Of a stretch of 64,000 nt of DNA, positions 1 to 64,000 are shown piece after piece. Source of the stretch: Flavobacteriaceae bacterium LYZ1037 (lineage in GTDB: Bacteria; Bacteroidota; Bacteroidia; Flavobacteriales; Flavobacteriaceae); contig QFWS01000003.1 in assembly GCA_003144015.1 (NCBI GenBank), forward strand, positions 310,001 through 374,000. Reading direction: 5' to 3'. Position numbers and translations under genes: made by a program. Under the pieces are notes generated by a model. It was not told the origin of the DNA and made no database searches. It saw only the letters and a program-made list of their open reading frames with translations. Position 1 is the first letter of the stretch; every line of letters starts with the position of its first letter.

Positions 1-78
1 GATGAAAAAATAGGTGCTAAACCATCGTCTATTATTAAATTGAGCAATGATGGAAAAGTACAGGTTATAAGAAAATAA
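1..78 (+). CDS. C-terminal end of probable L-threonylcarbamoyladenylate synthase (Sua5/YrdC family), partial
   Basis: The last 25 codons of a gene that starts before the window are open in frame 1 and end with TAA at 76-78. The visible tail contains KPSSIIKLSNDGKVQVIRK. It resembles the end of the YrdC/Sua5 domain, where a P-S-T-I-hydrophobic-D/K strand is followed by a charged turn and an I-R-x-G-like finish. That family makes threonylcarbamoyl-AMP for the t6A modification of ANN-decoding tRNAs. A tRNA-maturation gene (CCA-adding enzyme) follows, which fits. Only the tail is visible, so the assignment is a family-level guess. Confidence 0.55.
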   Translation, partial: DEKIGAKPSSIIKLSNDGKVQVIRK

Positions 79-156
79 ATTCCCAATTTCAAGTACCAAA
101 AGCCAAAAATCCTTTTTGAAGTTTTGTTCTTGTATATTTTGGAATTTGAAACACAT

Positions 157-1575
157 ATGAATTACAAACAAGCATTAAAAAACCCAATCTTTAAGATTAT
201 TTCGAAATCTGCAAAAGAACTTCAACTAGATGCTTATGTTATTGGTGGTTTTGTTCGAGATTATATCCTACAACGTGGAACAGCAAAAGACATAGACATT
301 GTAGCTATTGGATCTGGAATTGAATTAGCAAAACAAGTCGCTAAAAATTTACCAAACAACCCTAAAGTTCAAGTTTTTAAAACCTATGGCACTGCCATGT
401 TGCGTTTTGAAGATATTGAAATTGAATTTGTTGGCGCACGAAAAGAAAGTTATAACGAAGACAGCAGAAATCCTATTGTTGAAAATGGCACGTTAGAAGA
501 CGATCAAAACCGTCGTGATTTTACTATTAATGCTTTGGCTTTAGATTTATCTGAAGATAATTATGGTAACATATTAGATCCATTTAATGGTATTCAAGAT
601 TTAAAAGAGGCTATTATTCGTACGCCTTTAAATCCAGACATCACTTATAGTGACGATCCGTTACGCATGATGCGAGCCATTCGTTTTGCAACTCAACTAA
701 ACTTTAAAATTGAAGAAGAATCGCTTAAATCCATTTCAAAAAACAAAGAACGAATTAAAATTATAACCAATGAACGTATTGTTGTTGAATTAAACAAGAT
801 TCTAGAAAGCAGCAAACCTTCTATTGGTTTCTTACTACTTGAAGAAACAGGATTACTGGAATATATTTTACCAGAATTAACTGCCTTAAAAGGTATTGAT
901 GAAGTTGAAGGCCAAAAACATAAAGATAATTTCTACCATACTTTAGAAGTAGTTGATAATATTAGTAAAAACACAGACAACTTATGGTTACGTTGGGCTG
1001 CTTTATTACATGATATAGGAAAAGCACCAACCAAAAAGTTTCATAAAAAGATAGGTTGGACTTTTCATGGTCACGAATTTAAGGGATCTAAAATGGTGTA
1101 TCATTTATTTAAGCGCTTAAAAATGCCCTTAAATGACAAAATGAAATTTGTGCAAAAAATGGTTTATATGAGCTCAAGGCCTATTGTCTTAGCTGAAGAT
1201 ATGGCTACAGATTCTGCCGTTAGAAGATTGGTCTTTGATGCTGGAGATTATGTAGAAGATTTAATGACACTCTGTGAAGCAGACATAACTACAAAGAATC
1301 CAAAAAAGTTTAAAAAATACCATAACAACTTTAAAATTGTTAGAAATAAAATAATTGAGGTTGAAGAACGGGATCATATCAGAAACTTTCAACCACCAGT
1401 TTCTGGAGAAATAATCATGGAAACTTTCAACTTAAAACCTTGTAGAGAAATTGGTACTATTAAAGAAGCGATTAAAGAAGCGATTCTTGAAGGAGACATT
1501 CCAAACGACTTTGAAGCAGCATACCAATTGATGCTTAAAGAAGGTGAAAAATTAGGATTAAAAGTAAAGAAGTAA
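157..1575 (+). CDS. CCA tRNA nucleotidyltransferase with C-terminal HD domain
   Basis: The enzyme adds or repairs the 3' CCA end of tRNAs in the cytoplasm. The 472-residue product begins with the class II nucleotidyltransferase signature: GG-x-V-R-D at residues 30-35 and the metal-binding D-I-D pair at 45-47. These are followed by the R-R-D-F-T-I-N-A motif near residue 120. The head and neck region lies in the middle, and an HD domain (L-L-H-D-I-G-K near 284) follows. I chose the ATG at 157. An in-frame TTG at 124 would add 11 residues (FLYILEFETH) with no family counterpart. The next gene starts 2 nt after the stop, so the two are probably co-transcribed. HD domains in bacterial CCA enzymes can have phosphatase or phosphodiesterase activity; that is family knowledge. 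Confidence 0.93.
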   Translation: MNYKQALKNPIFKIISKSAKELQLDAYVIGGFVRDYILQRGTAKDIDIVAIGSGIELAKQVAKNLPNNPKVQVFKTYGTAMLRFEDIEIEFVGARKESYNEDSRNPIVENGTLEDDQNRRDFTINALALDLSEDNYGNILDPFNGIQDLKEAIIRTPLNPDITYSDDPLRMMRAIRFATQLNFKIEEESLKSISKNKERIKIITNERIVVELNKILESSKPSIGFLLLEETGLLEYILPELTALKGIDEVEGQKHKDNFYHTLEVVDNISKNTDNLWLRWAALLHDIGKAPTKKFHKKIGWTFHGHEFKGSKMVYHLFKRLKMPLNDKMKFVQKMVYMSSRPIVLAEDMATDSAVRRLVFDAGDYVEDLMTLCEADITTKNPKKFKKYHNNFKIVRNKIIEVEERDHIRNFQPPVSGEIIMETFNLKPCREIGTIKEAIKEAILEGDIPNDFEAAYQLMLKEGEKLGLKVKK

Positions 1576-1577
1576 TC

Positions 1578-2045
1578 ATGTTTAAATTAGTTAGAACAAA
1601 TTCTAAAAACATTGATTTTGTTTACTTAGTAAAACAACTAAATGCGTACTTAAAAATTATGGATGGCAAAGAGCATGATTTTTACAATCAGTTTAATAAC
1701 ATCGATGTTTTAAAACATACAATTGTTGCTTATTTAGACAACAAACCTATTGGTTGTGGCGCTTTTAAAGAATATGGATCCAACAGTGTAGAAGTTAAAC
1801 GCATGTTTACACTTCCAGAAAATAGAAAGCAAAGCGTCGCCTCAAACATTTTAACTGCATTAGAAACGTGGGCTAAAGAATTAAACTATTCCACATGTAT
1901 TTTAGAAACTGGATTTAGACAGGTAGAGGCTGTTCAGTTTTATAAAAAGAAGGGTTATAAAATAATTCCAAACTACGGACCTTATAAAAATATTGAAAAT
2001 AGTATTTGTTTTAAAAAAGAATTAATCGACAATGAAAAAGGATAA
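1578..2045 (+). CDS. GNAT family N-acetyltransferase
   Basis: A 155-residue protein with the layout of the Gcn5-related acetyltransferase fold. A central strand reads IGCGAFKEYG. The acetyl-CoA loop region, VEVKRMFTLPENRKQSVAS, spans about residues 71-89; it has the R-x-x-x-x-S/A spacing of motif A but lacks the usual G-x-G. The C-terminal strand and helix end in FYKKKGYKIIPNYGPY, typical of motif B. The substrate cannot be told from sequence. It follows the CCA enzyme by 2 nt and overlaps the heme A synthase gene by 14 nt, so translation of the three is probably coupled. Confidence 0.88.
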   Translation: MFKLVRTNSKNIDFVYLVKQLNAYLKIMDGKEHDFYNQFNNIDVLKHTIVAYLDNKPIGCGAFKEYGSNSVEVKRMFTLPENRKQSVASNILTALETWAKELNYSTCILETGFRQVEAVQFYKKKGYKIIPNYGPYKNIENSICFKKELIDNEKG

Positions 2046-3045
2046 TAAAAAAGTCATCTACTGGCTATTAACAGGTTGTGTTTTAATCTTCATTATGGTT
2101 ATTATTGGAGGCATTACCAGATTAACAGATTCAGGTTTATCAATTTCAAATTATAAATTAATAACCGGAACCATTCCTCCAATTGGAGAAGCAGAATGGC
2201 AAGAGGCATTCGAGTTATATCAGCAATATCCTGAATTCCAAAAGTTACATTCGCACTTCACCTTAGAAGATTTTAAAGGCATTTATTTCTGGGAATGGTT
2301 ACATCGTGTTATAGGTCGATTAATAGGAATTGTATTCTTTATTCCGTTTCTATATTTTCTATTAACGAAACAACTTACTAAAAAAACCATTAAAAAATGT
2401 ATTGTCTTATTATTGCTTGGAGGATTTCAAGGTTTTTTAGGTTGGTATATGGTAAAGAGTGGCTTGGTCGATATGCCAGATGTGAGTCATTATAGACTAG
2501 CAGCACATCTAACAACCGCTTTTTTAACTTTTGCTGCAACTTTATGGGTGGCTTTGGATTTAATTTTCCCTGAAAGAAAAACAGTTAACAAGAAATTTAG
2601 AAACCTAATTATTGTTGGCTATCTCATTTTAATTTTCCAAATTGTTTATGGAGCTTTTGTCGCTGGATTAAAAGCTGGTTTATTACATAATCATTGGCCT
2701 TTTATGAACGAAGGGAAATTCATGCATGAAACTGTTTATATTTTAGAACCGTTTTATAAAAACCTTATCGAAAACCCAAGTGGCATTCAATTTATACATA
2801 GAACATTTGCATATATAGTGGTTGTTTTCATTATAATTATTTGGTATCAGGCTAAAAAAATGACACTAACCAACTATCAAAATAAAGCTGTGGATAGTTT
2901 ATTTATTTTAGTTGGAATTCAATTTTTATTAGGCATTTTTACCATTATTTATCAAGTACCATTATGGTTAGGAGTAGCGCATCAAGTAGGGGCATTTTTC
3001 TTACTATCGGCTATGACTTTTACCTTACATCGTTTTAGTAAATAG
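2032..3045 (+). CDS. ctaA: Heme A synthase (CtaA/COX15 family)
   Basis: An integral membrane oxidase that converts heme O to heme A for aa3-type cytochrome oxidase. The 337 residues hold about eight hydrophobic segments. Conserved features are the N-terminal GGITRLTDSGLSI stretch after the first helix and paired histidines: LHRVIGR near residue 90, a histidine in the helix near 161, IHRTFAY near 260 and AHQVGAFF near 320. An insert with HNHWPFMNEGKFM lies in the third periplasmic loop. Length and motifs fit the COX15-like branch found in Bacteroidota and Proteobacteria. The start overlaps the GNAT gene. No ctaB (heme O synthase) or cytochrome oxidase subunits are adjacent, so the gene is separated from its usual partners. 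Confidence 0.93.
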   Translation: MKKDNKKVIYWLLTGCVLIFIMVIIGGITRLTDSGLSISNYKLITGTIPPIGEAEWQEAFELYQQYPEFQKLHSHFTLEDFKGIYFWEWLHRVIGRLIGIVFFIPFLYFLLTKQLTKKTIKKCIVLLLLGGFQGFLGWYMVKSGLVDMPDVSHYRLAAHLTTAFLTFAATLWVALDLIFPERKTVNKKFRNLIIVGYLILIFQIVYGAFVAGLKAGLLHNHWPFMNEGKFMHETVYILEPFYKNLIENPSGIQFIHRTFAYIVVVFIIIIWYQAKKMTLTNYQNKAVDSLFILVGIQFLLGIFTIIYQVPLWLGVAHQVGAFFLLSAMTFTLHRFSK

Positions 3046-3057
3046 TTGAAAATAACT

Positions 3058-3066
3058 TATCTTTGC
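3058..3066 (+). promoter_or_regulatory. Bacteroidota -7 element (TATCTTTGC) directly upstream of the 3070 gene
   Basis: TATCTTTG matches the Bacteroidota sigma-A -7 consensus TAnnTTTG at all fixed positions. No good TTG lies 17-23 nt upstream. The ATG at 3070 is 5 nt after the G, so a transcript from here would be leaderless or nearly so. The position also supports 3070 over the in-frame TTG at 3046, which lies upstream of this element. Confidence 0.45.
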
Positions 3067-3069
3067 AAA

Positions 3070-3588
3070 ATGATTTACAGATTTAGAATTATACTTGACC
3101 ACGACTCTGAAGGTGATATCTTTAGAGATATTGAAATTCGTGAAACTGACACTTTAGAAGATTTTCACAACACTATTACTCAAGCTTTTGGTTTTGAAGG
3201 CAGTGAAATGGCTTCGTTTTATTTAAGCGATGACGAATGGAATCAAGGTGAAGAAATTTCTTTATTTGATATGAGTGAAGTAGCTAATCAAGTTCGATTA
3301 ATGGGTGACACCTTAATTAATACTGTTACTCATAAAGAAAGTACAAGACTAATCTACATTTACGATTTTCTAAGCATGTGGACCTTTTTGGTGGAACTTG
3401 CAGAAATTGTTGAAGAAGCAGAAGGCACAGATTACCCAAACCTGATGTTTGTGCATGGTCAGATTCCTGATGAAGCTCCAGAAAAATCTTTTGAAGCTGA
3501 AAATTTAGACGATTACAACGATGAGTTTGATGACGATTTCGATCCAGAAGATTACGATAATTTAGACTTTAATGAGAATTGGAATTAA
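3070..3588 (+). CDS. Plasmid pRiA4b ORF-3-like family protein
   Basis: A 172-residue cytoplasmic protein starting MIYRFRIILDHDSEGDIFRDIEI. It then has the D-x-L-E-D-F-H-x-x-I/L-x-x-A-F-G-F helix and the S-F-Y-L-S-D-D-E-W segment characteristic of the PRiA4_ORF3 fold (PF07929). The last about 30 residues are strongly acidic (repeats of D, E and N), a common ending for flavobacterial members. Biochemical function is unknown for the family. Start chosen at ATG 3070; the TTG eight codons upstream is unlikely because a -7 promoter box lies between the two. Confidence 0.8.
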   Translation: MIYRFRIILDHDSEGDIFRDIEIRETDTLEDFHNTITQAFGFEGSEMASFYLSDDEWNQGEEISLFDMSEVANQVRLMGDTLINTVTHKESTRLIYIYDFLSMWTFLVELAEIVEEAEGTDYPNLMFVHGQIPDEAPEKSFEAENLDDYNDEFDDDFDPEDYDNLDFNENWN

Positions 3589-3673
3589 TTTCCAAAAAAG
3601 AAGATAAAACTAAGAGTGGTTTTTAACTAAACAAGCTCACAAAACTTAAATAAACACATAATCAGTAAGCATT

Positions 3674-4735
3674 CTAGTAAAAGTTTTTCATGTTTACATC
3701 TTCGTAATTTCGTTTTACAAAATCAAGTGCATATTTTAAGATATCTCCCATAGTTTTGCTTTTTTTGAAATTGATATCTGAAGTAAACTCATAAATACCT
3801 TCTCTCAACATCTTAACGTATTCTGGTTTTGAAAGTGTATCTCCAATCATACAAGCTATTAATTGCTCAATTCTATCATGATAACTTATCAATCGTTTTG
3901 CCATAATGGAACGCTCTTCTAGTTTGTATTGGTCTATAGATTCTGCTTGAAACTTTTCAGTTACCAACTTAACCATTTCAAGGTTTTCTTTAAAAAACTG
4001 AGGCTTGTAAATATTAAACTTCCCTTCATAACATTGTTGATCAAAATCGATGGCTCGAATTTTATAAACCACTTGATCGAAATCGTGAGTAGGAACAATT
4101 ACGTAATTATAAGACCTCATATCTCCTAAAAGCCTAATTGTACAACGTTCGTTAAATTTTACAAACTCTTTAGCAATTTGAGATTTCTCTAACGGATTGC
4201 ATTCTGGCAACATGTTTTTTATAAATTCATCGCCTGGAATTCCAGCTATATGCTCTTCAATTAAGGTGTCTTTATGTACTAAAAAATTCAGATTATAAGG
4301 AGACAGCATATGTTCTAATTCCAAACCATAAATTCTTGAAGCATCTGCTTTTTTTACATAGAAATAAGTAAAATTATCGTTTAAAATATTTCTAACTTTT
4401 ACACGAAAAGGCTTCGAGTTACCAAAGGTGCAATAATCAACAGCATCAACAGTTAAAAATGGAATGGTCTTTTCGTTTCCATCACTATGTAAAATGGTGT
4501 AAACTTTTTTAAGACTTAAGTCAATTTCTTCACGTTCAAATTCATTATAATACACACGAATCCAAAGGGTGTCGACATCATTTTTATCATATACCACAAT
4601 AGATCCTTGAAAACGTAGCAAGTCGTCATAAAAAATTGGCAGCCTAATATTTCTATTATATTCTGTGAGATATTGGTGTAGTTTTTCACTAACTGGATAA
4701 GATGGTTTTTTTTTTGATATCTTTAAGTCTTCCAT
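3674..4735 (-). CDS. Conserved protein of unknown function, 353 aa
   Basis: I do not recognise a named family. It starts with an ATG at 4735 and has no signal peptide or membrane segment. The N-terminal 140 residues look beta-rich. The region about 165-235 contains GIPGDEFIKNMLP, then RLLGDMRSYNYVIVP, then IRAIDFDQQ. That spacing of an Asn-containing segment followed by a D-F-D loop recalls the catalytic core of HipA-like or PI3K/aminoglycoside-kinase-like folds; this is a resemblance only. The C-terminal third is helical and charged. It lies alone on the reverse strand, convergent with the pRiA4b-like gene and divergent from the ABC exporter, so it is a single-gene transcription unit. Confidence 0.75.
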   Translation of the reverse strand: MEDLKISKKKPSYPVSEKLHQYLTEYNRNIRLPIFYDDLLRFQGSIVVYDKNDVDTLWIRVYYNEFEREEIDLSLKKVYTILHSDGNEKTIPFLTVDAVDYCTFGNSKPFRVKVRNILNDNFTYFYVKKADASRIYGLELEHMLSPYNLNFLVHKDTLIEEHIAGIPGDEFIKNMLPECNPLEKSQIAKEFVKFNERCTIRLLGDMRSYNYVIVPTHDFDQVVYKIRAIDFDQQCYEGKFNIYKPQFFKENLEMVKLVTEKFQAESIDQYKLEERSIMAKRLISYHDRIEQLIACMIGDTLSKPEYVKMLREGIYEFTSDINFKKSKTMGDILKYALDFVKRNYEDVNMKNFY

Positions 4736-4862
4736 AAAAAAATAAGTTCTTCAAATTTAAGCTTTTATTTTTATGGTTGTAACATTTTTAAAAGACACTC
4801 GTCATATAAATACTAACTGTTACCGAGTACATTATCGGGATCAATCAAAAAACTAAAATAAT

Positions 4863-5759
4863 TTGGAACCAATTCTTTCAATTAATCATCTCACTAAAAA
4901 ATTTGGCCATTTAACAGCCGTCAAAGATTTGTCGTTCAGCATAAACAAAGGCAATGTTTATGGTATTCTTGGACCCAATGGCAGTGGGAAATCTACCACT
5001 TTAGGCATTGTTTTAAACGTTGTAAATGAAACTTCTGGAGACTTTAAATGGTTTAATGGAACCGTTTCTACGCATAATGCCTTAAAAAAAGTTGGAGCCA
5101 TTATAGAGCGTCCAAACTTTTATCCATATATGACAGCAGCTCAAAACCTAAAATTGGTTTGTAAAATAAAAGGTGTGGATTATTCAAAAATTGACGAAAA
5201 GCTAGAAGTGGTCAATTTATTAGATAGAAAAAACCATAAGTTTAGCACCTATTCTTTAGGGATGAAACAACGATTAGCAATAGCTTCAGCATTACTAAAC
5301 GATCCTGAAATTTTAATTTTAGACGAACCTACAAATGGATTAGATCCTCAAGGAATTCATCAAATTAGACAAATAATTAAGGATATTGCCAGTGAGGGCA
5401 CAACTATTTTATTAGCTTCACACTTGTTAGATGAAGTTGAAAAAGTATGTTCTCACGTAGTTGTATTAAGAAAAGGTGAAAAACTTTATTCTGGTCGTGT
5501 AGACGAAATGATTTCTAGCCATGGTTTTTTTGAATTAAAATGTGAAAATGAGGATGCACTTATAGCTTACTTAAAATCGAATCCAGATTTTGGAACTTTA
5601 AAAGTAGAAAATCAACTAATCACTGTCTTTTTAAATGAACCTATGGAGGCTGTAACTTTCAATAAACTGATGTTTGAAAAAGGGATTGTATTATCTCATT
5701 TAGTAAAACGAAAGGAAAGTCTGGAAGAACAATTTTTACAACTTACAGATAAACTTTAA
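4863..5759 (+). CDS. ABC transporter ATP-binding protein
   Basis: The ATPase of an ABC-2-type exporter, 298 residues. Walker A is GPNGSGKST (about residues 38-46), the Q-loop region is around ERPNFYPYMTA, the signature is YSLGMKQRL, Walker B is ILILDEPTNGLD, and the switch histidine is in LLASHLLDEVE. About 70 residues after the nucleotide-binding domain resemble the C-terminal extension of CcmA/NatA-like ATPases. Translation appears to begin at TTG 4863: a TAA at 4854-4856 closes the frame upstream and no in-frame ATG precedes the conserved N-terminus. The partner permease starts 23 nt downstream. The substrate is unknown. Confidence 0.92.
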   Translation: MEPILSINHLTKKFGHLTAVKDLSFSINKGNVYGILGPNGSGKSTTLGIVLNVVNETSGDFKWFNGTVSTHNALKKVGAIIERPNFYPYMTAAQNLKLVCKIKGVDYSKIDEKLEVVNLLDRKNHKFSTYSLGMKQRLAIASALLNDPEILILDEPTNGLDPQGIHQIRQIIKDIASEGTTILLASHLLDEVEKVCSHVVVLRKGEKLYSGRVDEMISSHGFFELKCENEDALIAYLKSNPDFGTLKVENQLITVFLNEPMEAVTFNKLMFEKGIVLSHLVKRKESLEEQFLQLTDKL

Positions 5760-5782
5760 TTCATCCAATCAAAATCAATTTC

Positions 5783-6607
5783 ATGTTAAGACTTTTAAAT
5801 CTAGAATTACAAAAACTGCTTTTAAACAGAACCAGTAAAATATTAATCTTTGTATCTTTTGTATTACCATTTACTGTATTAATACTATCGTCTATAAAAA
5901 TAAATTTCTTTGGTTTTTTTACCTTAGAACTAGGAGAATTAGGCATTTTCAACTTTCCAATAATTTGGCATATCACAACTTTTTTCGCATCGCAATTCAA
6001 ATTCTTCTTTGCCATAGTGGTTGTAAGTATGATTGGTAATGAATACAGCAACAAGACCTTAAAACAAAATTTAATAGATGGATTAAGCAAAAAAGAATTT
6101 ATACTTTCTAAATTTTACACCATCCTTTTCTTTTCTTTAGTTGCCACTTTATTAATAGCTATAGCATCGTTTTTTATTGGCTTATATTATTCAAGTTATA
6201 CAGAAGCATCAATAATTATAAGAGAAACTAATTTTCTTGTAGCTTATTTTGTGAAGTTAATTGGCTTTTTTAGCTTGTGTTTGTTTTTTGGAATGCTTGT
6301 AAAACGTTCAGCATTTGCATTAGCTTTTTTGTTTATTCTTTATATTTTAGAATGGATTATTTTTGGTTTAATTTCTTGGCAAGTAAACATGGATATTGCT
6401 GGTAAAATTCAGAATTTCTTTCCATTAAAATCCATGTATAATTTAATAGACCAACCATTTCAAAGAGTCATGATGACTAAGTTTCCTGACAAAGCAGATT
6501 TAATGTACGACTATGGAGTACATTGGTACGAAATTGCTATTGTCTTGTGTTGGACTGCTATATTTATCTTTTTATCCTATAGATTATTAAAAAAGCGAGA
6601 TTTATAA
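5783..6607 (+). CDS. ABC-2 family transporter permease
   Basis: A 274-residue membrane protein with six or so hydrophobic segments: one near the start (ILIFVSFVLPFTVLIL), paired segments around 60-90, and others around 110-135, 150-175, 180-205 and 245-265. The charged loop with NEYSNKTLKQNLIDGLSKKEF after the second segment is typical of ABC-2 permeases of the bacitracin/lantibiotic exporter or NatB type. It pairs with the ATPase immediately upstream. Both together form a minimal exporter; the cargo cannot be inferred. Confidence 0.87.
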   Translation: MLRLLNLELQKLLLNRTSKILIFVSFVLPFTVLILSSIKINFFGFFTLELGELGIFNFPIIWHITTFFASQFKFFFAIVVVSMIGNEYSNKTLKQNLIDGLSKKEFILSKFYTILFFSLVATLLIAIASFFIGLYYSSYTEASIIIRETNFLVAYFVKLIGFFSLCLFFGMLVKRSAFALAFLFILYILEWIIFGLISWQVNMDIAGKIQNFFPLKSMYNLIDQPFQRVMMTKFPDKADLMYDYGVHWYEIAIVLCWTAIFIFLSYRLLKKRDL

Positions 6608-6633
6608 TACCTTTGGTAGCTATATCTCTCTAG

Positions 6634-9600
6634 ATGAAAAAACTATTTGCTTACATTCTATTATTTTGTACCACGCTAACTTATTCTCAAGAGGAAGCTT
6701 CTAATTGGTACTTTGGCGAAAATGCTGGTATTCAATTTTCTAATGATGGTTCTGTCAACGCTTTAAACGATGGGCAATTAGATACCATTGAAGGTTGCTC
6801 TTCTATTTCAGATAGTAATGGTGATTTACTATTCTATACTGATGGAATTAGAGTTTATAATAGGCAACATAGTATTATGAGTAATGGATTTGGTCTTTTA
6901 GGAGATCCTTCAAGTTCGCAATCTGCCATTGTAGTCCCAAAACCAAATGATTCAGATATTTATTACATTTTTACAGTTGGATCCAATCAATCGTTTACGG
7001 GTTTAAAATATTCAGAAGTGGATATGACTCTTGATGGAGGTTTAGGAGCAATTACTCAAAAAAATATTAATTTATTACATCAATGTTCAGAGAAAGTTTC
7101 AGCCGTTTTAAAAGATTGCGATTCTCAAGCTGTCTGGGTTATTTCTTTATCTAACCCTAATGGAACTTCAACATCACCATTAAATACATTTCATGCATTC
7201 GAAGTAACAACTGCTGGTGTAAATACCACAGCTATTACATCAACCTTTAATAATTTAGGCATTACAGATTCTAGAGGTTATTTAAAACTATCTCCAAATG
7301 GAGAAAAATTAGCTTGCGCCAATGTGCAACCAGACGGCTTATTTTTATTCGATTTCGACAAAGATTCTGGTATTGTAAGCAATAATCAGAGACTACTTAT
7401 AAATAGCCCGTACGACGAACCTTATGGAATTGAATTCTCGCCAAACAGTCAATTGTTGTATGCGTCTTCATCAAACGATAATTTTAGTTCTACAGATCAT
7501 TTGCCTTCAAGCCATTTTTCAGCATTAACTCAGTTTAATTTAACAGCTGCAAATATTATTGGCTCACAAGTTTTAATAGACCAACAAAATTTATATAGAA
7601 GCGCCTTACAATTAGGTCCAAATGGGAAAATTTATCGATCTATGGCTGCTACTTACACCCAAGGTCACCCCTTTTTAAGTGTTATCAACAATCCAAATGA
7701 AATTGGAGGCGCATGCAATTATCAAAACAATGCGGTTGATTTAGGTGGTCGTAATTCAACACAAGGCTTACCTCCCTTTATATCGTCTTTCTTTGTAGAG
7801 AAAATAGATATTATTAACAATACGGTAACGCCATTAGCAACTAATTATTTACCCTTATGTCTTGGAGAAAATTACAGATTAATGGCTGAAGAAATTCCAG
7901 GTGCCATTTACTCATGGACATTCAATGACATTCCTTTACCAAATACAGATTACTTTTTAGACATCAATCAAAATGGAGTTTATGAAGTTTTAATTGATTT
8001 AAATACAGGTGGTTGCGACTTTTTGGAAGGCGAAGCTACAATAGAATACTTTCCAATTCCTGTAGCAAATCTTGCTCCTAAAATTGATGTTTGCGATAAC
8101 AATAACGATGCTATTTGGCAGTTTGATTTTTCTGCACAAGATGTTAATGTTTTAGATGTACAAGATACTAATCATTATAGCGTTCGTTATTTTGAATCTC
8201 AAATTGATGCCGATTTAAATCAAAATGAAATTACCGGACTGTATACAAACACATCCAATCCCCAAGAAATATTTACAAGAGTTGATTTAATAGGAAGTCC
8301 AAGTTGCCATGACACTTCTTCTTTTTTTATTGAAGTTTTTAACACACCAACTGCAAACATTATAAGCCCTCAGGAATTTTGTGATGATGATACCGATGGC
8401 AATGTTTCCAATGGGCAAATAGACATAAATTTACATGAATACGATGCAACAGTTCTAGATGGTCAAGATGCGTCTGCTTATACAATCACATATCATCCAA
8501 CTCTAATAGATGCTATTGATAATACGGCAGAACTTCCAGAACCATACTACAATCAAACACCTTTTAATGAAACTATTTTTGTTAGAATTGAAAACAATTT
8601 TAATACCTCATGTTTCGACACAACATTTTTTGATATCACCATAAACCCTATTCCAACACCTTTTAATTCCTCGCTTTTACAATGCGATGAAGATGGTGTA
8701 AACGATGGTAGAACATTTTTTAATCTAAATGAAGCTCATACAGAATTAACTGGTGGTGTAGCAAATCTTTCTACGGCTTTCTATTTCAGTTTAGTTGATG
8801 CTGAAAACAGTAACAATCCATTAGATGCCAATAATTATAACAACACTACCAATCCTCAAATAGTTTTTGCTCAAGTTATTGATGATACTACTGGATGCTT
8901 TAGTATTGCACAACTTACTCTAGAAGTTAGCATCACTCAGCTTTTAGATTATCAAGCACCCCCAGCTTGCGATGAAATGGACTCTCAAGATGGCTTAAAC
9001 TCATTTAATTTAAACGACTTTGCTGCAGACATGCAAACTTTAAATGGAATTACGTTTCCTATTACCTTTTACGAAACCTATCAAGATGCACTTTTAGAAC
9101 AAAACGAATTAGCCTCTACATTTAACAACACAGATCCTTACAACCAAACTATTTATGCTAGAGCAGAAAACAACAATGCTTGTTATGGTATTAGCGAGGT
9201 GTATATTACTGTAAATGTTTTGCCCGAACTTGAAGAAGACGAAACAGTTTTATATTGTTTAAATACCTTTCCACTAACCATTCCTTTAGAAGCTGGAATT
9301 CTAAACGATTCTACTACTAATTACACCTATTTATGGTCTAATGGAGAAACAACTGAAACCATTCATATAAATGCAATTGGCACGTATACTGTAACTGCTA
9401 CTAATATCTTTGGATGTTCTGTTTCTAGAAATATTGTTGTTGAGCCATCAAATACAGCCACTTTTAACGATATTATTGTAGTAGATGCTACAGAAAATAA
9501 CACCATTACTGTTTTAGTCTCTGGTGAAGGTGAATATGAATACGCCCTTTACGATCAAGATGGCTTATATGCTACATATCAAACAAGTAACATATTTTAT

Positions 9601-9945
9601 AATGTCTATGGAGGTATTTATACAGTAGCCGTTAGAGATATTAAAAACGATTGTGGAATTGTAACCCAAGATGTTTCTATAATTGGATTCCCTAAATTCT
9701 TCACTCCTAATGCCGATGGATTTAACGACACCTGGAATGTCAAAGGAATTTCTGGTTTATTCCAACCTAATACAATGATTCGTATTTTTGATAGATATGG
9801 AAAATTGGTAAAACAACTAAATCCTCTAGGAACTGGCTGGGACGGTACTTTTAACGGTGAACCATTACCAACAGACGATTACTGGTTTTCTGCAACATTA
9901 CAAGATGGAAGAGAATTTAAAAGTCACTTTACTTTAAAACGTTAA
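6634..9945 (+). CDS. T9SS type B secreted protein with N-terminal propeller-like domain and four ~95-aa modules
   Basis: A secreted or cell-surface protein of 1,103 residues. A signal peptide (MKKLFAYILLFCTTLTYSQE) is followed by an N-terminal region of about 370 residues beginning NWYFGENAGIQF. That region is of the beta-propeller-like kind frequent at the head of flavobacterial T9SS type B proteins. After it come about four repeats of roughly 95 residues, each opening with a C-D-x-D-x-D-G-like turn and ending with a Gly-Cys-Phe or Ser-Cys strand. The protein ends with the gliding-motility-associated C-terminal domain (TIGR04131/CHU_C): FFTPNADGFNDTWNV, IRIFDRYGKLVKQL, GWDGTFNG, DYWF and a final HFTLKR. 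Residues about 603-1103 are nearly the same as the C-terminus of the next gene. Confidence 0.9.
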   Translation: MKKLFAYILLFCTTLTYSQEEASNWYFGENAGIQFSNDGSVNALNDGQLDTIEGCSSISDSNGDLLFYTDGIRVYNRQHSIMSNGFGLLGDPSSSQSAIVVPKPNDSDIYYIFTVGSNQSFTGLKYSEVDMTLDGGLGAITQKNINLLHQCSEKVSAVLKDCDSQAVWVISLSNPNGTSTSPLNTFHAFEVTTAGVNTTAITSTFNNLGITDSRGYLKLSPNGEKLACANVQPDGLFLFDFDKDSGIVSNNQRLLINSPYDEPYGIEFSPNSQLLYASSSNDNFSSTDHLPSSHFSALTQFNLTAANIIGSQVLIDQQNLYRSALQLGPNGKIYRSMAATYTQGHPFLSVINNPNEIGGACNYQNNAVDLGGRNSTQGLPPFISSFFVEKIDIINNTVTPLATNYLPLCLGENYRLMAEEIPGAIYSWTFNDIPLPNTDYFLDINQNGVYEVLIDLNTGGCDFLEGEATIEYFPIPVANLAPKIDVCDNNNDAIWQFDFSAQDVNVLDVQDTNHYSVRYFESQIDADLNQNEITGLYTNTSNPQEIFTRVDLIGSPSCHDTSSFFIEVFNTPTANIISPQEFCDDDTDGNVSNGQIDINLHEYDATVLDGQDASAYTITYHPTLIDAIDNTAELPEPYYNQTPFNETIFVRIENNFNTSCFDTTFFDITINPIPTPFNSSLLQCDEDGVNDGRTFFNLNEAHTELTGGVANLSTAFYFSLVDAENSNNPLDANNYNNTTNPQIVFAQVIDDTTGCFSIAQLTLEVSITQLLDYQAPPACDEMDSQDGLNSFNLNDFAADMQTLNGITFPITFYETYQDALLEQNELASTFNNTDPYNQTIYARAENNNACYGISEVYITVNVLPELEEDETVLYCLNTFPLTIPLEAGILNDSTTNYTYLWSNGETTETIHINAIGTYTVTATNIFGCSVSRNIVVEPSNTATFNDIIVVDATENNTITVLVSGEGEYEYALYDQDGLYATYQTSNIFYNVYGGIYTVAVRDIKNDCGIVTQDVSIIGFPKFFTPNADGFNDTWNVKGISGLFQPNTMIRIFDRYGKLVKQLNPLGTGWDGTFNGEPLPTDDYWFSATLQDGREFKSHFTLKR
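8441..9945 (+). repeat. 1.5-kb direct duplication, copy 1 (pairs with 11490-12994)
   Basis: This segment aligns with 11490-12994 at a constant offset of 3,049 nt, with no insertions or deletions. Positions 8602-9665 (1,064 nt) are identical at every base to 11651-12714. Differences are clustered: a few in 8478-8601, a divergent patch at 9666-9680, and three single changes after that. It encodes two ~95-aa modules, a PKD/SprB-like stretch and the T9SS sorting domain. Confidence 0.97.
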
Positions 9946-9952
9946 TTTATTT

Positions 9953-12900
9953 TTGAAACAGTATAAAGGCATATTAATCATATTACTTTTTGGCTTTAAT
10001 TTATCAGTTTTAGCACAAGAGCCAACAGATTGTGTCGATGCTGTTATAGTTTGTGGAAATTCTGAAATTAACTTAGATGTTAATGGCATAGGAATTCAAG
10101 AGTTGTTTGGCACAAACACATGTGGAAGTCAAGAAAATAATAGTTTATGGCTTCAAGTCACACTTGTAACCGACGGAACTTTAGGGTTTACACTTACCCC
10201 AGAAAGCACCTCCATATTTGAAGACTATGATTTTTTTGTTTTTGGGCCAAACCGACCTTGTAACAACATTGGTCAAGCAATAAGATGTTCTACTACAAAC
10301 CCTCAAGCTGCCAATCAAGGAAATAATCTAACTGGAATGAATGGGTCTGAAACAGATACTGCCGAAGGTCCTGGTCAATTTGGAAACAGTTTTGTAAAAT
10401 GGCTGAATGTTACTGCAGGAGATACTTATTTTATTGTTATTGATAGACCCGTGGGAAATAGTGCTTTTAGTTTAGAATGGACAGGAACAGCCCAATTTGC
10501 AAGCCCTCCTACAAATGAAACAGGCTCACCTGAAGCATTAAACATAGAAAGTTGTGATATGCTCTTACCTCTGGGAAATGGTCTTACTAATTTTGATTTG
10601 GAAGTAAATACGGCTCCCATTATCGGAACACAAACCAATGTAGACGTAACATATCATGTTAATGAGAATGATGCTAATTTAAACATCAATCCGTTAACAA
10701 GTCCATATACAAATGTAACCAATCCACAAACCGTTCATGCTAGGTTAACAGATACTGCAACAGGTTGTTTTGAAATCATCCCTTTTACTTTATCGGTGAC
10801 AAGTCCAGATTTTGCGCCACCAACTAACTTTGAAGTCTGTGATAATTATCAAGATGGTAATGCTACTAATGGTCAAACATTTTTTGACCTTTCATCAAAA
10901 AATAACGAAATATTAAATGGTCAAGACCCTGCAGATGTTATTATAAGCTATCATGCACTTCAAGTTGAAGCCGAAAATGACACAAACCCATTACCTAATG
11001 TTTATTATAATACTAGCTTAAATTCGCAACAAATTTTTGTTAGAATTGAAGATGCCAACGACAGTTTTTGTGCAAATATTACATCATTGGATTTAACCGT
11101 GTTACCAGTTCCAGATGCTTTTAATGCATCGCTTTTGAAATGTGATGAAGATGGCGTGAATGATGGAAGAACAACTTTTAATTTAAATGAAGCAAATACT
11201 GAACTAACAGGTGGTATAGCAAACTTATCGACAGCTTTTTATACCACTTTCACCGATGCAGTAAACAGTAATAACCCCATAAATGCAGGGAGCTTTATAA
11301 ATACAATCAATCCACAATTTATTTTCACACAAGTTATTGACGATACCACAGGGTGTTTTAAAATTGCTCAACTAACCATTGAGGTTTTTGACCTCCCAGT
11401 TGCTAATATTGTCAGTTCACAAATTTTTTGTGATGATGGTCTGGATGGCGACAATTCTAATGGACAAATGGACTTCTATTTACATGATTACGATGCAACC
11501 GTTCTAGATGGTCAAGATGCGTCTGCTTATACAATCACATATCATCCATCTCAAGTTGACGCTATTGATAATACTGCAGAACTTCCAGAACCATACTACA
11601 ATCAAACACCTTTTAATGAAACTATTTTTGTTAGAATTGAAAACAATTTAAATACCTCATGTTTCGACACAACATTTTTTGATATCACCATAAACCCTAT
11701 TCCAACACCTTTTAATTCCTCGCTTTTACAATGCGATGAAGATGGTGTAAACGATGGTAGAACATTTTTTAATCTAAATGAAGCTCATACAGAATTAACT
11801 GGTGGTGTAGCAAATCTTTCTACGGCTTTCTATTTCAGTTTAGTTGATGCTGAAAACAGTAACAATCCATTAGATGCCAATAATTATAACAACACTACCA
11901 ATCCTCAAATAGTTTTTGCTCAAGTTATTGATGATACTACTGGATGCTTTAGTATTGCACAACTTACTCTAGAAGTTAGCATCACTCAGCTTTTAGATTA
12001 TCAAGCACCCCCAGCTTGCGATGAAATGGACTCTCAAGATGGCTTAAACTCATTTAATTTAAACGACTTTGCTGCAGACATGCAAACTTTAAATGGAATT
12101 ACGTTTCCTATTACCTTTTACGAAACCTATCAAGATGCACTTTTAGAACAAAACGAATTAGCCTCTACATTTAACAACACAGATCCTTACAACCAAACTA
12201 TTTATGCTAGAGCAGAAAACAACAATGCTTGTTATGGTATTAGCGAGGTGTATATTACTGTAAATGTTTTGCCCGAACTTGAAGAAGACGAAACAGTTTT
12301 ATATTGTTTAAATACCTTTCCACTAACCATTCCTTTAGAAGCTGGAATTCTAAACGATTCTACTACTAATTACACCTATTTATGGTCTAATGGAGAAACA
12401 ACTGAAACCATTCATATAAATGCAATTGGCACGTATACTGTAACTGCTACTAATATCTTTGGATGTTCTGTTTCTAGAAATATTGTTGTTGAGCCATCAA
12501 ATACAGCCACTTTTAACGATATTATTGTAGTAGATGCTACAGAAAATAACACCATTACTGTTTTAGTCTCTGGTGAAGGTGAATATGAATACGCCCTTTA
12601 CGATCAAGATGGCTTATATGCTACATATCAAACAAGTAACATATTTTATAATGTCTATGGAGGTATTTATACAGTAGCCGTTAGAGATATTAAAAACGAT
12701 TGTGGAATTGTAACATATGATGTTAATGTGATTGGATTCCCTAAATTCTTCACTCCTAATGCCGATGGATTTAACGATACCTGGAATGTCAAAGGAATTT
12801 CTGGTTTATTCCAACCTAATACTATGATTCGTATTTTTGATAGATATGGAAAATTGGTAAAACAACTAAATCCTCTAGGAACTGGCTGGGACGGTACTTT

Positions 12901-12994
12901 TAACGGTGAACCATTACCAGCAGACGATTACTGGTTTTCTGCAACATTACAAGATGGAAGAGAATTTAAAAGTCACTTTACTTTAAAACGTTAA
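9953..12994 (+). CDS. T9SS type B secreted protein, six ~95-aa modules, C-terminal half duplicated from its neighbour
   Basis: A secreted protein of 1,013 residues. Translation seems to start at TTG 9953, since MKQYKGILIILLFGFNLSVL is a full signal peptide and there is no in-frame ATG before it. Residues about 25-180 form a globular N-terminal domain with DCVDAVIVCGNSEI and a DTYFIVIDRPVGN strand, resembling lectin-like or prepeptidase-type beta-sandwiches of such proteins. Six Cys-Asp-rich ~95-residue modules follow; the third and fifth are internal paralogues (LLKCDEDGVNDGRT and LLQCDEDGVNDGRT). The CHU_C type B sorting domain ends in HFTLKR. Only 7 nt separate it from the preceding gene. 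Confidence 0.9.
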   Translation: MKQYKGILIILLFGFNLSVLAQEPTDCVDAVIVCGNSEINLDVNGIGIQELFGTNTCGSQENNSLWLQVTLVTDGTLGFTLTPESTSIFEDYDFFVFGPNRPCNNIGQAIRCSTTNPQAANQGNNLTGMNGSETDTAEGPGQFGNSFVKWLNVTAGDTYFIVIDRPVGNSAFSLEWTGTAQFASPPTNETGSPEALNIESCDMLLPLGNGLTNFDLEVNTAPIIGTQTNVDVTYHVNENDANLNINPLTSPYTNVTNPQTVHARLTDTATGCFEIIPFTLSVTSPDFAPPTNFEVCDNYQDGNATNGQTFFDLSSKNNEILNGQDPADVIISYHALQVEAENDTNPLPNVYYNTSLNSQQIFVRIEDANDSFCANITSLDLTVLPVPDAFNASLLKCDEDGVNDGRTTFNLNEANTELTGGIANLSTAFYTTFTDAVNSNNPINAGSFINTINPQFIFTQVIDDTTGCFKIAQLTIEVFDLPVANIVSSQIFCDDGLDGDNSNGQMDFYLHDYDATVLDGQDASAYTITYHPSQVDAIDNTAELPEPYYNQTPFNETIFVRIENNLNTSCFDTTFFDITINPIPTPFNSSLLQCDEDGVNDGRTFFNLNEAHTELTGGVANLSTAFYFSLVDAENSNNPLDANNYNNTTNPQIVFAQVIDDTTGCFSIAQLTLEVSITQLLDYQAPPACDEMDSQDGLNSFNLNDFAADMQTLNGITFPITFYETYQDALLEQNELASTFNNTDPYNQTIYARAENNNACYGISEVYITVNVLPELEEDETVLYCLNTFPLTIPLEAGILNDSTTNYTYLWSNGETTETIHINAIGTYTVTATNIFGCSVSRNIVVEPSNTATFNDIIVVDATENNTITVLVSGEGEYEYALYDQDGLYATYQTSNIFYNVYGGIYTVAVRDIKNDCGIVTYDVNVIGFPKFFTPNADGFNDTWNVKGISGLFQPNTMIRIFDRYGKLVKQLNPLGTGWDGTFNGEPLPADDYWFSATLQDGREFKSHFTLKR
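11490..12994 (+). repeat. 1.5-kb direct duplication, copy 2 (pairs with 8441-9945)
   Basis: Second copy of the duplication. The identical core is 11651-12714. Both copies are in the same reading phase relative to their genes, so homologous recombination between them would delete 3,049 bp and leave one in-frame hybrid gene. Confidence 0.97.
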
Positions 12995-13034
12995 ACTTAA
13001 AAAGTTGTACATTTATTTCAATAAAACGAATTGA

Positions 13035-14873
13035 ATGTTTCGATTTTTTAAACATGTTTTTCTATTTAATTTACTTGCTTCTAGTTTTGCTTTTAGTCAA
13101 GAGATTACGTTGTTTCAACAATTTAATGGTCGATATGATTATTTAGCATTTGGTAACACTTTAAATAGGTTTGAAAATAATATTGAACGGGATTTTTGTG
13201 ACATTCTATCAGAATCTCAAGCCGAATTACTTATACCTGCGAATACTCAAATTATTGCAGCCTACCTCTACTGGGCTGGATCTGGTGAGGGGGATCCAGA
13301 AGTGAGTTTAAACAATCAAACAATTATTGCCGATGAAACATATCTTATTGAATTCGATGACCCAAATTACGGCGTCCTTCCATATTTTTCATCTTATACA
13401 GATATTACAAACTTAATAACAACCATTGGTAATGCAACCTATACGTTTTCTAATCTGGATATTTCAGAAACTTTAGAAAACAATGTTGGTTATTGTGCAA
13501 ATAGAACCAATTTTGCTGGCTGGTGTGTTTATGTAATATATGAAGATATCAACTTACCTTTAAACCAAGTAAATTTATTTCAAGGACTCGATATTATAAA
13601 CAGAAATGTTAGAGAGAAAACCATCATCTTAGATAATGTGAATGTTTTAGATAATGAAGGTGCTAAAATTGGTTTTCTTGCTTGGGAAGGAGATTCGCTT
13701 CTCAATTACGGAGAATCTCTTTTAATCAATAACAATATTATTTCAAATCCACCATTAAACCCCGCTAACAACGCATTTAATGGAACCAATACCTTTACAA
13801 ATAGTAGTGATTTTTACAATGGTGACATTGACGCCTATGATATTCAAAATAATATTACCATTGGTGACACTTCTGTAGAAATAAAATTAACCACTGGAGA
13901 TCTAGATATTAATGGTAATCTGCAAGCAGATTTAATTATTATTAATAACATTATTACAGTTTTAAACAGTCAGCTTCCAGATGCAACTGTTCAAATTAAT
14001 GCCATTGATCTCGAATGTTCTAACAGACAAATTATTATAGATTATACAGTATTCAATAACAATAGCACTGAATTCCTACCAGGAAATACACCTATAGCTT
14101 TTTATGCAGATAATGTATTGGTTGGTACAAGTCAAACAACAAATCAAATTGATATTGGTGGTTTTGAAATTGGACAAACTACTTTAACAATTCCCGATGA
14201 TCTTCCAAACGAAATATCAATAACAGTCGTTGTTGATGATATTGGAGATGGAACAGGAATTGTTACAGAATTAAATGAATTAAACAACCTGGCATCCCAA
14301 GACATTCAATTACTTGAAATTGAAATAATACCTCTTCTTCCGCTAACCAGCTGTGATGAAGGTTTTAATAAAGCCTATTTTGATTTAACAATACAGCTCG
14401 ATGCAATTAATACCAATGGAGAACCTACGACTTTTTATTTAACACTTGAAGATTTACAAAATGACTCTAACGAAATCTTAAACCCAAGTTATTTTCAAAA
14501 CACAACCGAACCTCAAAGCATCTATTTAAAAGTAGAAAACCATCCATGTTACGATACGTATTATTTCAATTTATTCGTAGAAAATTGTCCACCACAAATC
14601 CCTCAAGTTTTCACACCAAACAATGATGGTTATAACGATTGGTTTAACATCCAAGGATTATACGATATTTTCGAAAATCACCAATTACTAATATATAATA
14701 GGTATGGCACACTAATTTTTGAAGGCAATAATGACACCCCCTGGATGGGTAAAGCCAACAAAGGCTTGAATAATACCGGCAAAATATTACCTACAGGAAC
14801 TTATTTTTTTGTACTTTACTTGAACGATAACAATTACAAAACCCAAACAGGTTGGGTCTACCTAAATAGGTAA
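13035..14873 (+). CDS. T9SS type B secreted protein, 612 aa
   Basis: A signal peptide (MFRFFKHVFLFNLLASSFAFSQ) precedes a region of about 280 residues containing LYWAGSGEGDPEVSLNNQ and a cysteine pair in GYCANRTNFAGWCVYVIYED. That region is typical of DUF11/CARDB-containing gliding-motility-associated proteins. A CARDB-like beta-sandwich (LPDATVQINAIDLECSNRQI onward, about 315-430) follows, then one degenerate C-D-E-G module, then the type B sorting domain (VFTPNNDGYNDWFNI, IYNRYGTLIFEG, TGTYFFVLYL, WVYLNR). The ending WVYLNR differs from the HFxLKR ending of its five neighbours, so it belongs to a different lineage of sorting domains. Confidence 0.87.
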   Translation: MFRFFKHVFLFNLLASSFAFSQEITLFQQFNGRYDYLAFGNTLNRFENNIERDFCDILSESQAELLIPANTQIIAAYLYWAGSGEGDPEVSLNNQTIIADETYLIEFDDPNYGVLPYFSSYTDITNLITTIGNATYTFSNLDISETLENNVGYCANRTNFAGWCVYVIYEDINLPLNQVNLFQGLDIINRNVREKTIILDNVNVLDNEGAKIGFLAWEGDSLLNYGESLLINNNIISNPPLNPANNAFNGTNTFTNSSDFYNGDIDAYDIQNNITIGDTSVEIKLTTGDLDINGNLQADLIIINNIITVLNSQLPDATVQINAIDLECSNRQIIIDYTVFNNNSTEFLPGNTPIAFYADNVLVGTSQTTNQIDIGGFEIGQTTLTIPDDLPNEISITVVVDDIGDGTGIVTELNELNNLASQDIQLLEIEIIPLLPLTSCDEGFNKAYFDLTIQLDAINTNGEPTTFYLTLEDLQNDSNEILNPSYFQNTTEPQSIYLKVENHPCYDTYYFNLFVENCPPQIPQVFTPNNDGYNDWFNIQGLYDIFENHQLLIYNRYGTLIFEGNNDTPWMGKANKGLNNTGKILPTGTYFFVLYLNDNNYKTQTGWVYLNR

Positions 14874-14906
14874 AAAATGTTAAATTGTGCATTTTATCGT
14901 TATTTT

Positions 14907-14936
14907 TTGCGTTTTGTCTAATTTTTGATTACTTTG
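14907..14936 (+). promoter_or_regulatory. Probable Bacteroidota promoter for the 14979 gene
   Basis: TTG at 14907-14909, 19 nt, then TTACTTTG at 14929-14936, against the consensus TTG-N19-TAnnTTTG. One position of the -7 box deviates. The predicted start of transcription is about 14941, roughly 38 nt before the ATG at 14979. Confidence 0.55.
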
Positions 14937-14978
14937 CTCGCAGATTAATCCCAAAATCGCATTCTATTGAAAGTAAAT

Positions 14979-17900
14979 ATGAACTGGAAAACCTCGAAAT
15001 ATCCCATATGTAACTATTTTCTAGTTATTATATTTATAGTTTTTGTTCAAAACTCCTTTGCTCAGCAGATTACAATTAACGATAATGTACCATTAAACGA
15101 ACTGATTGAAACACACCTAATTCAAGGTTGTGTTGAAGTTACTAACATCCAATCCAACAGTAATGGATCTGTAAATCAAATAGCTAGTTATGGCTACTTT
15201 GAAAAAGCAAGTTCAAATTTCCCATTTGAAAATGGTATATTACTTTCAACAGGATCTGCTGTCGCAGCAGGAAACACAGTAAATGCTAATCCTTTAAATG
15301 AAGGTGAAACTACCTGGGGAACAGATGCCGACCTAGAAAATGCACTAGGAATAACAAATACTCTAAATGCAACTTCGATTGAATTTGATTTTATTTCAGT
15401 ATCTAATCAGGTGCAATTTAATTACATACTAGCTTCTGAAGAATATTATGCCAATTACCCTTGTGAGTATTCAGATGGATTTGCTTTTTTAATAAAGCCG
15501 ACTGGTTCTGCTGTTCCATACCAAAATGTGGCTTTGGTTCCAGGTACAAGTATTCCAGTAAATACAAATACTGTACACGAAGAAGTCGTTGGTTTCTGTC
15601 CTGCAGAAAACGAACAATATTTTGAAGGCCACAATCTTGGAGACACTAATTTTAATGGAAGAACTACGGTCTTATCAGCAACTGCTGCCATCCAACCAAA
15701 CGTACAATATCATATTAAATTAGTTATTGCAGACCAATCAGATGAAAATTTTGATTCGGCTGTATTTATTGAAGGAAATAGTTTTAATGCAACTGTAGAT
15801 TTAGGTCCAGACATTACTACTTGTTCAGATAATGTTCTTTTAAACGCAGACACTCAAAATACATTAGCAACTTACCAATGGTTTTTAGACGGACAGCTTC
15901 TAGGTGGCGAAAACTCTGAAACATTATCAGCTGTAACTACAGGTTCTTATACAGTAGTTATTAGTATTCCTATTAGTAATACAACATGTGTTATTGAGGA
16001 TGAAATAATAGTCACACTTAACTCAGAACAATCAGCAGGAGATATTGCTGATTATGAAATATGTGATGATGTTAGTAATGATGGTATTGAAACATTCGAT
16101 TTAAGTACAAAAGATTCTGAAGTTATTAGCGCTGTACCAGCTTCAAATTATAGTATTAGCTACCATTATAGTTTATCTGAAGCTCAAAACAATATCAACC
16201 CCATAACAACACCTATTCAAAATACGGCTAACCCACAATCAATTTTTGTTAGAATTGAAGATTTAGATAATGGCTGTATGGCTTTTGCAAACTTTAATTT
16301 GGTTGTAAATCCCTTACCCGTTATTACAGCCCCGCAACCTTTAGACGTGTGTGATGATACCACATCTGATGGTTTTACACAAATTGACTTAACGCAAATT
16401 AACGACGAAGTTACTAGTGGTAATCCCAACTTAATAGTAACATACCATTATTCACAAGCTGAAGCAGATGATGGAACAAACCCCATTCCTTCGCCTTATG
16501 TCAATACCAACCAAACAGAACAACTTTTTATTAGAGTTATAGATGCCACTACAGGTTGTATTAACACAACATTTATTGTAATAACGGTCTTAGACAACCC
16601 TAATATTAATACGGAAACACAAACTATTAATGCTTGTGAACAGGATGGTGATGGCCTTGAAACCTTTGACTTAACATCCATTGTAGACGATGTATTAGCT
16701 GGATTAACTGGTGTCTCTGTTACTTTCCATGTAACTTATGAGGATGCTCAAACAGGGGACAATCCAATTACAAACATTACAGATTTCGAAAACACGACGC
16801 CAAATGTCCAAACAGTATATATAAGAGTTATTGATGATTTAACTGGTTGTATAGCTATTACAGCAATAGAGTTACATGCTAATATTTTAGATTCTTCAAC
16901 TAATATTAGAGATTATAGTGTCTGTGATGATGCTTCTAATGATGGTATTGCTAATTTTAACTTAGAAAATATTGGTAATAATATTGTAAATAATCTGGAA
17001 AACACCATCATTACGTTTTACGAAACAGAAGACGATCAAACAAACGAAGTTAACCCAATAGATGTTACACAATTATACGAAGTCACTTCCAGTCCACATC
17101 CATTATTTATAACGATTGAAAGTACAGATTGCACTTATTTTTCTGAAATAAATTTAGTTATAGATCCTGCTACCATTATTCAACCATTAGAGCCAGTTGA
17201 TTATTGCGACACAGACGACGATGGTTTTACAACTATTGAATTAGCTACTTTTGATAGTTATGTAAGCACAGGTATTGCTAATCCTGTAGTAAGATATTTT
17301 CTAACTCAAGAAGATGCAGATGATATGCAAAACATCTTACCACCATTTTATACAAATATTAGCAATCCTCAAATAGTTTATGTAAGAGTAACAAACTCTG
17401 ATACTAACTGTTATGATGTATCTCCTCTAGAAATCAACGTCATTCCTGCTCCAACGGTTACACAACCTATAGATGTGGTTATATGCGACAACGATCAGGA
17501 TGCATTTTATATTATAGATTTAGATGCTAAAATCTCTGAGATAGTATCCAATACAACAAATTTAAACATCACATTTCATACGTCTGAAGATGATGCCAAT
17601 GCCGATTCAAATGCCATTCCTAATACTACAGCTTACAATGCAAATACACAAACGGTATATGTTAGAATAGAAAGCGATATTACAACCTGTTATGCATTAG
17701 TAGATTTTGAGATTACTGTAAATACGTTACCTATAATCTCTGAAATTTCAAATTTTAGAAATTGCGAAATTGACGGCAATCAAACTGCCGATTTCTATTT
17801 TGAAGATAAAGATGCAGAAATTTTAAATGGACAAGCAGGCAAACGTGTGTTGTATTTTGAAAATGCTAGTGATGCATTAAATAGAACTAATATTTTAGAT

Positions 17901-19829
17901 AAATCGGCTGCTTATACCAACCAAACAAATCCTCAAAATATTCATGTACGTGTAGAAAACATAAGCGATCAAAGTTGTTTTGTAGTATCTTCATTTATTA
18001 TTGAAGTAGGTTCAGTTCCAGTTTTCGACGCTCCTTTAGACACCTATTTATGTGATGATATCTCTAATGATAGTCAAGAGTCTTTCGATTTAAATGGCAT
18101 TATTACCCTTATGTCACAAAACAGTCCTGAAACATTAACCATTACATTTTATGAAAATTTAATTGATGCTGAAAACGAAGAAAACCAATTACCACTAGAC
18201 TATACCAACCAAACCAACCCTCAGCAAATTTATGCTCGTGTTGAAAATGGTACTTATTGTCATGCCATTGCAGAGTTTGGTTTGAATGTTATTCAAGTAC
18301 CTTTGGTGAATTCAGCTTCAGCTTTAACGCAATGCGACACAGATCAAGACGGTTCTGCTAGTTTTGACTTAACGGTTTCAGAAACCGAAGTTTTAGATAT
18401 CAGACAAAACGATATTCTTGTCACCTATCATGAAACAATCCTGGATGTTGAAAATAACGATGTTACCATTCCAAATCCAAGTGCTTATAACAATACATCC
18501 AATCCTCAAACGGTATATATAAGAGTGACAAATACGGTTTCTAACTGTTATGTAACCATTCCGTTAGATTTAATTGTAAACGTACCTCCTACCATTAATA
18601 CAACTACCATAGAGACTTGTGAAAACGATTCAAATTCATTTGATTTATTAAATATTGTAGAAGATTTAATTGGAACTCAAGCACCTATCGATGTTTCATT
18701 CTATGCCAATTTAACAGATGCTCAAAATACTCAAAACCCGTTAGCTACAGATTACACATACATGTCTAACAACGACACTATTTTTGTAAATGCCTTAAAT
18801 ACAGACACAGGTTGTGTTACTATTGCATCGTTTAATTTATTGGTAAATCCAAGTCCGATAGCAAATCAGCCACCAAATTTAATGGCTTGTGATGACGATT
18901 TTGACAGTATGCTGTTTTTCGATTTATCGCAACAAACTCCATTTGTTCTTGGAACACAAAATCCGAACCAATTTACCGTTAATTATTTTGAATTAGAAGA
19001 AGAAGCTATAGATAACACCAATGCTATTTTAGATTTAAATTACAATGCTTTCGACCAGCAAATAATCTATGTAAGAATTGAGAATAACACCACAGGTTGC
19101 TTTAGTACAACGTCTTTTAGTGCGATTGTAAACAGAAAACCAGACGTAAATATTCCAGACCAAACCGTTTGTTTAGACAATTTACCTTTAGTGGTTTCAG
19201 CAGAAACTGGCTTTGCAGACGACACCTATTTATGGTCAACAAATGCAACAACTCCTGAAATTGAAATCACTCAAATTGGCACATATTCTGTAACTGTTAC
19301 GTCCATAAATGGCTGTCAAACTTCCTCGTCGTTTAACGTCATAGAATCTGAACAAGCAACCATAGAATTTACTGAAACCGTCGATTTCTCGAACCCGAAT
19401 AACATAACGGTTACCATCAGTGGTATTGGAAATTATTTATATACGTTAGATCATGGTGTTCCTCAAGAGTCAAATGTATTTTACAACGTTACTTTAGGAC
19501 CACATACTATAGAAGTTATCGATTTAAATGGTTGTGCATCTGCTATCAAAGAAATTGTTATCATTGATGCACCTTTATTTTTCACACCAAATAACGATGG
19601 TTATAACGATACTTGGCACATTACTGGAGTTAATCAACTAGAAGGAACAGTTGTTTATATTTTTGATAGATATGGGAAGTTAATAAAAACCCTAAATCAT
19701 AGTTCACCAGGTTGGGATGGAACCTATAGAGGTAAACTTATGCCATCTAATGATTATTGGTTTTTAGCTCAAGTTAAAAAAGATGACATTTCTTTTGAAG
19801 TGAAACGACATTTTGCTTTGAAGAGATAA
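14979..19829 (+). CDS. Choice-of-anchor L domain T9SS type B protein with eleven ~95-aa modules
   Basis: A very large surface protein, 1,616 residues from ATG 14979. A TTG at 14967 would add four residues before the hydrophobic signal segment (FLVIIFIVFVQNSFA). Residues about 30-275 form a choice-of-anchor L domain: GYFEKASSNFPFENGILLSTG, WGTDADLE, FDFISVSNQVQFNYILASEEY, DGFAFLIKP and HIKLVIADQSDENFDSAVFIE. After a short Ig-like piece come eleven modules, each beginning with a Cys-Asp-rich turn such as ICDDVSNDG, VCDDTTSDG, ACEQDGDG or YCDTDDDG. A PKD-like segment (YLWSTNATTPEIEI) and the CHU_C sorting domain ending HFALKR close the protein. The Asp-rich turns look like calcium-binding loops; that is inference. 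A promoter lies just upstream. Confidence 0.92.
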   Translation: MNWKTSKYPICNYFLVIIFIVFVQNSFAQQITINDNVPLNELIETHLIQGCVEVTNIQSNSNGSVNQIASYGYFEKASSNFPFENGILLSTGSAVAAGNTVNANPLNEGETTWGTDADLENALGITNTLNATSIEFDFISVSNQVQFNYILASEEYYANYPCEYSDGFAFLIKPTGSAVPYQNVALVPGTSIPVNTNTVHEEVVGFCPAENEQYFEGHNLGDTNFNGRTTVLSATAAIQPNVQYHIKLVIADQSDENFDSAVFIEGNSFNATVDLGPDITTCSDNVLLNADTQNTLATYQWFLDGQLLGGENSETLSAVTTGSYTVVISIPISNTTCVIEDEIIVTLNSEQSAGDIADYEICDDVSNDGIETFDLSTKDSEVISAVPASNYSISYHYSLSEAQNNINPITTPIQNTANPQSIFVRIEDLDNGCMAFANFNLVVNPLPVITAPQPLDVCDDTTSDGFTQIDLTQINDEVTSGNPNLIVTYHYSQAEADDGTNPIPSPYVNTNQTEQLFIRVIDATTGCINTTFIVITVLDNPNINTETQTINACEQDGDGLETFDLTSIVDDVLAGLTGVSVTFHVTYEDAQTGDNPITNITDFENTTPNVQTVYIRVIDDLTGCIAITAIELHANILDSSTNIRDYSVCDDASNDGIANFNLENIGNNIVNNLENTIITFYETEDDQTNEVNPIDVTQLYEVTSSPHPLFITIESTDCTYFSEINLVIDPATIIQPLEPVDYCDTDDDGFTTIELATFDSYVSTGIANPVVRYFLTQEDADDMQNILPPFYTNISNPQIVYVRVTNSDTNCYDVSPLEINVIPAPTVTQPIDVVICDNDQDAFYIIDLDAKISEIVSNTTNLNITFHTSEDDANADSNAIPNTTAYNANTQTVYVRIESDITTCYALVDFEITVNTLPIISEISNFRNCEIDGNQTADFYFEDKDAEILNGQAGKRVLYFENASDALNRTNILDKSAAYTNQTNPQNIHVRVENISDQSCFVVSSFIIEVGSVPVFDAPLDTYLCDDISNDSQESFDLNGIITLMSQNSPETLTITFYENLIDAENEENQLPLDYTNQTNPQQIYARVENGTYCHAIAEFGLNVIQVPLVNSASALTQCDTDQDGSASFDLTVSETEVLDIRQNDILVTYHETILDVENNDVTIPNPSAYNNTSNPQTVYIRVTNTVSNCYVTIPLDLIVNVPPTINTTTIETCENDSNSFDLLNIVEDLIGTQAPIDVSFYANLTDAQNTQNPLATDYTYMSNNDTIFVNALNTDTGCVTIASFNLLVNPSPIANQPPNLMACDDDFDSMLFFDLSQQTPFVLGTQNPNQFTVNYFELEEEAIDNTNAILDLNYNAFDQQIIYVRIENNTTGCFSTTSFSAIVNRKPDVNIPDQTVCLDNLPLVVSAETGFADDTYLWSTNATTPEIEITQIGTYSVTVTSINGCQTSSSFNVIESEQATIEFTETVDFSNPNNITVTISGIGNYLYTLDHGVPQESNVFYNVTLGPHTIEVIDLNGCASAIKEIVIIDAPLFFTPNNDGYNDTWHITGVNQLEGTVVYIFDRYGKLIKTLNHSSPGWDGTYRGKLMPSNDYWFLAQVKKDDISFEVKRHFALKR

Positions 19830-19882
19830 AAAAACACCTCAAGTCTTTAATAACTTTATTCCTTTAAAAAATTAGTATTAGT

Positions 19883-19890
19883 TATCTTTG
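19883..19890 (+). promoter_or_regulatory. Consensus Bacteroidota -7 box for the 19908 gene
   Basis: TATCTTTG fits TAnnTTTG exactly. The -33 region is only T-rich (around 19861-19866), with no clear TTG. The predicted transcript starts near 19895, giving a leader of about 13 nt. Confidence 0.5.
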
Positions 19891-19907
19891 CAAACTAATT
19901 ACTATTC

Positions 19908-22238
19908 ATGAAGCCCTTTTTATTAGTCACATTTTTATTGGTTTCCTGTGTCCTGTTTTCTCAAAACGTGACCACAGATAGTAGAACGTATTCTCCTCAA
20001 GAACTCATTGAAGATATTTTAATAGACAGCAATTGCATTACAGATGTCGTAGTTACTAATGTTGTTGGTGGAAATTTTAATGGTACAGATGCTAGTTATG
20101 GGTATTTTGAAAGGAATGGTTCTACGTTTCCATTTCAAAATGGCGTGGTTTTAAGTACTGGAACAATAACCAATGTGCAAGGTCCAAATACTACTTTAAG
20201 TGATGATGATGCAGCTGGCTGGGTTGGAGATGCCGATTTAGAATATGCATTACAGGAGTCGAATACAATAAATGCCACCATTTTAGAATTCAATTTCAAA
20301 GCCGTTGCTGACCAAATTAGTTTTAGATATCTTTTTGCTTCCGAAGAATACCAAGAAGGCAATAGTAATACCTGTCAATATTCCGATTTGTTTGGATTTT
20401 TAATCCGAAAAGAAACAGAAACCGAATACGAAAATATCGCCTTAGTTCCTGGAACCTCAACACCTGTTAAAGTTACGACGGTGCATTCTGGAATTCCAGG
20501 CGCTTGTAGTCCTATTAACGAAACATATTTTGGAAGTTGGAATGATGCAACAGCACCTATTAATTTTAATGGCCAAACAGCTATTTTAACAGCTATTGCA
20601 GATGTTATCCCTAATGAAACGTACCATGTAAAATTGGTTATTGCAGACGAACAAAACTACAGATACGATTCGGCTGTTTTCCTGGAGGCTGGTAGTTTTC
20701 AACTAAATACCAATTTAGGTCCAGATTTAATAATTGCAAACAACACTGCTCTTTGTACCAACGAAACGATATTGTTAGATGCCAATCAACCAGGAATGAA
20801 TACTTATAAATGGTTTAAAAATGGTATTGAAATTCTGTTAGAAACCAATCCTACCTATTTAGTTACAGATGCTGGGACTTACAGCGTGGAAGTCATCATA
20901 GATGGTACATGTTTTTCTTATGGCGAAGTGGTTATAGAAATAGCTCCTGATCCTATTGTTTTTAATACCACACTCATTAATTGCGATTACAATTTAGATG
21001 GTTTTACAACTTACAATTTGTTCGATGCAGAAGCAGATATCACAAATAATGACAATACTTTATTTATTGACGGGTTTTATTTTTCAGAAGCTGAAGCCAA
21101 CACTGGAGCAAGCCCAATACCAACACCAACAAGCTTTGATAACACCTCGTTAAATCAAATAGTTTATGCCAGAGTCTCAAATGCTAATGGTTGTATTTCT
21201 GTAGCTGAAGTTGCTTTAGATTTTGCAAATAACCGTATTGTTTTACCATTATATCCAGCTTGTGATGACGAAACAAACGATGGTATTACCAGTTTTAACC
21301 TAGATGATATGGGGGCATTTGTCTTGTCTCAAAACAGTGTGCCAAATACTGCAATTGTAACCTTCTATGAGTCTCAAGAAGATTTAGAAAATCAATCGAA
21401 TCCATTATCAGGTACGTATGAAAATACAGACACACCAGATTTTGATAACTTATATGTCCAAATAGTGGATAATGGTATTTGCTTCGCCTATGCTTCCATT
21501 TATCTAATAGTTTATCCAAGTCCAGAATTAGCACCAGACGAAGAAATAATGTATTGTTTAAATCTTTTTCCTCAGACATTTCTTTTAGAAGCTGGTTTAT
21601 TATCTGGAGACCCTTCAGACTTTAGTTATCAATGGCAATTAGATGGAGTTGATTTAATGCTTAACACAGAACAGATTTCAGCAAACGAGATTGGCATTTA
21701 CACTGTAACCGCTACTAATATCGACGGTTGTTCAACCTCAAGAACCATAACTGTGCTTCCTTCAAACATAGCAACTATAGAAGACATAATAGTTTCAGAA
21801 ACATCAAGTAATAATTCAATTACCATTATTGTCTCTGGTGAAGGAGATTACGAGTATGCTTTAGATAATGGTTTTTATCAAAACAGCAACACTTTTTCCA
21901 ATGTGCCACCTGGATACCATACAGTTTACATTCAAGATAAAAACGGTTGTGGTGTTATTCCTGTAGAAGTTTCTGTATTGGGTTTTCCAAAGTTTTTTAC
22001 ACCAAATGGAGATGGTTATAACGATACCTGGAATCCAATAGGTTTAAACAATTTGGAAATCTTTGCTAGAACAAAGATTTTTGACCGTTATGGAAAACTC
22101 ATAAAAGAATTAAATGCTTTAGGTTCTGGTTGGGATGGTACTTTTAATGGCTATTTATTACCAAGCGATGATTATTGGTTTATTATTACTTTAGCCGATG
22201 GAAAAGAATATCGTGGACATTTTTCTTTAAAGCGATAA
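19908..22238 (+). CDS. Choice-of-anchor L domain T9SS type B protein, 776 aa
   Basis: A smaller relative of the preceding gene. A signal peptide (MKPFLLVTFLLVSCVLFSQ) is followed by a choice-of-anchor L domain at about residues 25-270: GYFERNGSTFPFQNGVVLSTG, WVGDADLEYAL, FNFKAVADQISFRYLFASEEY and HVKLVIADEQNYRYDSAVFLE. An Ig-like piece and only two Cys-Asp modules (LINCDYNLDGFTTYNL, YPACDDETNDGITSFNL) come next. A PKD/SprB-like region and the type B sorting domain (FFTPNGDGYNDTWNP, KIFDRYGKLIKEL, HFSLKR) end the protein. It probably arose with the 14979 gene from a common ancestor by gain or loss of modules. A -7 box precedes it, so it may be expressed separately. Confidence 0.92.
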   Translation: MKPFLLVTFLLVSCVLFSQNVTTDSRTYSPQELIEDILIDSNCITDVVVTNVVGGNFNGTDASYGYFERNGSTFPFQNGVVLSTGTITNVQGPNTTLSDDDAAGWVGDADLEYALQESNTINATILEFNFKAVADQISFRYLFASEEYQEGNSNTCQYSDLFGFLIRKETETEYENIALVPGTSTPVKVTTVHSGIPGACSPINETYFGSWNDATAPINFNGQTAILTAIADVIPNETYHVKLVIADEQNYRYDSAVFLEAGSFQLNTNLGPDLIIANNTALCTNETILLDANQPGMNTYKWFKNGIEILLETNPTYLVTDAGTYSVEVIIDGTCFSYGEVVIEIAPDPIVFNTTLINCDYNLDGFTTYNLFDAEADITNNDNTLFIDGFYFSEAEANTGASPIPTPTSFDNTSLNQIVYARVSNANGCISVAEVALDFANNRIVLPLYPACDDETNDGITSFNLDDMGAFVLSQNSVPNTAIVTFYESQEDLENQSNPLSGTYENTDTPDFDNLYVQIVDNGICFAYASIYLIVYPSPELAPDEEIMYCLNLFPQTFLLEAGLLSGDPSDFSYQWQLDGVDLMLNTEQISANEIGIYTVTATNIDGCSTSRTITVLPSNIATIEDIIVSETSSNNSITIIVSGEGDYEYALDNGFYQNSNTFSNVPPGYHTVYIQDKNGCGVIPVEVSVLGFPKFFTPNGDGYNDTWNPIGLNNLEIFARTKIFDRYGKLIKELNALGSGWDGTFNGYLLPSDDYWFIITLADGKEYRGHFSLKR

Positions 22239-22260
22239 TTAAAGTAACAATCACATAACG

Positions 22261-22289
22261 TTGAATCTTTAATTTATTTCCTATTTTTA
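22261..22289 (+). promoter_or_regulatory. Possible Bacteroidota promoter for the 22308 gene
   Basis: TTG at 22261-22263, 18 nt, then TATTTTTA at 22282-22289 (seven of eight consensus positions if the last G is replaced by A). The ATG at 22308 would then have a leader of about 13 nt. Confidence 0.35.
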
Positions 22290-22307
22290 CTTGCTAATTA
22301 TTTTTTA

Positions 22308-25028
22308 ATGAAACATCTTTTATTTTTATCAACGATTATCTGTGCCTTTTTGTGCCTTAACAATAGTTTTGCAAACAATAATAAAAATATTATCTCTGCA
22401 AGCGAAATTAACACGTTTTGTCCAAACCCAATTATTTCAACTTTTTCTCCTTCAGAGGGTCCAGAGAACACGTTAATAACCATAACTGGCAGTAATTTTA
22501 CCAATGCAGCGTCTGTGTTTTTTGATGGAGTATCTTCAAGCTTCACCATTGTTAATGACACAGAAATTACAGCTTATGTTCCTACTGGAGTTGTTAATTC
22601 TAACACTATAAGTATTATTAGCACTGGAGGTTGCACAGGAATTAGTGCCTCTAATTTTACGATTATAAATTCAGAATGCGATATCACTGGAGATGTTTTT
22701 ATTTCTGAAATTTACGATGCGCTTACGGGTAGTTATGGCGTTTTTGAACTTTACAATCCGACAAATTCGGCTATAGCGCTTGATGGTATTTATGAAGTTC
22801 AAAGATTTGGTGATATTGGAAACACAACGCCTAGCGTTTCAACACCACTGACAGGTTCGATAGCTGCTTTCAGCACATATATTATTGAAATGGCTTCTTC
22901 TGAAAATGTATGTAGTGTGACTCCAGACATCTCACTTCCTGCTGGAATTAATGATAATGATGAAATAAAGCTTCTTAAAAATGGTGTTGTTATTGATGTT
23001 GTTGAGGCTCCTAATGAAAGAGGTTATACCATTATTAGAAATCCAAATGTCAATCAACCACAATCAACCTTTAATGCTACCAATTTTCTAATAGATCCTG
23101 AAGAATATTGTTCTAATCTTGGGATACATGTTGCAGATCCAATTACAACAACAACTCCTAACATCACACACCCAACTTCTCAAACTGTCTGCGAAAACAA
23201 TGCTACAAGTTTTTCTGTTTCTATTGATACTGGCGTTTATACTTATCAATGGAAAGTTCTTGACAGTTCAGGAAATTGGGTAAATATCACGAATAATGCG
23301 ACCTATTCTGGAGCTACAACAAGTACTTTAACTATAACTAATATTCCTATTAGTTTTGATAATAACCAATACTATTGTGAAATGACATCGGTTACTTGTG
23401 ATCTTGTAAGTCATGCTGCTCAATTATATGTCACAAATCCTCCAGTAGATACCATCTCTAATCAAATTGTTTGTACAAACTATACGCTTCCTGCATTGAC
23501 TAATGGTACTTATTTTACTAGCACCAATGGAACTGGCACTCAACTAAATCCTGGAGATGTTATTTCTACCACCCAAACCATTTATATTTATAACGAAACT
23601 GGAACGGCTCCAAATATCTGTTCTAATGAGAGTAGTTTTACAGTAACCATTTCTGGAACACCTCCTGTAGACACCATATCAGATTATAATGGGTGTTCAA
23701 GTTACACTCTTCCAGCTTTAACTAATGGAACTTATTTTACTGGCACCAATGGAACTGGCACTCAACTAAATCCTGGAGATGTTATTTCTACCACCCAAAC
23801 CATTTATATTTATAACGAAACTGGAACGGCTCCAAATATCTGTTCAAACGAAAGTAGTTTTAACGTCACCATTACTGGAAACCCTCCAGTAGATACCATC
23901 TCTAATCAAATTGTTTGTACAAACTATACGCTTCCTGCATTGACTAATGGTACTTATTTTACTAGCACCAATGGAACTGGCACTCAACTAAATCCTGGAG
24001 ATGTTATTTCTACCACCCAAACCATTTATATTTATAACGAAACTGGAACGGCTCCAAATATCTGTTCTAATGAGAGTAGTTTTACAGTAACCATTTCTGG
24101 AACACCTCCTGTAGACACCATATCAGATTATAATGGGTGTTCAAGTTACACTCTTCCAGCTTTAACTAATGGCACTTATTTTACTGGCACCAATGGAACT
24201 GGCACTCAACTAAATCCTGGAGATGTTATTTCTACCACCCAAACCATTTATATTTATAATGAAACTGGAACGGCTCCAAATATCTGTTCTAATGAGAGTA
24301 ATTTCAATATAACTATTGCAGGTGCTCCTCCAGTAGACACTATTTCAGATGTATTTATTTGTTCAGAATATATTCTTCCTAATCTAATAAATGGCACTTA
24401 TTTTACTGGAACCAACGGAACGGGAACACCACTAAATGCTGGAGATATTATTTCAACGTCCCAAACTGTTTATATTTATAATGAAACTGGAACGGCTCCA
24501 AATATTTGTTCTAATGAGAGTAGTTTTATTGTAACTATTTATCCTGCTACAAATTTCACTCTTGATGCAACAAACATTGTTATTAATAACAATTCGATAA
24601 CAGTAGTCATGACAGACACAAGTATTAGCTATGAATATGCTGTAGATAATCAAATTTTTCAATCAAATCCTACATTCCTTAATCTTACAAATGGCATCCA
24701 TACATTATATGTTCAAGATGTTAATGGATGTGTTTTAAAATTCCTTCAGTTTGAAATTAAAAATACGAACACCCTTTATATTCCTCCATTTTTCACTCCG
24801 AATAATGATGGATATAATGACGTATGGCAAATAATAGACCCTCAGAATACAATTGAAGAAATTTTCATTTTTAATAGGTATGGAAAATTATTAAAACAAG
24901 TATCCCCTCAACATAAAAGTTGGAACGGCGTCTTTAATGGATATCCTTTGGAGACCAATGATTATTGGTATCTTATCAATTTAAAATCTGGAGAACAACT
25001 CAAAGGTCATTTCACCTTAAAGCGATAG
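22308..25028 (+). CDS. T9SS type B protein with IPT/TIG, lamin-tail-like, Ig-like and five tandem 74-aa repeats
   Basis: A secreted protein of 906 residues. A signal peptide (MKHLLFLSTIICAFLCLNNSFA) is followed by an IPT/TIG domain at about 38-125 (PIISTFSPSEGPENTLITITGSNF is its diagnostic start). A lamin-tail-domain-like part at about 130-270 contains VFISEIYDALTGSYGVFELY. An Ig-like segment (YTYQWKVLDSSGNW) leads to five repeats of 74 residues at about 378-745, each starting P-P-V-D-T-I-S and containing TNGTYFT, LNPGDVIST and YIYNETGTAPNICSNES. A SprB/PKD-like stretch and the type B sorting domain (FFTPNNDGYNDVWQI, HFTLKR) end it. The repeats are Asn/Thr-rich and probably form a stalk. Confidence 0.9.
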   Translation: MKHLLFLSTIICAFLCLNNSFANNNKNIISASEINTFCPNPIISTFSPSEGPENTLITITGSNFTNAASVFFDGVSSSFTIVNDTEITAYVPTGVVNSNTISIISTGGCTGISASNFTIINSECDITGDVFISEIYDALTGSYGVFELYNPTNSAIALDGIYEVQRFGDIGNTTPSVSTPLTGSIAAFSTYIIEMASSENVCSVTPDISLPAGINDNDEIKLLKNGVVIDVVEAPNERGYTIIRNPNVNQPQSTFNATNFLIDPEEYCSNLGIHVADPITTTTPNITHPTSQTVCENNATSFSVSIDTGVYTYQWKVLDSSGNWVNITNNATYSGATTSTLTITNIPISFDNNQYYCEMTSVTCDLVSHAAQLYVTNPPVDTISNQIVCTNYTLPALTNGTYFTSTNGTGTQLNPGDVISTTQTIYIYNETGTAPNICSNESSFTVTISGTPPVDTISDYNGCSSYTLPALTNGTYFTGTNGTGTQLNPGDVISTTQTIYIYNETGTAPNICSNESSFNVTITGNPPVDTISNQIVCTNYTLPALTNGTYFTSTNGTGTQLNPGDVISTTQTIYIYNETGTAPNICSNESSFTVTISGTPPVDTISDYNGCSSYTLPALTNGTYFTGTNGTGTQLNPGDVISTTQTIYIYNETGTAPNICSNESNFNITIAGAPPVDTISDVFICSEYILPNLINGTYFTGTNGTGTPLNAGDIISTSQTVYIYNETGTAPNICSNESSFIVTIYPATNFTLDATNIVINNNSITVVMTDTSISYEYAVDNQIFQSNPTFLNLTNGIHTLYVQDVNGCVLKFLQFEIKNTNTLYIPPFFTPNNDGYNDVWQIIDPQNTIEEIFIFNRYGKLLKQVSPQHKSWNGVFNGYPLETNDYWYLINLKSGEQLKGHFTLKR
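23439..24542 (+). repeat. Five tandem repeats of 222 nt (ABAB plus one divergent unit)
   Basis: Units start at 23439, 23661, 23883, 24105 and 24327; the first four are 222 nt and the last is 216 nt. Unit 3 is a base-for-base copy of unit 1. Unit 4 matches unit 2 except for a few changes, mostly near its 3' end. A 444-nt AB dimer has therefore been duplicated recently. Unit 5 is the most diverged. Confidence 0.95.
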
Positions 25029-25072
25029 TATATTTGGCGCAAAAGCATCATTTTTTTACGTAATTTTAAGGC

Positions 25073-27076
25073 ATGAAATTCAAGATACAATCAGAATTCA
25101 GTCCAACAGGAGATCAACCAGCAGCTATTAACCAATTAGCTGAAGGTCTTGATGCGCAAGACAAATATCAAACCTTATTAGGAGTTACTGGTTCCGGAAA
25201 AACATTTACCGTTGCCAATGTTATAGAAAGAGTACAAAAACCTACTTTGGTTCTAGCTCACAATAAAACCTTAGCAGCGCAATTATATTCCGAATTTAAA
25301 CAGTTCTTTCCTGAAAATGCCGTTGAATATTTTGTCTCTTATTACGATTATTATCAGCCTGAAGCTTACATTCCAGTCTCTGGTGTTTATATTGAAAAAG
25401 ATCTCTCTATAAACGAAGAGATTGAAAAAATGCGATTAAGCACCACATCTTCCTTGCTCTCTGGAAGACGAGATGTGCTGGTAGTTGCATCGGTATCTTG
25501 TTTGTATGGTATTGGAAACCCTGTGGAATTTCAGAAAAATGTAATTTCTATTGAAAAAGATCAGATTATTTCTCGAACCAAATTACTTCATCGATTGGTT
25601 CAAAGTTTATATTCTAGAACTGAGGCTGAATTTAATCATGGAAACTTTAGAATCAAAGGAGATACAGTAGATATTTTCCCTAGTTATGACGATCACGCAT
25701 TTAGGATTCATTTTTTTGGTGATGAAATTGAAGACATTGAAGCTTTCAACATTCAAACCAATGAAGTGATTGAAAAATATGATAGAGTCAATATCTATCC
25801 TGCAAACATGTTTGTAACATCGCCTGAAGTCCTTCAAGGAGCTATAAAAAGTATTCAGGATGATCTAGTAAAACAATACGATTATTTTAAAGAAATAGGC
25901 AAACATTTAGAAGCCAAAAGGCTCAAAGAAAGAACCGAATTCGATTTAGAAATGATTCGTGAATTAGGCTACTGCTCTGGAATTGAAAACTATTCTAGGT
26001 ATCTAGACGGCAGACAGCCAGGCACAAGACCTTTCTGTTTATTAGACTATTTTCCAGACGATTATTTAATGGTTGTAGACGAGAGTCACGTCACCATTTC
26101 TCAAGTTCATGCCATGTATGGTGGAGATAGAAGCAGAAAAGAAAACCTGGTAGAATATGGCTTTAGGTTACCAGCAGCCATGGACAACAGACCTTTAAAA
26201 TTTGAAGAATTTGAAGCTTTACAAAATCAAGTCATTTATGTGAGTGCCACTCCAGCAGATTACGAACTTCAAAAAACAGATGGTGTTTATGTAGAACAAG
26301 TCATTCGTCCAACTGGTTTGTTAGATCCAATTATTGAAGTACGACCAAGCTTAAATCAGATAGATGATTTAATTGAAGAAATTCAAATTCGTGTAGAAAA
26401 AGATGAACGTACCTTGGTAACAACATTAACTAAACGTATGGCTGAAGAGTTGACAAAATATCTAGATCGAATTCAGATACGTTGTCGTTATATCCATAGT
26501 GATGTGGACACGTTGGAACGCGTGCAAATTATGCAAGATTTACGTGCTGGAATGTTTGATGTTTTGGTAGGTGTCAATCTGCTACGTGAAGGGCTAGATT
26601 TACCAGAAGTTTCTTTAGTAGCTATTTTAGATGCTGATAAAGAAGGTTTTTTACGTTCTGCAAGATCTTTAACGCAAACCGTTGGTAGAGCTGCAAGAAA
26701 CCTGAATGGAAAAGCCATTATGTATGCTGATAAAATAACCAAAAGCATGCAAAAAACCATCGACGAAACCAATTACAGACGCGAAAAACAAATAGCTTAT
26801 AACACAGAAAACAATATCATTCCCAAAGCTTTAAACAAGAGTTTGGACAATGCCTTATCAAAAAATTCCGTGAGTACTTATAGTTATGAATTAGAAGCAC
26901 TGAAAGCTGCAGAACCTGAAAGCAAATATCTTTCGAAAGGTGAATTGGAAAAGAAAATTCGTGAAAAACGAAAGTTTATGGAAGAAGCTGCTAAAGCTTT
27001 AGACTTTCTACAAGCCGCAAAATTTAGAGACGAGATTAAAGCTTATCAAGAAAAATTGGAAGAATTAAAAAGTTAA
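25073..27076 (+). CDS. uvrB: Excinuclease ABC subunit UvrB
   Basis: The damage-verifying helicase-like subunit of nucleotide excision repair, 667 residues. Walker A is GVTGSGKTFT (about 38-47). The beta-hairpin that locks onto DNA is YYDYYQPEAYIPVSGVYIEKD (about 90-110). The DEAH-like motif is VVDESHVTI. Motifs V and VI are GVNLLREGLDLPEVSLVAILDAD and TQTVGRAARN. The C-terminal UVR domain that contacts UvrC is LEKKIREKRKFMEEAAKALDF...AAKFRDEI. All conserved parts are present and the length is normal. It is transcribed alone, 44 nt after the last T9SS gene. Confidence 0.98.
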   Translation: MKFKIQSEFSPTGDQPAAINQLAEGLDAQDKYQTLLGVTGSGKTFTVANVIERVQKPTLVLAHNKTLAAQLYSEFKQFFPENAVEYFVSYYDYYQPEAYIPVSGVYIEKDLSINEEIEKMRLSTTSSLLSGRRDVLVVASVSCLYGIGNPVEFQKNVISIEKDQIISRTKLLHRLVQSLYSRTEAEFNHGNFRIKGDTVDIFPSYDDHAFRIHFFGDEIEDIEAFNIQTNEVIEKYDRVNIYPANMFVTSPEVLQGAIKSIQDDLVKQYDYFKEIGKHLEAKRLKERTEFDLEMIRELGYCSGIENYSRYLDGRQPGTRPFCLLDYFPDDYLMVVDESHVTISQVHAMYGGDRSRKENLVEYGFRLPAAMDNRPLKFEEFEALQNQVIYVSATPADYELQKTDGVYVEQVIRPTGLLDPIIEVRPSLNQIDDLIEEIQIRVEKDERTLVTTLTKRMAEELTKYLDRIQIRCRYIHSDVDTLERVQIMQDLRAGMFDVLVGVNLLREGLDLPEVSLVAILDADKEGFLRSARSLTQTVGRAARNLNGKAIMYADKITKSMQKTIDETNYRREKQIAYNTENNIIPKALNKSLDNALSKNSVSTYSYELEALKAAEPESKYLSKGELEKKIREKRKFMEEAAKALDFLQAAKFRDEIKAYQEKLEELKS

Positions 27077-27082
27077 TTTTAG

Positions 27083-27148
27083 GTTGAAATTACAGTGACT
27101 GTAATTCCTCATGCAAATTAATTGGTATTTTATGTTTCAACTTTTTTT
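27083..27148 (+). terminator. Possible rho-independent terminator after uvrB
   Basis: An inner perfect palindrome (27088-27106, AATTACAGT-G-ACTGTAATT) lies inside an outer pair, GTTGAAA at 27083-27089 and TTTCAAC at 27135-27141, followed by seven T at 27142-27148. The two pairings overlap by two bases, so they are partly alternative. It reads out of uvrB toward the convergent TerB-like gene. Confidence 0.45.
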
Positions 27149-27158
27149 AGAGTTGCTT

Positions 27159-27560
27159 TTAATTATATTGAACTTTAAAAATGTCAATAAGCACATCTGG
27201 AGGAACAATTTTATTAGGAAAACTCTCCATTAAGTATAAAACTTTATTTATTGATTCATGACTTAAACCCATACGAATACCATAGTTAAATAACTTGATT
27301 CTTTCTTTATGTGAATGTTCATCATCAATATTCATTAATAACACCAATCTATGGAACTGCACAATTCGTTCGCTATGAGATTCTAAATGTATATAATTAA
27401 TAGGATGTTCGATAAGGTATTCGAAATCTTCTCTTGAAATTTCAAGTTGTTTTGCAATTGCTAGTAAAAAATTATACTCAATTGGCTTTAAATCGTTTTC
27501 GCTTTTGGCAAATGAAATCATTTCAGACAAAAGACTTAATTTTTCAACCCTGTTAATCAT
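27159..27560 (-). CDS. TerB-like protein of unknown role
   Basis: A 133-residue, all-helical, soluble protein. The sequence (ISFAKSENDLKPIEYNFLLAIAKQLEISREDFEYLIEHP) follows the TerB pattern: an acidic helix pair in which an early helix is followed by E-x-x-F/Y-L-x-x-I-A-x-x-L. The family name comes from tellurite resistance, but flavobacterial single-domain members have no established function. Convergent with uvrB and transcribed alone. Start at the ATG 27560. Family assignment is moderate. Confidence 0.7.
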   Translation of the reverse strand: MINRVEKLSLLSEMISFAKSENDLKPIEYNFLLAIAKQLEISREDFEYLIEHPINYIHLESHSERIVQFHRLVLLMNIDDEHSHKERIKLFNYGIRMGLSHESINKVLYLMESFPNKIVPPDVLIDIFKVQYN

Positions 27561-27725
27561 TAGAGGAATGGATTAATATTTACTTTATAAAGATACTTAT
27601 AAACACTATTTGATAATCCCTTATAATTTGTAACTTGTCGAAAAATAACCTGCGTTTTATCGTTATAATCTTGCATTTTATATAAATAAATATGTATCTA
27701 ACTGATTTTCAAAAATTTAAATCAC

Positions 27726-27755
27726 TTGTGCATTTCATCGATTATTTTACTTTTG
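27726..27755 (+). promoter_or_regulatory. Consensus Bacteroidota promoter for the DUF1456 gene
   Basis: TTG at 27726-27728, exactly 19 nt, then TACTTTTG at 27748-27755: a perfect match to TTG-N19-TAnnTTTG. The predicted start of transcription is near 27760, leaving a leader of about 25 nt before ATG 27786. It is one of the two best promoters in the window. Confidence 0.75.
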
Positions 27756-27785
27756 TGAGAAAAAAGAAACAGAAAATTACAGTAT

Positions 27786-28055
27786 ATGACTAACAACGAT
27801 ATCTTTAAAAAATTAAGAGTTGCCTTAAAACTTCGAGACGACGAAATAGTAAAAATTTTAGAATTAGTAGATTTTAGAATTTCAAAAAGTGAGTTAGGCG
27901 CCTTTTTTAGAAAAGAAGACCATCCTAATTACATGGAATGTGGCGATCAAATTTTAAGAAATTTTTTAAACGGTTTAGTGATACATCTTCGTGGACCTAT
28001 GCCAAAAAAGGAAACTAAAGCTCCTATTACAAAAAAGTCAAAAAAAAATAAATAA
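27786..28055 (+). CDS. DUF1456 (YehS-like) family protein, single-domain form
   Basis: An 89-residue protein made of one DUF1456 domain: MTNNDIFKKLRVALKLRDDEIVKILELVDFRISKSELGAFFRKEDHPNYMECGDQILRNFLNGL is the typical helix set. Enterobacterial YehS carries two such domains in about 155 residues; here only one is present, followed by a lysine-rich tail (about 20 residues, KKETKAPITKKSKKNK) that could bind nucleic acid. Function is unknown. It has its own consensus promoter. Confidence 0.85.
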   Translation: MTNNDIFKKLRVALKLRDDEIVKILELVDFRISKSELGAFFRKEDHPNYMECGDQILRNFLNGLVIHLRGPMPKKETKAPITKKSKKNK

Positions 28056-28098
28056 CTTCTCTTATAGTTTATTAAATATTCTTACATTGCATAAATAA

Positions 28099-28110
28099 GA
28101 CTAATTAGTC
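28099..28110. promoter_or_regulatory. Perfect 12-bp palindrome upstream of cysH
   Basis: GACTAATTAGTC ends 6 nt before the ATG at 28117. A perfect palindrome between promoter and start codon is a plausible repressor or activator site for the sulfur gene; no regulator is identified. Confidence 0.35.
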
Positions 28111-28116
28111 CTAAAT

Positions 28117-28818
28117 ATGATATTAAATAATCCTACAACCATTCAATCATCTGAAATTACAGATGAGAGCATACAGTTACTTAATAAAAAATACAAGTCG
28201 CTTTCAGCTACAAATCGCATTAAAGAGCTCTACAAAGATTTCGATATTCAAGATGTTATGCTAACGAGTTCTTTTGCTGCAACCTCAGCTTTTTTATTAA
28301 AAATATTTTCGGATGTTAATAAAAAACAACCAGTTTTCTTTATAGATACTGGTTATCACTTTGAAGAAACATTAAAATACAAAGCAGAATTAGAACAACT
28401 CTATGGCTTACATGTAAAGTCTATAAGTGCTATTAAAGAAGAGCATGAGTTTACAACAAAAGATGAAACTTGGAAGAAAAATCCTGATTTCTGTTGTTCT
28501 ATAAATAAAGTAAGACCATTAGAGACTATCAAAAAACATTACAAAGTCTGGGTTTCAGGTTTAATGGAATGGCAAAGCGACCATCGAGCCACATTAGATA
28601 TTTTTGAAATGCGTGGAGAGATTTTAAAATTTTATCCATTATTAGACATTACAAAAGAAGAACGTGACATTTATATTGAAAAGCATCAATTGCCTTTTCA
28701 TCCTTTAGTTGCAAAAGGCTATAACTCTATTGGATGTAGTCATTGTACTGTTCCAGGTGAAGATAGAAGTGGCCGTTGGAACAACAACCCTAAAACAGAA
28801 TGTGGCTTGCATTTATAG
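28117..28818 (+). CDS. cysH: Phosphoadenylyl-/adenylyl-sulfate reductase family protein (CysH)
   Basis: Assimilatory reduction of activated sulfate to sulfite, 233 residues. The PP-loop ATPase-like fold shows SFAATSAFLL near residue 50 and the VFFIDTGYHFEETLKY segment. Cysteine pairs CC (FCCSINKVRP, about 127-128) and CxxC (IGCSHCTVPGEDRSGRW) are both present. The four cysteines bind a [4Fe-4S] cluster in APS-type enzymes and are missing in enterobacterial PAPS reductases, so APS is the likelier substrate. The catalytic tail ECGLHL, with its redox-active cysteine, is intact. No cysD, cysN or sulfite reductase genes are adjacent, so the gene is separated from the usual pathway cluster. Confidence 0.93.
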   Translation: MILNNPTTIQSSEITDESIQLLNKKYKSLSATNRIKELYKDFDIQDVMLTSSFAATSAFLLKIFSDVNKKQPVFFIDTGYHFEETLKYKAELEQLYGLHVKSISAIKEEHEFTTKDETWKKNPDFCCSINKVRPLETIKKHYKVWVSGLMEWQSDHRATLDIFEMRGEILKFYPLLDITKEERDIYIEKHQLPFHPLVAKGYNSIGCSHCTVPGEDRSGRWNNNPKTECGLHL

Positions 28819-28833
28819 ACGGATTTAAAACAA

Positions 28834-28865
28834 AAAAAAGAGCAACAAATAATGTTGCTCTTTTT
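28834..28865. terminator. Bidirectional rho-independent terminator between cysH and sucC
   Basis: AGAGCAAC (28839-28846) pairs with GTTGCTCT (28854-28861) around a 7-nt loop, with an A-tract on the left and a T-tract on the right. The stem works for the forward cysH transcript and the reverse sucC transcript. Confidence 0.88.
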
Positions 28866-28884
28866 AATTTATATAGGATGTTTA

Positions 28885-30075
28885 CTATCCTAAAACTTGT
28901 TGTACTTTATCTGCAGCTTCCTGGAATTCTGTTGCACTCATAACATCTAATCCTGAATTATCAATTAATTCTTTAGCGATGTCAGCATTGGTTCCTTGTA
29001 AACGTACAATAATTGGCACAGAAATATTTCCCATGTTTTTGTAAGCATCGATGACACCTTGAGCAACACGATCGCAACGAACAATACCTCCAAAAATATT
29101 AATTAAAATAGCTTTAACAGCAGGATCTTTTAAAATGATTTTAAAAGCAGCTTCTACTCTAGCAGCATCTGCTGTTCCTCCAACATCTAAAAAGTTAGCT
29201 GGCTCTCCACCAGCTTGTTTGATTAAATCCATAGTTGCCATAGCAAGTCCAGCACCATTAACCATACATCCAACGTTTCCGTCAAGGTCTACATAGTTAA
29301 GTCCTAAAGCTCCTGCTTCAACCTCAATAGGATTTTCTTCACGTAAATCGCGTAAATCTTGGTAATCTTTATGTCTGTATAATGCGTTGTCATCAATGGT
29401 TACCTTAGCATCCACTGCCATAATCTTATTATCACTTGTTTTTAAAACTGGGTTAATTTCAAATAATGAAGCATCAGATGCTACATAAGCTGTATAAAGA
29501 CTAGAAACAAATTTTGTCATTTCTTTAAAAGCTAAACCTTCTAAACCTAAGTTAAAAGCAATACGTCTTGCTTGAAAAGGCATCAAACCTACAGATGGAT
29601 CTACTTCTTCAGTAAATATTAAATGTGGTGTTTCTTCTGCAACAGTTTCAATATCCATTCCTCCTTCCGTAGAATACATAATCATGTTACGTCCCGTAGC
29701 GCGATTTAATAATACAGAAATATAAAATTCACTAGTTTCACTTTCACCAGGGTAGTAAACATCTTCAGTAACCAAAACTTGATGCACTTTCTTTCCTTCA
29801 GCAGTAGTTTGAGGTGTTACTAAATTCATTCCAATAATCTGACCAGCAATAGCTTCTACTTCACCTAGATTTTTAGCAAGTTTAACGCCACCACCTTTAC
29901 CACGTCCACCAGCGTGAACTTGAGCTTTTATAACATGCCAACCTGTTCCAGTTTCTGCAGTTAATTGTTTAGCTGCAGCAACAGCTTCTTGTGCATTTTT
30001 TGCAACAATACCTTGCTGAATACGTACGCCAAAACTAGCTAATATGTCTTTTCCTTGATATTCGTGTAAATTCAT
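28885..30075 (-). CDS. sucC: ADP-forming succinate-CoA ligase, beta subunit
   Basis: The nucleotide-binding subunit of the TCA-cycle enzyme that converts succinyl-CoA to succinate with substrate-level phosphorylation. It has 396 residues from the ATG at 30075. The first seven residues of the longer reading frame (MTTNLIK, ATG 30096) precede the conserved start [17 protein letters not shown] and are probably leader. Visible are the ATP-grasp domain ([20 protein letters not shown], about 44-63) and the ligase-CoA domain with the P-loop-like [10 protein letters not shown] near 320. sucD is not adjacent, a separated arrangement common in Bacteroidota. A strong promoter lies 61 bases upstream. Confidence 0.97.
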
Positions 30076-30135
30076 CTTTATTAAATTAGTTGTCATTCAT
30101 TTAAAAGAAAAGAATCTCTTAAATCTATTGTGATG

Positions 30136-30166
30136 CAAAAGTAAACAACCTAATGCTTTTTACCAA
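30136..30166 (-). promoter_or_regulatory. Consensus Bacteroidota promoter for sucC
   Basis: On the reverse strand, TTG (30166-30164), 20 nt, then TACTTTTG (30143-30136). All fixed positions of TTG-N19/20-TAnnTTTG are present. Confidence 0.72.
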
Positions 30167-30289
30167 TAAATTTTATAGGAAGTATTATTATACTTTTTAA
30201 ATGACCGAAATATGAAATAATAATCCTAAAAATCGACTTAGAAATATAAAATACTTTTTAGTTTTACGCTTTAAAAAAATTGATTTCAA

Positions 30290-31495
30290 ATGAAAACAAA
30301 TACCTTATTACAAATTGCGAAGGATTATGGAAGTCCCGTTTATGTTTACAACTCTGAAAAAATGGTTTCTCAATATAAACGTTTAACAGCTGCTTTTAAT
30401 AAGGTGAAACAGGTGAAAATTAATTATGCCGTTAAAGCTTTATCTAACATTTCGGTGTTAAAATTTATGCACTCACTTGGTGCTGGATTAGATACTGTTT
30501 CAATTCAAGAAGTAAAATTAGGTTTAACAGCTGGTTTTTCAGCAGATAAAATTATTTATACTCCAAATGGAGTTTCTTTAGAAGAAATAGAAATTGCTGC
30601 AAAACTTGGTGTTCAAATAAATATAGACAATTTATCTATTCTAGAACAGTTTGGTACTAAATACCCAAAAACACCAGTTTGTATTCGAATCAATCCTCAT
30701 GTAATGGCTGGTGGGAATACGAATATTTCTGTAGGACATATAGATAGTAAGTTTGGAATTTCCATTCATCAAATTCCTCATATTCTTCGAATAGTAGAAA
30801 ATACGAAAATGAATATTAATGGTATTCATATGCATACTGGTAGTGATATTTTAGACATTGATGTGTTTTTGTATGCCAGTGAAATACTTTTTGAAACAGC
30901 AAAACATTTTAAAGATTTAGACTTTATCGATTTTGGATCTGGGTTTAAAGTTCCTTATAAAGAAGGTGATATTGAAACCAATATTGAAGAGTTTGGCGAA
31001 AAACTAACAAAAAGGTTTAACGAATTCTGCAAAGAATATGGTAAAGAATTAACACTAGCTTTCGAACCAGGAAAATTTCTAGTTAGTGAAGCTGGCTATT
31101 TTTTAACTAAAGTAAATGTAGTTAAACAAACTACTTCTACTGTTTTTGCACAAATTGATTCTGGTTTTAATCATTTAATTAGACCAATGCTTTATGGATC
31201 TCAACACGAAATTGAAAATATTTCTAACCCAAAAGGTAGAGAACGTTTTTATTCTGTGGTTGGTTATATTTGCGAAACAGATACGTTTGCAAACAACAGA
31301 CGCATTGCTGAAATAACAGAAGGAGATATTCTTGCTTTTAAAAATGCAGGAGCTTATTGTTTTTCTATGGCTTCAAATTATAATTCAAGATATCGTCCTG
31401 CTGAGGTTCTTTGGCACAATAATAAAGCCCACTTAATAAGAAAAAGGGAAACTTTTGATGATATAATAAAAAATCAAATAGAAATTTCTCTTTAA
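30290..31495 (+). CDS. lysA: Diaminopimelate decarboxylase
   Basis: The last step of lysine synthesis, a PLP-dependent decarboxylase of the fold III (alanine-racemase-like) family. The 401 residues include the PLP lysine in INYAVKALSN (about 45-54), the HMHTGSDI segment, the glycine-rich phosphate loop FGSGFKVPY, the EPGKFLV motif and the C-terminal CETDTF and GAYCFSMASNYNSRYRPAEVL regions where substrate contacts lie. All are intact. It stands alone with a terminator after it; the upstream 200-nt gap is shared with divergent sucC. Confidence 0.95.
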   Translation: MKTNTLLQIAKDYGSPVYVYNSEKMVSQYKRLTAAFNKVKQVKINYAVKALSNISVLKFMHSLGAGLDTVSIQEVKLGLTAGFSADKIIYTPNGVSLEEIEIAAKLGVQINIDNLSILEQFGTKYPKTPVCIRINPHVMAGGNTNISVGHIDSKFGISIHQIPHILRIVENTKMNINGIHMHTGSDILDIDVFLYASEILFETAKHFKDLDFIDFGSGFKVPYKEGDIETNIEEFGEKLTKRFNEFCKEYGKELTLAFEPGKFLVSEAGYFLTKVNVVKQTTSTVFAQIDSGFNHLIRPMLYGSQHEIENISNPKGRERFYSVVGYICETDTFANNRRIAEITEGDILAFKNAGAYCFSMASNYNSRYRPAEVLWHNNKAHLIRKRETFDDIIKNQIEISL

Positions 31496-31516
31496 TAAAA
31501 AAAATTATACAACACT

Positions 31517-31546
31517 AAGCGCTTCAAAATATTGAAGCGCTTTTAA
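31517..31546. terminator. Bidirectional terminator between lysA and the T9SS type A gene
   Basis: AAGCGCTTCAA (31517-31527) pairs with TTGAAGCGCTT (31532-31542) around the loop AATA. This is an 11-bp perfect stem flanked by A- and T-rich tracts on both sides. Confidence 0.88.
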
Positions 31547-31563
31547 TAATTTTTACTGGTAAT

Positions 31564-32553
31564 TTATTTTTTTAAGAATTTTTTAGTGTAAACACCTTTA
31601 TCTGTTGTTATTTTAGCCAGATACATGCCTATTTGTAAATGAGAAACTGAGATAGATGTTATGTTATCATTTACAGATAATACTTGTCTTCCACTCATAT
31701 CCATTAATGTGATAGAATGAATTGTTTCATTTTGGTTGAATTGCATGTTTAACACATCTCCAACAGGGTTTGGAACGACTGTAAACGCGTTAGTAACCAA
31801 CACATTATTTGGCGTTGATAATGGGTTTGTTAAGAAACTTTCTAATACTGTTTCATTTATTCCAGCCAAAGCTACCTCTATAGTATTGGATCTAAAGACC
31901 AAGTTATTATTACTGTTATCATAATAGTAATAAGATGTTTGAGTAGCAGGGGCATTTATTGGAAATGGCGATGAAATAGATAGTGTTAAATTCTGAACCA
32001 CCTTTAAACGAGTTATATTACCACTGTAAGTGCCTTCTCCAACATCATTCATATTCAAAGTTCCATAAGCATCTACTGTGGCATTGACTGTTCCAGTAAA
32101 AGTTCCCGATGCAAAAGCGGAAGAAAACGTTCCTCCAACTGTATCTGTATTGCTATAACCAAAGTTAAGTGGAAAAGTTCCTATATAAGCATTATCATTA
32201 ATGTAATTTAAATCAACATCTGGCGCTGCTATTCCAGTTAGTGATAAAACATCTGATATATCCTTTGAATATATTTTATTATCTGCTGAAATTGATAGAA
32301 CTTCCGTTGTTCCAGGGTAAGTAGCTAATTCACCTGCTGTAGGAGCAGTATAAATATCTAAGTTAGTTCCTGTTGAAGTTAAATTTGTAAAATTCCAAGT
32401 TAATCCACCACCAGAGGCACTTTGGTCAATTTCTGGAGTAGATTCCACAATGGCATACGATGACATAGGAATACTGAAAAAATCGTTAATTGGAGCTTGT
32501 GCAAAAAATAATGCTGGTAATAATAAGAATATGAATGGTAATTTTGTTTTCAT
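31564..32553 (-). CDS. T9SS type A sorting domain-containing secreted protein
   Basis: A 329-residue exported protein. A signal peptide (MKTKLPFIFLLLPALFFAQ) is followed by about 230 residues of beta-rich sequence beginning APINDFFSIPMSSYAIVES, a recurring flavobacterial secreted domain of unknown role. The C-terminal about 75 residues form the type A sorting domain (TIGR04183): VVPNPVGDVLNMQF, ITLMDMSGRQVL, LQIGMYLAKI and the basic end YTKKFLKK. It differs in sorting type from the six type B proteins upstream and is a single-gene unit. No binding or catalytic motif was seen. Confidence 0.87.
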   Translation of the reverse strand: MKTKLPFIFLLLPALFFAQAPINDFFSIPMSSYAIVESTPEIDQSASGGGLTWNFTNLTSTGTNLDIYTAPTAGELATYPGTTEVLSISADNKIYSKDISDVLSLTGIAAPDVDLNYINDNAYIGTFPLNFGYSNTDTVGGTFSSAFASGTFTGTVNATVDAYGTLNMNDVGEGTYSGNITRLKVVQNLTLSISSPFPINAPATQTSYYYYDNSNNNLVFRSNTIEVALAGINETVLESFLTNPLSTPNNVLVTNAFTVVPNPVGDVLNMQFNQNETIHSITLMDMSGRQVLSVNDNITSISVSHLQIGMYLAKITTDKGVYTKKFLKK

Positions 32554-32884
32554 TTGTTATGTTTTTTACAATACTACCAAAAAGATCATAATATGAATAA
32601 AAAATGGGGTAACTACTTTAAAATTTCGCTTAAGTGTATTAGCATTCCACATGTTTTTATATTTTTAAACATTTAAGATTGTCCGAAAAAAGTTATAATT
32701 ATGGCAATAATTCTGCTTTTTATCGAGCAAACTTAAAATCTTATTAGAACATAGTTTACGTTAACAGAATACAAAACAAAGCTAACTCCTTCTCATTTAA
32801 ATAATTACATGTTTATAAGTGTGTTGTATTTTTTTAGTATCTTTAAACTCTCCTCAGGTCTTTTTTAATAGCGCTAAAAGACTT
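32554..32884. other. Intergenic region between divergent T9SS type A and histidine kinase genes
   Basis: About 330 nt without a gene. It contains GTCCGA at 32680-32685, which on the reverse strand reads TCGGACAATCTTAAA. That resembles the left half of the dyads at 35729 and 46435. It also contains a weak -7-like TATCTTTA at 32838-32845, which if real places the kinase transcript start near 32850. Nothing else was recognised. Confidence 0.4.
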
Positions 32885-34903
32885 ATGAAAACCAACAAAC
32901 TAATATCATTTGCACAATTTTGTGCAACCATGTTTTATTGTGCCAAAATTTCATCGATTTTTTCTCGATGCACTTCATCCAACAATTACTTTAGAGTCGT
33001 TTTATTAATGGTTTTTTTATTCTTCATGCCATTTATTTTTGGTCAAAACCCACAAATAGATAGCCTCTCTAATGTACTTCAAAATGAAACTGATAGTTCC
33101 ATCAAATTAGAACTTATTAATAAGATAGCTAATCTAGAATTTCAAAATAATTTTGAAAAATCTATTGTATACGCCAGACAAGGAGTGGCACTTTCAGAAA
33201 AATCTAAAAATACTCATTGGCAACCAATATTTTATGAAATGCAAGGTAGAATACATGCCAACCTTTTAGAATTAGATTCAGCTTCCTTCTATTTCACCAA
33301 AGCTTTAAAAGGTTACCAAGCTAATGAAAACAGGAAAGGTCAAGCAACAACATATTTTAAAATTGGTTGGGTGCATAAAAGGAAAGGAGAGATTGAAGAG
33401 GCTCTTAAAGTAGATCTTGAAGCCTTAAAACTTATGGAGTCTCTTGATGATAAAAAAGGAATTGCTGGAGCTTACAGTCGTATTTCTGAAGACCTAAATA
33501 AACAAGGAAGACATAATGAAGCCCTTGAATACGCACTAAAAACAGTTGAACTTAGTAAAAAAAATCAATTTAAATCCGAGTTGGCTTATGCTTACACATC
33601 AGCTGGAGACACTTACATGGCTATGGGTCGTTTTCAAGAATCTTTTAGATATTACGATAAAGCACTTAATCAAGCAAATACACTAAGCTTTTCGGCATTC
33701 GATTTAATTAATTTTTCGAACAATAGAGCCAATGCGCTTAAACGAATGAAAAAATACTCTGAAGCAAAAAAAGCATATGAAAGTTCTCTAGCTGAAGCAG
33801 AAGAAATAAATTATGAAAATGCCATATATGTTATAACTGCTAATTTAGGAGAAGTCAATCTATTACTAGGTAATTATGAAGATGCTTTAAAATACCAGCT
33901 TCAAACAGTTGCTCTCCAGGAAGCCAATAATGATGTTTCAAACTTAACTGAGAATTACGATCATGTTAGTACCATTTATGAAAAATTAGGAAACCTCCCA
34001 AAAGCTCTTGAATATCAAAAAAAAGCTAGAAAAATGAGGGATAGCACTGCTTCTATTGAAAGTGACAAAGCCATGTCTAAATTATTAACCCAATACGAAA
34101 CGGTAAAGAAAGAACAAACAATAAAAAACCAGGAAGCTAAAATATCTCAACAACAAAAAACACAAATATTATACATTGCTATTGCTGCTTTACTAACACT
34201 TAGTTTGATTGGCATGTTTTCAAGCATGAGAAATATTAAAAATAAACGTAAAAAACTTCAAACTTTAAACTTAGAATTAGAAACAAAAAATAAGCAAAAT
34301 GAATTATTGCTCAGAGAGATTCATCATCGCGTAAAAAACAACCTGGAATTAGTGAAGAGTTTGATTTCTTTACAGTCTGCACAACTAGAAGATTCTGCCA
34401 CTAAAGACGCTATGATTGCTAGTCAAAACAGAGTACAATCCATGGGAATTATTCATCAAAAACTCTATCAAGGAACAAACTTAGGAAGTATTGAAATGAA
34501 AGACTATTTTCTAAATTTAAGCGAAGGCATTTTGGATTCGTTTAACACAGAAGATCAAGTAAAAATTGAATGCGCTATGGATAACCTTGAATTAGATGTA
34601 GACACTGCAGTACCAATAGGTTTGATAGTAAATGAACTCTTAACTAATGCCTTAAAATATGCCTTTCCTGACAATAAAAAAGGACATATTCAAATTAGTT
34701 TATTGCAAAATAATTCAGATATTTTAACTTTAAAAGTTGTTGATAATGGAATTGGCAAAATAAATGGAATAGCACCAAAAGGAACCGGTTTTGGTTCGCA
34801 ACTCATTAAATTATTAACCCAACAATTAAATGGAGAAATGCACGAGGAAAACACCAATGGCACATCTGTATTATTTCTTTTTAAACTTCATAAAGCAGCT
34901 TAA
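32885..34903 (+). CDS. TPR-containing membrane sensor histidine kinase (HisKA_2 type)
   Basis: A membrane sensor of 672 residues. It starts with a leader and hydrophobic segment (VVLLMVFLFFMPFIFGQ). About 350 periplasmic residues of tetratricopeptide repeats follow, with typical A-x-x-Y-x-x-A and G-R-x-x-E-A-L-x-Y pieces. A transmembrane helix lies near 428-446 (ILYIAIAALLTLSLIGMF), then a coiled coil, then a HisKA_2 dimerisation domain with the phospho-acceptor in REIHHRVKNN (near 480), and an HATPase domain (NELLTNALKYAF, VVDNGIG, GTGFGSQLI). I chose ATG 32885 over GTG 32819, because a possible -7 box sits between the two. The response regulator starts at the very next base after the stop, so they are one operon and a cognate pair. 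Confidence 0.92.
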   Translation: MKTNKLISFAQFCATMFYCAKISSIFSRCTSSNNYFRVVLLMVFLFFMPFIFGQNPQIDSLSNVLQNETDSSIKLELINKIANLEFQNNFEKSIVYARQGVALSEKSKNTHWQPIFYEMQGRIHANLLELDSASFYFTKALKGYQANENRKGQATTYFKIGWVHKRKGEIEEALKVDLEALKLMESLDDKKGIAGAYSRISEDLNKQGRHNEALEYALKTVELSKKNQFKSELAYAYTSAGDTYMAMGRFQESFRYYDKALNQANTLSFSAFDLINFSNNRANALKRMKKYSEAKKAYESSLAEAEEINYENAIYVITANLGEVNLLLGNYEDALKYQLQTVALQEANNDVSNLTENYDHVSTIYEKLGNLPKALEYQKKARKMRDSTASIESDKAMSKLLTQYETVKKEQTIKNQEAKISQQQKTQILYIAIAALLTLSLIGMFSSMRNIKNKRKKLQTLNLELETKNKQNELLLREIHHRVKNNLELVKSLISLQSAQLEDSATKDAMIASQNRVQSMGIIHQKLYQGTNLGSIEMKDYFLNLSEGILDSFNTEDQVKIECAMDNLELDVDTAVPIGLIVNELLTNALKYAFPDNKKGHIQISLLQNNSDILTLKVVDNGIGKINGIAPKGTGFGSQLIKLLTQQLNGEMHEENTNGTSVLFLFKLHKAA

Positions 34904-35647
34904 ATGAAAACACCTTTTAAAATATTAATTGTTGAAGATGAAATGATTATTGCTGCAAATATTTCATTACAATTAACCTCACTAGGCTATGAAGTTACTG
35001 GTGTTATCCCACGTGGTGAGGAGGCGTTACTTCATATTAAAGAGCAACAACCAGATATGGTGTTATTAGATATTAATTTAAAAGGAAAAATTGATGGTAT
35101 TGAAACGGCACTATTAATGCAACAAGATTTCAATATTCCTATTATCTATCTAACAGCAAATGCAGATGATGAAAACTTCAACAGGGCAAAAGCCACAAAT
35201 CCGTATGCTTTCATTTCTAAACCCTTTAAAAAACTAGATTTACAAAGAGCCATTGAGCTTACAGCAAATCACTTGAAATTAGAAGTTAAAACCGAAAATG
35301 AGACATCTAACAACAGTGATATTCCATTAATTTTGAACGACTGTATTTTTGTTCGTCATCATGAAAAAATGGTAAAAATCAGCATCAAAGACATTCTTTA
35401 TATTGAAGCCGAACGAAATTACTGTCGTATCTATTCAAAGGGTAAAGAATATTTAATTGTTACAACTCTAAAGGATATTGACGAAAAATTACCTCAAAAT
35501 CATTTTTTAAGAATCCACCGTTCCTTTATAGTTAATATTTCACAAATAGATGAAATAGCAACCACACATGTAGTCGTTTCGAGAAAAGCCATCCCAATTA
35601 GCAAGCAGTTAAAGTCTGAACTCCTAAAACGCTTACATACTATTTAA
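34904..35647 (+). CDS. LytTR family response regulator
   Basis: A DNA-binding response regulator of 247 residues. The receiver domain (about 5-120) has the acidic pocket VEDE, the phospho-acceptor Asp 56 in LLDIN, the switch Thr in LTAN and the conserved Lys in FISKPFKK. A LytTR domain fills about 140-245, with DILYIEAERNYCRIYS, RIHRSFIVN and the basic LKSELLKRLHTI end. It lies immediately after the HisKA_2 kinase, the usual pairing for LytTR regulators in Bacteroidota. LytTR proteins bind direct or inverted short repeats upstream of targets. Two matching dyads near 35730 and 46440 are candidate sites; that link is inference. Confidence 0.94.
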   Translation: MKTPFKILIVEDEMIIAANISLQLTSLGYEVTGVIPRGEEALLHIKEQQPDMVLLDINLKGKIDGIETALLMQQDFNIPIIYLTANADDENFNRAKATNPYAFISKPFKKLDLQRAIELTANHLKLEVKTENETSNNSDIPLILNDCIFVRHHEKMVKISIKDILYIEAERNYCRIYSKGKEYLIVTTLKDIDEKLPQNHFLRIHRSFIVNISQIDEIATTHVVVSRKAIPISKQLKSELLKRLHTI

Positions 35648-35728
35648 ATACAATTACAGCCTCATTGTTAATTAGTTGAACACAAAACAGCCTTTATTAA
35701 TTTCCCTTGATAAATAAATGCTTGTTTT

Positions 35729-35757
35729 CGGACATTAAAACATCTATTTCGTCCTAA
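35729..35757. promoter_or_regulatory. Dyad cggaca-N15-cgtcctaa upstream of the 35830 gene
   Basis: CGGACA at 35729-35734 and CGTCCTAA at 35750-35757 are 15 nt apart. GGAC and GTCC form an inverted repeat. The same two blocks at the same 15-nt spacing occur at 46435-46463, ahead of another gene. It lies about 73 nt upstream of ATG 35830. Confidence 0.55.
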
Positions 35758-35829
35758 GTCACTTTTAAATAGCAGATTAAATAACTTATTTAGTTAACCT
35801 AATTGCTCACTTTTGCACACTCATAAAAC

Positions 35830-36261
35830 ATGAAATATTTCAATGCAACTTTAATATTGATAGTTTGTTTTTTACTAATATCGGAAAAAACAACATCTCA
35901 AAATCAAGATAACACCATTATATCCCTTAGTGAAATTTACAATAAGATGATCCCTAATGAGGTATCAAGCACAAAGAACATAATTGGTCCTATTTCTAAT
36001 AACACATTAATTGGCACAGATAAAGAGGGATCTGTTTCAGTAATTAATTCAACATTGATTAATGACATTGTTAATGATTTTAAAAGTAATTGGGAGCATC
36101 TCATATTTAACGATCTAGACATAAAAGAAGTAGAAGAAGGCAACATTTTGGTTACGGGATTTCTCATAGGAAAAAATTACGAACAAGGACTCGTCAATTA
36201 TCAACCATTTCAACACACATGGCTCATTCAAAATGGAATAGTTGTTAAGTTTATTGATTAA
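35830..36261 (+). CDS. Exported protein of unknown function, possibly NTF2/SnoaL-like
   Basis: A 143-residue product with a signal peptide (MKYFNATLILIVCFLLISEKTTSQ). The mature part has helices around 30-55 and 75-90. Its C-terminal strands ILVTGFLIG, FQHTWLIQNGIVVKFID resemble the last strands of SnoaL/NTF2-like proteins (the F-x-H-x-W-x-x-x-x-G-x-I-V pattern). The domain would be complete but small, so this is a tentative fold call. It follows the LytTR two-component pair by 182 nt and has the dyad in its upstream region, so it could be a direct target of that regulator. Confidence 0.65.
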   Translation: MKYFNATLILIVCFLLISEKTTSQNQDNTIISLSEIYNKMIPNEVSSTKNIIGPISNNTLIGTDKEGSVSVINSTLINDIVNDFKSNWEHLIFNDLDIKEVEEGNILVTGFLIGKNYEQGLVNYQPFQHTWLIQNGIVVKFID

Positions 36262-36277
36262 TCAAAAATATATAACA

Positions 36278-36373
36278 AACAAGTAGATACGTTATAAAAG
36301 CGAATAGCTATATGGTTTCGTGGGGAAAATATTAGTGCTATAAAAACTAATTCATATAGCTATTCTACTTGTT
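36278..36373. repeat. Large imperfect inverted repeat between 35830 and 36411 genes
   Basis: Two left blocks, AACAAGTA (36278-36285) and GAATAGCTATATG (36302-36314), are the reverse complement of one continuous right arm (36353-36373). A 16-nt bulge separates the left blocks. In RNA this gives 21 base pairs with one bulge and a 38-nt loop, followed by a T-rich run. It could terminate the upstream gene, shape the leader of the downstream operon or mark an old insertion end. Confidence 0.6.
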
Positions 36374-36410
36374 TTAATTTTAAATACAATTACGTAAAAA
36401 TTCGTTAAAA

Positions 36411-37349
36411 ATGAAAAAGGCAGGTATTATAGGTGGTTCAGGTTTTATAGGAAGCTATATAACCAAAGAGTTTTTAGATAATAATTTCGAAGTAAAAGTG
36501 TCTGCCACAGATATTTCAAAAGAAGAAAAATACCAACATTTAATGACTCTTGAAAATTCAGATTATTTGCATATTTGTGAATTAGATGTAACCAATAAAA
36601 CTGCTCTAAGAGACTTTGTTAAAGATTGTGATATTGTCATTCATGGAGGAACTCCTTTCCAATTGGATTTTAAGGATGCAAAAACCGAATTACTAGAGCC
36701 AACAATCAAAGGCACAGAAAATTTTCTAGAAATCATAAAAGAAACACCAACGGTTAAAAAAGTAGTTATCATTGCGTCAGTTGGTGCTTGGAATACAGAT
36801 TTTCCTTTGCCTGCAGGCACAAAAACTTCAGAAGATATCTTTAGTGAAAAAGACACCCCATTTTTTAATGAAGAAAGTCATCCTTATGCCCAAGCTAAGT
36901 TTATAGCCAATCAAACCGTAGAAGAATTTATAAAAAAAAATCCTAAGCTTAATTTCGAAATTACAAGTGTATCACCTACAATGGTTATGGGAAAATCCTT
37001 ATCAAAACGGGAAGACTCCACCTCTACTGGTATCCAATTTCTTTTCAAAAACAAGATTGCTCCCAACCCCTTTATACAAATGTTTTATGATACAGACATA
37101 CCATTAGCAATTGTAAATGTTAAAGATGTTGCTACTGGAATTTATAAAGCTGCTACAATTCCTGGAAACCATGGAAAAAATTATTTATTGTCAAGCGAAA
37201 CTTATCCTGTGTCCGATGTGTCGTTGATGTTAAATAATAAAGATCCAAAAAATACGCCTAAAATCATCTATCAAAACCAAAAAGCAGAACGCGAATTAGG
37301 ATTGCCCTTTCGTTCGGTAAAATCGACATTACAGGACTATAATTCATAA
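36411..37349 (+). CDS. NAD(P)-dependent extended SDR (dihydroflavonol reductase-like)
   Basis: An extended short-chain dehydrogenase/epimerase of 312 residues. The Rossmann motif is GGSGFIG (about 8-14) and the catalytic pair is YAQAK (about 162-166). After it comes the segment ITSVSPTMVMG, typical of reductases of the dihydroflavonol/cinnamoyl-CoA branch. Substrate contacts in the C-terminal half (LAIVNVKDVATGI) fit that branch. It heads a closely spaced operon: the methyltransferase gene begins 14 nt after its stop, then RidA-like, peptidase and esterase genes. The substrate is not predictable. A large hairpin lies upstream and could influence the operon leader. Confidence 0.88.
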   Translation: MKKAGIIGGSGFIGSYITKEFLDNNFEVKVSATDISKEEKYQHLMTLENSDYLHICELDVTNKTALRDFVKDCDIVIHGGTPFQLDFKDAKTELLEPTIKGTENFLEIIKETPTVKKVVIIASVGAWNTDFPLPAGTKTSEDIFSEKDTPFFNEESHPYAQAKFIANQTVEEFIKKNPKLNFEITSVSPTMVMGKSLSKREDSTSTGIQFLFKNKIAPNPFIQMFYDTDIPLAIVNVKDVATGIYKAATIPGNHGKNYLLSSETYPVSDVSLMLNNKDPKNTPKIIYQNQKAERELGLPFRSVKSTLQDYNS

Positions 37350-37363
37350 TATACATTAAACAC

Positions 37364-38395
37364 ATGGAAACTCAAATAAAACCATCACCAGCAGCAATCC
37401 TTCAAATTGGAACTGGTTTTTGGGCATCAAAAACATTACTAACAGCTGTAAATATGAATTTATTTACACTTTTGGCAAATGGAGAAAAATCAGGACAAGA
37501 CATTCAAGCGAAATTAGGTCTACACAACAGAAGTCTTTATGACTTTCTAGACGCATTAGTCGCTTTAGGATTTTTAAGCCGAACTGGAATAAAAGAAACT
37601 GCTGTTTACAAGAATACCGAAGACACAAATCTGTTTCTTGACAAAAACAAACCTTCTTATATTGGAGGGATTTTAGAAATGGCCAATAATCGTTTGTATC
37701 CATTTTGGAACGATTTAGAAGAGGGCTTAAAAACGGGTTTGCCACAAAACGAATCCAAAAATAATGGTCAACCGCCATTTGAACTCATCTATGCTGATCC
37801 TGCCAAGCTTAGTGAATTTATTCATGCTATGGCTGGTGTGCAAACTGGAAATTTTATGACTTTTTCAAAAGAATTCGATTTTTCAAACTACAAAACCCTT
37901 TGTGATATAGGTGGTAGTGGTGGTCATTTTTCTGCACATATTGTTATGAACAATCCGCATATCCATTGTACGTCTTTCGATTTACTACCTGTAGAGCCTA
38001 TTGCCAAAGACATTATAAATACTATGAATTTGAGTGATAACGTAACACTTGCATCTGGAGATTTTTTTGAAGATGATTTTCCCAAAGCCGATATCATCAC
38101 TATGGGAAATGTGTTACATGATTGGGGAGAACAAGACAAACTCATGCTTATTGAAAAAGCATACAGAGCCCTACCAATTGGTGGTGCCCTAGTGGTAATA
38201 GAAAACATTATTGATGATGCCCGAAGTAAAAATGCTTTTGGATTGTTAATGTCATTAAATATGTTAATTGAAACTGAAAAAGGTTTTGATTTCACCTTCG
38301 AAGATTTCAACAAATGGACAAAACAAGTTGGGTTTAAATCTACCACATTACTACCTCTGGCAGGACCAGCGAGTGCTGCGATTGCTTACAAATAA
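37364..38395 (+). CDS. SAM-dependent O-methyltransferase (plant/antibiotic-type, AdoMet_MTase_2)
   Basis: A 343-residue methyltransferase with a dimerisation domain first: residues 1-100 are helical and winged-helix-like, with LLTAVNMNLFTLL and LYDFLDALVALGFL. The SAM-binding Rossmann domain has motif I LCDIGGSGGHFS (about 180-191), an acidic residue after the second strand (SFDLLPV), GDFFEDDFPKADIITMGNVLHDWGE and motif V ALVVIENII. The NVLHDW histidine is the catalytic base position in O-methyltransferases of hydroxyindole, phenol and polyketide type. The adjacent SDR genes and thioesterase hint at small-molecule tailoring or degradation. The methyl acceptor is unknown. Confidence 0.9.
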   Translation: METQIKPSPAAILQIGTGFWASKTLLTAVNMNLFTLLANGEKSGQDIQAKLGLHNRSLYDFLDALVALGFLSRTGIKETAVYKNTEDTNLFLDKNKPSYIGGILEMANNRLYPFWNDLEEGLKTGLPQNESKNNGQPPFELIYADPAKLSEFIHAMAGVQTGNFMTFSKEFDFSNYKTLCDIGGSGGHFSAHIVMNNPHIHCTSFDLLPVEPIAKDIINTMNLSDNVTLASGDFFEDDFPKADIITMGNVLHDWGEQDKLMLIEKAYRALPIGGALVVIENIIDDARSKNAFGLLMSLNMLIETEKGFDFTFEDFNKWTKQVGFKSTTLLPLAGPASAAIAYK

Positions 38396-38428
38396 TACAG
38401 TTTAACTATTAATTAAATATAAATTACA

Positions 38429-38950
38429 ATGACAAAAGCAACCTTTTTAAACCTAGCAGTTTTAACACTTATTATTACTGCTTCATTAGTAAGTTGTAAG
38501 GAAGAAACTAAAACTGAAACTCCTCAACCAGAACCTCAACCAATTGTAGTTGAAGTAGATGAAACACCAGACTATTTTCTTCTACGTCCAGAAGTTGAAA
38601 AAGCATATGGCTATTCGCATGCAGTAAAAATTGGCAACGACATTAAAATTTCTGGAGCCGTAAGTATGGATGATGAAGGCAACCCAACTGCTGTTGGAGA
38701 TTTAGAACAACAAATGAAAAACTGCTATGCGGATTTAGAAAAAGTTTTAAAACATTATGGCTGCACATTTGATGATGTAGTGAAGGAAGATGTATTTACA
38801 ACCAACATGCCTAAATTTTTAGAAGTGGCAGGATATAGAGCTGAAATTTATAAAAAGCAATTCCCAACTGGAACGTGGCTTGGAGTTAAGGAACTGGCCA
38901 TTCCTGAATTTATGATTGAAATAGAATTGGAAGTACATAAATCAAAATAA
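38429..38950 (+). CDS. RidA/YjgF family lipoprotein
   Basis: A 173-residue protein made of a lipoprotein signal (lipobox LVSCKEE, cysteine near residue 23), a Glu/Pro-rich linker of about 25 residues, then a RidA domain. The domain shows YGYSHAVKIGNDIKISGAVSMDDEGNP, QMKNCYADLEKVLKHYG and GTWLGVKELAIPEFMIEIEL. In cytoplasmic RidA the catalytic arginine sits in a conserved R-V/N-A-R segment that cannot be matched clearly here; ELAIPEF replaces the usual A-x-L-P. Classic RidA deaminates reactive enamine/imine intermediates. This one is exported and so probably does something else. It sits in the 36411-45392 operon. Confidence 0.85.
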   Translation: MTKATFLNLAVLTLIITASLVSCKEETKTETPQPEPQPIVVEVDETPDYFLLRPEVEKAYGYSHAVKIGNDIKISGAVSMDDEGNPTAVGDLEQQMKNCYADLEKVLKHYGCTFDDVVKEDVFTTNMPKFLEVAGYRAEIYKKQFPTGTWLGVKELAIPEFMIEIELEVHKSK

Positions 38951-38988
38951 CAAACATAATTACTCAGTATAATTACAAAATCAATAAC

Positions 38989-40542
38989 ATGAAAATATTA
39001 TCTAAAATTTTTATAACAGGATTCCTTTTTATTGGATTTGCTGCAACCAGCCAAACAACATCTCAAGCACTATCTAAAATTAATACGGAAGGCTTTCAGA
39101 AATCGCAAGTTATGAGTTTAATTTCAGACTTATCAGATGTGTATGGTCCACGATTAACAGGAACCAATCAATATTTTATAGCTGCAGAATGGGCAAAGAA
39201 AACCCTAGAAAGTTGGGGAGTCGATAACGTGTATTTCGAAAACTATTGTGATGATTGTATGGGCTGGGAAGTCAAATCCTTTAATATAGAAATGACAGAA
39301 CCAGCTTACATGAAAATACAAGCCTATCCATATGCATGGACAGAAAGCTCCAATGGTGTGCAAATAGGTGATTTGATTTGGATTGAGCATTATGCTAATT
39401 TAGACCAAGTAAAAAAACAATGGGCTGGAAAATTACAAGGAAAAACAATCCTGATAGGTTCAGCTCCAGTACAAAATATGCTATTCGATCCTCTTTCTAC
39501 ACGCTTTACAGAAGACCAAATTAAAGAAGCTGAAAAATCTATTGTACCTGCACCAAACAATTCTTTAAGTCATAATGCTGGAGATTTGGATTTAATTGGA
39601 AATTTGGATATGATATTCGCAAGTATGGTAAAAAAAGATGATGCCTTTTTTGCCTTTTTAAAAGCTGAAGGAGCTTTAAGCATGTTAGGAACAACTCCTT
39701 TTTTTCCTGGTGTTATTCACCCAAGTGGTACGTATAATTTTAGAGAAAGTGATGAGAAACCAATCCCCTATTTTGCCATTTCGCCAGAAAATTTCGGAAA
39801 ACTAAAACGTTTATCAGTTAGAGGAATGAACCCAAAAATTAAATTCCATTTAGATTCTGAATTGTATTTAAATCCTAAAAACAATGTCAATATTATTGCA
39901 GAAATTACAGGTTCGGATCCAAAATTAAAAGACGAAGTTGTGATGATTGGTGCACATTTCGACTCTTGGCATCCAGCTTCTGGAGCTACAGATAATGGCG
40001 CTGGCTCTGCAGTCATGATGGAAGTGATGCGTATTATTAAAGCCTCTGGATTAAAACCAAAACGAACGATTAGAATCGCACTTTGGGGAGGCGAAGAACA
40101 AGCGTTTTTAGGTTCCTTGGCTTATGCGGAAAAACATTATGGAAAAGTAAAAGAAACGACTAGAAAAAAAGAAGTTGAAAAAATTTCGGCTTATATCAAT
40201 ATGGATAATGGTGCTGGCCAAATGCGTGGCATCTATTTACAAGGAAACGAAGCAGTTAGGCCTATTTTTAAAAGTATGTTAGAGCCATACGCTTATTTAG
40301 ATGTGAATAATCTAACCATTCAAAATACGGATTTTACTGATCATGATGTTTTCGATTATTACAAAATCCCTGGATTTCAAATCATACAAGATCCATTAAA
40401 TTATAGTACAGTCACACATCACACGAATTTAGATGATTTAGAATATGTTCCCGAACGCGATATGATGATTAATGCGACTGTAATTGCAGCACTAGTTTAT
40501 CAAATTGCAGAGAGAGATTCGCGTTTACCTAGAGAAGATTAA
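38989..40542 (+). CDS. Secreted M28 family metallopeptidase (carboxypeptidase Q-like)
   Basis: An exported zinc peptidase of 517 residues with a signal peptide (MKILSKIFITGFLFIGFAATSQ). A protease-associated (PA) insert fills about 110-250. The catalytic domain has metal ligands GAHFDSWHPASGATDNGAGS (His and Asp of the first cluster, Asp in TDNGAG), the general base and ligand pair WGGEEQAFLGS, and a later Asp in YINMDNGAG. The final His ligand is probably in TVTHHTNLDDLEYV. All ligands are present, so it should be active on small peptides in the periplasm or outside. Neighbouring peptidase genes are broken, so this may be the only working secreted peptidase of the cluster. Confidence 0.92.
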   Translation: MKILSKIFITGFLFIGFAATSQTTSQALSKINTEGFQKSQVMSLISDLSDVYGPRLTGTNQYFIAAEWAKKTLESWGVDNVYFENYCDDCMGWEVKSFNIEMTEPAYMKIQAYPYAWTESSNGVQIGDLIWIEHYANLDQVKKQWAGKLQGKTILIGSAPVQNMLFDPLSTRFTEDQIKEAEKSIVPAPNNSLSHNAGDLDLIGNLDMIFASMVKKDDAFFAFLKAEGALSMLGTTPFFPGVIHPSGTYNFRESDEKPIPYFAISPENFGKLKRLSVRGMNPKIKFHLDSELYLNPKNNVNIIAEITGSDPKLKDEVVMIGAHFDSWHPASGATDNGAGSAVMMEVMRIIKASGLKPKRTIRIALWGGEEQAFLGSLAYAEKHYGKVKETTRKKEVEKISAYINMDNGAGQMRGIYLQGNEAVRPIFKSMLEPYAYLDVNNLTIQNTDFTDHDVFDYYKIPGFQIIQDPLNYSTVTHHTNLDDLEYVPERDMMINATVIAALVYQIAERDSRLPRED

Positions 40543-40565
40543 AGATAACTATTGAATTTAAAACT

Positions 40566-41035
40566 ATGAAATTAATTTTCGCCTTTATTGTAATGATTTC
40601 TATAAGCCTAAATTGCTTAAGTCAGGAAAAAAATAACGGACAAATAATAAATTATAAAACAGGAAATCCAGCAGATTGGCCAAAAGAACTTGATGCTGTG
40701 ATATCTGCTCCAAATAATCATAAAATTCTATTAGAAAACGATCAGGTAAGAGTTTTAGAAGTGACTCTAGCTCCAGGTGAAATAGAAGCATTACATCATC
40801 ACCAATGGCCAAGTGTTCTTTATATTCAAGAAGCTGGTGATTTTACAGATTCTGATGGCGATGATAGAGTGCATCCAGGACATGCTAGAAAAATGGTAGC
40901 TAAAATGAATGATATGGTTACAAAACCTATTATTATGAAAATACTGAAGGTGGTCATGCAGGTTCTTCAACAAATGAGCAAAGTGCAAAATCAAATGCTT
41001 TGATGTTTTCCTATTTGTTGATGAAGTTGAAGTAA
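40566..41035 (+). pseudogene. Cupin gene fused to a frameshifted C-terminal remnant of an S9 prolyl oligopeptidase
   Basis: The open frame is 145 codons (40566-41003). Residues 1-98 are a signal peptide plus a truncated cupin domain (RVLEVTLAPGEIEALHHHQWPSVLYI, with the HHH metal motif). From about 40859 the sequence changes to DDRVHPGHARKMVAKMNDM, the standard C-terminal sequence of S9A prolyl oligopeptidases. One G is missing in the run at 40916-40917. Restoring it puts the rest in frame as YYENTEGGHAGSS...NEQSAKSNALMFSYLLMKLK, ending at TAA 41033-41035. A deletion thus joined the front of a cupin gene to the last about 60 codons of a peptidase gene, and a frameshift followed. The catalytic histidine of S9 (EGGHAG) is in the out-of-frame part. 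Confidence 0.85.
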
Positions 41036-41082
41036 TTAATATCATAACAATCTGTTATATGCAACCTTTAAAACCAACCAAA

Positions 41083-41970
41083 ATGACTATTTCAAAACCT
41101 AGTAATTTTTTATTTACAACAATACTATTACTAGTATTATGTAATTCTCTATTTAGCCAAAAATTAGAGCCAAAAGAAAGATTACCAGAACCTGACCATA
41201 CTATAACCTCAAAAATAACAGGTCATGACTATCAACTATATATGTCTTTTCCCAGAGGTTACTCAACCAAAGACACCATTTCCTATCCTATTTTATATGT
41301 TTTGGATGGTTGGCGTGATTTTGATTTTTTTAATACAGAACAAAGAAGATTATCTGGAAAAATTGAAGATGTTATCATCATAGGTATTAGTTCTGGGCTT
41401 GACGGATTAAGTTTTGGACTTTCTAGAACTCTTGATTATACCACAACTGTTGATACAATTTTTACAAGGGATGGGGAAAAAAAATTCAACCTTCCAAAAG
41501 GAACTGCAAAATCTGGTGGAGCCTCTCAATTTTTAGAAGCTCTTAAAACCGAAATAACGCCATTTGTCGACAAACATTATAAAACCAATTCAGAGAGAGG
41601 TATTTCAGGCCATTCATTTGCTGGACTGTTTACGGCTTACGTATTTTTAAATTCAGATGGTTTTTTTACAAAATTCGGCATCAATAGTCCTTCGCTATGG
41701 TGGGATGAAAAGAAATTATTAGATCAAGCTATTTTACAATTTACCGAAAATAAAACCTGGAATATACCACCAACTAAAGTTTATATTTCCGTTGGAGGGA
41801 AAGAAGGAATAGATATGGTTCCCCAAATGATTGAGTTCAGCTTAAATCTTGAAGAAGCATCATATAATAATATAGATTTAAAATGGCATGTATTTGATGA
41901 TGAATCACATGGATCTGTTATTAGACCAAGTTTGACGCAAACATTAATTGAATTGTATGGAAAAGATTAA
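41083..41970 (+). CDS. Alpha/beta hydrolase, esterase D/enterochelin esterase-like (PF00756)
   Basis: An exported esterase of about 295 residues. It could start at ATG 41059; I prefer 41083, which places the signal peptide (LFTTILLLVLCNSLFSQ) nearer the N-terminus. Visible parts are an oxyanion-side segment YPILYVLDGWRDFDFF and the nucleophile elbow GISGHSFAGLFTAYVF (G-x-S-x-G as GHSFAG). The acidic residue is probably in VSVGGKEG..., and the catalytic His is in DDESHGSVIRP. The set matches putative esterase family proteins of the siderophore-esterase superfamily, but the natural ester is unknown. It sits between two degraded peptidase genes. Confidence 0.87.
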   Translation: MTISKPSNFLFTTILLLVLCNSLFSQKLEPKERLPEPDHTITSKITGHDYQLYMSFPRGYSTKDTISYPILYVLDGWRDFDFFNTEQRRLSGKIEDVIIIGISSGLDGLSFGLSRTLDYTTTVDTIFTRDGEKKFNLPKGTAKSGGASQFLEALKTEITPFVDKHYKTNSERGISGHSFAGLFTAYVFLNSDGFFTKFGINSPSLWWDEKKLLDQAILQFTENKTWNIPPTKVYISVGGKEGIDMVPQMIEFSLNLEEASYNNIDLKWHVFDDESHGSVIRPSLTQTLIELYGKD

Positions 41971-41977
41971 AAAACAC

Positions 41978-43951
41978 ATGAAAATAAAAACAGGTATTAC
42001 CCTTTGTCTTCTATTATCTATTTTCACCTTATTCGGGCAAAACATAACCGGAAAATGGTATGAAATTCAGGATCCGAATGCGAGTTTAGAATTCACTATC
42101 GACAAAACAAGCGAAGCATATTCTGGCTCTTTCAATTGGCAATGGAAAAGTTGGATTAGCACAGTTAATGCACCACTCGATCATATAATTGTTAAGAACG
42201 ATTCACTTTTACTGGAATTAACACATGCAGACTTTAAACTAAATTTCAAATTAAAAAAAGAGGATAAAACTGAAAACTACAAAGGCTTTTTTTATCTCGG
42301 ACCACGCCAATTAGGACCAGTTACTTTGAGTCGGACTCCTATAAAACGTGTTTTGACTATTCCCGAAGTCGTCGAAAAAACTTACAGTAGACAAGACACC
42401 TTAAGAGGCAAAATAACGGATGAAAGAGCATGGTGGAATTTAACGCATTACGATTTGGATTTTGAATTGGACATAGAAAATAAATTCATCAAAGGCTCTA
42501 ACACCATTACGTATATAGTATTAGAATCAAAAAATGACATGCAAATCGACTTGCAGCCTCCTTTGAAAATTACTAAAGTGATTCAAGCTGGTGATTCTTT
42601 GACTTTTACACAAGAAGGAAATGCGTATGTCATTCATCTGAAAGAAAATCAAACAAAAGGATCCTCAAAAGAGATTGAAGTATTCTATGAAGGAAACCCA
42701 AAGGAAGCACCGAGAGCACCTTGGGATGGTGGTTTTTCGTGGGAGAAAGATGCAAATGGCAAACCTGTAGTATTCACCTCATGTCAAGGAGAAGGTGCTA
42801 GTTTATGGTGGCCAAACAAAGATCACATGTACGATGAGCCAGATAATGGCATGATCATACGTGTAACCGTACCTGAAGATCTTATAGCGGTTGCCAATGG
42901 GAAACTTACAGCGACCGAAAAAAAGGATAATGGTACAACAACTTATCAATGGACAGTTGTTAACCCTATCAATAGTTATGGTGTTGCTCTTAACGTAGCA
43001 GATTATGTTCATTTTTCAGATCCATACAATGGAATGGAAGGAACACTGGAATGTGATTATTATGTCCTGCCTGAACATCTAGAAGAAGCCAAGGTTCAAT
43101 TTAAACAAGCACACTCAATGTTAGAAGCTTTTGAATATTGGTTTGGTCCTTATCCGTTTTATGAAGATAGTTACAAACTAGTAGAAGGTGTTGGCATGGA
43201 GCATCAAAGTTCCATTGGTTACTCTGGTGGCTTTATAAATGGGAATCGTGGTAATGATATGTCAGGATCGGGTTGGGGATTAAAATTCGATTATTTGATT
43301 ATTCACGAATCTGGTCACTAATGGTTTGCGAATAACATTACTTACAAAGATATGGCAGATATGTGGGTCCATGAGGGATTTACAACCTACTCTGAAGCTT
43401 TGTATGTAGAATATCATTTTGGGAAAAAAGCTGGAGCAGAATATATAAAAGGACTTTCCCAAGGTATTAATAACGACATCCCAATTATTGGAGAATACGA
43501 CGTTAATGATACGGATTACACACAAGATGCATACCTAAAATCTGCTACAGTTTTGCACACATTAAGGCAAGTTATTAATGATGACGAAAAGTGGAGAGCT
43601 ATTCTAACGGGTTTAAATACAGAATTCTACCATAAAACAGTGACTACAGCAGATATTGAAAATTATATTACCAAACAATCAGGATTAGACTTAAGCACAT
43701 TCTTTGAGCAATACTTAAGAACCATAGAAGTACCTACGCTAGAATACTTTTTTGAAGATAACAAATTTGCTTATCGTTGGATAAATGCTGTTCCCGGATT
43801 TGATATGCCATTGAAAGTAAAACTAGATAACAAGGAACAATGGATTCATCCAACCACCAAATGGACACATGAGTACACCAAAGACACTAAAAATGAATTG
43901 ATCATTGATCCCAATTTTTATGTGGCTGGTTTTAGAAATATGAAAGAATAA
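41978..43951 (+). pseudogene. M1 family zinc aminopeptidase interrupted by an in-frame TAA inside the HExxHE motif
   Basis: The frame is continuous from ATG 41978 to TAA 43949-43951, except for one TAA at 43319-43321. An N-terminal signal peptide and a lipocalin-like domain of about 110 residues precede the M1 domain. The exopeptidase motif is GVGMEHQSS, and the zinc site reads HESGH-stop-WFANNIT, followed by MWVHEGFTTYSEAL with the distal zinc Glu. In M1 enzymes the residue after HExxH is Glu, so GAA changed to TAA by one G-to-T substitution. Restored, it would be 657 residues. The truncated 447-residue product lacks the third zinc ligand and must be inactive. A second open stretch (43322-43951) has no obvious start. 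A sequencing error is possible. Confidence 0.9.
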
Positions 43952-43964
43952 ACCCTTTTAGAAT

Positions 43965-44507
43965 ATGATATACTATTGGCTACATCTTTTTTACATATTC
44001 ATTGGTTCCAAATTCTTTTGGAAACCAGTAGGCTTGACATCTAATCTCACCAGAAAACGACGTGTTAACATTCTTGATTGCGAGACTTTGAGATACATGA
44101 ACAATTCCAAATACATCAATTACATGGATTTTATTCGGTTTGAAATCATGTTTCGATCTCAATTATTTAATAATTCCGTTAAAAAAGGCATGTTTGCGGT
44201 ATTAGGTTCACAGAAAATAATTTACAAGAAACCACTAAAAAGATGGTCCACTTTTTCAATAACCTTGTCTCTGGAAGGCTGGGATGAAAAATGGGTATAC
44301 CACAAACATACTTTTACACAAAAGAATCAAGTTTGTGCAATTGGCTATACAAAAGCGGCTTTTTGGAAAGGTAAAAAAGCTCAGAATATAGACCAAATTC
44401 TTAAAAACTCTGGCGTGACTTTAAATGAAATGAACCCATCTGCAAACGTTCTAAAGCTTTTTGAAACCGATTATGAGCTTTTGAAAGAAACAGAAGAAGC
44501 AACATAA
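43965..44507 (+). CDS. Acyl-CoA thioesterase-like protein (4HBT_2, THEM6-like)
   Basis: A 180-residue hot-dog-fold protein with an N-terminal hydrophobic stretch of about 20 residues (YYWLHLFYIFIGSKFFW), possibly a membrane anchor. The fold shows CETLRYMNNSKYINYMDFIRFEIMF, which contains the N-x-x-Y-x-x-x-x-D-x-x-R signature of thioesterases of this group. Strands FSITLSLEGWDEKWVYHKHTF and a final helix follow. Members called THEM6/UPF0670-like are widespread, but substrates are poorly known. Next to SDR and methyltransferase genes, it may act on an acyl intermediate of the same pathway. Confidence 0.82.
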   Translation: MIYYWLHLFYIFIGSKFFWKPVGLTSNLTRKRRVNILDCETLRYMNNSKYINYMDFIRFEIMFRSQLFNNSVKKGMFAVLGSQKIIYKKPLKRWSTFSITLSLEGWDEKWVYHKHTFTQKNQVCAIGYTKAAFWKGKKAQNIDQILKNSGVTLNEMNPSANVLKLFETDYELLKETEEAT

Positions 44508-44537
44508 TAATATTACTAATAATTAACACATCAAATT

Positions 44538-45392
44538 ATGAAAACCGTACTCATCACAGGAACTAGCAAAGGAATTGGACTTGAAACAGCACTCACTTTC
44601 GGTCGTGCAGGCTACAAAGTTTTTGCAACCATGAGAAACCCTGAAAATGCTTCAGAATTTAAACAAAAAATAGCTTCCGAATCTCTGGACATCAGCATTC
44701 ATAAAATGGACGTGGATTCAGATGCATCTGTTAATAATTGTATAGATTCTATATTCGACACTCACGAAAACATAGATGTTTTGGTAAATAATGCAGGTAT
44801 TGAACGTCATGGTTCTATTGAAGAAATGCCTATGGACGATTTTCATTCCGTTATGAACACCAATTACCTTGGAGTCCTTAGATGCACCAAAGCCTTGCTC
44901 CCACAAATGCGAAAAAACAAAGCAGGCTGCATTATTAATATAGCATCTGTTGCTGGTCATATTTCAAACAGTCCGTTGGGTGCTTATGCCGCAAGCAAAC
45001 ATGCCCTTGAAGCTATTAGTGAGGCTTTGGCGCAAGAAGTAAAACCTTTTAATGTTCGTGTTGCCATTGTTGAACCAGGCATTATTAATACCGAAATGGC
45101 AAATAATATTTCAGTAGATGGAGAATCTATTTATCCGCATTCCAAACGTTTTTCCGGACTCTTTTCTGCATCGTTAAAAACGCCAACACCACCTTCCCTA
45201 GTGGCAAATAAAATTTTAGAAATTTCAGAAAGTAATACTTGGAAATTAAGACATCCTGTTGGACCAGATGCAGAACCATTTATTGCATGGCGTGCCTCGA
45301 TGAGCGATGAAGAATGGGTAGATTGGAACGCAGTAAATGATGAAGAATGGTATAATTCTGTAGAAAGAGATTTTGGCTTAAATGCGCGATAA
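44538..45392 (+). CDS. SDR family NAD(P)-dependent oxidoreductase
   Basis: A classical short-chain dehydrogenase of 284 residues. The cofactor motif is TGTSKGIG (about 6-13), then NNAG and the active-site Ser and Tyr/Lys in SVAGHISNSPLGAYAASKHALE. The RVAIVEPGIINTEM segment following the catalytic Lys is typical of 17-beta-hydroxysteroid-dehydrogenase-like and related SDRs. The C-terminal part contains a Trp-rich tail (EEWVDWNAVNDEEWYN). It ends the operon that begins at 36411, which also starts with an SDR. Substrate unknown. A possible terminator lies about 170 nt downstream. Confidence 0.93.
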   Translation: MKTVLITGTSKGIGLETALTFGRAGYKVFATMRNPENASEFKQKIASESLDISIHKMDVDSDASVNNCIDSIFDTHENIDVLVNNAGIERHGSIEEMPMDDFHSVMNTNYLGVLRCTKALLPQMRKNKAGCIINIASVAGHISNSPLGAYAASKHALEAISEALAQEVKPFNVRVAIVEPGIINTEMANNISVDGESIYPHSKRFSGLFSASLKTPTPPSLVANKILEISESNTWKLRHPVGPDAEPFIAWRASMSDEEWVDWNAVNDEEWYNSVERDFGLNAR

Positions 45393-45752
45393 AGAGCTGG
45401 TTTATTAGAAAATAAACAATAATACTAGTCGCAATTGGTATAAAAAATTGAAAAAAGTTAATTATTTTAAAAGTGTCTTGATTTTATATTTCTTGATTCT
45501 ATATTTTTTAAAATTAATTAATTACTTGTAGGAAAACATTCGCTTAAATTTTGTATTTTTACTTGAGTGCCAGTTTTTTAAATAAACTAGCACTCAAGTA
45601 TTTTCTGTTTAATAGCTATTAGCCCTTCCTCTGCTATTGCACATAAGATGATGTTTATAACAAGTTGTGTCTCGCAATTTGAATTCTATAATAAACACAT
45701 CTAAAAACCTTATTACAGATTGTAATTAATTATTAACTTAAAACCAAGACCC
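45393..45752. other. 360-nt AT-rich intergenic region with a hairpin
   Basis: No credible ORF. It holds the 16-nt-arm hairpin at 45561-45599 (separate entry), a perfect 12-bp palindrome TAATAGCTATTA at 45610-45621, and otherwise A/T-rich sequence. A possible promoter-like TTG at about 45525 and TAAATTTTG just before the hairpin is weak. The region separates the 36411-45392 operon from the next gene. Confidence 0.5.
45561..45599. terminator. Strong hairpin, probable terminator or small structured RNA
   Basis: ACTTGAGTGC-C-AGTTT (45561-45576) pairs with AAACT-A-GCACTCAAGT (45584-45599): 15 pairs with one C/A mismatch and a 7-nt loop, followed by ATTTTCTGTTT. It is 168 nt past the nearest forward stop codon, which is far for a simple terminator. 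Confidence 0.5.
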
Positions 45753-46316
45753 ATGAAAAATTTAGTTTTAATAGGTTGTTTATTATTCCTTTTCACTTCC
45801 TGCAACAATAAACATAGATACACACAAGAATCTGAAGAAATTGAAATTGTTAAAGCCAACATTAATGATTACGATTACCAAGAATGGGATAAACTAAAAT
45901 CCCACTATGCAGATTCTGCACAAGTATTCTATAATTCTAGATCTAGAATATTTTCTCCAGATGAATTGATTGAGTATCACAAAAACAACGACATTAATTT
46001 GTCTACTCGTGCTTTTGAAGATGAAAGTCGAGAATATGAAATGGTAGAAGACAATAACGGCAAAACTTGGGTGAATTTCTGGGGTTTGTGGAAAGGAAAC
46101 TTAGCAGCCAATAACAAGCAAATTATTATGCCTGTTCATATCACCTATCAATTTGTCAATAAAAAAATTGTAAAAGAATATGGGTATTGGAATTCTGCTG
46201 AGATTCAACTAGAGCTTCAAAAAATAGAAGCTAATAAATCATTATTAGAACCTGAAGAAGAAACAGTAGAAATTGTTGAAATTCAAGATATAGAAGACAT
46301 AGAAGAAGTTGAATAA
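45753..46316 (+). CDS. Lipoprotein, nuclear transport factor 2-like
   Basis: A 187-residue lipoprotein with lipobox LFTSCNN (cysteine near 17). The body has the SnoaL/NTF2 plan: first helix VKANINDYDYQEWDKLKSHYADSAQVFYN, a second helix SPDELIEYHKN, then strands WVNFWGLWKGNLA and MPVHITYQFVNKKIVKEYGYWN, where the final V-x-x-x-x-I-V-x-E-x-G matches the last strand. A strongly acidic, repetitive tail (about 25 residues of E, I, V and D) follows. Ligand and activity are unknown. It resembles the possible NTF2-like protein at 35830 in size and layout, but not closely in sequence. Confidence 0.75.
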   Translation: MKNLVLIGCLLFLFTSCNNKHRYTQESEEIEIVKANINDYDYQEWDKLKSHYADSAQVFYNSRSRIFSPDELIEYHKNNDINLSTRAFEDESREYEMVEDNNGKTWVNFWGLWKGNLAANNKQIIMPVHITYQFVNKKIVKEYGYWNSAEIQLELQKIEANKSLLEPEEETVEIVEIQDIEDIEEVE

Positions 46317-46434
46317 ACTTAAAAATCACCCATTGTTTCAATATTGTATTTCATTAGTGAAACGGACATTCTATGTCAAATTTTAACGCTTTCCTTATTT
46401 AATATTCATGTTTAGATAAAAATTTTAGCCTACT

Positions 46435-46463
46435 CGGACAATAAAATGAAGCATTCGTCCTAA
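46435..46463. promoter_or_regulatory. Dyad cggaca-N15-cgtcctaa upstream of the 46553 gene
   Basis: CGGACA at 46435-46440 and CGTCCTAA at 46456-46463 have the same spacing as the dyad at 35729. The site lies about 90 nt before ATG 46553, a position suited to activation. Confidence 0.55.
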
Positions 46464-46552
46464 ATCGATTTTATACCTTGATAAATATCACTTACTTAGA
46501 ATTCAATTGAATTTTGAAAAAAGTATAAAAAAATTTATAAAATACCTTCATT

Positions 46553-47611
46553 ATGAAATCGAACATCTTTATACTATGTTGCTTTTTTAGTCTATTTTTT
46601 TCTTGTATAGAAAAACAAGAAAAAACTACCGACATTGAAACCGATTGCACGTCCATATATATGGATTATTCAAATAGTAAAGACCAATTTACAGGTGGCA
46701 TTAATATGATTCCAATTAAAACAGCTAAAGGCACCTTCAATGTTTGGACAAAACGTGTTGGTAATAACCCTAAAATAAAAGTATTACTTCTTCATGGCGG
46801 ACCTGGTGGGACACACGAATTATTTGAATGCTTTGATGGCTATTTCCCAAACGAAGAAATTGAATATGTATATTACGATCAGTTAGATTCTTATTATAGC
46901 GACAAACCAAATGATTCTACACTTTGGACAACAGATCGTTTTGTTGAAGAAGTTGAACAAGTTAGAAAAGCGTTAAAAATGGATCATAGTAACTTCTATT
47001 TATTAGGTCAATCTTGGGGAGGTATTTTAGCCATGGAATATGCTTTAAAATATCAAGATAATTTAAAAGGTTTAATTATCTCGAACATGATGGCTAGCAT
47101 CCCTGAATATGAAAAATATGCTGCTGAAGTATTAGGACCGCAATTAGATCCTGAAGTTTATAAAGAAATTAAAGACATGGAAGCTAATAACGATTTTGAA
47201 AATCCAAGATATGCAGAATTGGTCACAACCAATTATTATACAGAACACGTATTAAGAATGCCTTTAAATTCCTGGCCAGAATCAATAACACGAGGATTTA
47301 ACCACTTAAATCCAAGCATCTATATTTATATGCAAGGCTATAGTGAATTTGGAGTTACTGGTAATGCCTCTTTAAAAGGCTGGGATGTATCGGATAGGTT
47401 AAAAACCATAAACACGCCAACCTTAATGATTGGTGCTACTTATGATACTATGGATCCAAAATATATGGAATGGATGTCTAACCAAGTTCCTAACGGTCGC
47501 TTCTTATTGTGTCCAAACGGAAGTCATTTCTCTCAATACGATGATCAAAAAAATTATTTCAAAGGATTGATTTCTTTTATCAAAGATGTGGATTCTGGCT
47601 CATTTAATTAA
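46553..47611 (+). CDS. Proline iminopeptidase-family alpha/beta hydrolase lipoprotein (S33)
   Basis: An envelope-anchored peptidase of 352 residues with a lipobox FFSCIEK (cysteine near 18). The oxyanion-hole motif HGGPGG (about 82-87) is diagnostic of proline iminopeptidases. The nucleophile elbow is GQSWGG (Ser near 146), the acidic residue is in GATYDTMDP and the catalytic His in GSHFSQYD, so the triad is complete. It would release N-terminal proline or act on small amides. A LytTR-like dyad is present in its leader region, and the amidohydrolase gene follows 10 nt downstream, probably in the same transcript. Confidence 0.93.
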   Translation: MKSNIFILCCFFSLFFSCIEKQEKTTDIETDCTSIYMDYSNSKDQFTGGINMIPIKTAKGTFNVWTKRVGNNPKIKVLLLHGGPGGTHELFECFDGYFPNEEIEYVYYDQLDSYYSDKPNDSTLWTTDRFVEEVEQVRKALKMDHSNFYLLGQSWGGILAMEYALKYQDNLKGLIISNMMASIPEYEKYAAEVLGPQLDPEVYKEIKDMEANNDFENPRYAELVTTNYYTEHVLRMPLNSWPESITRGFNHLNPSIYIYMQGYSEFGVTGNASLKGWDVSDRLKTINTPTLMIGATYDTMDPKYMEWMSNQVPNGRFLLCPNGSHFSQYDDQKNYFKGLISFIKDVDSGSFN

Positions 47612-47621
47612 TCTATTTTTT

Positions 47622-49358
47622 ATGAATAAAATACTTAGTACTTTAACCTTATTTTTCTCTATTACATTTGGTTTTTCGCAAACTTATATCACGAATGTAA
47701 CCATTATAGATGTTGAGAATCAAAAGTTAATTCCCAATCAAACAGTAGTTATTACTGGAGATAAAATTTCTAATATTCAATCAAGTAAAAAGATTAAAGT
47801 TGCAGCAGATACTTCTGTAATTGATGGTACTAACAAATATTTAGCACCAGGTTTAACAGACGCTCATGTGCATTTTTTTCAAAATGGAGGGCTTTACTCG
47901 CGTCCTGATGTTATTGATTTAAGAAAGGAAAAATCTTTTGAAGAAGTCATTGAATTTTCTCATGAAAATATGGAAGACCAACTTCGAAGATATTTAAGAA
48001 GTGGTATTACTAATGTGATAGACGTTGGAGCCACTTATAACCTCCTTGAACTAAGAAAAACTTTCGAAAACGAAAATTTTGCACCTTCAGTTTACATGAC
48101 AGGCCCATTGTTAACCACATACGAACCTCAAGTTTACATAGGATTAAAAAAGAACGAACCATTCAGTTTGGTTAAAACCGAAGAAGATGGCAGAAAAATG
48201 GTACAAGCACAATTAGCATATAAGCCAGATTTCATTAAAATCTGGTACATCGCTGGTGCAGATGGTTTGGATACAGAAACAAGTGCAAGGAAAAATTCTC
48301 CTTTAGTTAAAGCCATTATTGAAGAAGCCCATAAAAACAATTTAAAAGTTGCTGTTCACGCATCCGAAAGAATAACTGCGCAATTAGCAGTAGAAAATGG
48401 TGCTGATTTTTTAGTACATAGTGTGGACGATGAAATTATACAACCAGAATTTGTTAATCTTTTAAAGAAAAACAAAGTCATTCTTTGTCCAACTCTTATA
48501 GTTTATGATAATTACTTAAATACCTTTGGTCAAAAACACAACTTTAGCAATTTAGAATTTGAACAAACCAATCCATATCAATTAGGAACTTTATTGGACT
48601 TAAAGCATCTTCAAGACACAACTCTTGTTAACAACTACAAAAACATGGCAAATTCTAAAAGCCGGGTGTCAGCTCTTAAAAAATCAGATTCAATTAGCAT
48701 GGTTAATTTAAAAATCCTTTCAGATGCTGGAGTAGTAATTGCAAGTGGAACGGATGCTGGAAATATTGGAACCTTGCATGCTTCATCTTATTTAATAGAA
48801 TTACAAGCCATGCAAAAAAGTGGCATGAATAATTGGCAAATACTTCAAGCATCCACAATCAATGGCGCAAAAATTTTGGATAAACAAAATGAATTCGGAA
48901 CCGTAAGTATTGGCAAAAAAGCCAATTTGATTCTTTTAGATGAGAACCCTGTTGAGAACCTAGAAAACTTAACAAAAATATATCGTGTAATAAACAAAGG
49001 AACTGTTTTTAATCCAAAGGATATAGTTACAGAAACTCCTGAAGCATTGGTACAACGTCAGTTAAATGGATATAACTCGAGAAACATAGATGCTTTTTTA
49101 GAGCCTTATGCAGACGATGTAGAGATTTATAATTATCCTGACCAGTTACTCATGAAAGGAAAAGACAATATGCGTTTAGGTTATACTCAAATGTTTGAAT
49201 CGATACCTAATTTACATTGCGAACTTAAAGGAAGACTCATTAGAGGCAACGTTGTTATAGACCAGGAATATGTAAAAATGGGAGAAAGCATAGTTGAAGC
49301 TATTGCTATCTATCATATAGAAGACAACAAAATTAAGAAAGTATATTTTATAAATTAA
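47622..49358 (+). CDS. Exported amidohydrolase (imidazolonepropionase-like) with C-terminal SnoaL domain
   Basis: A two-domain exported enzyme of 578 residues, starting at ATG 47622 with a signal peptide (MNKILSTLTLFFSITFGFSQ). The longer frame from 47586 would overlap the previous gene. The amidohydrolase part (about 20-465) has the metal motif DAHVHFF near 80, Lys in DFIKIWYIAG, later histidines in VAVHAS and FLVHSVDDE, and the Asp ligand in ASGTDAGN. All of these match metal-dependent imidazolonepropionase/prolidase-like members. The last about 105 residues (TPEALVQRQLNGYNSRNIDAFLEPYADDVEIYN...) form a SnoaL/NTF2-like domain. The combination with the upstream S33 peptidase suggests breakdown of peptides or cyclic amides. 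Confidence 0.92.
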   Translation: MNKILSTLTLFFSITFGFSQTYITNVTIIDVENQKLIPNQTVVITGDKISNIQSSKKIKVAADTSVIDGTNKYLAPGLTDAHVHFFQNGGLYSRPDVIDLRKEKSFEEVIEFSHENMEDQLRRYLRSGITNVIDVGATYNLLELRKTFENENFAPSVYMTGPLLTTYEPQVYIGLKKNEPFSLVKTEEDGRKMVQAQLAYKPDFIKIWYIAGADGLDTETSARKNSPLVKAIIEEAHKNNLKVAVHASERITAQLAVENGADFLVHSVDDEIIQPEFVNLLKKNKVILCPTLIVYDNYLNTFGQKHNFSNLEFEQTNPYQLGTLLDLKHLQDTTLVNNYKNMANSKSRVSALKKSDSISMVNLKILSDAGVVIASGTDAGNIGTLHASSYLIELQAMQKSGMNNWQILQASTINGAKILDKQNEFGTVSIGKKANLILLDENPVENLENLTKIYRVINKGTVFNPKDIVTETPEALVQRQLNGYNSRNIDAFLEPYADDVEIYNYPDQLLMKGKDNMRLGYTQMFESIPNLHCELKGRLIRGNVVIDQEYVKMGESIVEAIAIYHIEDNKIKKVYFIN

Positions 49359-49401
49359 AACACCCTAAGTCTTATTATTAATAGCATTAAAACTAAGACA
49401 G

Positions 49402-50652
49402 ATGACAACCAACAAACCACTACAACCAGTAACTAAAGAAGATAGAATAGATTTTTTGGATATTTTAAGAGGTATTGCTATTCTATTTATTTTCGCTGCT
49501 AATATTGTATTTTTTTCTGGATACGTCTTCTTCCCACCCGAGGCACATATACCTGCAACTATTCTAGTAACAGATAACTTTGTAGATTTTACAAATTTCA
49601 CCTTAATAGATGGCAAATTTTATTCCATATTTTCTTTGCTTTTTGGTATTGGATGCGCCATACAATTCAATAAATTAAATAACCACAACAAACCCTTTGC
49701 TCCTTTTTTTAGACACAGAATGTTCTGGCTTTTAATAATAGGGTTAATTCATTTATGTCTTTTTTGGTTAGGAGACATTTTAACTCTCTATGCTTTACTT
49801 GGTTTTATACTTATTTGGTTTATTAACATGTCCAACAAGAAGCTTATAACTTGGGCAATTATTTTAATTTTATTTCCTCTTGTTAACTGGTTTGTTATAC
49901 ATGTGGCCAATTTTAATTATCCGAAATATATATTTCAGCTAAACATAGATTACGCGAAACATTTCGGGTTTCAAATGGCTGAATGGCAAGGTAAAGAATT
50001 TACCGATTTTCAAGCATATTTAAAAAATGATAACTTGATTGAGTTTTTTAAAATGAACGTTGGTAATACCTTTATTAGAATAGGAAATATTTTAAGGGAA
50101 GGTAGAATCTTTAAAGTGCTTGGTGTTTTTTTAATCGGACTTTGGGCGGGAAGAAAAATTATAAACGAAAATTTGCTAAATAATACCAAATTTTTAAAGA
50201 AAGTGGCTATATATGGTTTTAGTATTGGTCTTCCAATAAGTATCATTAGAACCTATCTTGAATTTTTCACAAATCCTGAATCACAAATTTTAGGATTTTT
50301 AAACACCCTTTCATATGCTTTTGGCACAGTTCCTCTTGCCATGGGTTATGCTTCTTTACTAGCTCTGTTATATAGAAAAAATTTAAAATTTTTAAACTGG
50401 TTTGCACCAGTTGGAAAAACAGCTTTATCCAATTACATTTTTCAAACATTTATATCAATAACCATATTCTATGGAATTGGTTTTGGTTTTGTAGGCAAGC
50501 TTGGTATAACAGTAATTATGGGTATTTCAATAGCCGTTTTTTGTTTTCAAGTAGTCTTGAGTACCTGGTGGCTTAAGCATTTTAGGTTTGGGCCATTAGA
50601 ATGGATTTGGAGACAATTAACCTATAAAAAAAGGATTAAACTTAAGAAATAA
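49402..50652 (+). CDS. DUF418 domain-containing membrane protein
   Basis: A polytopic membrane protein of 416 residues with about nine or ten hydrophobic segments. It starts with the RIDFLDILRGIAILFIFAANI signature of DUF418/DUF1624 proteins. The middle SLLFGIGCAIQF and C-terminal NYIFQTFISITIF and WWLKHFRFGPLEWIWRQLTY parts are diagnostic for DUF418 (F-x-x-G-P-L-E-W-x-W-R). The function of the family is unknown; an acyltransferase-like or transport role has been suggested for relatives. It heads a set of same-strand genes with short gaps leading into the FIST array, though a shared transcript is not certain. Confidence 0.93.
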   Translation: MTTNKPLQPVTKEDRIDFLDILRGIAILFIFAANIVFFSGYVFFPPEAHIPATILVTDNFVDFTNFTLIDGKFYSIFSLLFGIGCAIQFNKLNNHNKPFAPFFRHRMFWLLIIGLIHLCLFWLGDILTLYALLGFILIWFINMSNKKLITWAIILILFPLVNWFVIHVANFNYPKYIFQLNIDYAKHFGFQMAEWQGKEFTDFQAYLKNDNLIEFFKMNVGNTFIRIGNILREGRIFKVLGVFLIGLWAGRKIINENLLNNTKFLKKVAIYGFSIGLPISIIRTYLEFFTNPESQILGFLNTLSYAFGTVPLAMGYASLLALLYRKNLKFLNWFAPVGKTALSNYIFQTFISITIFYGIGFGFVGKLGITVIMGISIAVFCFQVVLSTWWLKHFRFGPLEWIWRQLTYKKRIKLKK

Positions 50653-50680
50653 CATATAATCAAATCAAAAACGAAACATC

Positions 50681-51016
50681 ATGAATTCAATGGAGAAACC
50701 TTGGTCAAAAAAAGAATTGCAAATATATATTTTACTGCTTTGTGCCAATGCAGATTCAGAAGAAACTGAAGAAGAACTTGAATTAATAAAATCTAAAACA
50801 GACCCTGATACTTTCATCAAAATGCATAAAGAATTTAGTGAAGATACAGAGGAAGATAGGTTCGAAAAAATAGACACCAACGTGCATTTGCATGACTATT
50901 CCAATATGGAACTTTCAGATTTTAGAAAAGAGATGTACGAAGTTTTCTTAACAGATAAAAGATACCTTCTCATGGAACGTAATCTCGATCGTATTTTAGA
51001 TAACATTCTGTATTAA
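50681..51016 (+). CDS. Small acidic soluble protein, TerB-like helical pattern, unknown
   Basis: A 111-residue acidic, helical protein. ELQIYILLLCANADSEETEEELELIKSKTDPDTFIKMHKEF resembles the first helices of TerB-like proteins (I-L-L-x-x-A-x-A-D-x-E-x-x-x-E-E-L). The remainder, SDFRKEMYEVFLTDKRYLLMERNLDRILDNILY, is a further helix pair. A second ATG lies three codons in (50690), so the true start is uncertain. It follows the DUF418 gene by 28 nt and precedes the DUF6090 genes. No function is proposed. Confidence 0.72.
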   Translation: MNSMEKPWSKKELQIYILLLCANADSEETEEELELIKSKTDPDTFIKMHKEFSEDTEEDRFEKIDTNVHLHDYSNMELSDFRKEMYEVFLTDKRYLLMERNLDRILDNILY

Positions 51017-51048
51017 CCATCTCATATTTAGTTATTAAAAAAATATAG

Positions 51049-51822
51049 ATGATAAAATTCTTTAGACATATTCGCCAAACCATGATAAAAGAAAACAGAG
51101 TTAGCAAATACTTACTGTACGCCATTGGCGAAATCATCCTAGTAGTTATTGGCATTCTCATTGCTTTGCAAATAAACAATACTAACGAAGCGAATAAAGC
51201 AAGAGTAAAAGAATTGCATTATCTTAAAAACATCAAAACCGATTTACTCCTAAACATAGATAACATCAATAGTTTTATTGAAACCAGAGAAACTAAAATT
51301 AAATCGGCAAACATTGTTTTGGAGTATTATGAGGGTAAACCTCTCTCTAATCTTAATGATTTCAACAAAAATATTTTAAACGTTTATATCTGGCATAAAT
51401 TCTATCAAATAAACAACACCTTTTTAGAATTAACCAACTCAGGAAATCTAGCTACAATATCAAATGATGCCATAAAGAACGGTTTACTAAATATAGATGC
51501 GCTTTATAAAGAATTAAAAGGCGAAGAAGAGCATTATCGTTTTGACACAGAGGTACTACTTTATGAGCCTTCGTTTAATGTTTTAGACTTAAATCCACTA
51601 ACAAAAAAATTCATGTACGATGTTAGTAATGGCCAAGCTGGAGAAAATACTGAAATACCTAGAGAAAATTTTGAAACACTTTTAAAAGACACCAAACATA
51701 AAAATGGCTTCGTAATGGCAGTTTATGAATTTACAGTTATGAACGGTCAATTAGCAACCATGAAAAACATGTCTGAAGAACTTCTACATCTAATTGATAA
51801 GGAACTAAAAAAGGATAAATGA
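51049..51822 (+). CDS. DUF6090 family protein, first of three
   Basis: A 257-residue membrane-anchored protein. The N-terminus is the family hallmark: a basic amphipathic start (MIKFFRHIRQTMIKENRVSK), then YLLYAIGEIILVVIGILIALQINN, one transmembrane helix with an acidic residue in the middle of the entry segment. The rest is a soluble helical domain of about 200 residues with no recognised motif. Members typically occur in runs in Flavobacteriaceae. Its stop overlaps the start of the next copy by four bases (ATGA). Function unknown. Confidence 0.9.
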   Translation: MIKFFRHIRQTMIKENRVSKYLLYAIGEIILVVIGILIALQINNTNEANKARVKELHYLKNIKTDLLLNIDNINSFIETRETKIKSANIVLEYYEGKPLSNLNDFNKNILNVYIWHKFYQINNTFLELTNSGNLATISNDAIKNGLLNIDALYKELKGEEEHYRFDTEVLLYEPSFNVLDLNPLTKKFMYDVSNGQAGENTEIPRENFETLLKDTKHKNGFVMAVYEFTVMNGQLATMKNMSEELLHLIDKELKKDK

Positions 51823-52562
51823 TTAAATTCTTCAGAAAAATACGTCAAAACATGATTAAAGAAAACAAAGCTAGCAAATACTTGCTTTACGCCATTGGCG
51901 AAATCATCCTCGTGGTTATTGGTATTTTAATTGCGCTTCAAATTAATAATTGGAATGAAAACAAGAAAATAAATAAATCTATTTCAGAACATTCAGTCAT
52001 TTTGAAACAAAACTTATTGGAAGACAAAACACAGCTGGAACTATTACATCAAAACATGACTGATAATGTTATTTATTCAGATTCTTTGATGATGCAAATA
52101 AAAACTTTAATACCTATTGATGGTAATACAACTAAATATTTAGTGAAATTATTATTGGAATATCAGTTTAGGCCAAATACCAATGCTATGGAAACCATCA
52201 TGCAATCGAACGAAATTCCTTTTTTAAAAACAGAATTACAAACAGCCATTCTTGACTATTATGCTTTAATTAAAAGTGCTCAAGAACGAGAAAACATTTC
52301 AAACACTCAAATTCAAAGTAAATATGAAGTTTTTATTACTTCTCAGTATCCATTGATATTTCAGAGAAATAATAGATGGGATTTTATAAACAACTACTAC
52401 AAAGACGATCCAAGACTATTATTAGCTTTAAATGAAGAAGAATTTCTTGCTGATAAACAATTGGAAATTTTAATCACATCTCGTTATTTTCAAAGCGTTG
52501 CACTTAAAAAATTCTATTCTGATTTGCTGGAAGCTTCAAACTCCATATTAAAACTGCTTTAA
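51819..52562 (+). CDS. DUF6090 family protein, second of three
   Basis: A 247-residue paralogue of the preceding gene. The first about 50 residues are almost the same (MIKFFRKIRQNMIKENKASK, then the YLLYAIGEIILVVIGILIALQINNWNENKK membrane helix), including long identical DNA stretches. The soluble part (about 55-247) is unrelated at a glance, so the membrane module has been kept and the outer or inner domain changed. The translational overlap with the first copy and a 3-nt gap to the third suggest one transcript. Confidence 0.9.
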   Translation: MIKFFRKIRQNMIKENKASKYLLYAIGEIILVVIGILIALQINNWNENKKINKSISEHSVILKQNLLEDKTQLELLHQNMTDNVIYSDSLMMQIKTLIPIDGNTTKYLVKLLLEYQFRPNTNAMETIMQSNEIPFLKTELQTAILDYYALIKSAQERENISNTQIQSKYEVFITSQYPLIFQRNNRWDFINNYYKDDPRLLLALNEEEFLADKQLEILITSRYFQSVALKKFYSDLLEASNSILKLL

Positions 52563-52565
52563 AAT

Positions 52566-52733
52566 ATGATAAAATTCTTCAGACATATCAGACAGGACCT
52601 TCTCAACAAGGGTAAAACCACCAAATACTTCAAATACGCTATAGGAGAAATTGTATTAGTAGTTTTTGGTATTTTAATTGCCTTAAGCATCAACAATTGG
52701 AATGAAAACAGAAAACATATAAATTTTAATTAA
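52566..52733 (+). pseudogene. Truncated third DUF6090 gene (55 codons)
   Basis: An ATG at 52566 opens MIKFFRHIRQDLLNKGKTTK, then a YFKYAIGEIVLVVFGILIALSINN membrane helix, then WNENRKHINFN and TAA at 52731-52733. It has the whole N-terminal membrane module of DUF6090 but none of the about 200-residue soluble domain. It is probably a remnant of a longer gene, although a membrane-only product cannot be ruled out because the module is intact. It lies 3 nt after the second copy and 36 nt before the first FIST gene. Confidence 0.82.
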
Positions 52734-52769
52734 CTTTAAAGAATCAAGTAAAAACTCACAATAAAATCC

Positions 52770-53909
52770 ATGAAAGCAAAATCCATAAAAGGACATTCTA
52801 ATTCAGAAATAAAAACAGCTTTAATTCAAAGTATGGCAGATGGATTTAAACCCACTTTGGCCATCGTCTTTTTATCTATAAGTCAAGATAGAAAAGCAAT
52901 ATGTCAGCTTCTAGATAAAGAAAATATTGCTATCTATGGATCAACAAGCAATGGTGAGTTTATCGACGAAGAAAATGAAAAAGAATCGACTGCCATTTTG
53001 TTAATGGATATTAAAAGAGAACATTTTAAAATTTACCTCGAAGAATATCCCAATAAAAACTATCGTGAAACTGCAAAAAACATAGCTTCAAAAGCAAAAA
53101 AAGAATTTAAAAAACCTGCATTCTTAATTGCTGCAAGTCATCTTGAAACTGATGCCGAACAATTACTTTATGGTTTTGAAGATATTATTGGAAAGCATGT
53201 TAATGTTTTTGGAGGAATGGCAGGAGACGATTATACATTTTCAGATCAATTTGTTTTTACAAATGGAAAAGAAAGCAATATTGGAACTGTAGTCTTAGCC
53301 TTAGAAGAAAACAAAATAAAGATTAAAGGAGTTGCCACCTGTGGCTGGAAAGCTGTAGGCACTGAAAAAACCGTTACTAAAAGCGAAGGTAATCATGTTT
53401 ATACTGTAGATAATATTCCTGTATTAGATATTACCACAAAATATGGTGGTTTAGAAAATGTAACTCCCGAAAACGAAAACTTATTACTTGAGATCGCTGC
53501 CAATTTCCCCTTGCAATTACAAAGAGAAAAAGGCGACCCTGTAATGCGACCTGGTTTGGTTGTTGACTGGAGTGATCGTTCCTTTTATTGTAGTGGGTCT
53601 GTACCTCAAGGTTCTAAAGTTCGCTTTTCACTACCACCAGATTTTGATGTGATGGATAAAGTAATTAAAGGTGTTCAACACTTAAAAGATACTGAAATGC
53701 CTGAAGCAGATGCTTTAGTCGTTTTTAGTTGTGCAGGAAGAATTTTATCTCTTGGACCACTAATGAATCTAGAGTTGGAAGGCGTGAAGAATGTATGGAA
53801 TATACCAATGGCTGGTATGTTCTCTAATGGAGAATTAGCCAGAGCAACAGGTGGCAACCTTGAAATGCACAACCTAACAACTTGTTGTGTTGCACTAAAA
53901 GAAAAATAA
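52770..53909 (+). CDS. FIST domain protein 1
   Basis: A soluble FIST_N plus FIST_C protein of 379 residues. FIST_N (about 1-205) includes PTLAIVFLSISQDRKAICQLL, IYGSTSNGEF and the glycine-rich GGMAGDDY segment. FIST_C (about 205-360) includes ATCGWKAVGTEKTVTKSEGNHVY, PVMRPGLVVDWSDRSFYCSGSVPQGSKVRFS and FSCAGRILSLGPLMNLELEGVKN. FIST domains are predicted ligand-binding sensors (possibly for amino-acid-like compounds) that feed kinases, cyclases or chemoreceptors. Here no output domain is attached, so the protein would report to a partner, presumably the downstream kinase. It starts the array, 36 nt after the DUF6090 stub. Confidence 0.93.
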   Translation: MKAKSIKGHSNSEIKTALIQSMADGFKPTLAIVFLSISQDRKAICQLLDKENIAIYGSTSNGEFIDEENEKESTAILLMDIKREHFKIYLEEYPNKNYRETAKNIASKAKKEFKKPAFLIAASHLETDAEQLLYGFEDIIGKHVNVFGGMAGDDYTFSDQFVFTNGKESNIGTVVLALEENKIKIKGVATCGWKAVGTEKTVTKSEGNHVYTVDNIPVLDITTKYGGLENVTPENENLLLEIAANFPLQLQREKGDPVMRPGLVVDWSDRSFYCSGSVPQGSKVRFSLPPDFDVMDKVIKGVQHLKDTEMPEADALVVFSCAGRILSLGPLMNLELEGVKNVWNIPMAGMFSNGELARATGGNLEMHNLTTCCVALKEK

Positions 53910-53925
53910 TTAAACTATAATAAAT

Positions 53926-54234
53926 ATGTATAAACTAACTGTATTGTATGGTCATCCAACAAATGCTGAAGCCTTTGAGAAATACTACAAAGAGAAACAT
54001 TTGCCACTTGCTTCAACTATGGAAGGTGTGGAAAAACTTGAAGTAACCAAGTTACTTGGGACACCAGATGGTCAAAAAGCCGATTATTATAGAATGGCAG
54101 AAATGTACTTTTCTAGTGTTGAGCAAATGCAAGAAACCATGGGGTCTCCAGAAGGACAAGCAACCGTTAACGATCTATCCAACTTCGCAACAGGAGGAGT
54201 CAATGTAATTGTAGGTATAACCGAAAATGATTAA
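53926..54234 (+). CDS. EthD family reductase-like protein
   Basis: A 102-residue ferredoxin-like-fold protein of the EthD family: LTVLYGHPTNAEAFEKYYKEKHLPLASTM at the start and the MYFSSVEQMQETMGSPEGQATVNDLSNFATGG segment are characteristic. EthD was first described in ethyl-tert-butyl-ether degradation clusters, but most members are of unknown activity and many bind small molecules as dimers. It lies between the first and second FIST genes with 16-nt gaps on both sides, an unusual insert into a run of paralogous sensors. It may produce, consume or bind the ligand the sensors read; that is inference. Confidence 0.9.
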   Translation: MYKLTVLYGHPTNAEAFEKYYKEKHLPLASTMEGVEKLEVTKLLGTPDGQKADYYRMAEMYFSSVEQMQETMGSPEGQATVNDLSNFATGGVNVIVGITEND

Positions 54235-54250
54235 CAACTTAAAAGAATAA

Positions 54251-55390
54251 ATGATTTCAAAAACAGTAAAAGGCAATTCAACCGAAGCTATCAAAAAAGA
54301 AATTGACAAGGCAACTTCTGATGGTTTCAAGCCAACATTAGCCATTGTTTTCACTTCAATTAAACAAGACTGGAAAGCTATTATTGATGTATTGAACCAA
54401 AAAGAAATTGCTGTTTTTGGAGCTACTACATCAGGCGAATTTATAGATGGAGATATTGAAGAAGGTAGCATGGTCTTGATGCTGCTCGATATAAACCCTA
54501 AGCATTTCAGAGTTCTATTTCTTGAAACAGGTGAACATACAACCCATGAAAATGCAAAACAAATTGGTATAGCTGGAAAAAACACCTTTAATAATCCTGC
54601 TTTTATTATCGCTTCAGGTTGGTTGCACATAGATGGTGAAAAAATCATTGAAGGCATCATTGAAGGTTTTGGTAATGAAGTAACCGTTTTTGGAGGCATG
54701 GCAGGAGACGATTTAGCCATGCAAGGACCACTAGTTTTTACAAATGAAAAAAGTGCCGTGAATGGTTTGCTTGCATTAATTGTTGATGAAGATAAAATTG
54801 AAATCAATGGTATTGCAACTTGTGGTTGGAAACCTATTGGAACCACCAAAACTGTTACAAAAAGTGAAGGTAATATTGTTTATACAATAGATGATAAACC
54901 CGCTCTTGATATGGTCATGAAGTACCTTGGTCTCGATATAGATTTAGATTCTGGAAATGATGTTCTGACCAATATTGGCGCTTATTACCCTTTACAATTA
55001 GAAAGAGAAAATGTAACTCCTGTGATGCGTACTGCAATGTGGGGAAATAAAGAAGACCGTTCTCTTATTTGTGCAGGCACAGTACCACAAGGAGCTAAAG
55101 TCAGGTTTTCACTTCCTCCAGATTTTGATGCTATTGAACAAGTAATTGACGAATGCAAAGAAGTGAAAAAAGAACGGCAAAAGGAAGCTGATGCACTTAT
55201 CATGTTTTCCTGTATTAGTCGTCATTTATCTTTTGGTATTTTAATGACAGAAGAAATCGAGCAGGTGAAACAAGTTTGGGATGCTCCAATGGTTGGCTTT
55301 TTTAGCTATGGCGAATTCGGAAAATCAAAAACCGGAAAGCATGAATTTCACAATAACACTTGTTGTGTCGTGGCATTAAAAGAAAAATAA
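54251..55390 (+). CDS. FIST domain protein 2
   Basis: A 379-residue FIST_N/FIST_C protein. Diagnostic segments are FGATTSGEFIDGDIEEGSM, GGMAGDDLAM, ATCGWKPIGTTKTVTKSEGN and FSCISRHLSFGILMTEEIEQVK, with the C-terminal NNTCCVVALKEK. It is more like FIST 3 than FIST 1 or 4 (shared start K-T-V/I-K-x-N-S-T-E-x-I and shared LDIDPKHF-like segment), so copies 2 and 3 come from the latest duplication. The third gene follows after 3 nt. There is no output domain and no membrane segment, so it is a cytoplasmic ligand-binding component. Confidence 0.93.
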   Translation: MISKTVKGNSTEAIKKEIDKATSDGFKPTLAIVFTSIKQDWKAIIDVLNQKEIAVFGATTSGEFIDGDIEEGSMVLMLLDINPKHFRVLFLETGEHTTHENAKQIGIAGKNTFNNPAFIIASGWLHIDGEKIIEGIIEGFGNEVTVFGGMAGDDLAMQGPLVFTNEKSAVNGLLALIVDEDKIEINGIATCGWKPIGTTKTVTKSEGNIVYTIDDKPALDMVMKYLGLDIDLDSGNDVLTNIGAYYPLQLERENVTPVMRTAMWGNKEDRSLICAGTVPQGAKVRFSLPPDFDAIEQVIDECKEVKKERQKEADALIMFSCISRHLSFGILMTEEIEQVKQVWDAPMVGFFSYGEFGKSKTGKHEFHNNTCCVVALKEK

Positions 55391-55393
55391 AAG

Positions 55394-56536
55394 ATGAAAT
55401 CAAAAACAATAAAAGCCAATTCCACAGAAACCATTATCAAAGAAATTGATAAGACAACTTCTGATGGATTCAAGCCAACTTTAGCAGTTGTTTTTTCTTC
55501 TATAAAGAGAGACTGGCTTAGCGTAAGTAATGTTTTAAACAAAAAAGAAATTACTGTATTTGGTGCGACAACTGCTGGAGAGTTTATTGATGGTGATATT
55601 GAAGAAGGTAGCATTGTCATCATGTTGCTCGATATGAATCCTGCGTATTTTAAATTAGAATTTCTTGAGACAAGTACAGAAACTACTATAGAAGATGCTA
55701 AAAAGTTAGGAATTATTGGTAAAGAAACCTATACCAATCCAGCATTCATCATAGCAACAGGTGGAATTTTCATAGATGGCGAACAAATTGTGGATGGCAT
55801 CATGCAAGGTTTTGGAGAGGAGGCCACCATTTTTGGAGGGATGGCAGGAGATGATTTGATTGCTGAAAAACCCATTGTTTTTACCAACAATAAAAATAAA
55901 GATAACGCCTTAATAGCACTCATCATAGATGAAGACAAAATAGATGTAAGAGGTATCGCTAGCTGTGGTTGGGAAGCTATTGGAACTTCAAAAACAGTGA
56001 CCAAAAGCGAAGGCAATATTGTATATACTATTGACGACAAACCAGCATTGGATATGTTAATGAAATACCTTGGTGTAGATGTAAAGCAAGATGATAACAA
56101 AGGCATCGTTGCATTTCACAATTCTTGGTATTACCCACTTCAATTGGAAAGAGAAAACGGTGATACTGTAATACGTGCAACCAGATTTGCAAACAGTGAA
56201 GATCGTTCACTTATCTGTACTGGAAGCGTACCTCAAGGTGCTCAAATCAAGTTTTCACTGCCTCCAGATTTTGACGCCATTGAAACAGTTGTTGCAGAAT
56301 GTGCTAGTATTAAAGATAATGAGCAACAACAGGCTGATGCATTAATCATGTTCTCGTGTGTAAGCAGACATTTATCATTTGGAGCCTTAATGAAAGAAGA
56401 AATAGAACAAGTTCAAAATATTTGGAATGCGCCTATGGTAGGCTTTTTTACCTATGGCGAATATGGAAAATCTAAAATTGGTACAAACGAATTTCATAAC
56501 AACGCCTGTTGTGTCGTGGCCTTAAAAGAAAAGTAA
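55394..56536 (+). CDS. FIST domain protein 3
   Basis: A 380-residue close paralogue of FIST 2, 3 nt downstream of it. It shares FGATTAGEFIDGDIEEGSI, GGMAGDDL, CGWEAIGTSKTVTKSEGNIVYTIDDKPALDMLMKYLGV and FSCVSRHLSFGALMKEEIEQV. Differences are concentrated in the segment just before the FIST_C repeat (KQDDNKGIVAFHNSWYYPLQ against DSGNDVLTNIGAYYPLQ), the kind of variation expected if ligand preference has shifted. Cytoplasmic, with no output domain. Confidence 0.93.
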   Translation: MKSKTIKANSTETIIKEIDKTTSDGFKPTLAVVFSSIKRDWLSVSNVLNKKEITVFGATTAGEFIDGDIEEGSIVIMLLDMNPAYFKLEFLETSTETTIEDAKKLGIIGKETYTNPAFIIATGGIFIDGEQIVDGIMQGFGEEATIFGGMAGDDLIAEKPIVFTNNKNKDNALIALIIDEDKIDVRGIASCGWEAIGTSKTVTKSEGNIVYTIDDKPALDMLMKYLGVDVKQDDNKGIVAFHNSWYYPLQLERENGDTVIRATRFANSEDRSLICTGSVPQGAQIKFSLPPDFDAIETVVAECASIKDNEQQQADALIMFSCVSRHLSFGALMKEEIEQVQNIWNAPMVGFFTYGEYGKSKIGTNEFHNNACCVVALKEK

Positions 56537-56539
56537 AAA

Positions 56540-57700
56540 ATGAGATCAAAATCAATACATGGTAAATCTGTTTCTGACATCCAAAGTGAATTGGATAATG
56601 CAATGGTTGATAGATTTAACCCAACTTTAGCCATTGTCTTTATTTCTGTAAAGCAAGACAGAAAGGCTATTTGTGACTTGTTAGATTCAATAAATATTGA
56701 TGTCTTTGGAGCCACATCTTGTGGCGAATTTATTAATGGCCACCAGACTGAAGGTGCAATAGCCATATTACTTCTTGAAGTAGCTAAAGAAAATTATAAC
56801 ATCTTGTTTGAAGATATAGAAGATACTAATCTAGATAACGCGGTCTCCAATTTGGCTAATAATGCGCTCAATCAATTTGCTAACCCATCACTCATCCTTT
56901 GCAGTTCAGGAATAAATTTAAAAGAAGAATTTTTAGATGGTGAAAAATTAGTAAATAGTATGAAAAAAAGCCTTGGAGCAGAAAAAATATTCTTTGGTGG
57001 TTTGGCTGGAGACGATTGGACATTAAAAGGAAGTTTTGTGTTCACAAATAAAAAAGATTCAGATAATGGTATCGTTGCTTTAGTATTAGACGGAAATAAA
57101 ATCGCTTTAAAAGGAATGGCAGTAACTGGCTGGAAACCAATGGGAATTAGAAGAACTGTCACCAAAAGTAAGGGTAATTTACTCTACGAGATAGATGGTA
57201 AATCTGCTGTTGAACTATACTTGAAATATTTAGGAAAAGAAGAAAAACTATCGGATCAAAATTTTAAAATATACGAGGAAATAGGGTTTGAATATCCCTT
57301 CATTGTAGAGAGAGATAAAACCGAAACCATTCTGAAAACGCCTGTGAATATTGACAGTAAAGAAAAGGCACTTGTTATGAACATCCCTATGGAAGAGGAT
57401 TCAAAATTTTGGTTCACACAACCACCAGAATTCAATATCGTTGAAGAAGTAATTGAAAAAGCAACCCAATTAAAACAAGACATCAATAAAGGAGTTGATG
57501 CCCTGTTAATTTTTTCGTGTGCAGGAAGACAACCTATTCTTGGACCCATGTCAACAGAAGAGAACGAAGGCCTCGCCGAACTTTGGAAAACACCTATGGC
57601 TGGATTTTTTACCTATGGCGAAATAGGCAGGTCGTATCAAGGCAAGCAAAATTTTCATGCAGGTGCATGTTGCTGGGTAACATTAAAAGAAAAAGCATGA
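56540..57700 (+). CDS. FIST domain protein 4 (divergent copy)
   Basis: A 386-residue FIST_N/FIST_C protein and the most diverged of the four. It keeps FGATSCGEF, GGLAGDDW, VTGWKPMGIRRTVTKSKGNLLYEIDGKSAVELYLKYLG and FSCAGRQPILGPMSTEENEGL. It lacks the Met-Arg-like strand of the others (residues about 250-270 read PFIVERDKTETILKTPVNID), and the usual P-Q-G turn is replaced by MEEDSKFWFTQPPEF. The end CCWVTLKEKA differs from CCVVALKEK. Its stop overlaps the kinase start codon (ATGA at 57697-57700), so translation is probably coupled to the kinase. This copy may be the direct partner of the kinase; that is inference. Confidence 0.92.
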   Translation: MRSKSIHGKSVSDIQSELDNAMVDRFNPTLAIVFISVKQDRKAICDLLDSINIDVFGATSCGEFINGHQTEGAIAILLLEVAKENYNILFEDIEDTNLDNAVSNLANNALNQFANPSLILCSSGINLKEEFLDGEKLVNSMKKSLGAEKIFFGGLAGDDWTLKGSFVFTNKKDSDNGIVALVLDGNKIALKGMAVTGWKPMGIRRTVTKSKGNLLYEIDGKSAVELYLKYLGKEEKLSDQNFKIYEEIGFEYPFIVERDKTETILKTPVNIDSKEKALVMNIPMEEDSKFWFTQPPEFNIVEEVIEKATQLKQDINKGVDALLIFSCAGRQPILGPMSTEENEGLAELWKTPMAGFFTYGEIGRSYQGKQNFHAGACCWVTLKEKA

Positions 57701-58743
57701 ATCAACACCTCAAACATATTTTAGATTTTATTGAAAGTTCAAATCACTTTTCTGAAGATGACAAAGCTGCCTTATTAAAATCGGTAAAGAGTGCCGATAA
57801 AGATTTGCTCATTTCAGATTTTAAATTAGAACGAACTGAAAAAGTAAAACGCACCACTGCTATTTTATTAGAGGAAACCATTGAAGAATTAGAGCATAAA
57901 CGAAAAGCTATAGAAGACACAAACAATGCACTTCAAAAATCGTTAGATGAGCTTAAAGCGACTCAAACTCAATTAATTCAATCCGAAAAAATGGCAAGTT
58001 TAGGTGAATTGACTGCTGGAATTGCCCATGAAATTCAAAACCCTTTAAACTTTGTCAATAATTTTTCAGAAGTCAGTAAAGAATTACTCGAAGAAATGTT
58101 GGAAGAAATTGAAAATGGCGACATGGAAGAAGTCAATGCCATTGCACAAGATGTCATTCAGAATCTAGAGAAAATAAACCACCATGGAAAACGTGCAGAT
58201 GGTATTGTAAAAGGCATGTTACAACATAGCCGAAGCAGTTCTGGAGTAAAAGAATTGACAGATGTCAATGTTTTGGTAGATGAATATTTACGTCTGGCTT
58301 ATCATGGCTTACGTGCTAAAGACAAATCGTTTAATGCTGCATTGGAAACACATTTAGATGATAATATTAAAAGAATAAGTATTGTCTCTCAAGATATAGG
58401 TCGTGTGGTTTTAAACCTTATTACCAATGCTTTTTATGCTGTGAACGAAAAGAAAAAAAAACAAACTGATGCTTATGAACCAAAAGTAACTGTTGAAACA
58501 AAAAAATTAAAAGATGCCATAGAAATTTCTGTAAAAGACAACGGAAATGGCATTCCTAAAAAAGTATTGGATAAAATATTTCAACCGTTTTTTACAACCA
58601 AACCTACTGGACAAGGGACAGGATTAGGCTTATCCTTAAGTTACGATATTATTAAAGCACATGGTGGCGACATTAAAGTAAACACCAAAGAAAACGAAGG
58701 CACAGCATTCATTATCACATTACCAACAACCAACAACGCATGA
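57697..58743 (+). CDS. Cytoplasmic sensor histidine kinase
   Basis: A soluble histidine kinase of 348 residues. Translation starts at ATG 57697, overlapping FIST 4. An upstream in-frame start at 57517 lies inside that gene and is rejected. The N-terminal about 110 residues form a helical and coiled-coil region (EETIEELEHKRKAIEDTNNALQKSLDELKATQTQLIQSEKM) with no sensor domain of its own. The phospho-acceptor H-box is SLGELTAGIAHEIQNPLNFVNN. The ATPase has the N-box NLITNAFYAV, the G1 box DNGNGIP and G2 GQGTGLGLSLSYDII. Lacking a sensor, it probably takes input from the FIST proteins or from the large downstream protein. Its stop overlaps the start of that ORF. Confidence 0.95.
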   Translation: MNQHLKHILDFIESSNHFSEDDKAALLKSVKSADKDLLISDFKLERTEKVKRTTAILLEETIEELEHKRKAIEDTNNALQKSLDELKATQTQLIQSEKMASLGELTAGIAHEIQNPLNFVNNFSEVSKELLEEMLEEIENGDMEEVNAIAQDVIQNLEKINHHGKRADGIVKGMLQHSRSSSGVKELTDVNVLVDEYLRLAYHGLRAKDKSFNAALETHLDDNIKRISIVSQDIGRVVLNLITNAFYAVNEKKKKQTDAYEPKVTVETKKLKDAIEISVKDNGNGIPKKVLDKIFQPFFTTKPTGQGTGLGLSLSYDIIKAHGGDIKVNTKENEGTAFIITLPTTNNA

Positions 58744-61700
58744 AACTGACAAAAAAAATAGAAACCGAAATCTGGAAGATTTATGATACTTGGATGCAAG
58801 GATACCTGAATGCAGATGTCGAAACATATAATTATTATTTTGATGAAGACTATCATTTTATAGGCTCGACAAACAATGAAGAATTTCTAAACAAAAAAGA
58901 TACTACAGATTTTTTTAAAGCTACAGGAGACCAATTTGCTGGATTGACAGATTTGCGTAAGGAAACCAAAACAATTGAAGTTTTTGGAGAACATGTTTTT
59001 ATAACCCATTTTTTTGATGCTTGGTTTAAAAACGAAAAAGATTGGAGTTATTATGGGAGATTTCGATTTTCTTCTGTAATGCATAAAACTAAAGAAGGCT
59101 GGCGTTTTATATATCAACATTTTTCAATGCCAGACTCTAAATCAGAAGAAGGACAAACCATTGGCTTCGATAAAGTCCATCTTGAAAATCAAGAGCTTCG
59201 AGAAGCTATTCAACGTAGAACTACAGAACTAGAGCAAAAAAATCGTGAACTCGAAGTAGAAACAGCTTTAGAACGCATTCGCGCACAAGCAGTAGCCATG
59301 AAAGAATCCACAGATTTGCTGGATATTGTGGTAACCATGCGCAATGAGTTTATTAAACTTGGTCACGAAGCACATTATTTCTGGCACATGATGTGGCTCC
59401 CAAAAACATACGAAAAAGCCATGACTTCAGGTGATGGTAGCAAAATTGGTTTTGTAATGGAGTTACCAAGGCACATACATGGCGACATTCCTCAATTAGC
59501 AAAATGGGAAAAAAGCAAAAAACCAACCGTTGTGTATGTCATGAATGTAGATGAGGCCATTGAATACGTTGACAAAATGATCAACCTAGGGGACTTTAAA
59601 AACATAGATCCACAAGCGCCAACACATGATGACATCAGGCATATTGGCGGCCTGACCTTTATCATGGCACGAACCACACATGGAGAAATTGGTTACTCTT
59701 TGCCTGGAATTGTAAAAAACCCTCCAAAAGAAGACATTGATATTTTAGTAAAATTTGCAGGCGCTTTTGATTTAGCACATCAGCGTTTCCTCGACCTACA
59801 AAAAGCTGAAAAACAAGCACGCGAAGTTCAAATAGAATTAGCACTTGAAAAAGTACGAAGCCGAACCATGGCAATGCAACGTAGTGAAGAATTGCAAGAA
59901 GCCTCTTTTTTATTAGATCAACAAATAAGAGCATTAGGCATTAAAACTTGGGGATGCGCTTTTAATATTTACGGAGAAAACGAATCAACCGAGTGGTTTG
60001 GAAACGAAGCTGGTATTTTACACACTTATACAGTTCCGAGAGAAGGCATATTTAAGGACTATTACAACAAAGGTCAAAAAGGTGAATCACTTGTCATTAA
60101 AGAGTTTTCTGGAGACGACTGTGTAGCTCATTACGAATATATGAGTTCACTTCCTGTTATAGGAGATGTATTAAAAACCTTAAAAAAAACAAACAATGGT
60201 TTTCCAACCTACCAAATAGACCATGTTGTTTATTTTAGGTATGGCTATCTATTATTCATTACGAGAGAACATGTACCAGACTCACATGATATTTTTAAAC
60301 GTTTTGCCAAAGTCTTTGAGCAAACCTACACACGTTTTCTAGACCTTCAAAAAGCTGAAGCGCAAGCCAGAGAAGCACAGATTGAAACTGCTTTAGAACG
60401 TGTAAGATCAAGTGCAATGGCTATGCACAAAAGTGATGATCTCACAAAAGCAGTAGATATTGTATTTTCAGAATTAAAACAATTAGAATTTAACACAGTT
60501 CGTTGTGGTATTGGCATTTTTAATGACCAGTCTAATAATGTAAATGTGTGGACTACCTCATCCAATAACAAGAAAGAAACCTCACATTTGTCTGGCGATG
60601 AAAAACTTGAAGGTCATCCACTTCTAGATGGAATCTACAATGCATGGAAAAAGCAAGTAGATTTTTCTTATACTTTAAAAAATAAAGATCTTGAAAATTA
60701 TTACCAGATTGTTTCAAATTCAAACCTTCCGGTCACTGCAACTATTGATGATGATAAATTAACAACTCAATACTACCATGTCGTTGTTTTTCCTGCAGGA
60801 GGACTTTTTGCCTTTAGTGACACCGAATTTACCCAAGATAAAAAACTATTAATGAAGCGTTTTGGAGAAGTATTTCACCTTTCCTTTACTCGTCACCTTG
60901 ATTTAAAACAAGCTGAAGCGCAAGCCAGAGAAGCTCGAATAGAAATGGCTTTAGAAAAAGTACGTTCGCGAACTATGGCCATGCAAAATAGTAGCGAATT
61001 GCCAGAAGCTGCCAACAACTTGTTTCTTCAAGTACAAGAATTAGGTATTCCTGCTTGGAGTGCTGGCTATTGTATTTGGGAGGACAACCAGAAAAGTGCT
61101 TGGTGCAATATGAGTAGTGAAGGTGAGATTCAAAAAGGATTCTCCTTACCTACTATTGGCGAAGGCTATAATTTTGAGAAACCGCTTAAAAATAACGAAC
61201 CATTTCATGTTGCAGAATTGGGTGGTAAGAAATTAGTAAAGCATTACGACTTTATGAAGACACTTCCAATTGTTGGAGAAGTTTTAGAAAACTTTGAAAA
61301 ATTAGGGATTGCATTACCAACCTTTCAAATTTTCCATATTGTTTTTTTTACGCATGGTTATCTCATGTTTATCACATACGAAGCTGTTCCAAACGATTGG
61401 GAAGTTTTTAAACGTTTTGGGAAAGTTTTTGAACAAACTTATACGCGCTTCCTAGACCTTCAGAAAGCAGAAGCACAAACTCGCGAAGCACAAATCGAAG
61501 CCGCCTTAGAACGTACACGTACTCAAAGTATGCTCATGCAACATTCTAATGAATTAAACACAACAGCTCAAGTTTTTCATGAGCAACTACAATTACTAGG
61601 TATAGATTCTGAATTCTCCTATTTATGGCTGCCGGACGAAACTGAAAAAAATCATCAGTTTTGGGCAACATGGAGTGAACGCAAGAAAAGAAAAACCATT

Positions 61701-64000
61701 TACAAGAATAAAGCAGTTACGTTTCCTTTAGATAAAAGTGAACCCTCTATTGAAGCTTGTTATGTTGCGTGGGAAAGTGGAGAAACTGTTCATGTCAACC
61801 CTGTACATCCAGATCAAGTGGAAGACTATTTTAACACATGGTCCGAATTGCTTAATGACGTTGAAAAATTTAAACCAGAATTATTTCCAGAGGGATTGTA
61901 CTATATAGATGCCTATATGGACTATGGTTGCTTTGGTATTATGATAAAACGTCAACTTAATAACGATGAAAAAAATATACTAAGTCGTTTTTCTAAAGAA
62001 TTTCAACGGACTTACACACGTTTTCTAGACCTTCAAAAAGCAGAAGCCCAAACCAGAACAGCTCAAATAAACTTAGCAGTAGAACGCGTAAGAGCCAAAG
62101 CTTTGGCCATGCACAAATCTGAAGAGATTATGCAAGTAGTAGCAAAGCTAAAAGACGAAGTCATGTCTCTAGATATTCCTAATGTGATTGCCGCAACTAT
62201 TTTCTTAAATGAAGGCGAGGATAAAGTAAGAATGTGGGATTTGTCATCCTTAGAAAAAGATGATGCTGGTTATGAGATCCCTTTTGACATCACTTTTAAA
62301 TTAAAAAAATCGGATCCTCATTTATATGTAAAACGTGTTTGGGAAAATCCAAATGACTACTTTTTAGAATTACAAGAAGCAAAAGACTTTAAAAGAATTA
62401 TTGCATGGCTTCGAGAAAATAATAAAAATGACATTGCCGATGAAGTTGAAGAATATACTGAATCCACAAAATTAGAACGTTTGCATCATGCCGTAAAAAA
62501 ATTAAATAATGGCAAGTTGGTTATCGATTTATTGAATCCACCTTCCAATGAAATGGAAACCATTTTAACTAAAATGGGAGCAGCATTCGATTTAGCCTAC
62601 AAACGTTTTGAAGATTTACAAAAAGCAGAAGCACAAGCTAGAGAAGCACAGATTGAAGCGGCATTAGAAAGAGTACGTTCACGTTCTTTAGCTATGCACC
62701 AAAGCCATGAAATGAATGCTGTGATGGAAGAGTTTTTAGTAAGAATACGGAGTCTGGATATTGATTTTGACGCAGCAGCTATTATCGAATTTAAAGACAA
62801 ACACTTTGACGTGTGGTCAGGGTATGAGTCGGGTACCGTTAGTATGGTCAGGTTTCTTTTTGCTGAAATGGAAATTAAAGTGTTAAAAGATTTACTAACG
62901 GCAAGGCAAAATGGACTGGAGTTGCTCTCACACCAATATTCATTTGAACAAAAGAATGAATTCTTTAACGACTTAATCGAAAAAACGAGTTTTGGTGAGA
63001 CTATAGGGGAAAGAAAAAAATTCCTCATGGAAACGGAATGTTATACCGTTTCAGTTGGTTTTGCAAAACACATTGCCATACAATTAATGAGTTATTCTAG
63101 ACCGTCATTTTCAGAATCTGATAATAACGTATTAATGCGATTTGTAAAAGTTTTTGAGCAGGCCTATGTTCGATTTCTCGATTTACAAAAAGCTGAGGCA
63201 CAAACTCGTGAAGCACAAATTGAAGCCGCTTTAGAGCGTGTACGTTCAAGAAGTATGGCCATGCATAAAAGTGTAGAAATGTTAGAGATTATAGAAGTTA
63301 TCGCTAAACAATTATTGCAATTAAATTTGAAATTTGATACTGTAAGTTTTGGAAAGAATAATCAAGAAGGAGATTTTAAATTCTGGATTGCATCTAAAGG
63401 ACAACCCAAACCCATGTTAATTCAGGTTCCATTTTTTAACTGTAGAATGCTAAATACTGTTCAAGAGGCGCAAAAAGAAGGGATCAGCTTTTTGCAAAAT
63501 GTTTTTAATGCAAAAGAAACCAAGGAATGGAGTCAACATTTAATCAAATTCTCAGATTTAAAATATTTACCTCAAGAAGTAAAAGATTTTATATTAAATG
63601 CACCAGGTTTTGCGCGATCTAGCTTCTTACTTAAGAGTATCAATTTATATGTTGGTAATTATAGAGCCATTCTTTTCACAAAAGAAGAAAATGAAATTTT
63701 TAATCGCTTTGCAAAAGTATTCGAGCAGTCCTACATACGTTTCCTCGATTTACAAAAAGCAGAAGCACAGTCAAGAGAATCTCAAATTGAAGCCGCTTTA
63801 GAAAAAGTACGTTCGCGTTCCTTGGCCATGCATAAACCTGATGAACTTCAAGAAGTGGTTGCTGTGGTTGCTGAAAAACTTCAGGAATTAGGAGTGATAT
63901 ACGATGCTGGTGGTGTCATTCTCTGTACTTACTTCCCAGACAACAAAGATGTTGTGCATTGGATTGCTGTTGATGACTTTTCAACTTCGGGAAGATATTT
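58740..64000 (+). CDS. Giant multi-sensor protein with NTF2-like head and eight or more GAF-like repeats, 3' end outside the window
   Basis: The frame is open from ATG 58740 (ATGA overlap with the kinase) to the window end, 1,753 codons with no stop. Residues 1-130 resemble a SnoaL/NTF2 domain (IYDTWMQGYLNADVETYNYYFDEDYHFIG). A coiled coil with RRTTELEQKNRELEVETALERIR follows. From about 195 to the end come eight complete modules and the start of a ninth, each about 140-150 residues of GAF-like alpha/beta sequence. They are joined by a linker of about 40 residues of the form R-F-L-D-L-Q-K-A-E-A-Q-A-R-E-A-Q-I-E-A-A-L-E-R-V-R-S-R-S-M-A-M-H-K-S near 349, 532, 718, 903, 1093, 1289, 1478 and 1667. 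No membrane segment was seen. A kinase or other output domain may lie beyond the window. Confidence 0.93.
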   Translation, partial: MKLTKKIETEIWKIYDTWMQGYLNADVETYNYYFDEDYHFIGSTNNEEFLNKKDTTDFFKATGDQFAGLTDLRKETKTIEVFGEHVFITHFFDAWFKNEKDWSYYGRFRFSSVMHKTKEGWRFIYQHFSMPDSKSEEGQTIGFDKVHLENQELREAIQRRTTELEQKNRELEVETALERIRAQAVAMKESTDLLDIVVTMRNEFIKLGHEAHYFWHMMWLPKTYEKAMTSGDGSKIGFVMELPRHIHGDIPQLAKWEKSKKPTVVYVMNVDEAIEYVDKMINLGDFKNIDPQAPTHDDIRHIGGLTFIMARTTHGEIGYSLPGIVKNPPKEDIDILVKFAGAFDLAHQRFLDLQKAEKQAREVQIELALEKVRSRTMAMQRSEELQEASFLLDQQIRALGIKTWGCAFNIYGENESTEWFGNEAGILHTYTVPREGIFKDYYNKGQKGESLVIKEFSGDDCVAHYEYMSSLPVIGDVLKTLKKTNNGFPTYQIDHVVYFRYGYLLFITREHVPDSHDIFKRFAKVFEQTYTRFLDLQKAEAQAREAQIETALERVRSSAMAMHKSDDLTKAVDIVFSELKQLEFNTVRCGIGIFNDQSNNVNVWTTSSNNKKETSHLSGDEKLEGHPLLDGIYNAWKKQVDFSYTLKNKDLENYYQIVSNSNLPVTATIDDDKLTTQYYHVVVFPAGGLFAFSDTEFTQDKKLLMKRFGEVFHLSFTRHLDLKQAEAQAREARIEMALEKVRSRTMAMQNSSELPEAANNLFLQVQELGIPAWSAGYCIWEDNQKSAWCNMSSEGEIQKGFSLPTIGEGYNFEKPLKNNEPFHVAELGGKKLVKHYDFMKTLPIVGEVLENFEKLGIALPTFQIFHIVFFTHGYLMFITYEAVPNDWEVFKRFGKVFEQTYTRFLDLQKAEAQTREAQIEAALERTRTQSMLMQHSNELNTTAQVFHEQLQLLGIDSEFSYLWLPDETEKNHQFWATWSERKKRKTIYKNKAVTFPLDKSEPSIEACYVAWESGETVHVNPVHPDQVEDYFNTWSELLNDVEKFKPELFPEGLYYIDAYMDYGCFGIMIKRQLNNDEKNILSRFSKEFQRTYTRFLDLQKAEAQTRTAQINLAVERVRAKALAMHKSEEIMQVVAKLKDEVMSLDIPNVIAATIFLNEGEDKVRMWDLSSLEKDDAGYEIPFDITFKLKKSDPHLYVKRVWENPNDYFLELQEAKDFKRIIAWLRENNKNDIADEVEEYTESTKLERLHHAVKKLNNGKLVIDLLNPPSNEMETILTKMGAAFDLAYKRFEDLQKAEAQAREAQIEAALERVRSRSLAMHQSHEMNAVMEEFLVRIRSLDIDFDAAAIIEFKDKHFDVWSGYESGTVSMVRFLFAEMEIKVLKDLLTARQNGLELLSHQYSFEQKNEFFNDLIEKTSFGETIGERKKFLMETECYTVSVGFAKHIAIQLMSYSRPSFSESDNNVLMRFVKVFEQAYVRFLDLQKAEAQTREAQIEAALERVRSRSMAMHKSVEMLEIIEVIAKQLLQLNLKFDTVSFGKNNQEGDFKFWIASKGQPKPMLIQVPFFNCRMLNTVQEAQKEGISFLQNVFNAKETKEWSQHLIKFSDLKYLPQEVKDFILNAPGFARSSFLLKSINLYVGNYRAILFTKEENEIFNRFAKVFEQSYIRFLDLQKAEAQSRESQIEAALEKVRSRSLAMHKPDELQEVVAVVAEKLQELGVIYDAGGVILCTYFPDNKDVVHWIAVDDFSTSGRY
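59190..63850 (+). repeat. Repeated ~560-nt modules with conserved linker inside the giant sensor gene
   Basis: Linker copies begin at about 59787, 60336, 60894, 61449, 62020, 62606, 63173 and 63740, spaced 549-586 nt apart. The linker is highly conserved in protein and partly in DNA, while the sensory parts between copies have diverged much further. A variant first linker lies at 59190-59330. Confidence 0.9.

Follow-up and report, generated by a model that had tools for sequence, protein, structure and literature searches.

Several FIST types, four related histidine kinases and a receiver-linked cyclase encoded in one Flavobacteriaceae operon

Introduction

What do four solo FIST proteins do when their genes are followed directly by that of a soluble histidine kinase in which no sensor domain is recognised? 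FIST domains are sensors of wide occurrence for which only a few ligands are known. Smaller arrangements of this kind are on record, as far as the available portions of the papers describe them: in Burkholderia, NosP is the inhibitory binding partner of NosK, a kinase lacking any known sensor domain (PMC12570481), and in Vibrio the solo FIST protein VpsV is encoded next to the sensorless kinase VpsS (PMC4398556). The haem ligand of NosP is not given in the available portion of PMC12889525, and residues by which the cyclase BcPycC reads UTP are given in that of PMC11224242. In the open-access literature we found no description of a multi-FIST array with the chassis and output reported below, and no paper on the FIST domain in Bacteroidetes.

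The locus lies in Flavobacteriaceae bacterium LYZ1037, in a 64,000-nucleotide stretch of a 419-kb contig (the window; G000:C30:310001-374000). Positions are those of the window, and the analysis was extended past its end and into related genomes.

Results

A 14-gene operon runs from FIST genes to receivers and a cyclase

The FIST genes open a run of 14 genes on the forward strand that spans 22,722 nt (22.7 kb) and ends where the next genes lie on the opposite strand. Their order is FIST1-EthD-FIST2-FIST3-FIST4-HK1-giant-HK3-propeller kinase-REC-REC/class III cyclase-PycTM-vWA-ORF348, with successive junctions of 16, 16, 3, 3, -4, -4, -4, 22, 7, -1, 31, 69 and 2 nt, the largest gap being 69 nt. 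A crude scan found no in-frame Bacteroidetes-type promoter consensus upstream of FIST1 or within the scanned stretch. About 11.5 kb of the operon, with the end of the giant gene and everything from HK3 onward, lies beyond the window. An earlier note, made from the window alone, had described the four FIST genes, the EthD gene, a soluble kinase and the giant gene as closely spaced, and the first six junctions bear this out. It had also taken the soluble kinase for the only visible output, which the sequence past the window does not support: the REC protein and a receiver-linked cyclase, the likely output, and then a Pycsar-type membrane protein lie downstream; the giant is moreover a kinase itself, and two more kinases follow it.

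The FIST proteins FIST1 (clade alpha, 379 aa, 52770-53909), FIST2 (beta-2, 379 aa, 54251-55390), FIST3 (beta-3, 380 aa, 55394-56536) and FIST4 (gamma, 386 aa, 56540-57700) were identified by Pfam and classified by their position in a tree. Between the first two lies the gene for a small EthD-family protein (102 aa, 53926-54234; PF07110, 48.6 bits; TIGR02118, 95.2 bits against a cut-off of 30.5). HK1 (348 aa, 57697-58743) has HisKA and HATPase_c, matched by Pfam on a longer GTG open reading frame that begins within FIST4; translation probably begins at the ATG in position 57697, within an ATGA overlap with FIST4. The giant gene follows at 58740. Past the window, on the same strand, are HK3 (436 aa; kinase with a weak SnoaL_3 match), an HTCS-type propeller kinase (1,287 aa; Reg_prop, Y_Y_Y and HATPase_c above cut-off, HisKA below), a REC protein (124 aa), a REC-Guanylate_cyc protein (REC-cyclase, 346 aa), a PycTM protein (186 aa; Pfam PycTM, 56.2 bits, cut-off 27.2), a vWA protein (467 aa; the vWA match is in its relative L098:18134-19537) and ORF348 (348 aa; no Pfam match). 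Kinases with a phosphoacceptor histidine and receivers thus occupy the same operon, as in two-component systems.

Upstream of the operon, 51049-52562 encodes a tandem pair of similar membrane proteins, the first matching DUF6090 and the second recognised by eye, and directly 5' of FIST1 (about 52566-52733) lies what by eye is a short remnant of a third. L098, L099 and L100 have similar genes ahead of their arrays.

FIST arrays combine different FIST types

All four FIST proteins carry FIST_N and FIST_C above the Pfam cut-offs. The AlphaFold model of FIST1 (pLDDT 92.9) has as its best Foldseek match the eukaryotic FIST protein FBXO22 (E 2.7e-10), in entries that are complexes with a BACH1 dimer; weaker matches are to cyclic amide hydrolases and chorismatases. 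A FIST protein gripping a dimeric partner would therefore not be unprecedented. Searching by sequence for solved FIST or GAF-repeat structures returned nothing convincing, with FBXO22 appearing only at E 0.028. The NCBIfam NosP model NF041558 matches all four at 34.1, 42.2, 58.6 and 38.1 bits, and it matches 54 of 60 array FISTs. With an equivalog cut-off of 450, these scores are too low for FIST1-4 to be called NosP orthologues.

A tree built from 210 FISTs of arrays and 14 single FISTs resolves the clades alpha (support 0.97), beta (0.98), gamma (1.0) and delta (1.0), with weakly supported branching between them (0.26). It included proteins of 340-412 aa (340-420 in a first set) and 14 of 16 single-FIST proteins, L009 and L017 being left out; the single FIST gene of L009 carries one in-frame TAG stop. 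One FIST_C histidine (residue 367 in FIST1) reaches a conservation of at least 93% in the single-FIST group and in the alpha, beta and gamma clades, and stays below 80% in delta.

The number of FIST genes per array varies. Among 55 loci with at least 6 kb of upstream sequence, 10 have one, 19 have two, 13 have three, 10 have four and 3 have six. Across 59 operons with two or more full-length FISTs, six further loci having been dropped as duplicates of named loci, an alpha FIST is present in 54 and a clade is repeated in only 8, against 28.3 ± 3.1 expected; none of 5,000 shuffles, which ignore relatedness, gave so low a count. Counting each composition once leaves 6 of 31 with a repeat against 16.4 expected, and merging the beta subclades gives 21 of 59 against 33.4 ± 3.1 (again 0/5,000 shuffles). 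Since repeated clades are rarer than in the shuffles by each of these counts, merged beta included, arrays avoid duplicate types, yet pairs of beta FISTs are common.

In some arrays (L090:4747-5082; L087, reverse complement, 4405-4740) other small genes lie between the FIST genes: one for a DUF6616 protein (assigned by Pfam in L090) and one for a second EthD type. Such proteins are possibly part of the sensor panel.

The N-terminal module of HK1 travels with FIST arrays

The first 82 residues of HK1 (57697-57942) form a module, delimited from alignments and from its occurrence in relatives, that we propose as a candidate FIST docking or input site. Among 80 relatives, this genome included, FIST occurs in 22 and tandem FIST genes in six (G000, G001, G002, G007, G044 and G048); the module was matched in those same six and in no other. 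A wider sample of 395 genomes of the phylum has the module in 15 and FIST in 89. The module is present in 14/14 genomes with tandem FIST genes against 1/75 other FIST genomes, a Fisher comparison in which relatedness is ignored. A FIST gene lies upstream of the module gene on the same strand in 15 of 15. Second, weak module matches in G133 and G325 (E ~8e-4) were left uncounted.

The best 80 of 186 relatives from a named-genome survey were taken as loci. A module gene was called in 79 of them, 68 with at least 1.3 kb of upstream sequence; in L095, L097 and L178 the module gene escaped the gene caller. The end of a FIST gene is no more than 300 nt from the module gene in 60 of these 68; in the other eight the distance is 419-1,135 nt, and a single gene usually intervenes. 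Named genomes from several Bacteroidota families have this neighbourhood of FIST genes and module kinase. The module itself is attached to more than one output: in 16 of the 79 loci it is fused to GAF repeats and a kinase, and once, in L096, to GAF repeats and a SpoIIE phosphatase. No FIST-module fusion was found among the called genes of these best 80 loci. In L130, L142 and L193, a BRO-family-like gene separates the kinase from the last FIST gene and looks like an insertion (L130:8081-8938, L142:9150-10004, L193:9149-10000), with Bro-N matched by Pfam in the first and the other two alike by eye.

The 16 remaining FIST-bearing relatives have a single FIST gene, usually adjoining a kinase whose N-terminal region differs and has a conserved 'LLxRQ...SSxELFxAN' stretch (L006-L021); in L012 and L015 no kinase follows within the stretch read. 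This is a common NosP-NosK-like pair in the relatives, separate from the arrays. As a candidate for a FIST-partner motif common to both kinds of kinase, similarity between the HK1 module and this input region was sought and rejected (hhalign probability 0.6%).

The giant protein is a tenfold GAF-repeat kinase, and four kinases have closely similar cores

The giant gene (58740-64000 within the window; L005:8740-15762 in full) encodes 2,340 residues comprising a SnoaL_3 domain (58776-59135; PF13474, residues 13-132, 68.3 bits), ten predicted GAF-fold repeats and, at the end, a histidine kinase of its own. The repeats, about 190 aa each (183-195 aa) and set off by an 'AxxREAQIExALERVRSRS' spacer, occupy 59253-64910 (contig C30:369253-374910), the last ones falling past the window. 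Pfam GAF models matched none of 68 repeats. The repeat model (pLDDT 94.0), in contrast, has ten PDB matches at E <= 0.001, which are GAF domains or GAF-containing photoreceptors or PDE2A. The term GAF-like, used in the earlier note, agrees with this model. The polysensor of more than 1,753 residues in that note is, in full, this 2,340-residue protein ending in a kinase.

These repeats follow the FIST arrays closely. They are found in 7 of 80 relatives, namely 6/6 FIST-array genomes and 1/74 others (G032), and in 33 of 395 genomes of the phylum, namely 14/15 module genomes and 19/380 others. Their number differs between congeners (10, 10, 6 and 11 matches), which suggests recent expansion or contraction of the GAF sensor panel.

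Identity to the kinase core of HK1 is 78% for the core of the giant, 70% for that of HK3 and 66% for that of the propeller kinase, against 33% for the next best in the genome, and the helix around the phosphoacceptor histidine is nearly identical in all four. Cores and a helix so similar suggest, at the level of sequence, that the four kinases have a receiver in common.

The receiver-linked cyclase is of predicted adenylate type

The REC-cyclase occurs in 19 of the 79 loci with a called module gene, with a REC gene immediately 5' in 19 of 19. PycTM occurs in 10 of the 79, within 200 nt after the REC-cyclase in 10 of 10, and all of these loci are in Flavobacteriaceae. Because locus flanks end at 10 kb, apparent absence of either gene often reflects a cut neighbourhood. 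Elsewhere, L090 and L166 have REC-SpoIIE in place of REC-cyclase, and some complete neighbourhoods have kinases only; from these counts and replacements, the output varies by group.

The lysine of DKF[IML]GD and the threonine of LD[YF]TVIGD, which we take to be adenine-reading positions, are present in 20 of 20 cyclases, as are the metal-site aspartates. The REC-cyclase also aligns with photoactivated adenylyl cyclases. It is thus predicted to be of adenylate type, making cAMP. Against PADLOC models, the REC-cyclase reaches at best 87.5 bits with PycC and the next gene at best 96.1 bits with PycTM, so that a class III cyclase stands beside a PycTM gene as in Pycsar. In L120, L121 and L122, a different kind of class III cyclase gene has a further PycTM-family gene directly after it, and the pairing thus recurs.

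A chassis without FIST genes

Full-length REC-cyclase orthologues (at least 69% identity) were found in eight genomes, the six array genomes plus G032 and G046, the latter two without FIST; G012, with a partial match, and G026, with one of 31%, were excluded. G032 has giant-kinase-kinase-REC-REC-cyclase, and in view of this FIST-free chassis, FIST and HK1 would seem to be an input that joined an older chassis. In 4/4 operon-bearing congeners the operon end adjoins the gene for the same 458-aa protein, which looks like a peptidase. In four congeners without FIST, that gene has other neighbours within the 1.5 kb read, one stretch stopping at a contig end.

Discussion

We think that the operon probably encodes a multi-input two-component system in which FIST subunits and kinases control the REC-cyclase. 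The solo cytoplasmic FIST proteins of different types would be dissociable sensor subunits, each with its own small molecule or haem/gas state to bind, and would press on HK1 at its N-terminal coiled module, so that autophosphorylation rises or falls. Docking of FIST on this module appears to us the simplest reading, given the likeness to the FBXO22-BACH1 dimer and the NosP-NosK precedent. The giant may read further signals through its ten GAF-fold domains and the propeller kinase a signal from outside. Because the dimerisation and phosphotransfer region is nearly the same in all four kinases, all of them would feed into REC and REC-cyclase, the operon's two receivers. Cyclase activity would depend on phosphorylation, and the predicted cAMP may, in Flavobacteriaceae, be read by the adjoining PycTM-like membrane protein.

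Three other explanations were weighed against this one. The operon could be a NosP-NahK system in the strict sense, its FIST proteins being orthologous to NosP, with haem as cofactor, NO as signal and HK1 as the kinase that they inhibit. The NosP model matches all four proteins and most array FISTs, the genes and the sensorless kinase are arranged as in NosP-NosK, and the FIST_C histidine is conserved in most groups. We nevertheless judge it unlikely, with scores far under the cut-off, a histidine less well kept in the delta clade, several types per array, and single-FIST genes with another kinase, a layout nearer to that of NosP, existing separately. Were the FIST and GAF domains instead to detect infection, with a cyclic pyrimidine made in response and PycTM killing the cell, the locus would be a regulated Pycsar-like anti-phage system. 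The PADLOC matches, the Pfam score of PycTM, the cyclase-PycTM pairs in L120, L121 and L122 and the variability of the locus within the genus all fit that picture. Against it, all 20 cyclases have adenylyl-type rather than the UTP-reading residues of BcPycC, at positions that we assume to be equivalent; PycTM is present in just 10 of 79 loci, and PADLOC gave no match for the FISTs tested, HK1, REC, vWA or ORF348. This reading seems to us distinctly improbable.

There is only a slim chance, in our estimate, that the genes are merely co-transcribed, with FIST proteins that act elsewhere and with independent kinases in HK1, the giant and the rest. The FIST-free chassis of G032 and G046 speaks for such independence, whereas the tight association of module and FIST over 395 genomes, the fusion of the module to different outputs beside FIST genes, and the kinase core that the four proteins have in common argue against it. 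The module beside FIST in 15/15 genomes, its fusion to repeats in 16/79 loci, and repeats in 6/6 array genomes against 1/74 others support the proposal of the earlier note that FIST proteins, kinase and giant form one conserved system, and its neighbourhood search, once carried out, places the gene order well beyond one genome.

The multi-input system that we favour is related to, and differs from, several known ones. As in NosP-NahK/NosK and VpsV-VpsS, a solo FIST gene adjoins a soluble kinase without a recognised sensor domain, with a partner receiver in the operon. Those systems have one FIST, whereas most arrays here have two to six FIST genes; c-di-GMP enzymes are found there and a cyclase output here; and the HK1 module shows no detectable similarity to the input region of the relatives' single-FIST kinases. 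The class III cyclase gene directly 5' of a PycTM-family gene recalls Pycsar, but here the cyclase is fused to a receiver, stands behind four kinases and carries adenylyl-type residues, and PycTM is missing from most related loci. Bacteroidota multi-GAF and hybrid/propeller (HTCS) kinases likewise have a GAF fold and HisKA/HATPase, and the fourth kinase has their Reg_prop and Y_Y_Y; the giant differs in its ten tandem repeats (6 to 11 in congeners), which lack a Pfam match and are tied to FIST arrays. The suspicion that the arrangement was undescribed therefore held in part: a solo FIST beside a sensorless kinase was already known, and the multi-FIST assembly looks new, although its parts are of known types.

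A bolder generalisation, which we put forward tentatively and with some doubt, is that FIST arrays are sets of one-of-each interchangeable sensors acting on a portable docking module of about 80 residues, carried by kinases or SpoIIE, with the panel set by gene content. In Flavobacteriaceae they would drive a two-component-controlled cAMP/PycTM membrane response, which would make this the first Pycsar-type effector under a phosphorelay. The natural sets of FIST types beside one recognisable module open FIST coupling to a simple binding and kinase assay. If the proposed system is correct, it would show how dissociable sensor subunits can gather onto one kinase. It would also add a cyclic nucleotide output to FIST signalling, described so far, in the sources as available, with c-di-GMP enzymes, and would place a Pycsar-type effector outside stand-alone defence.
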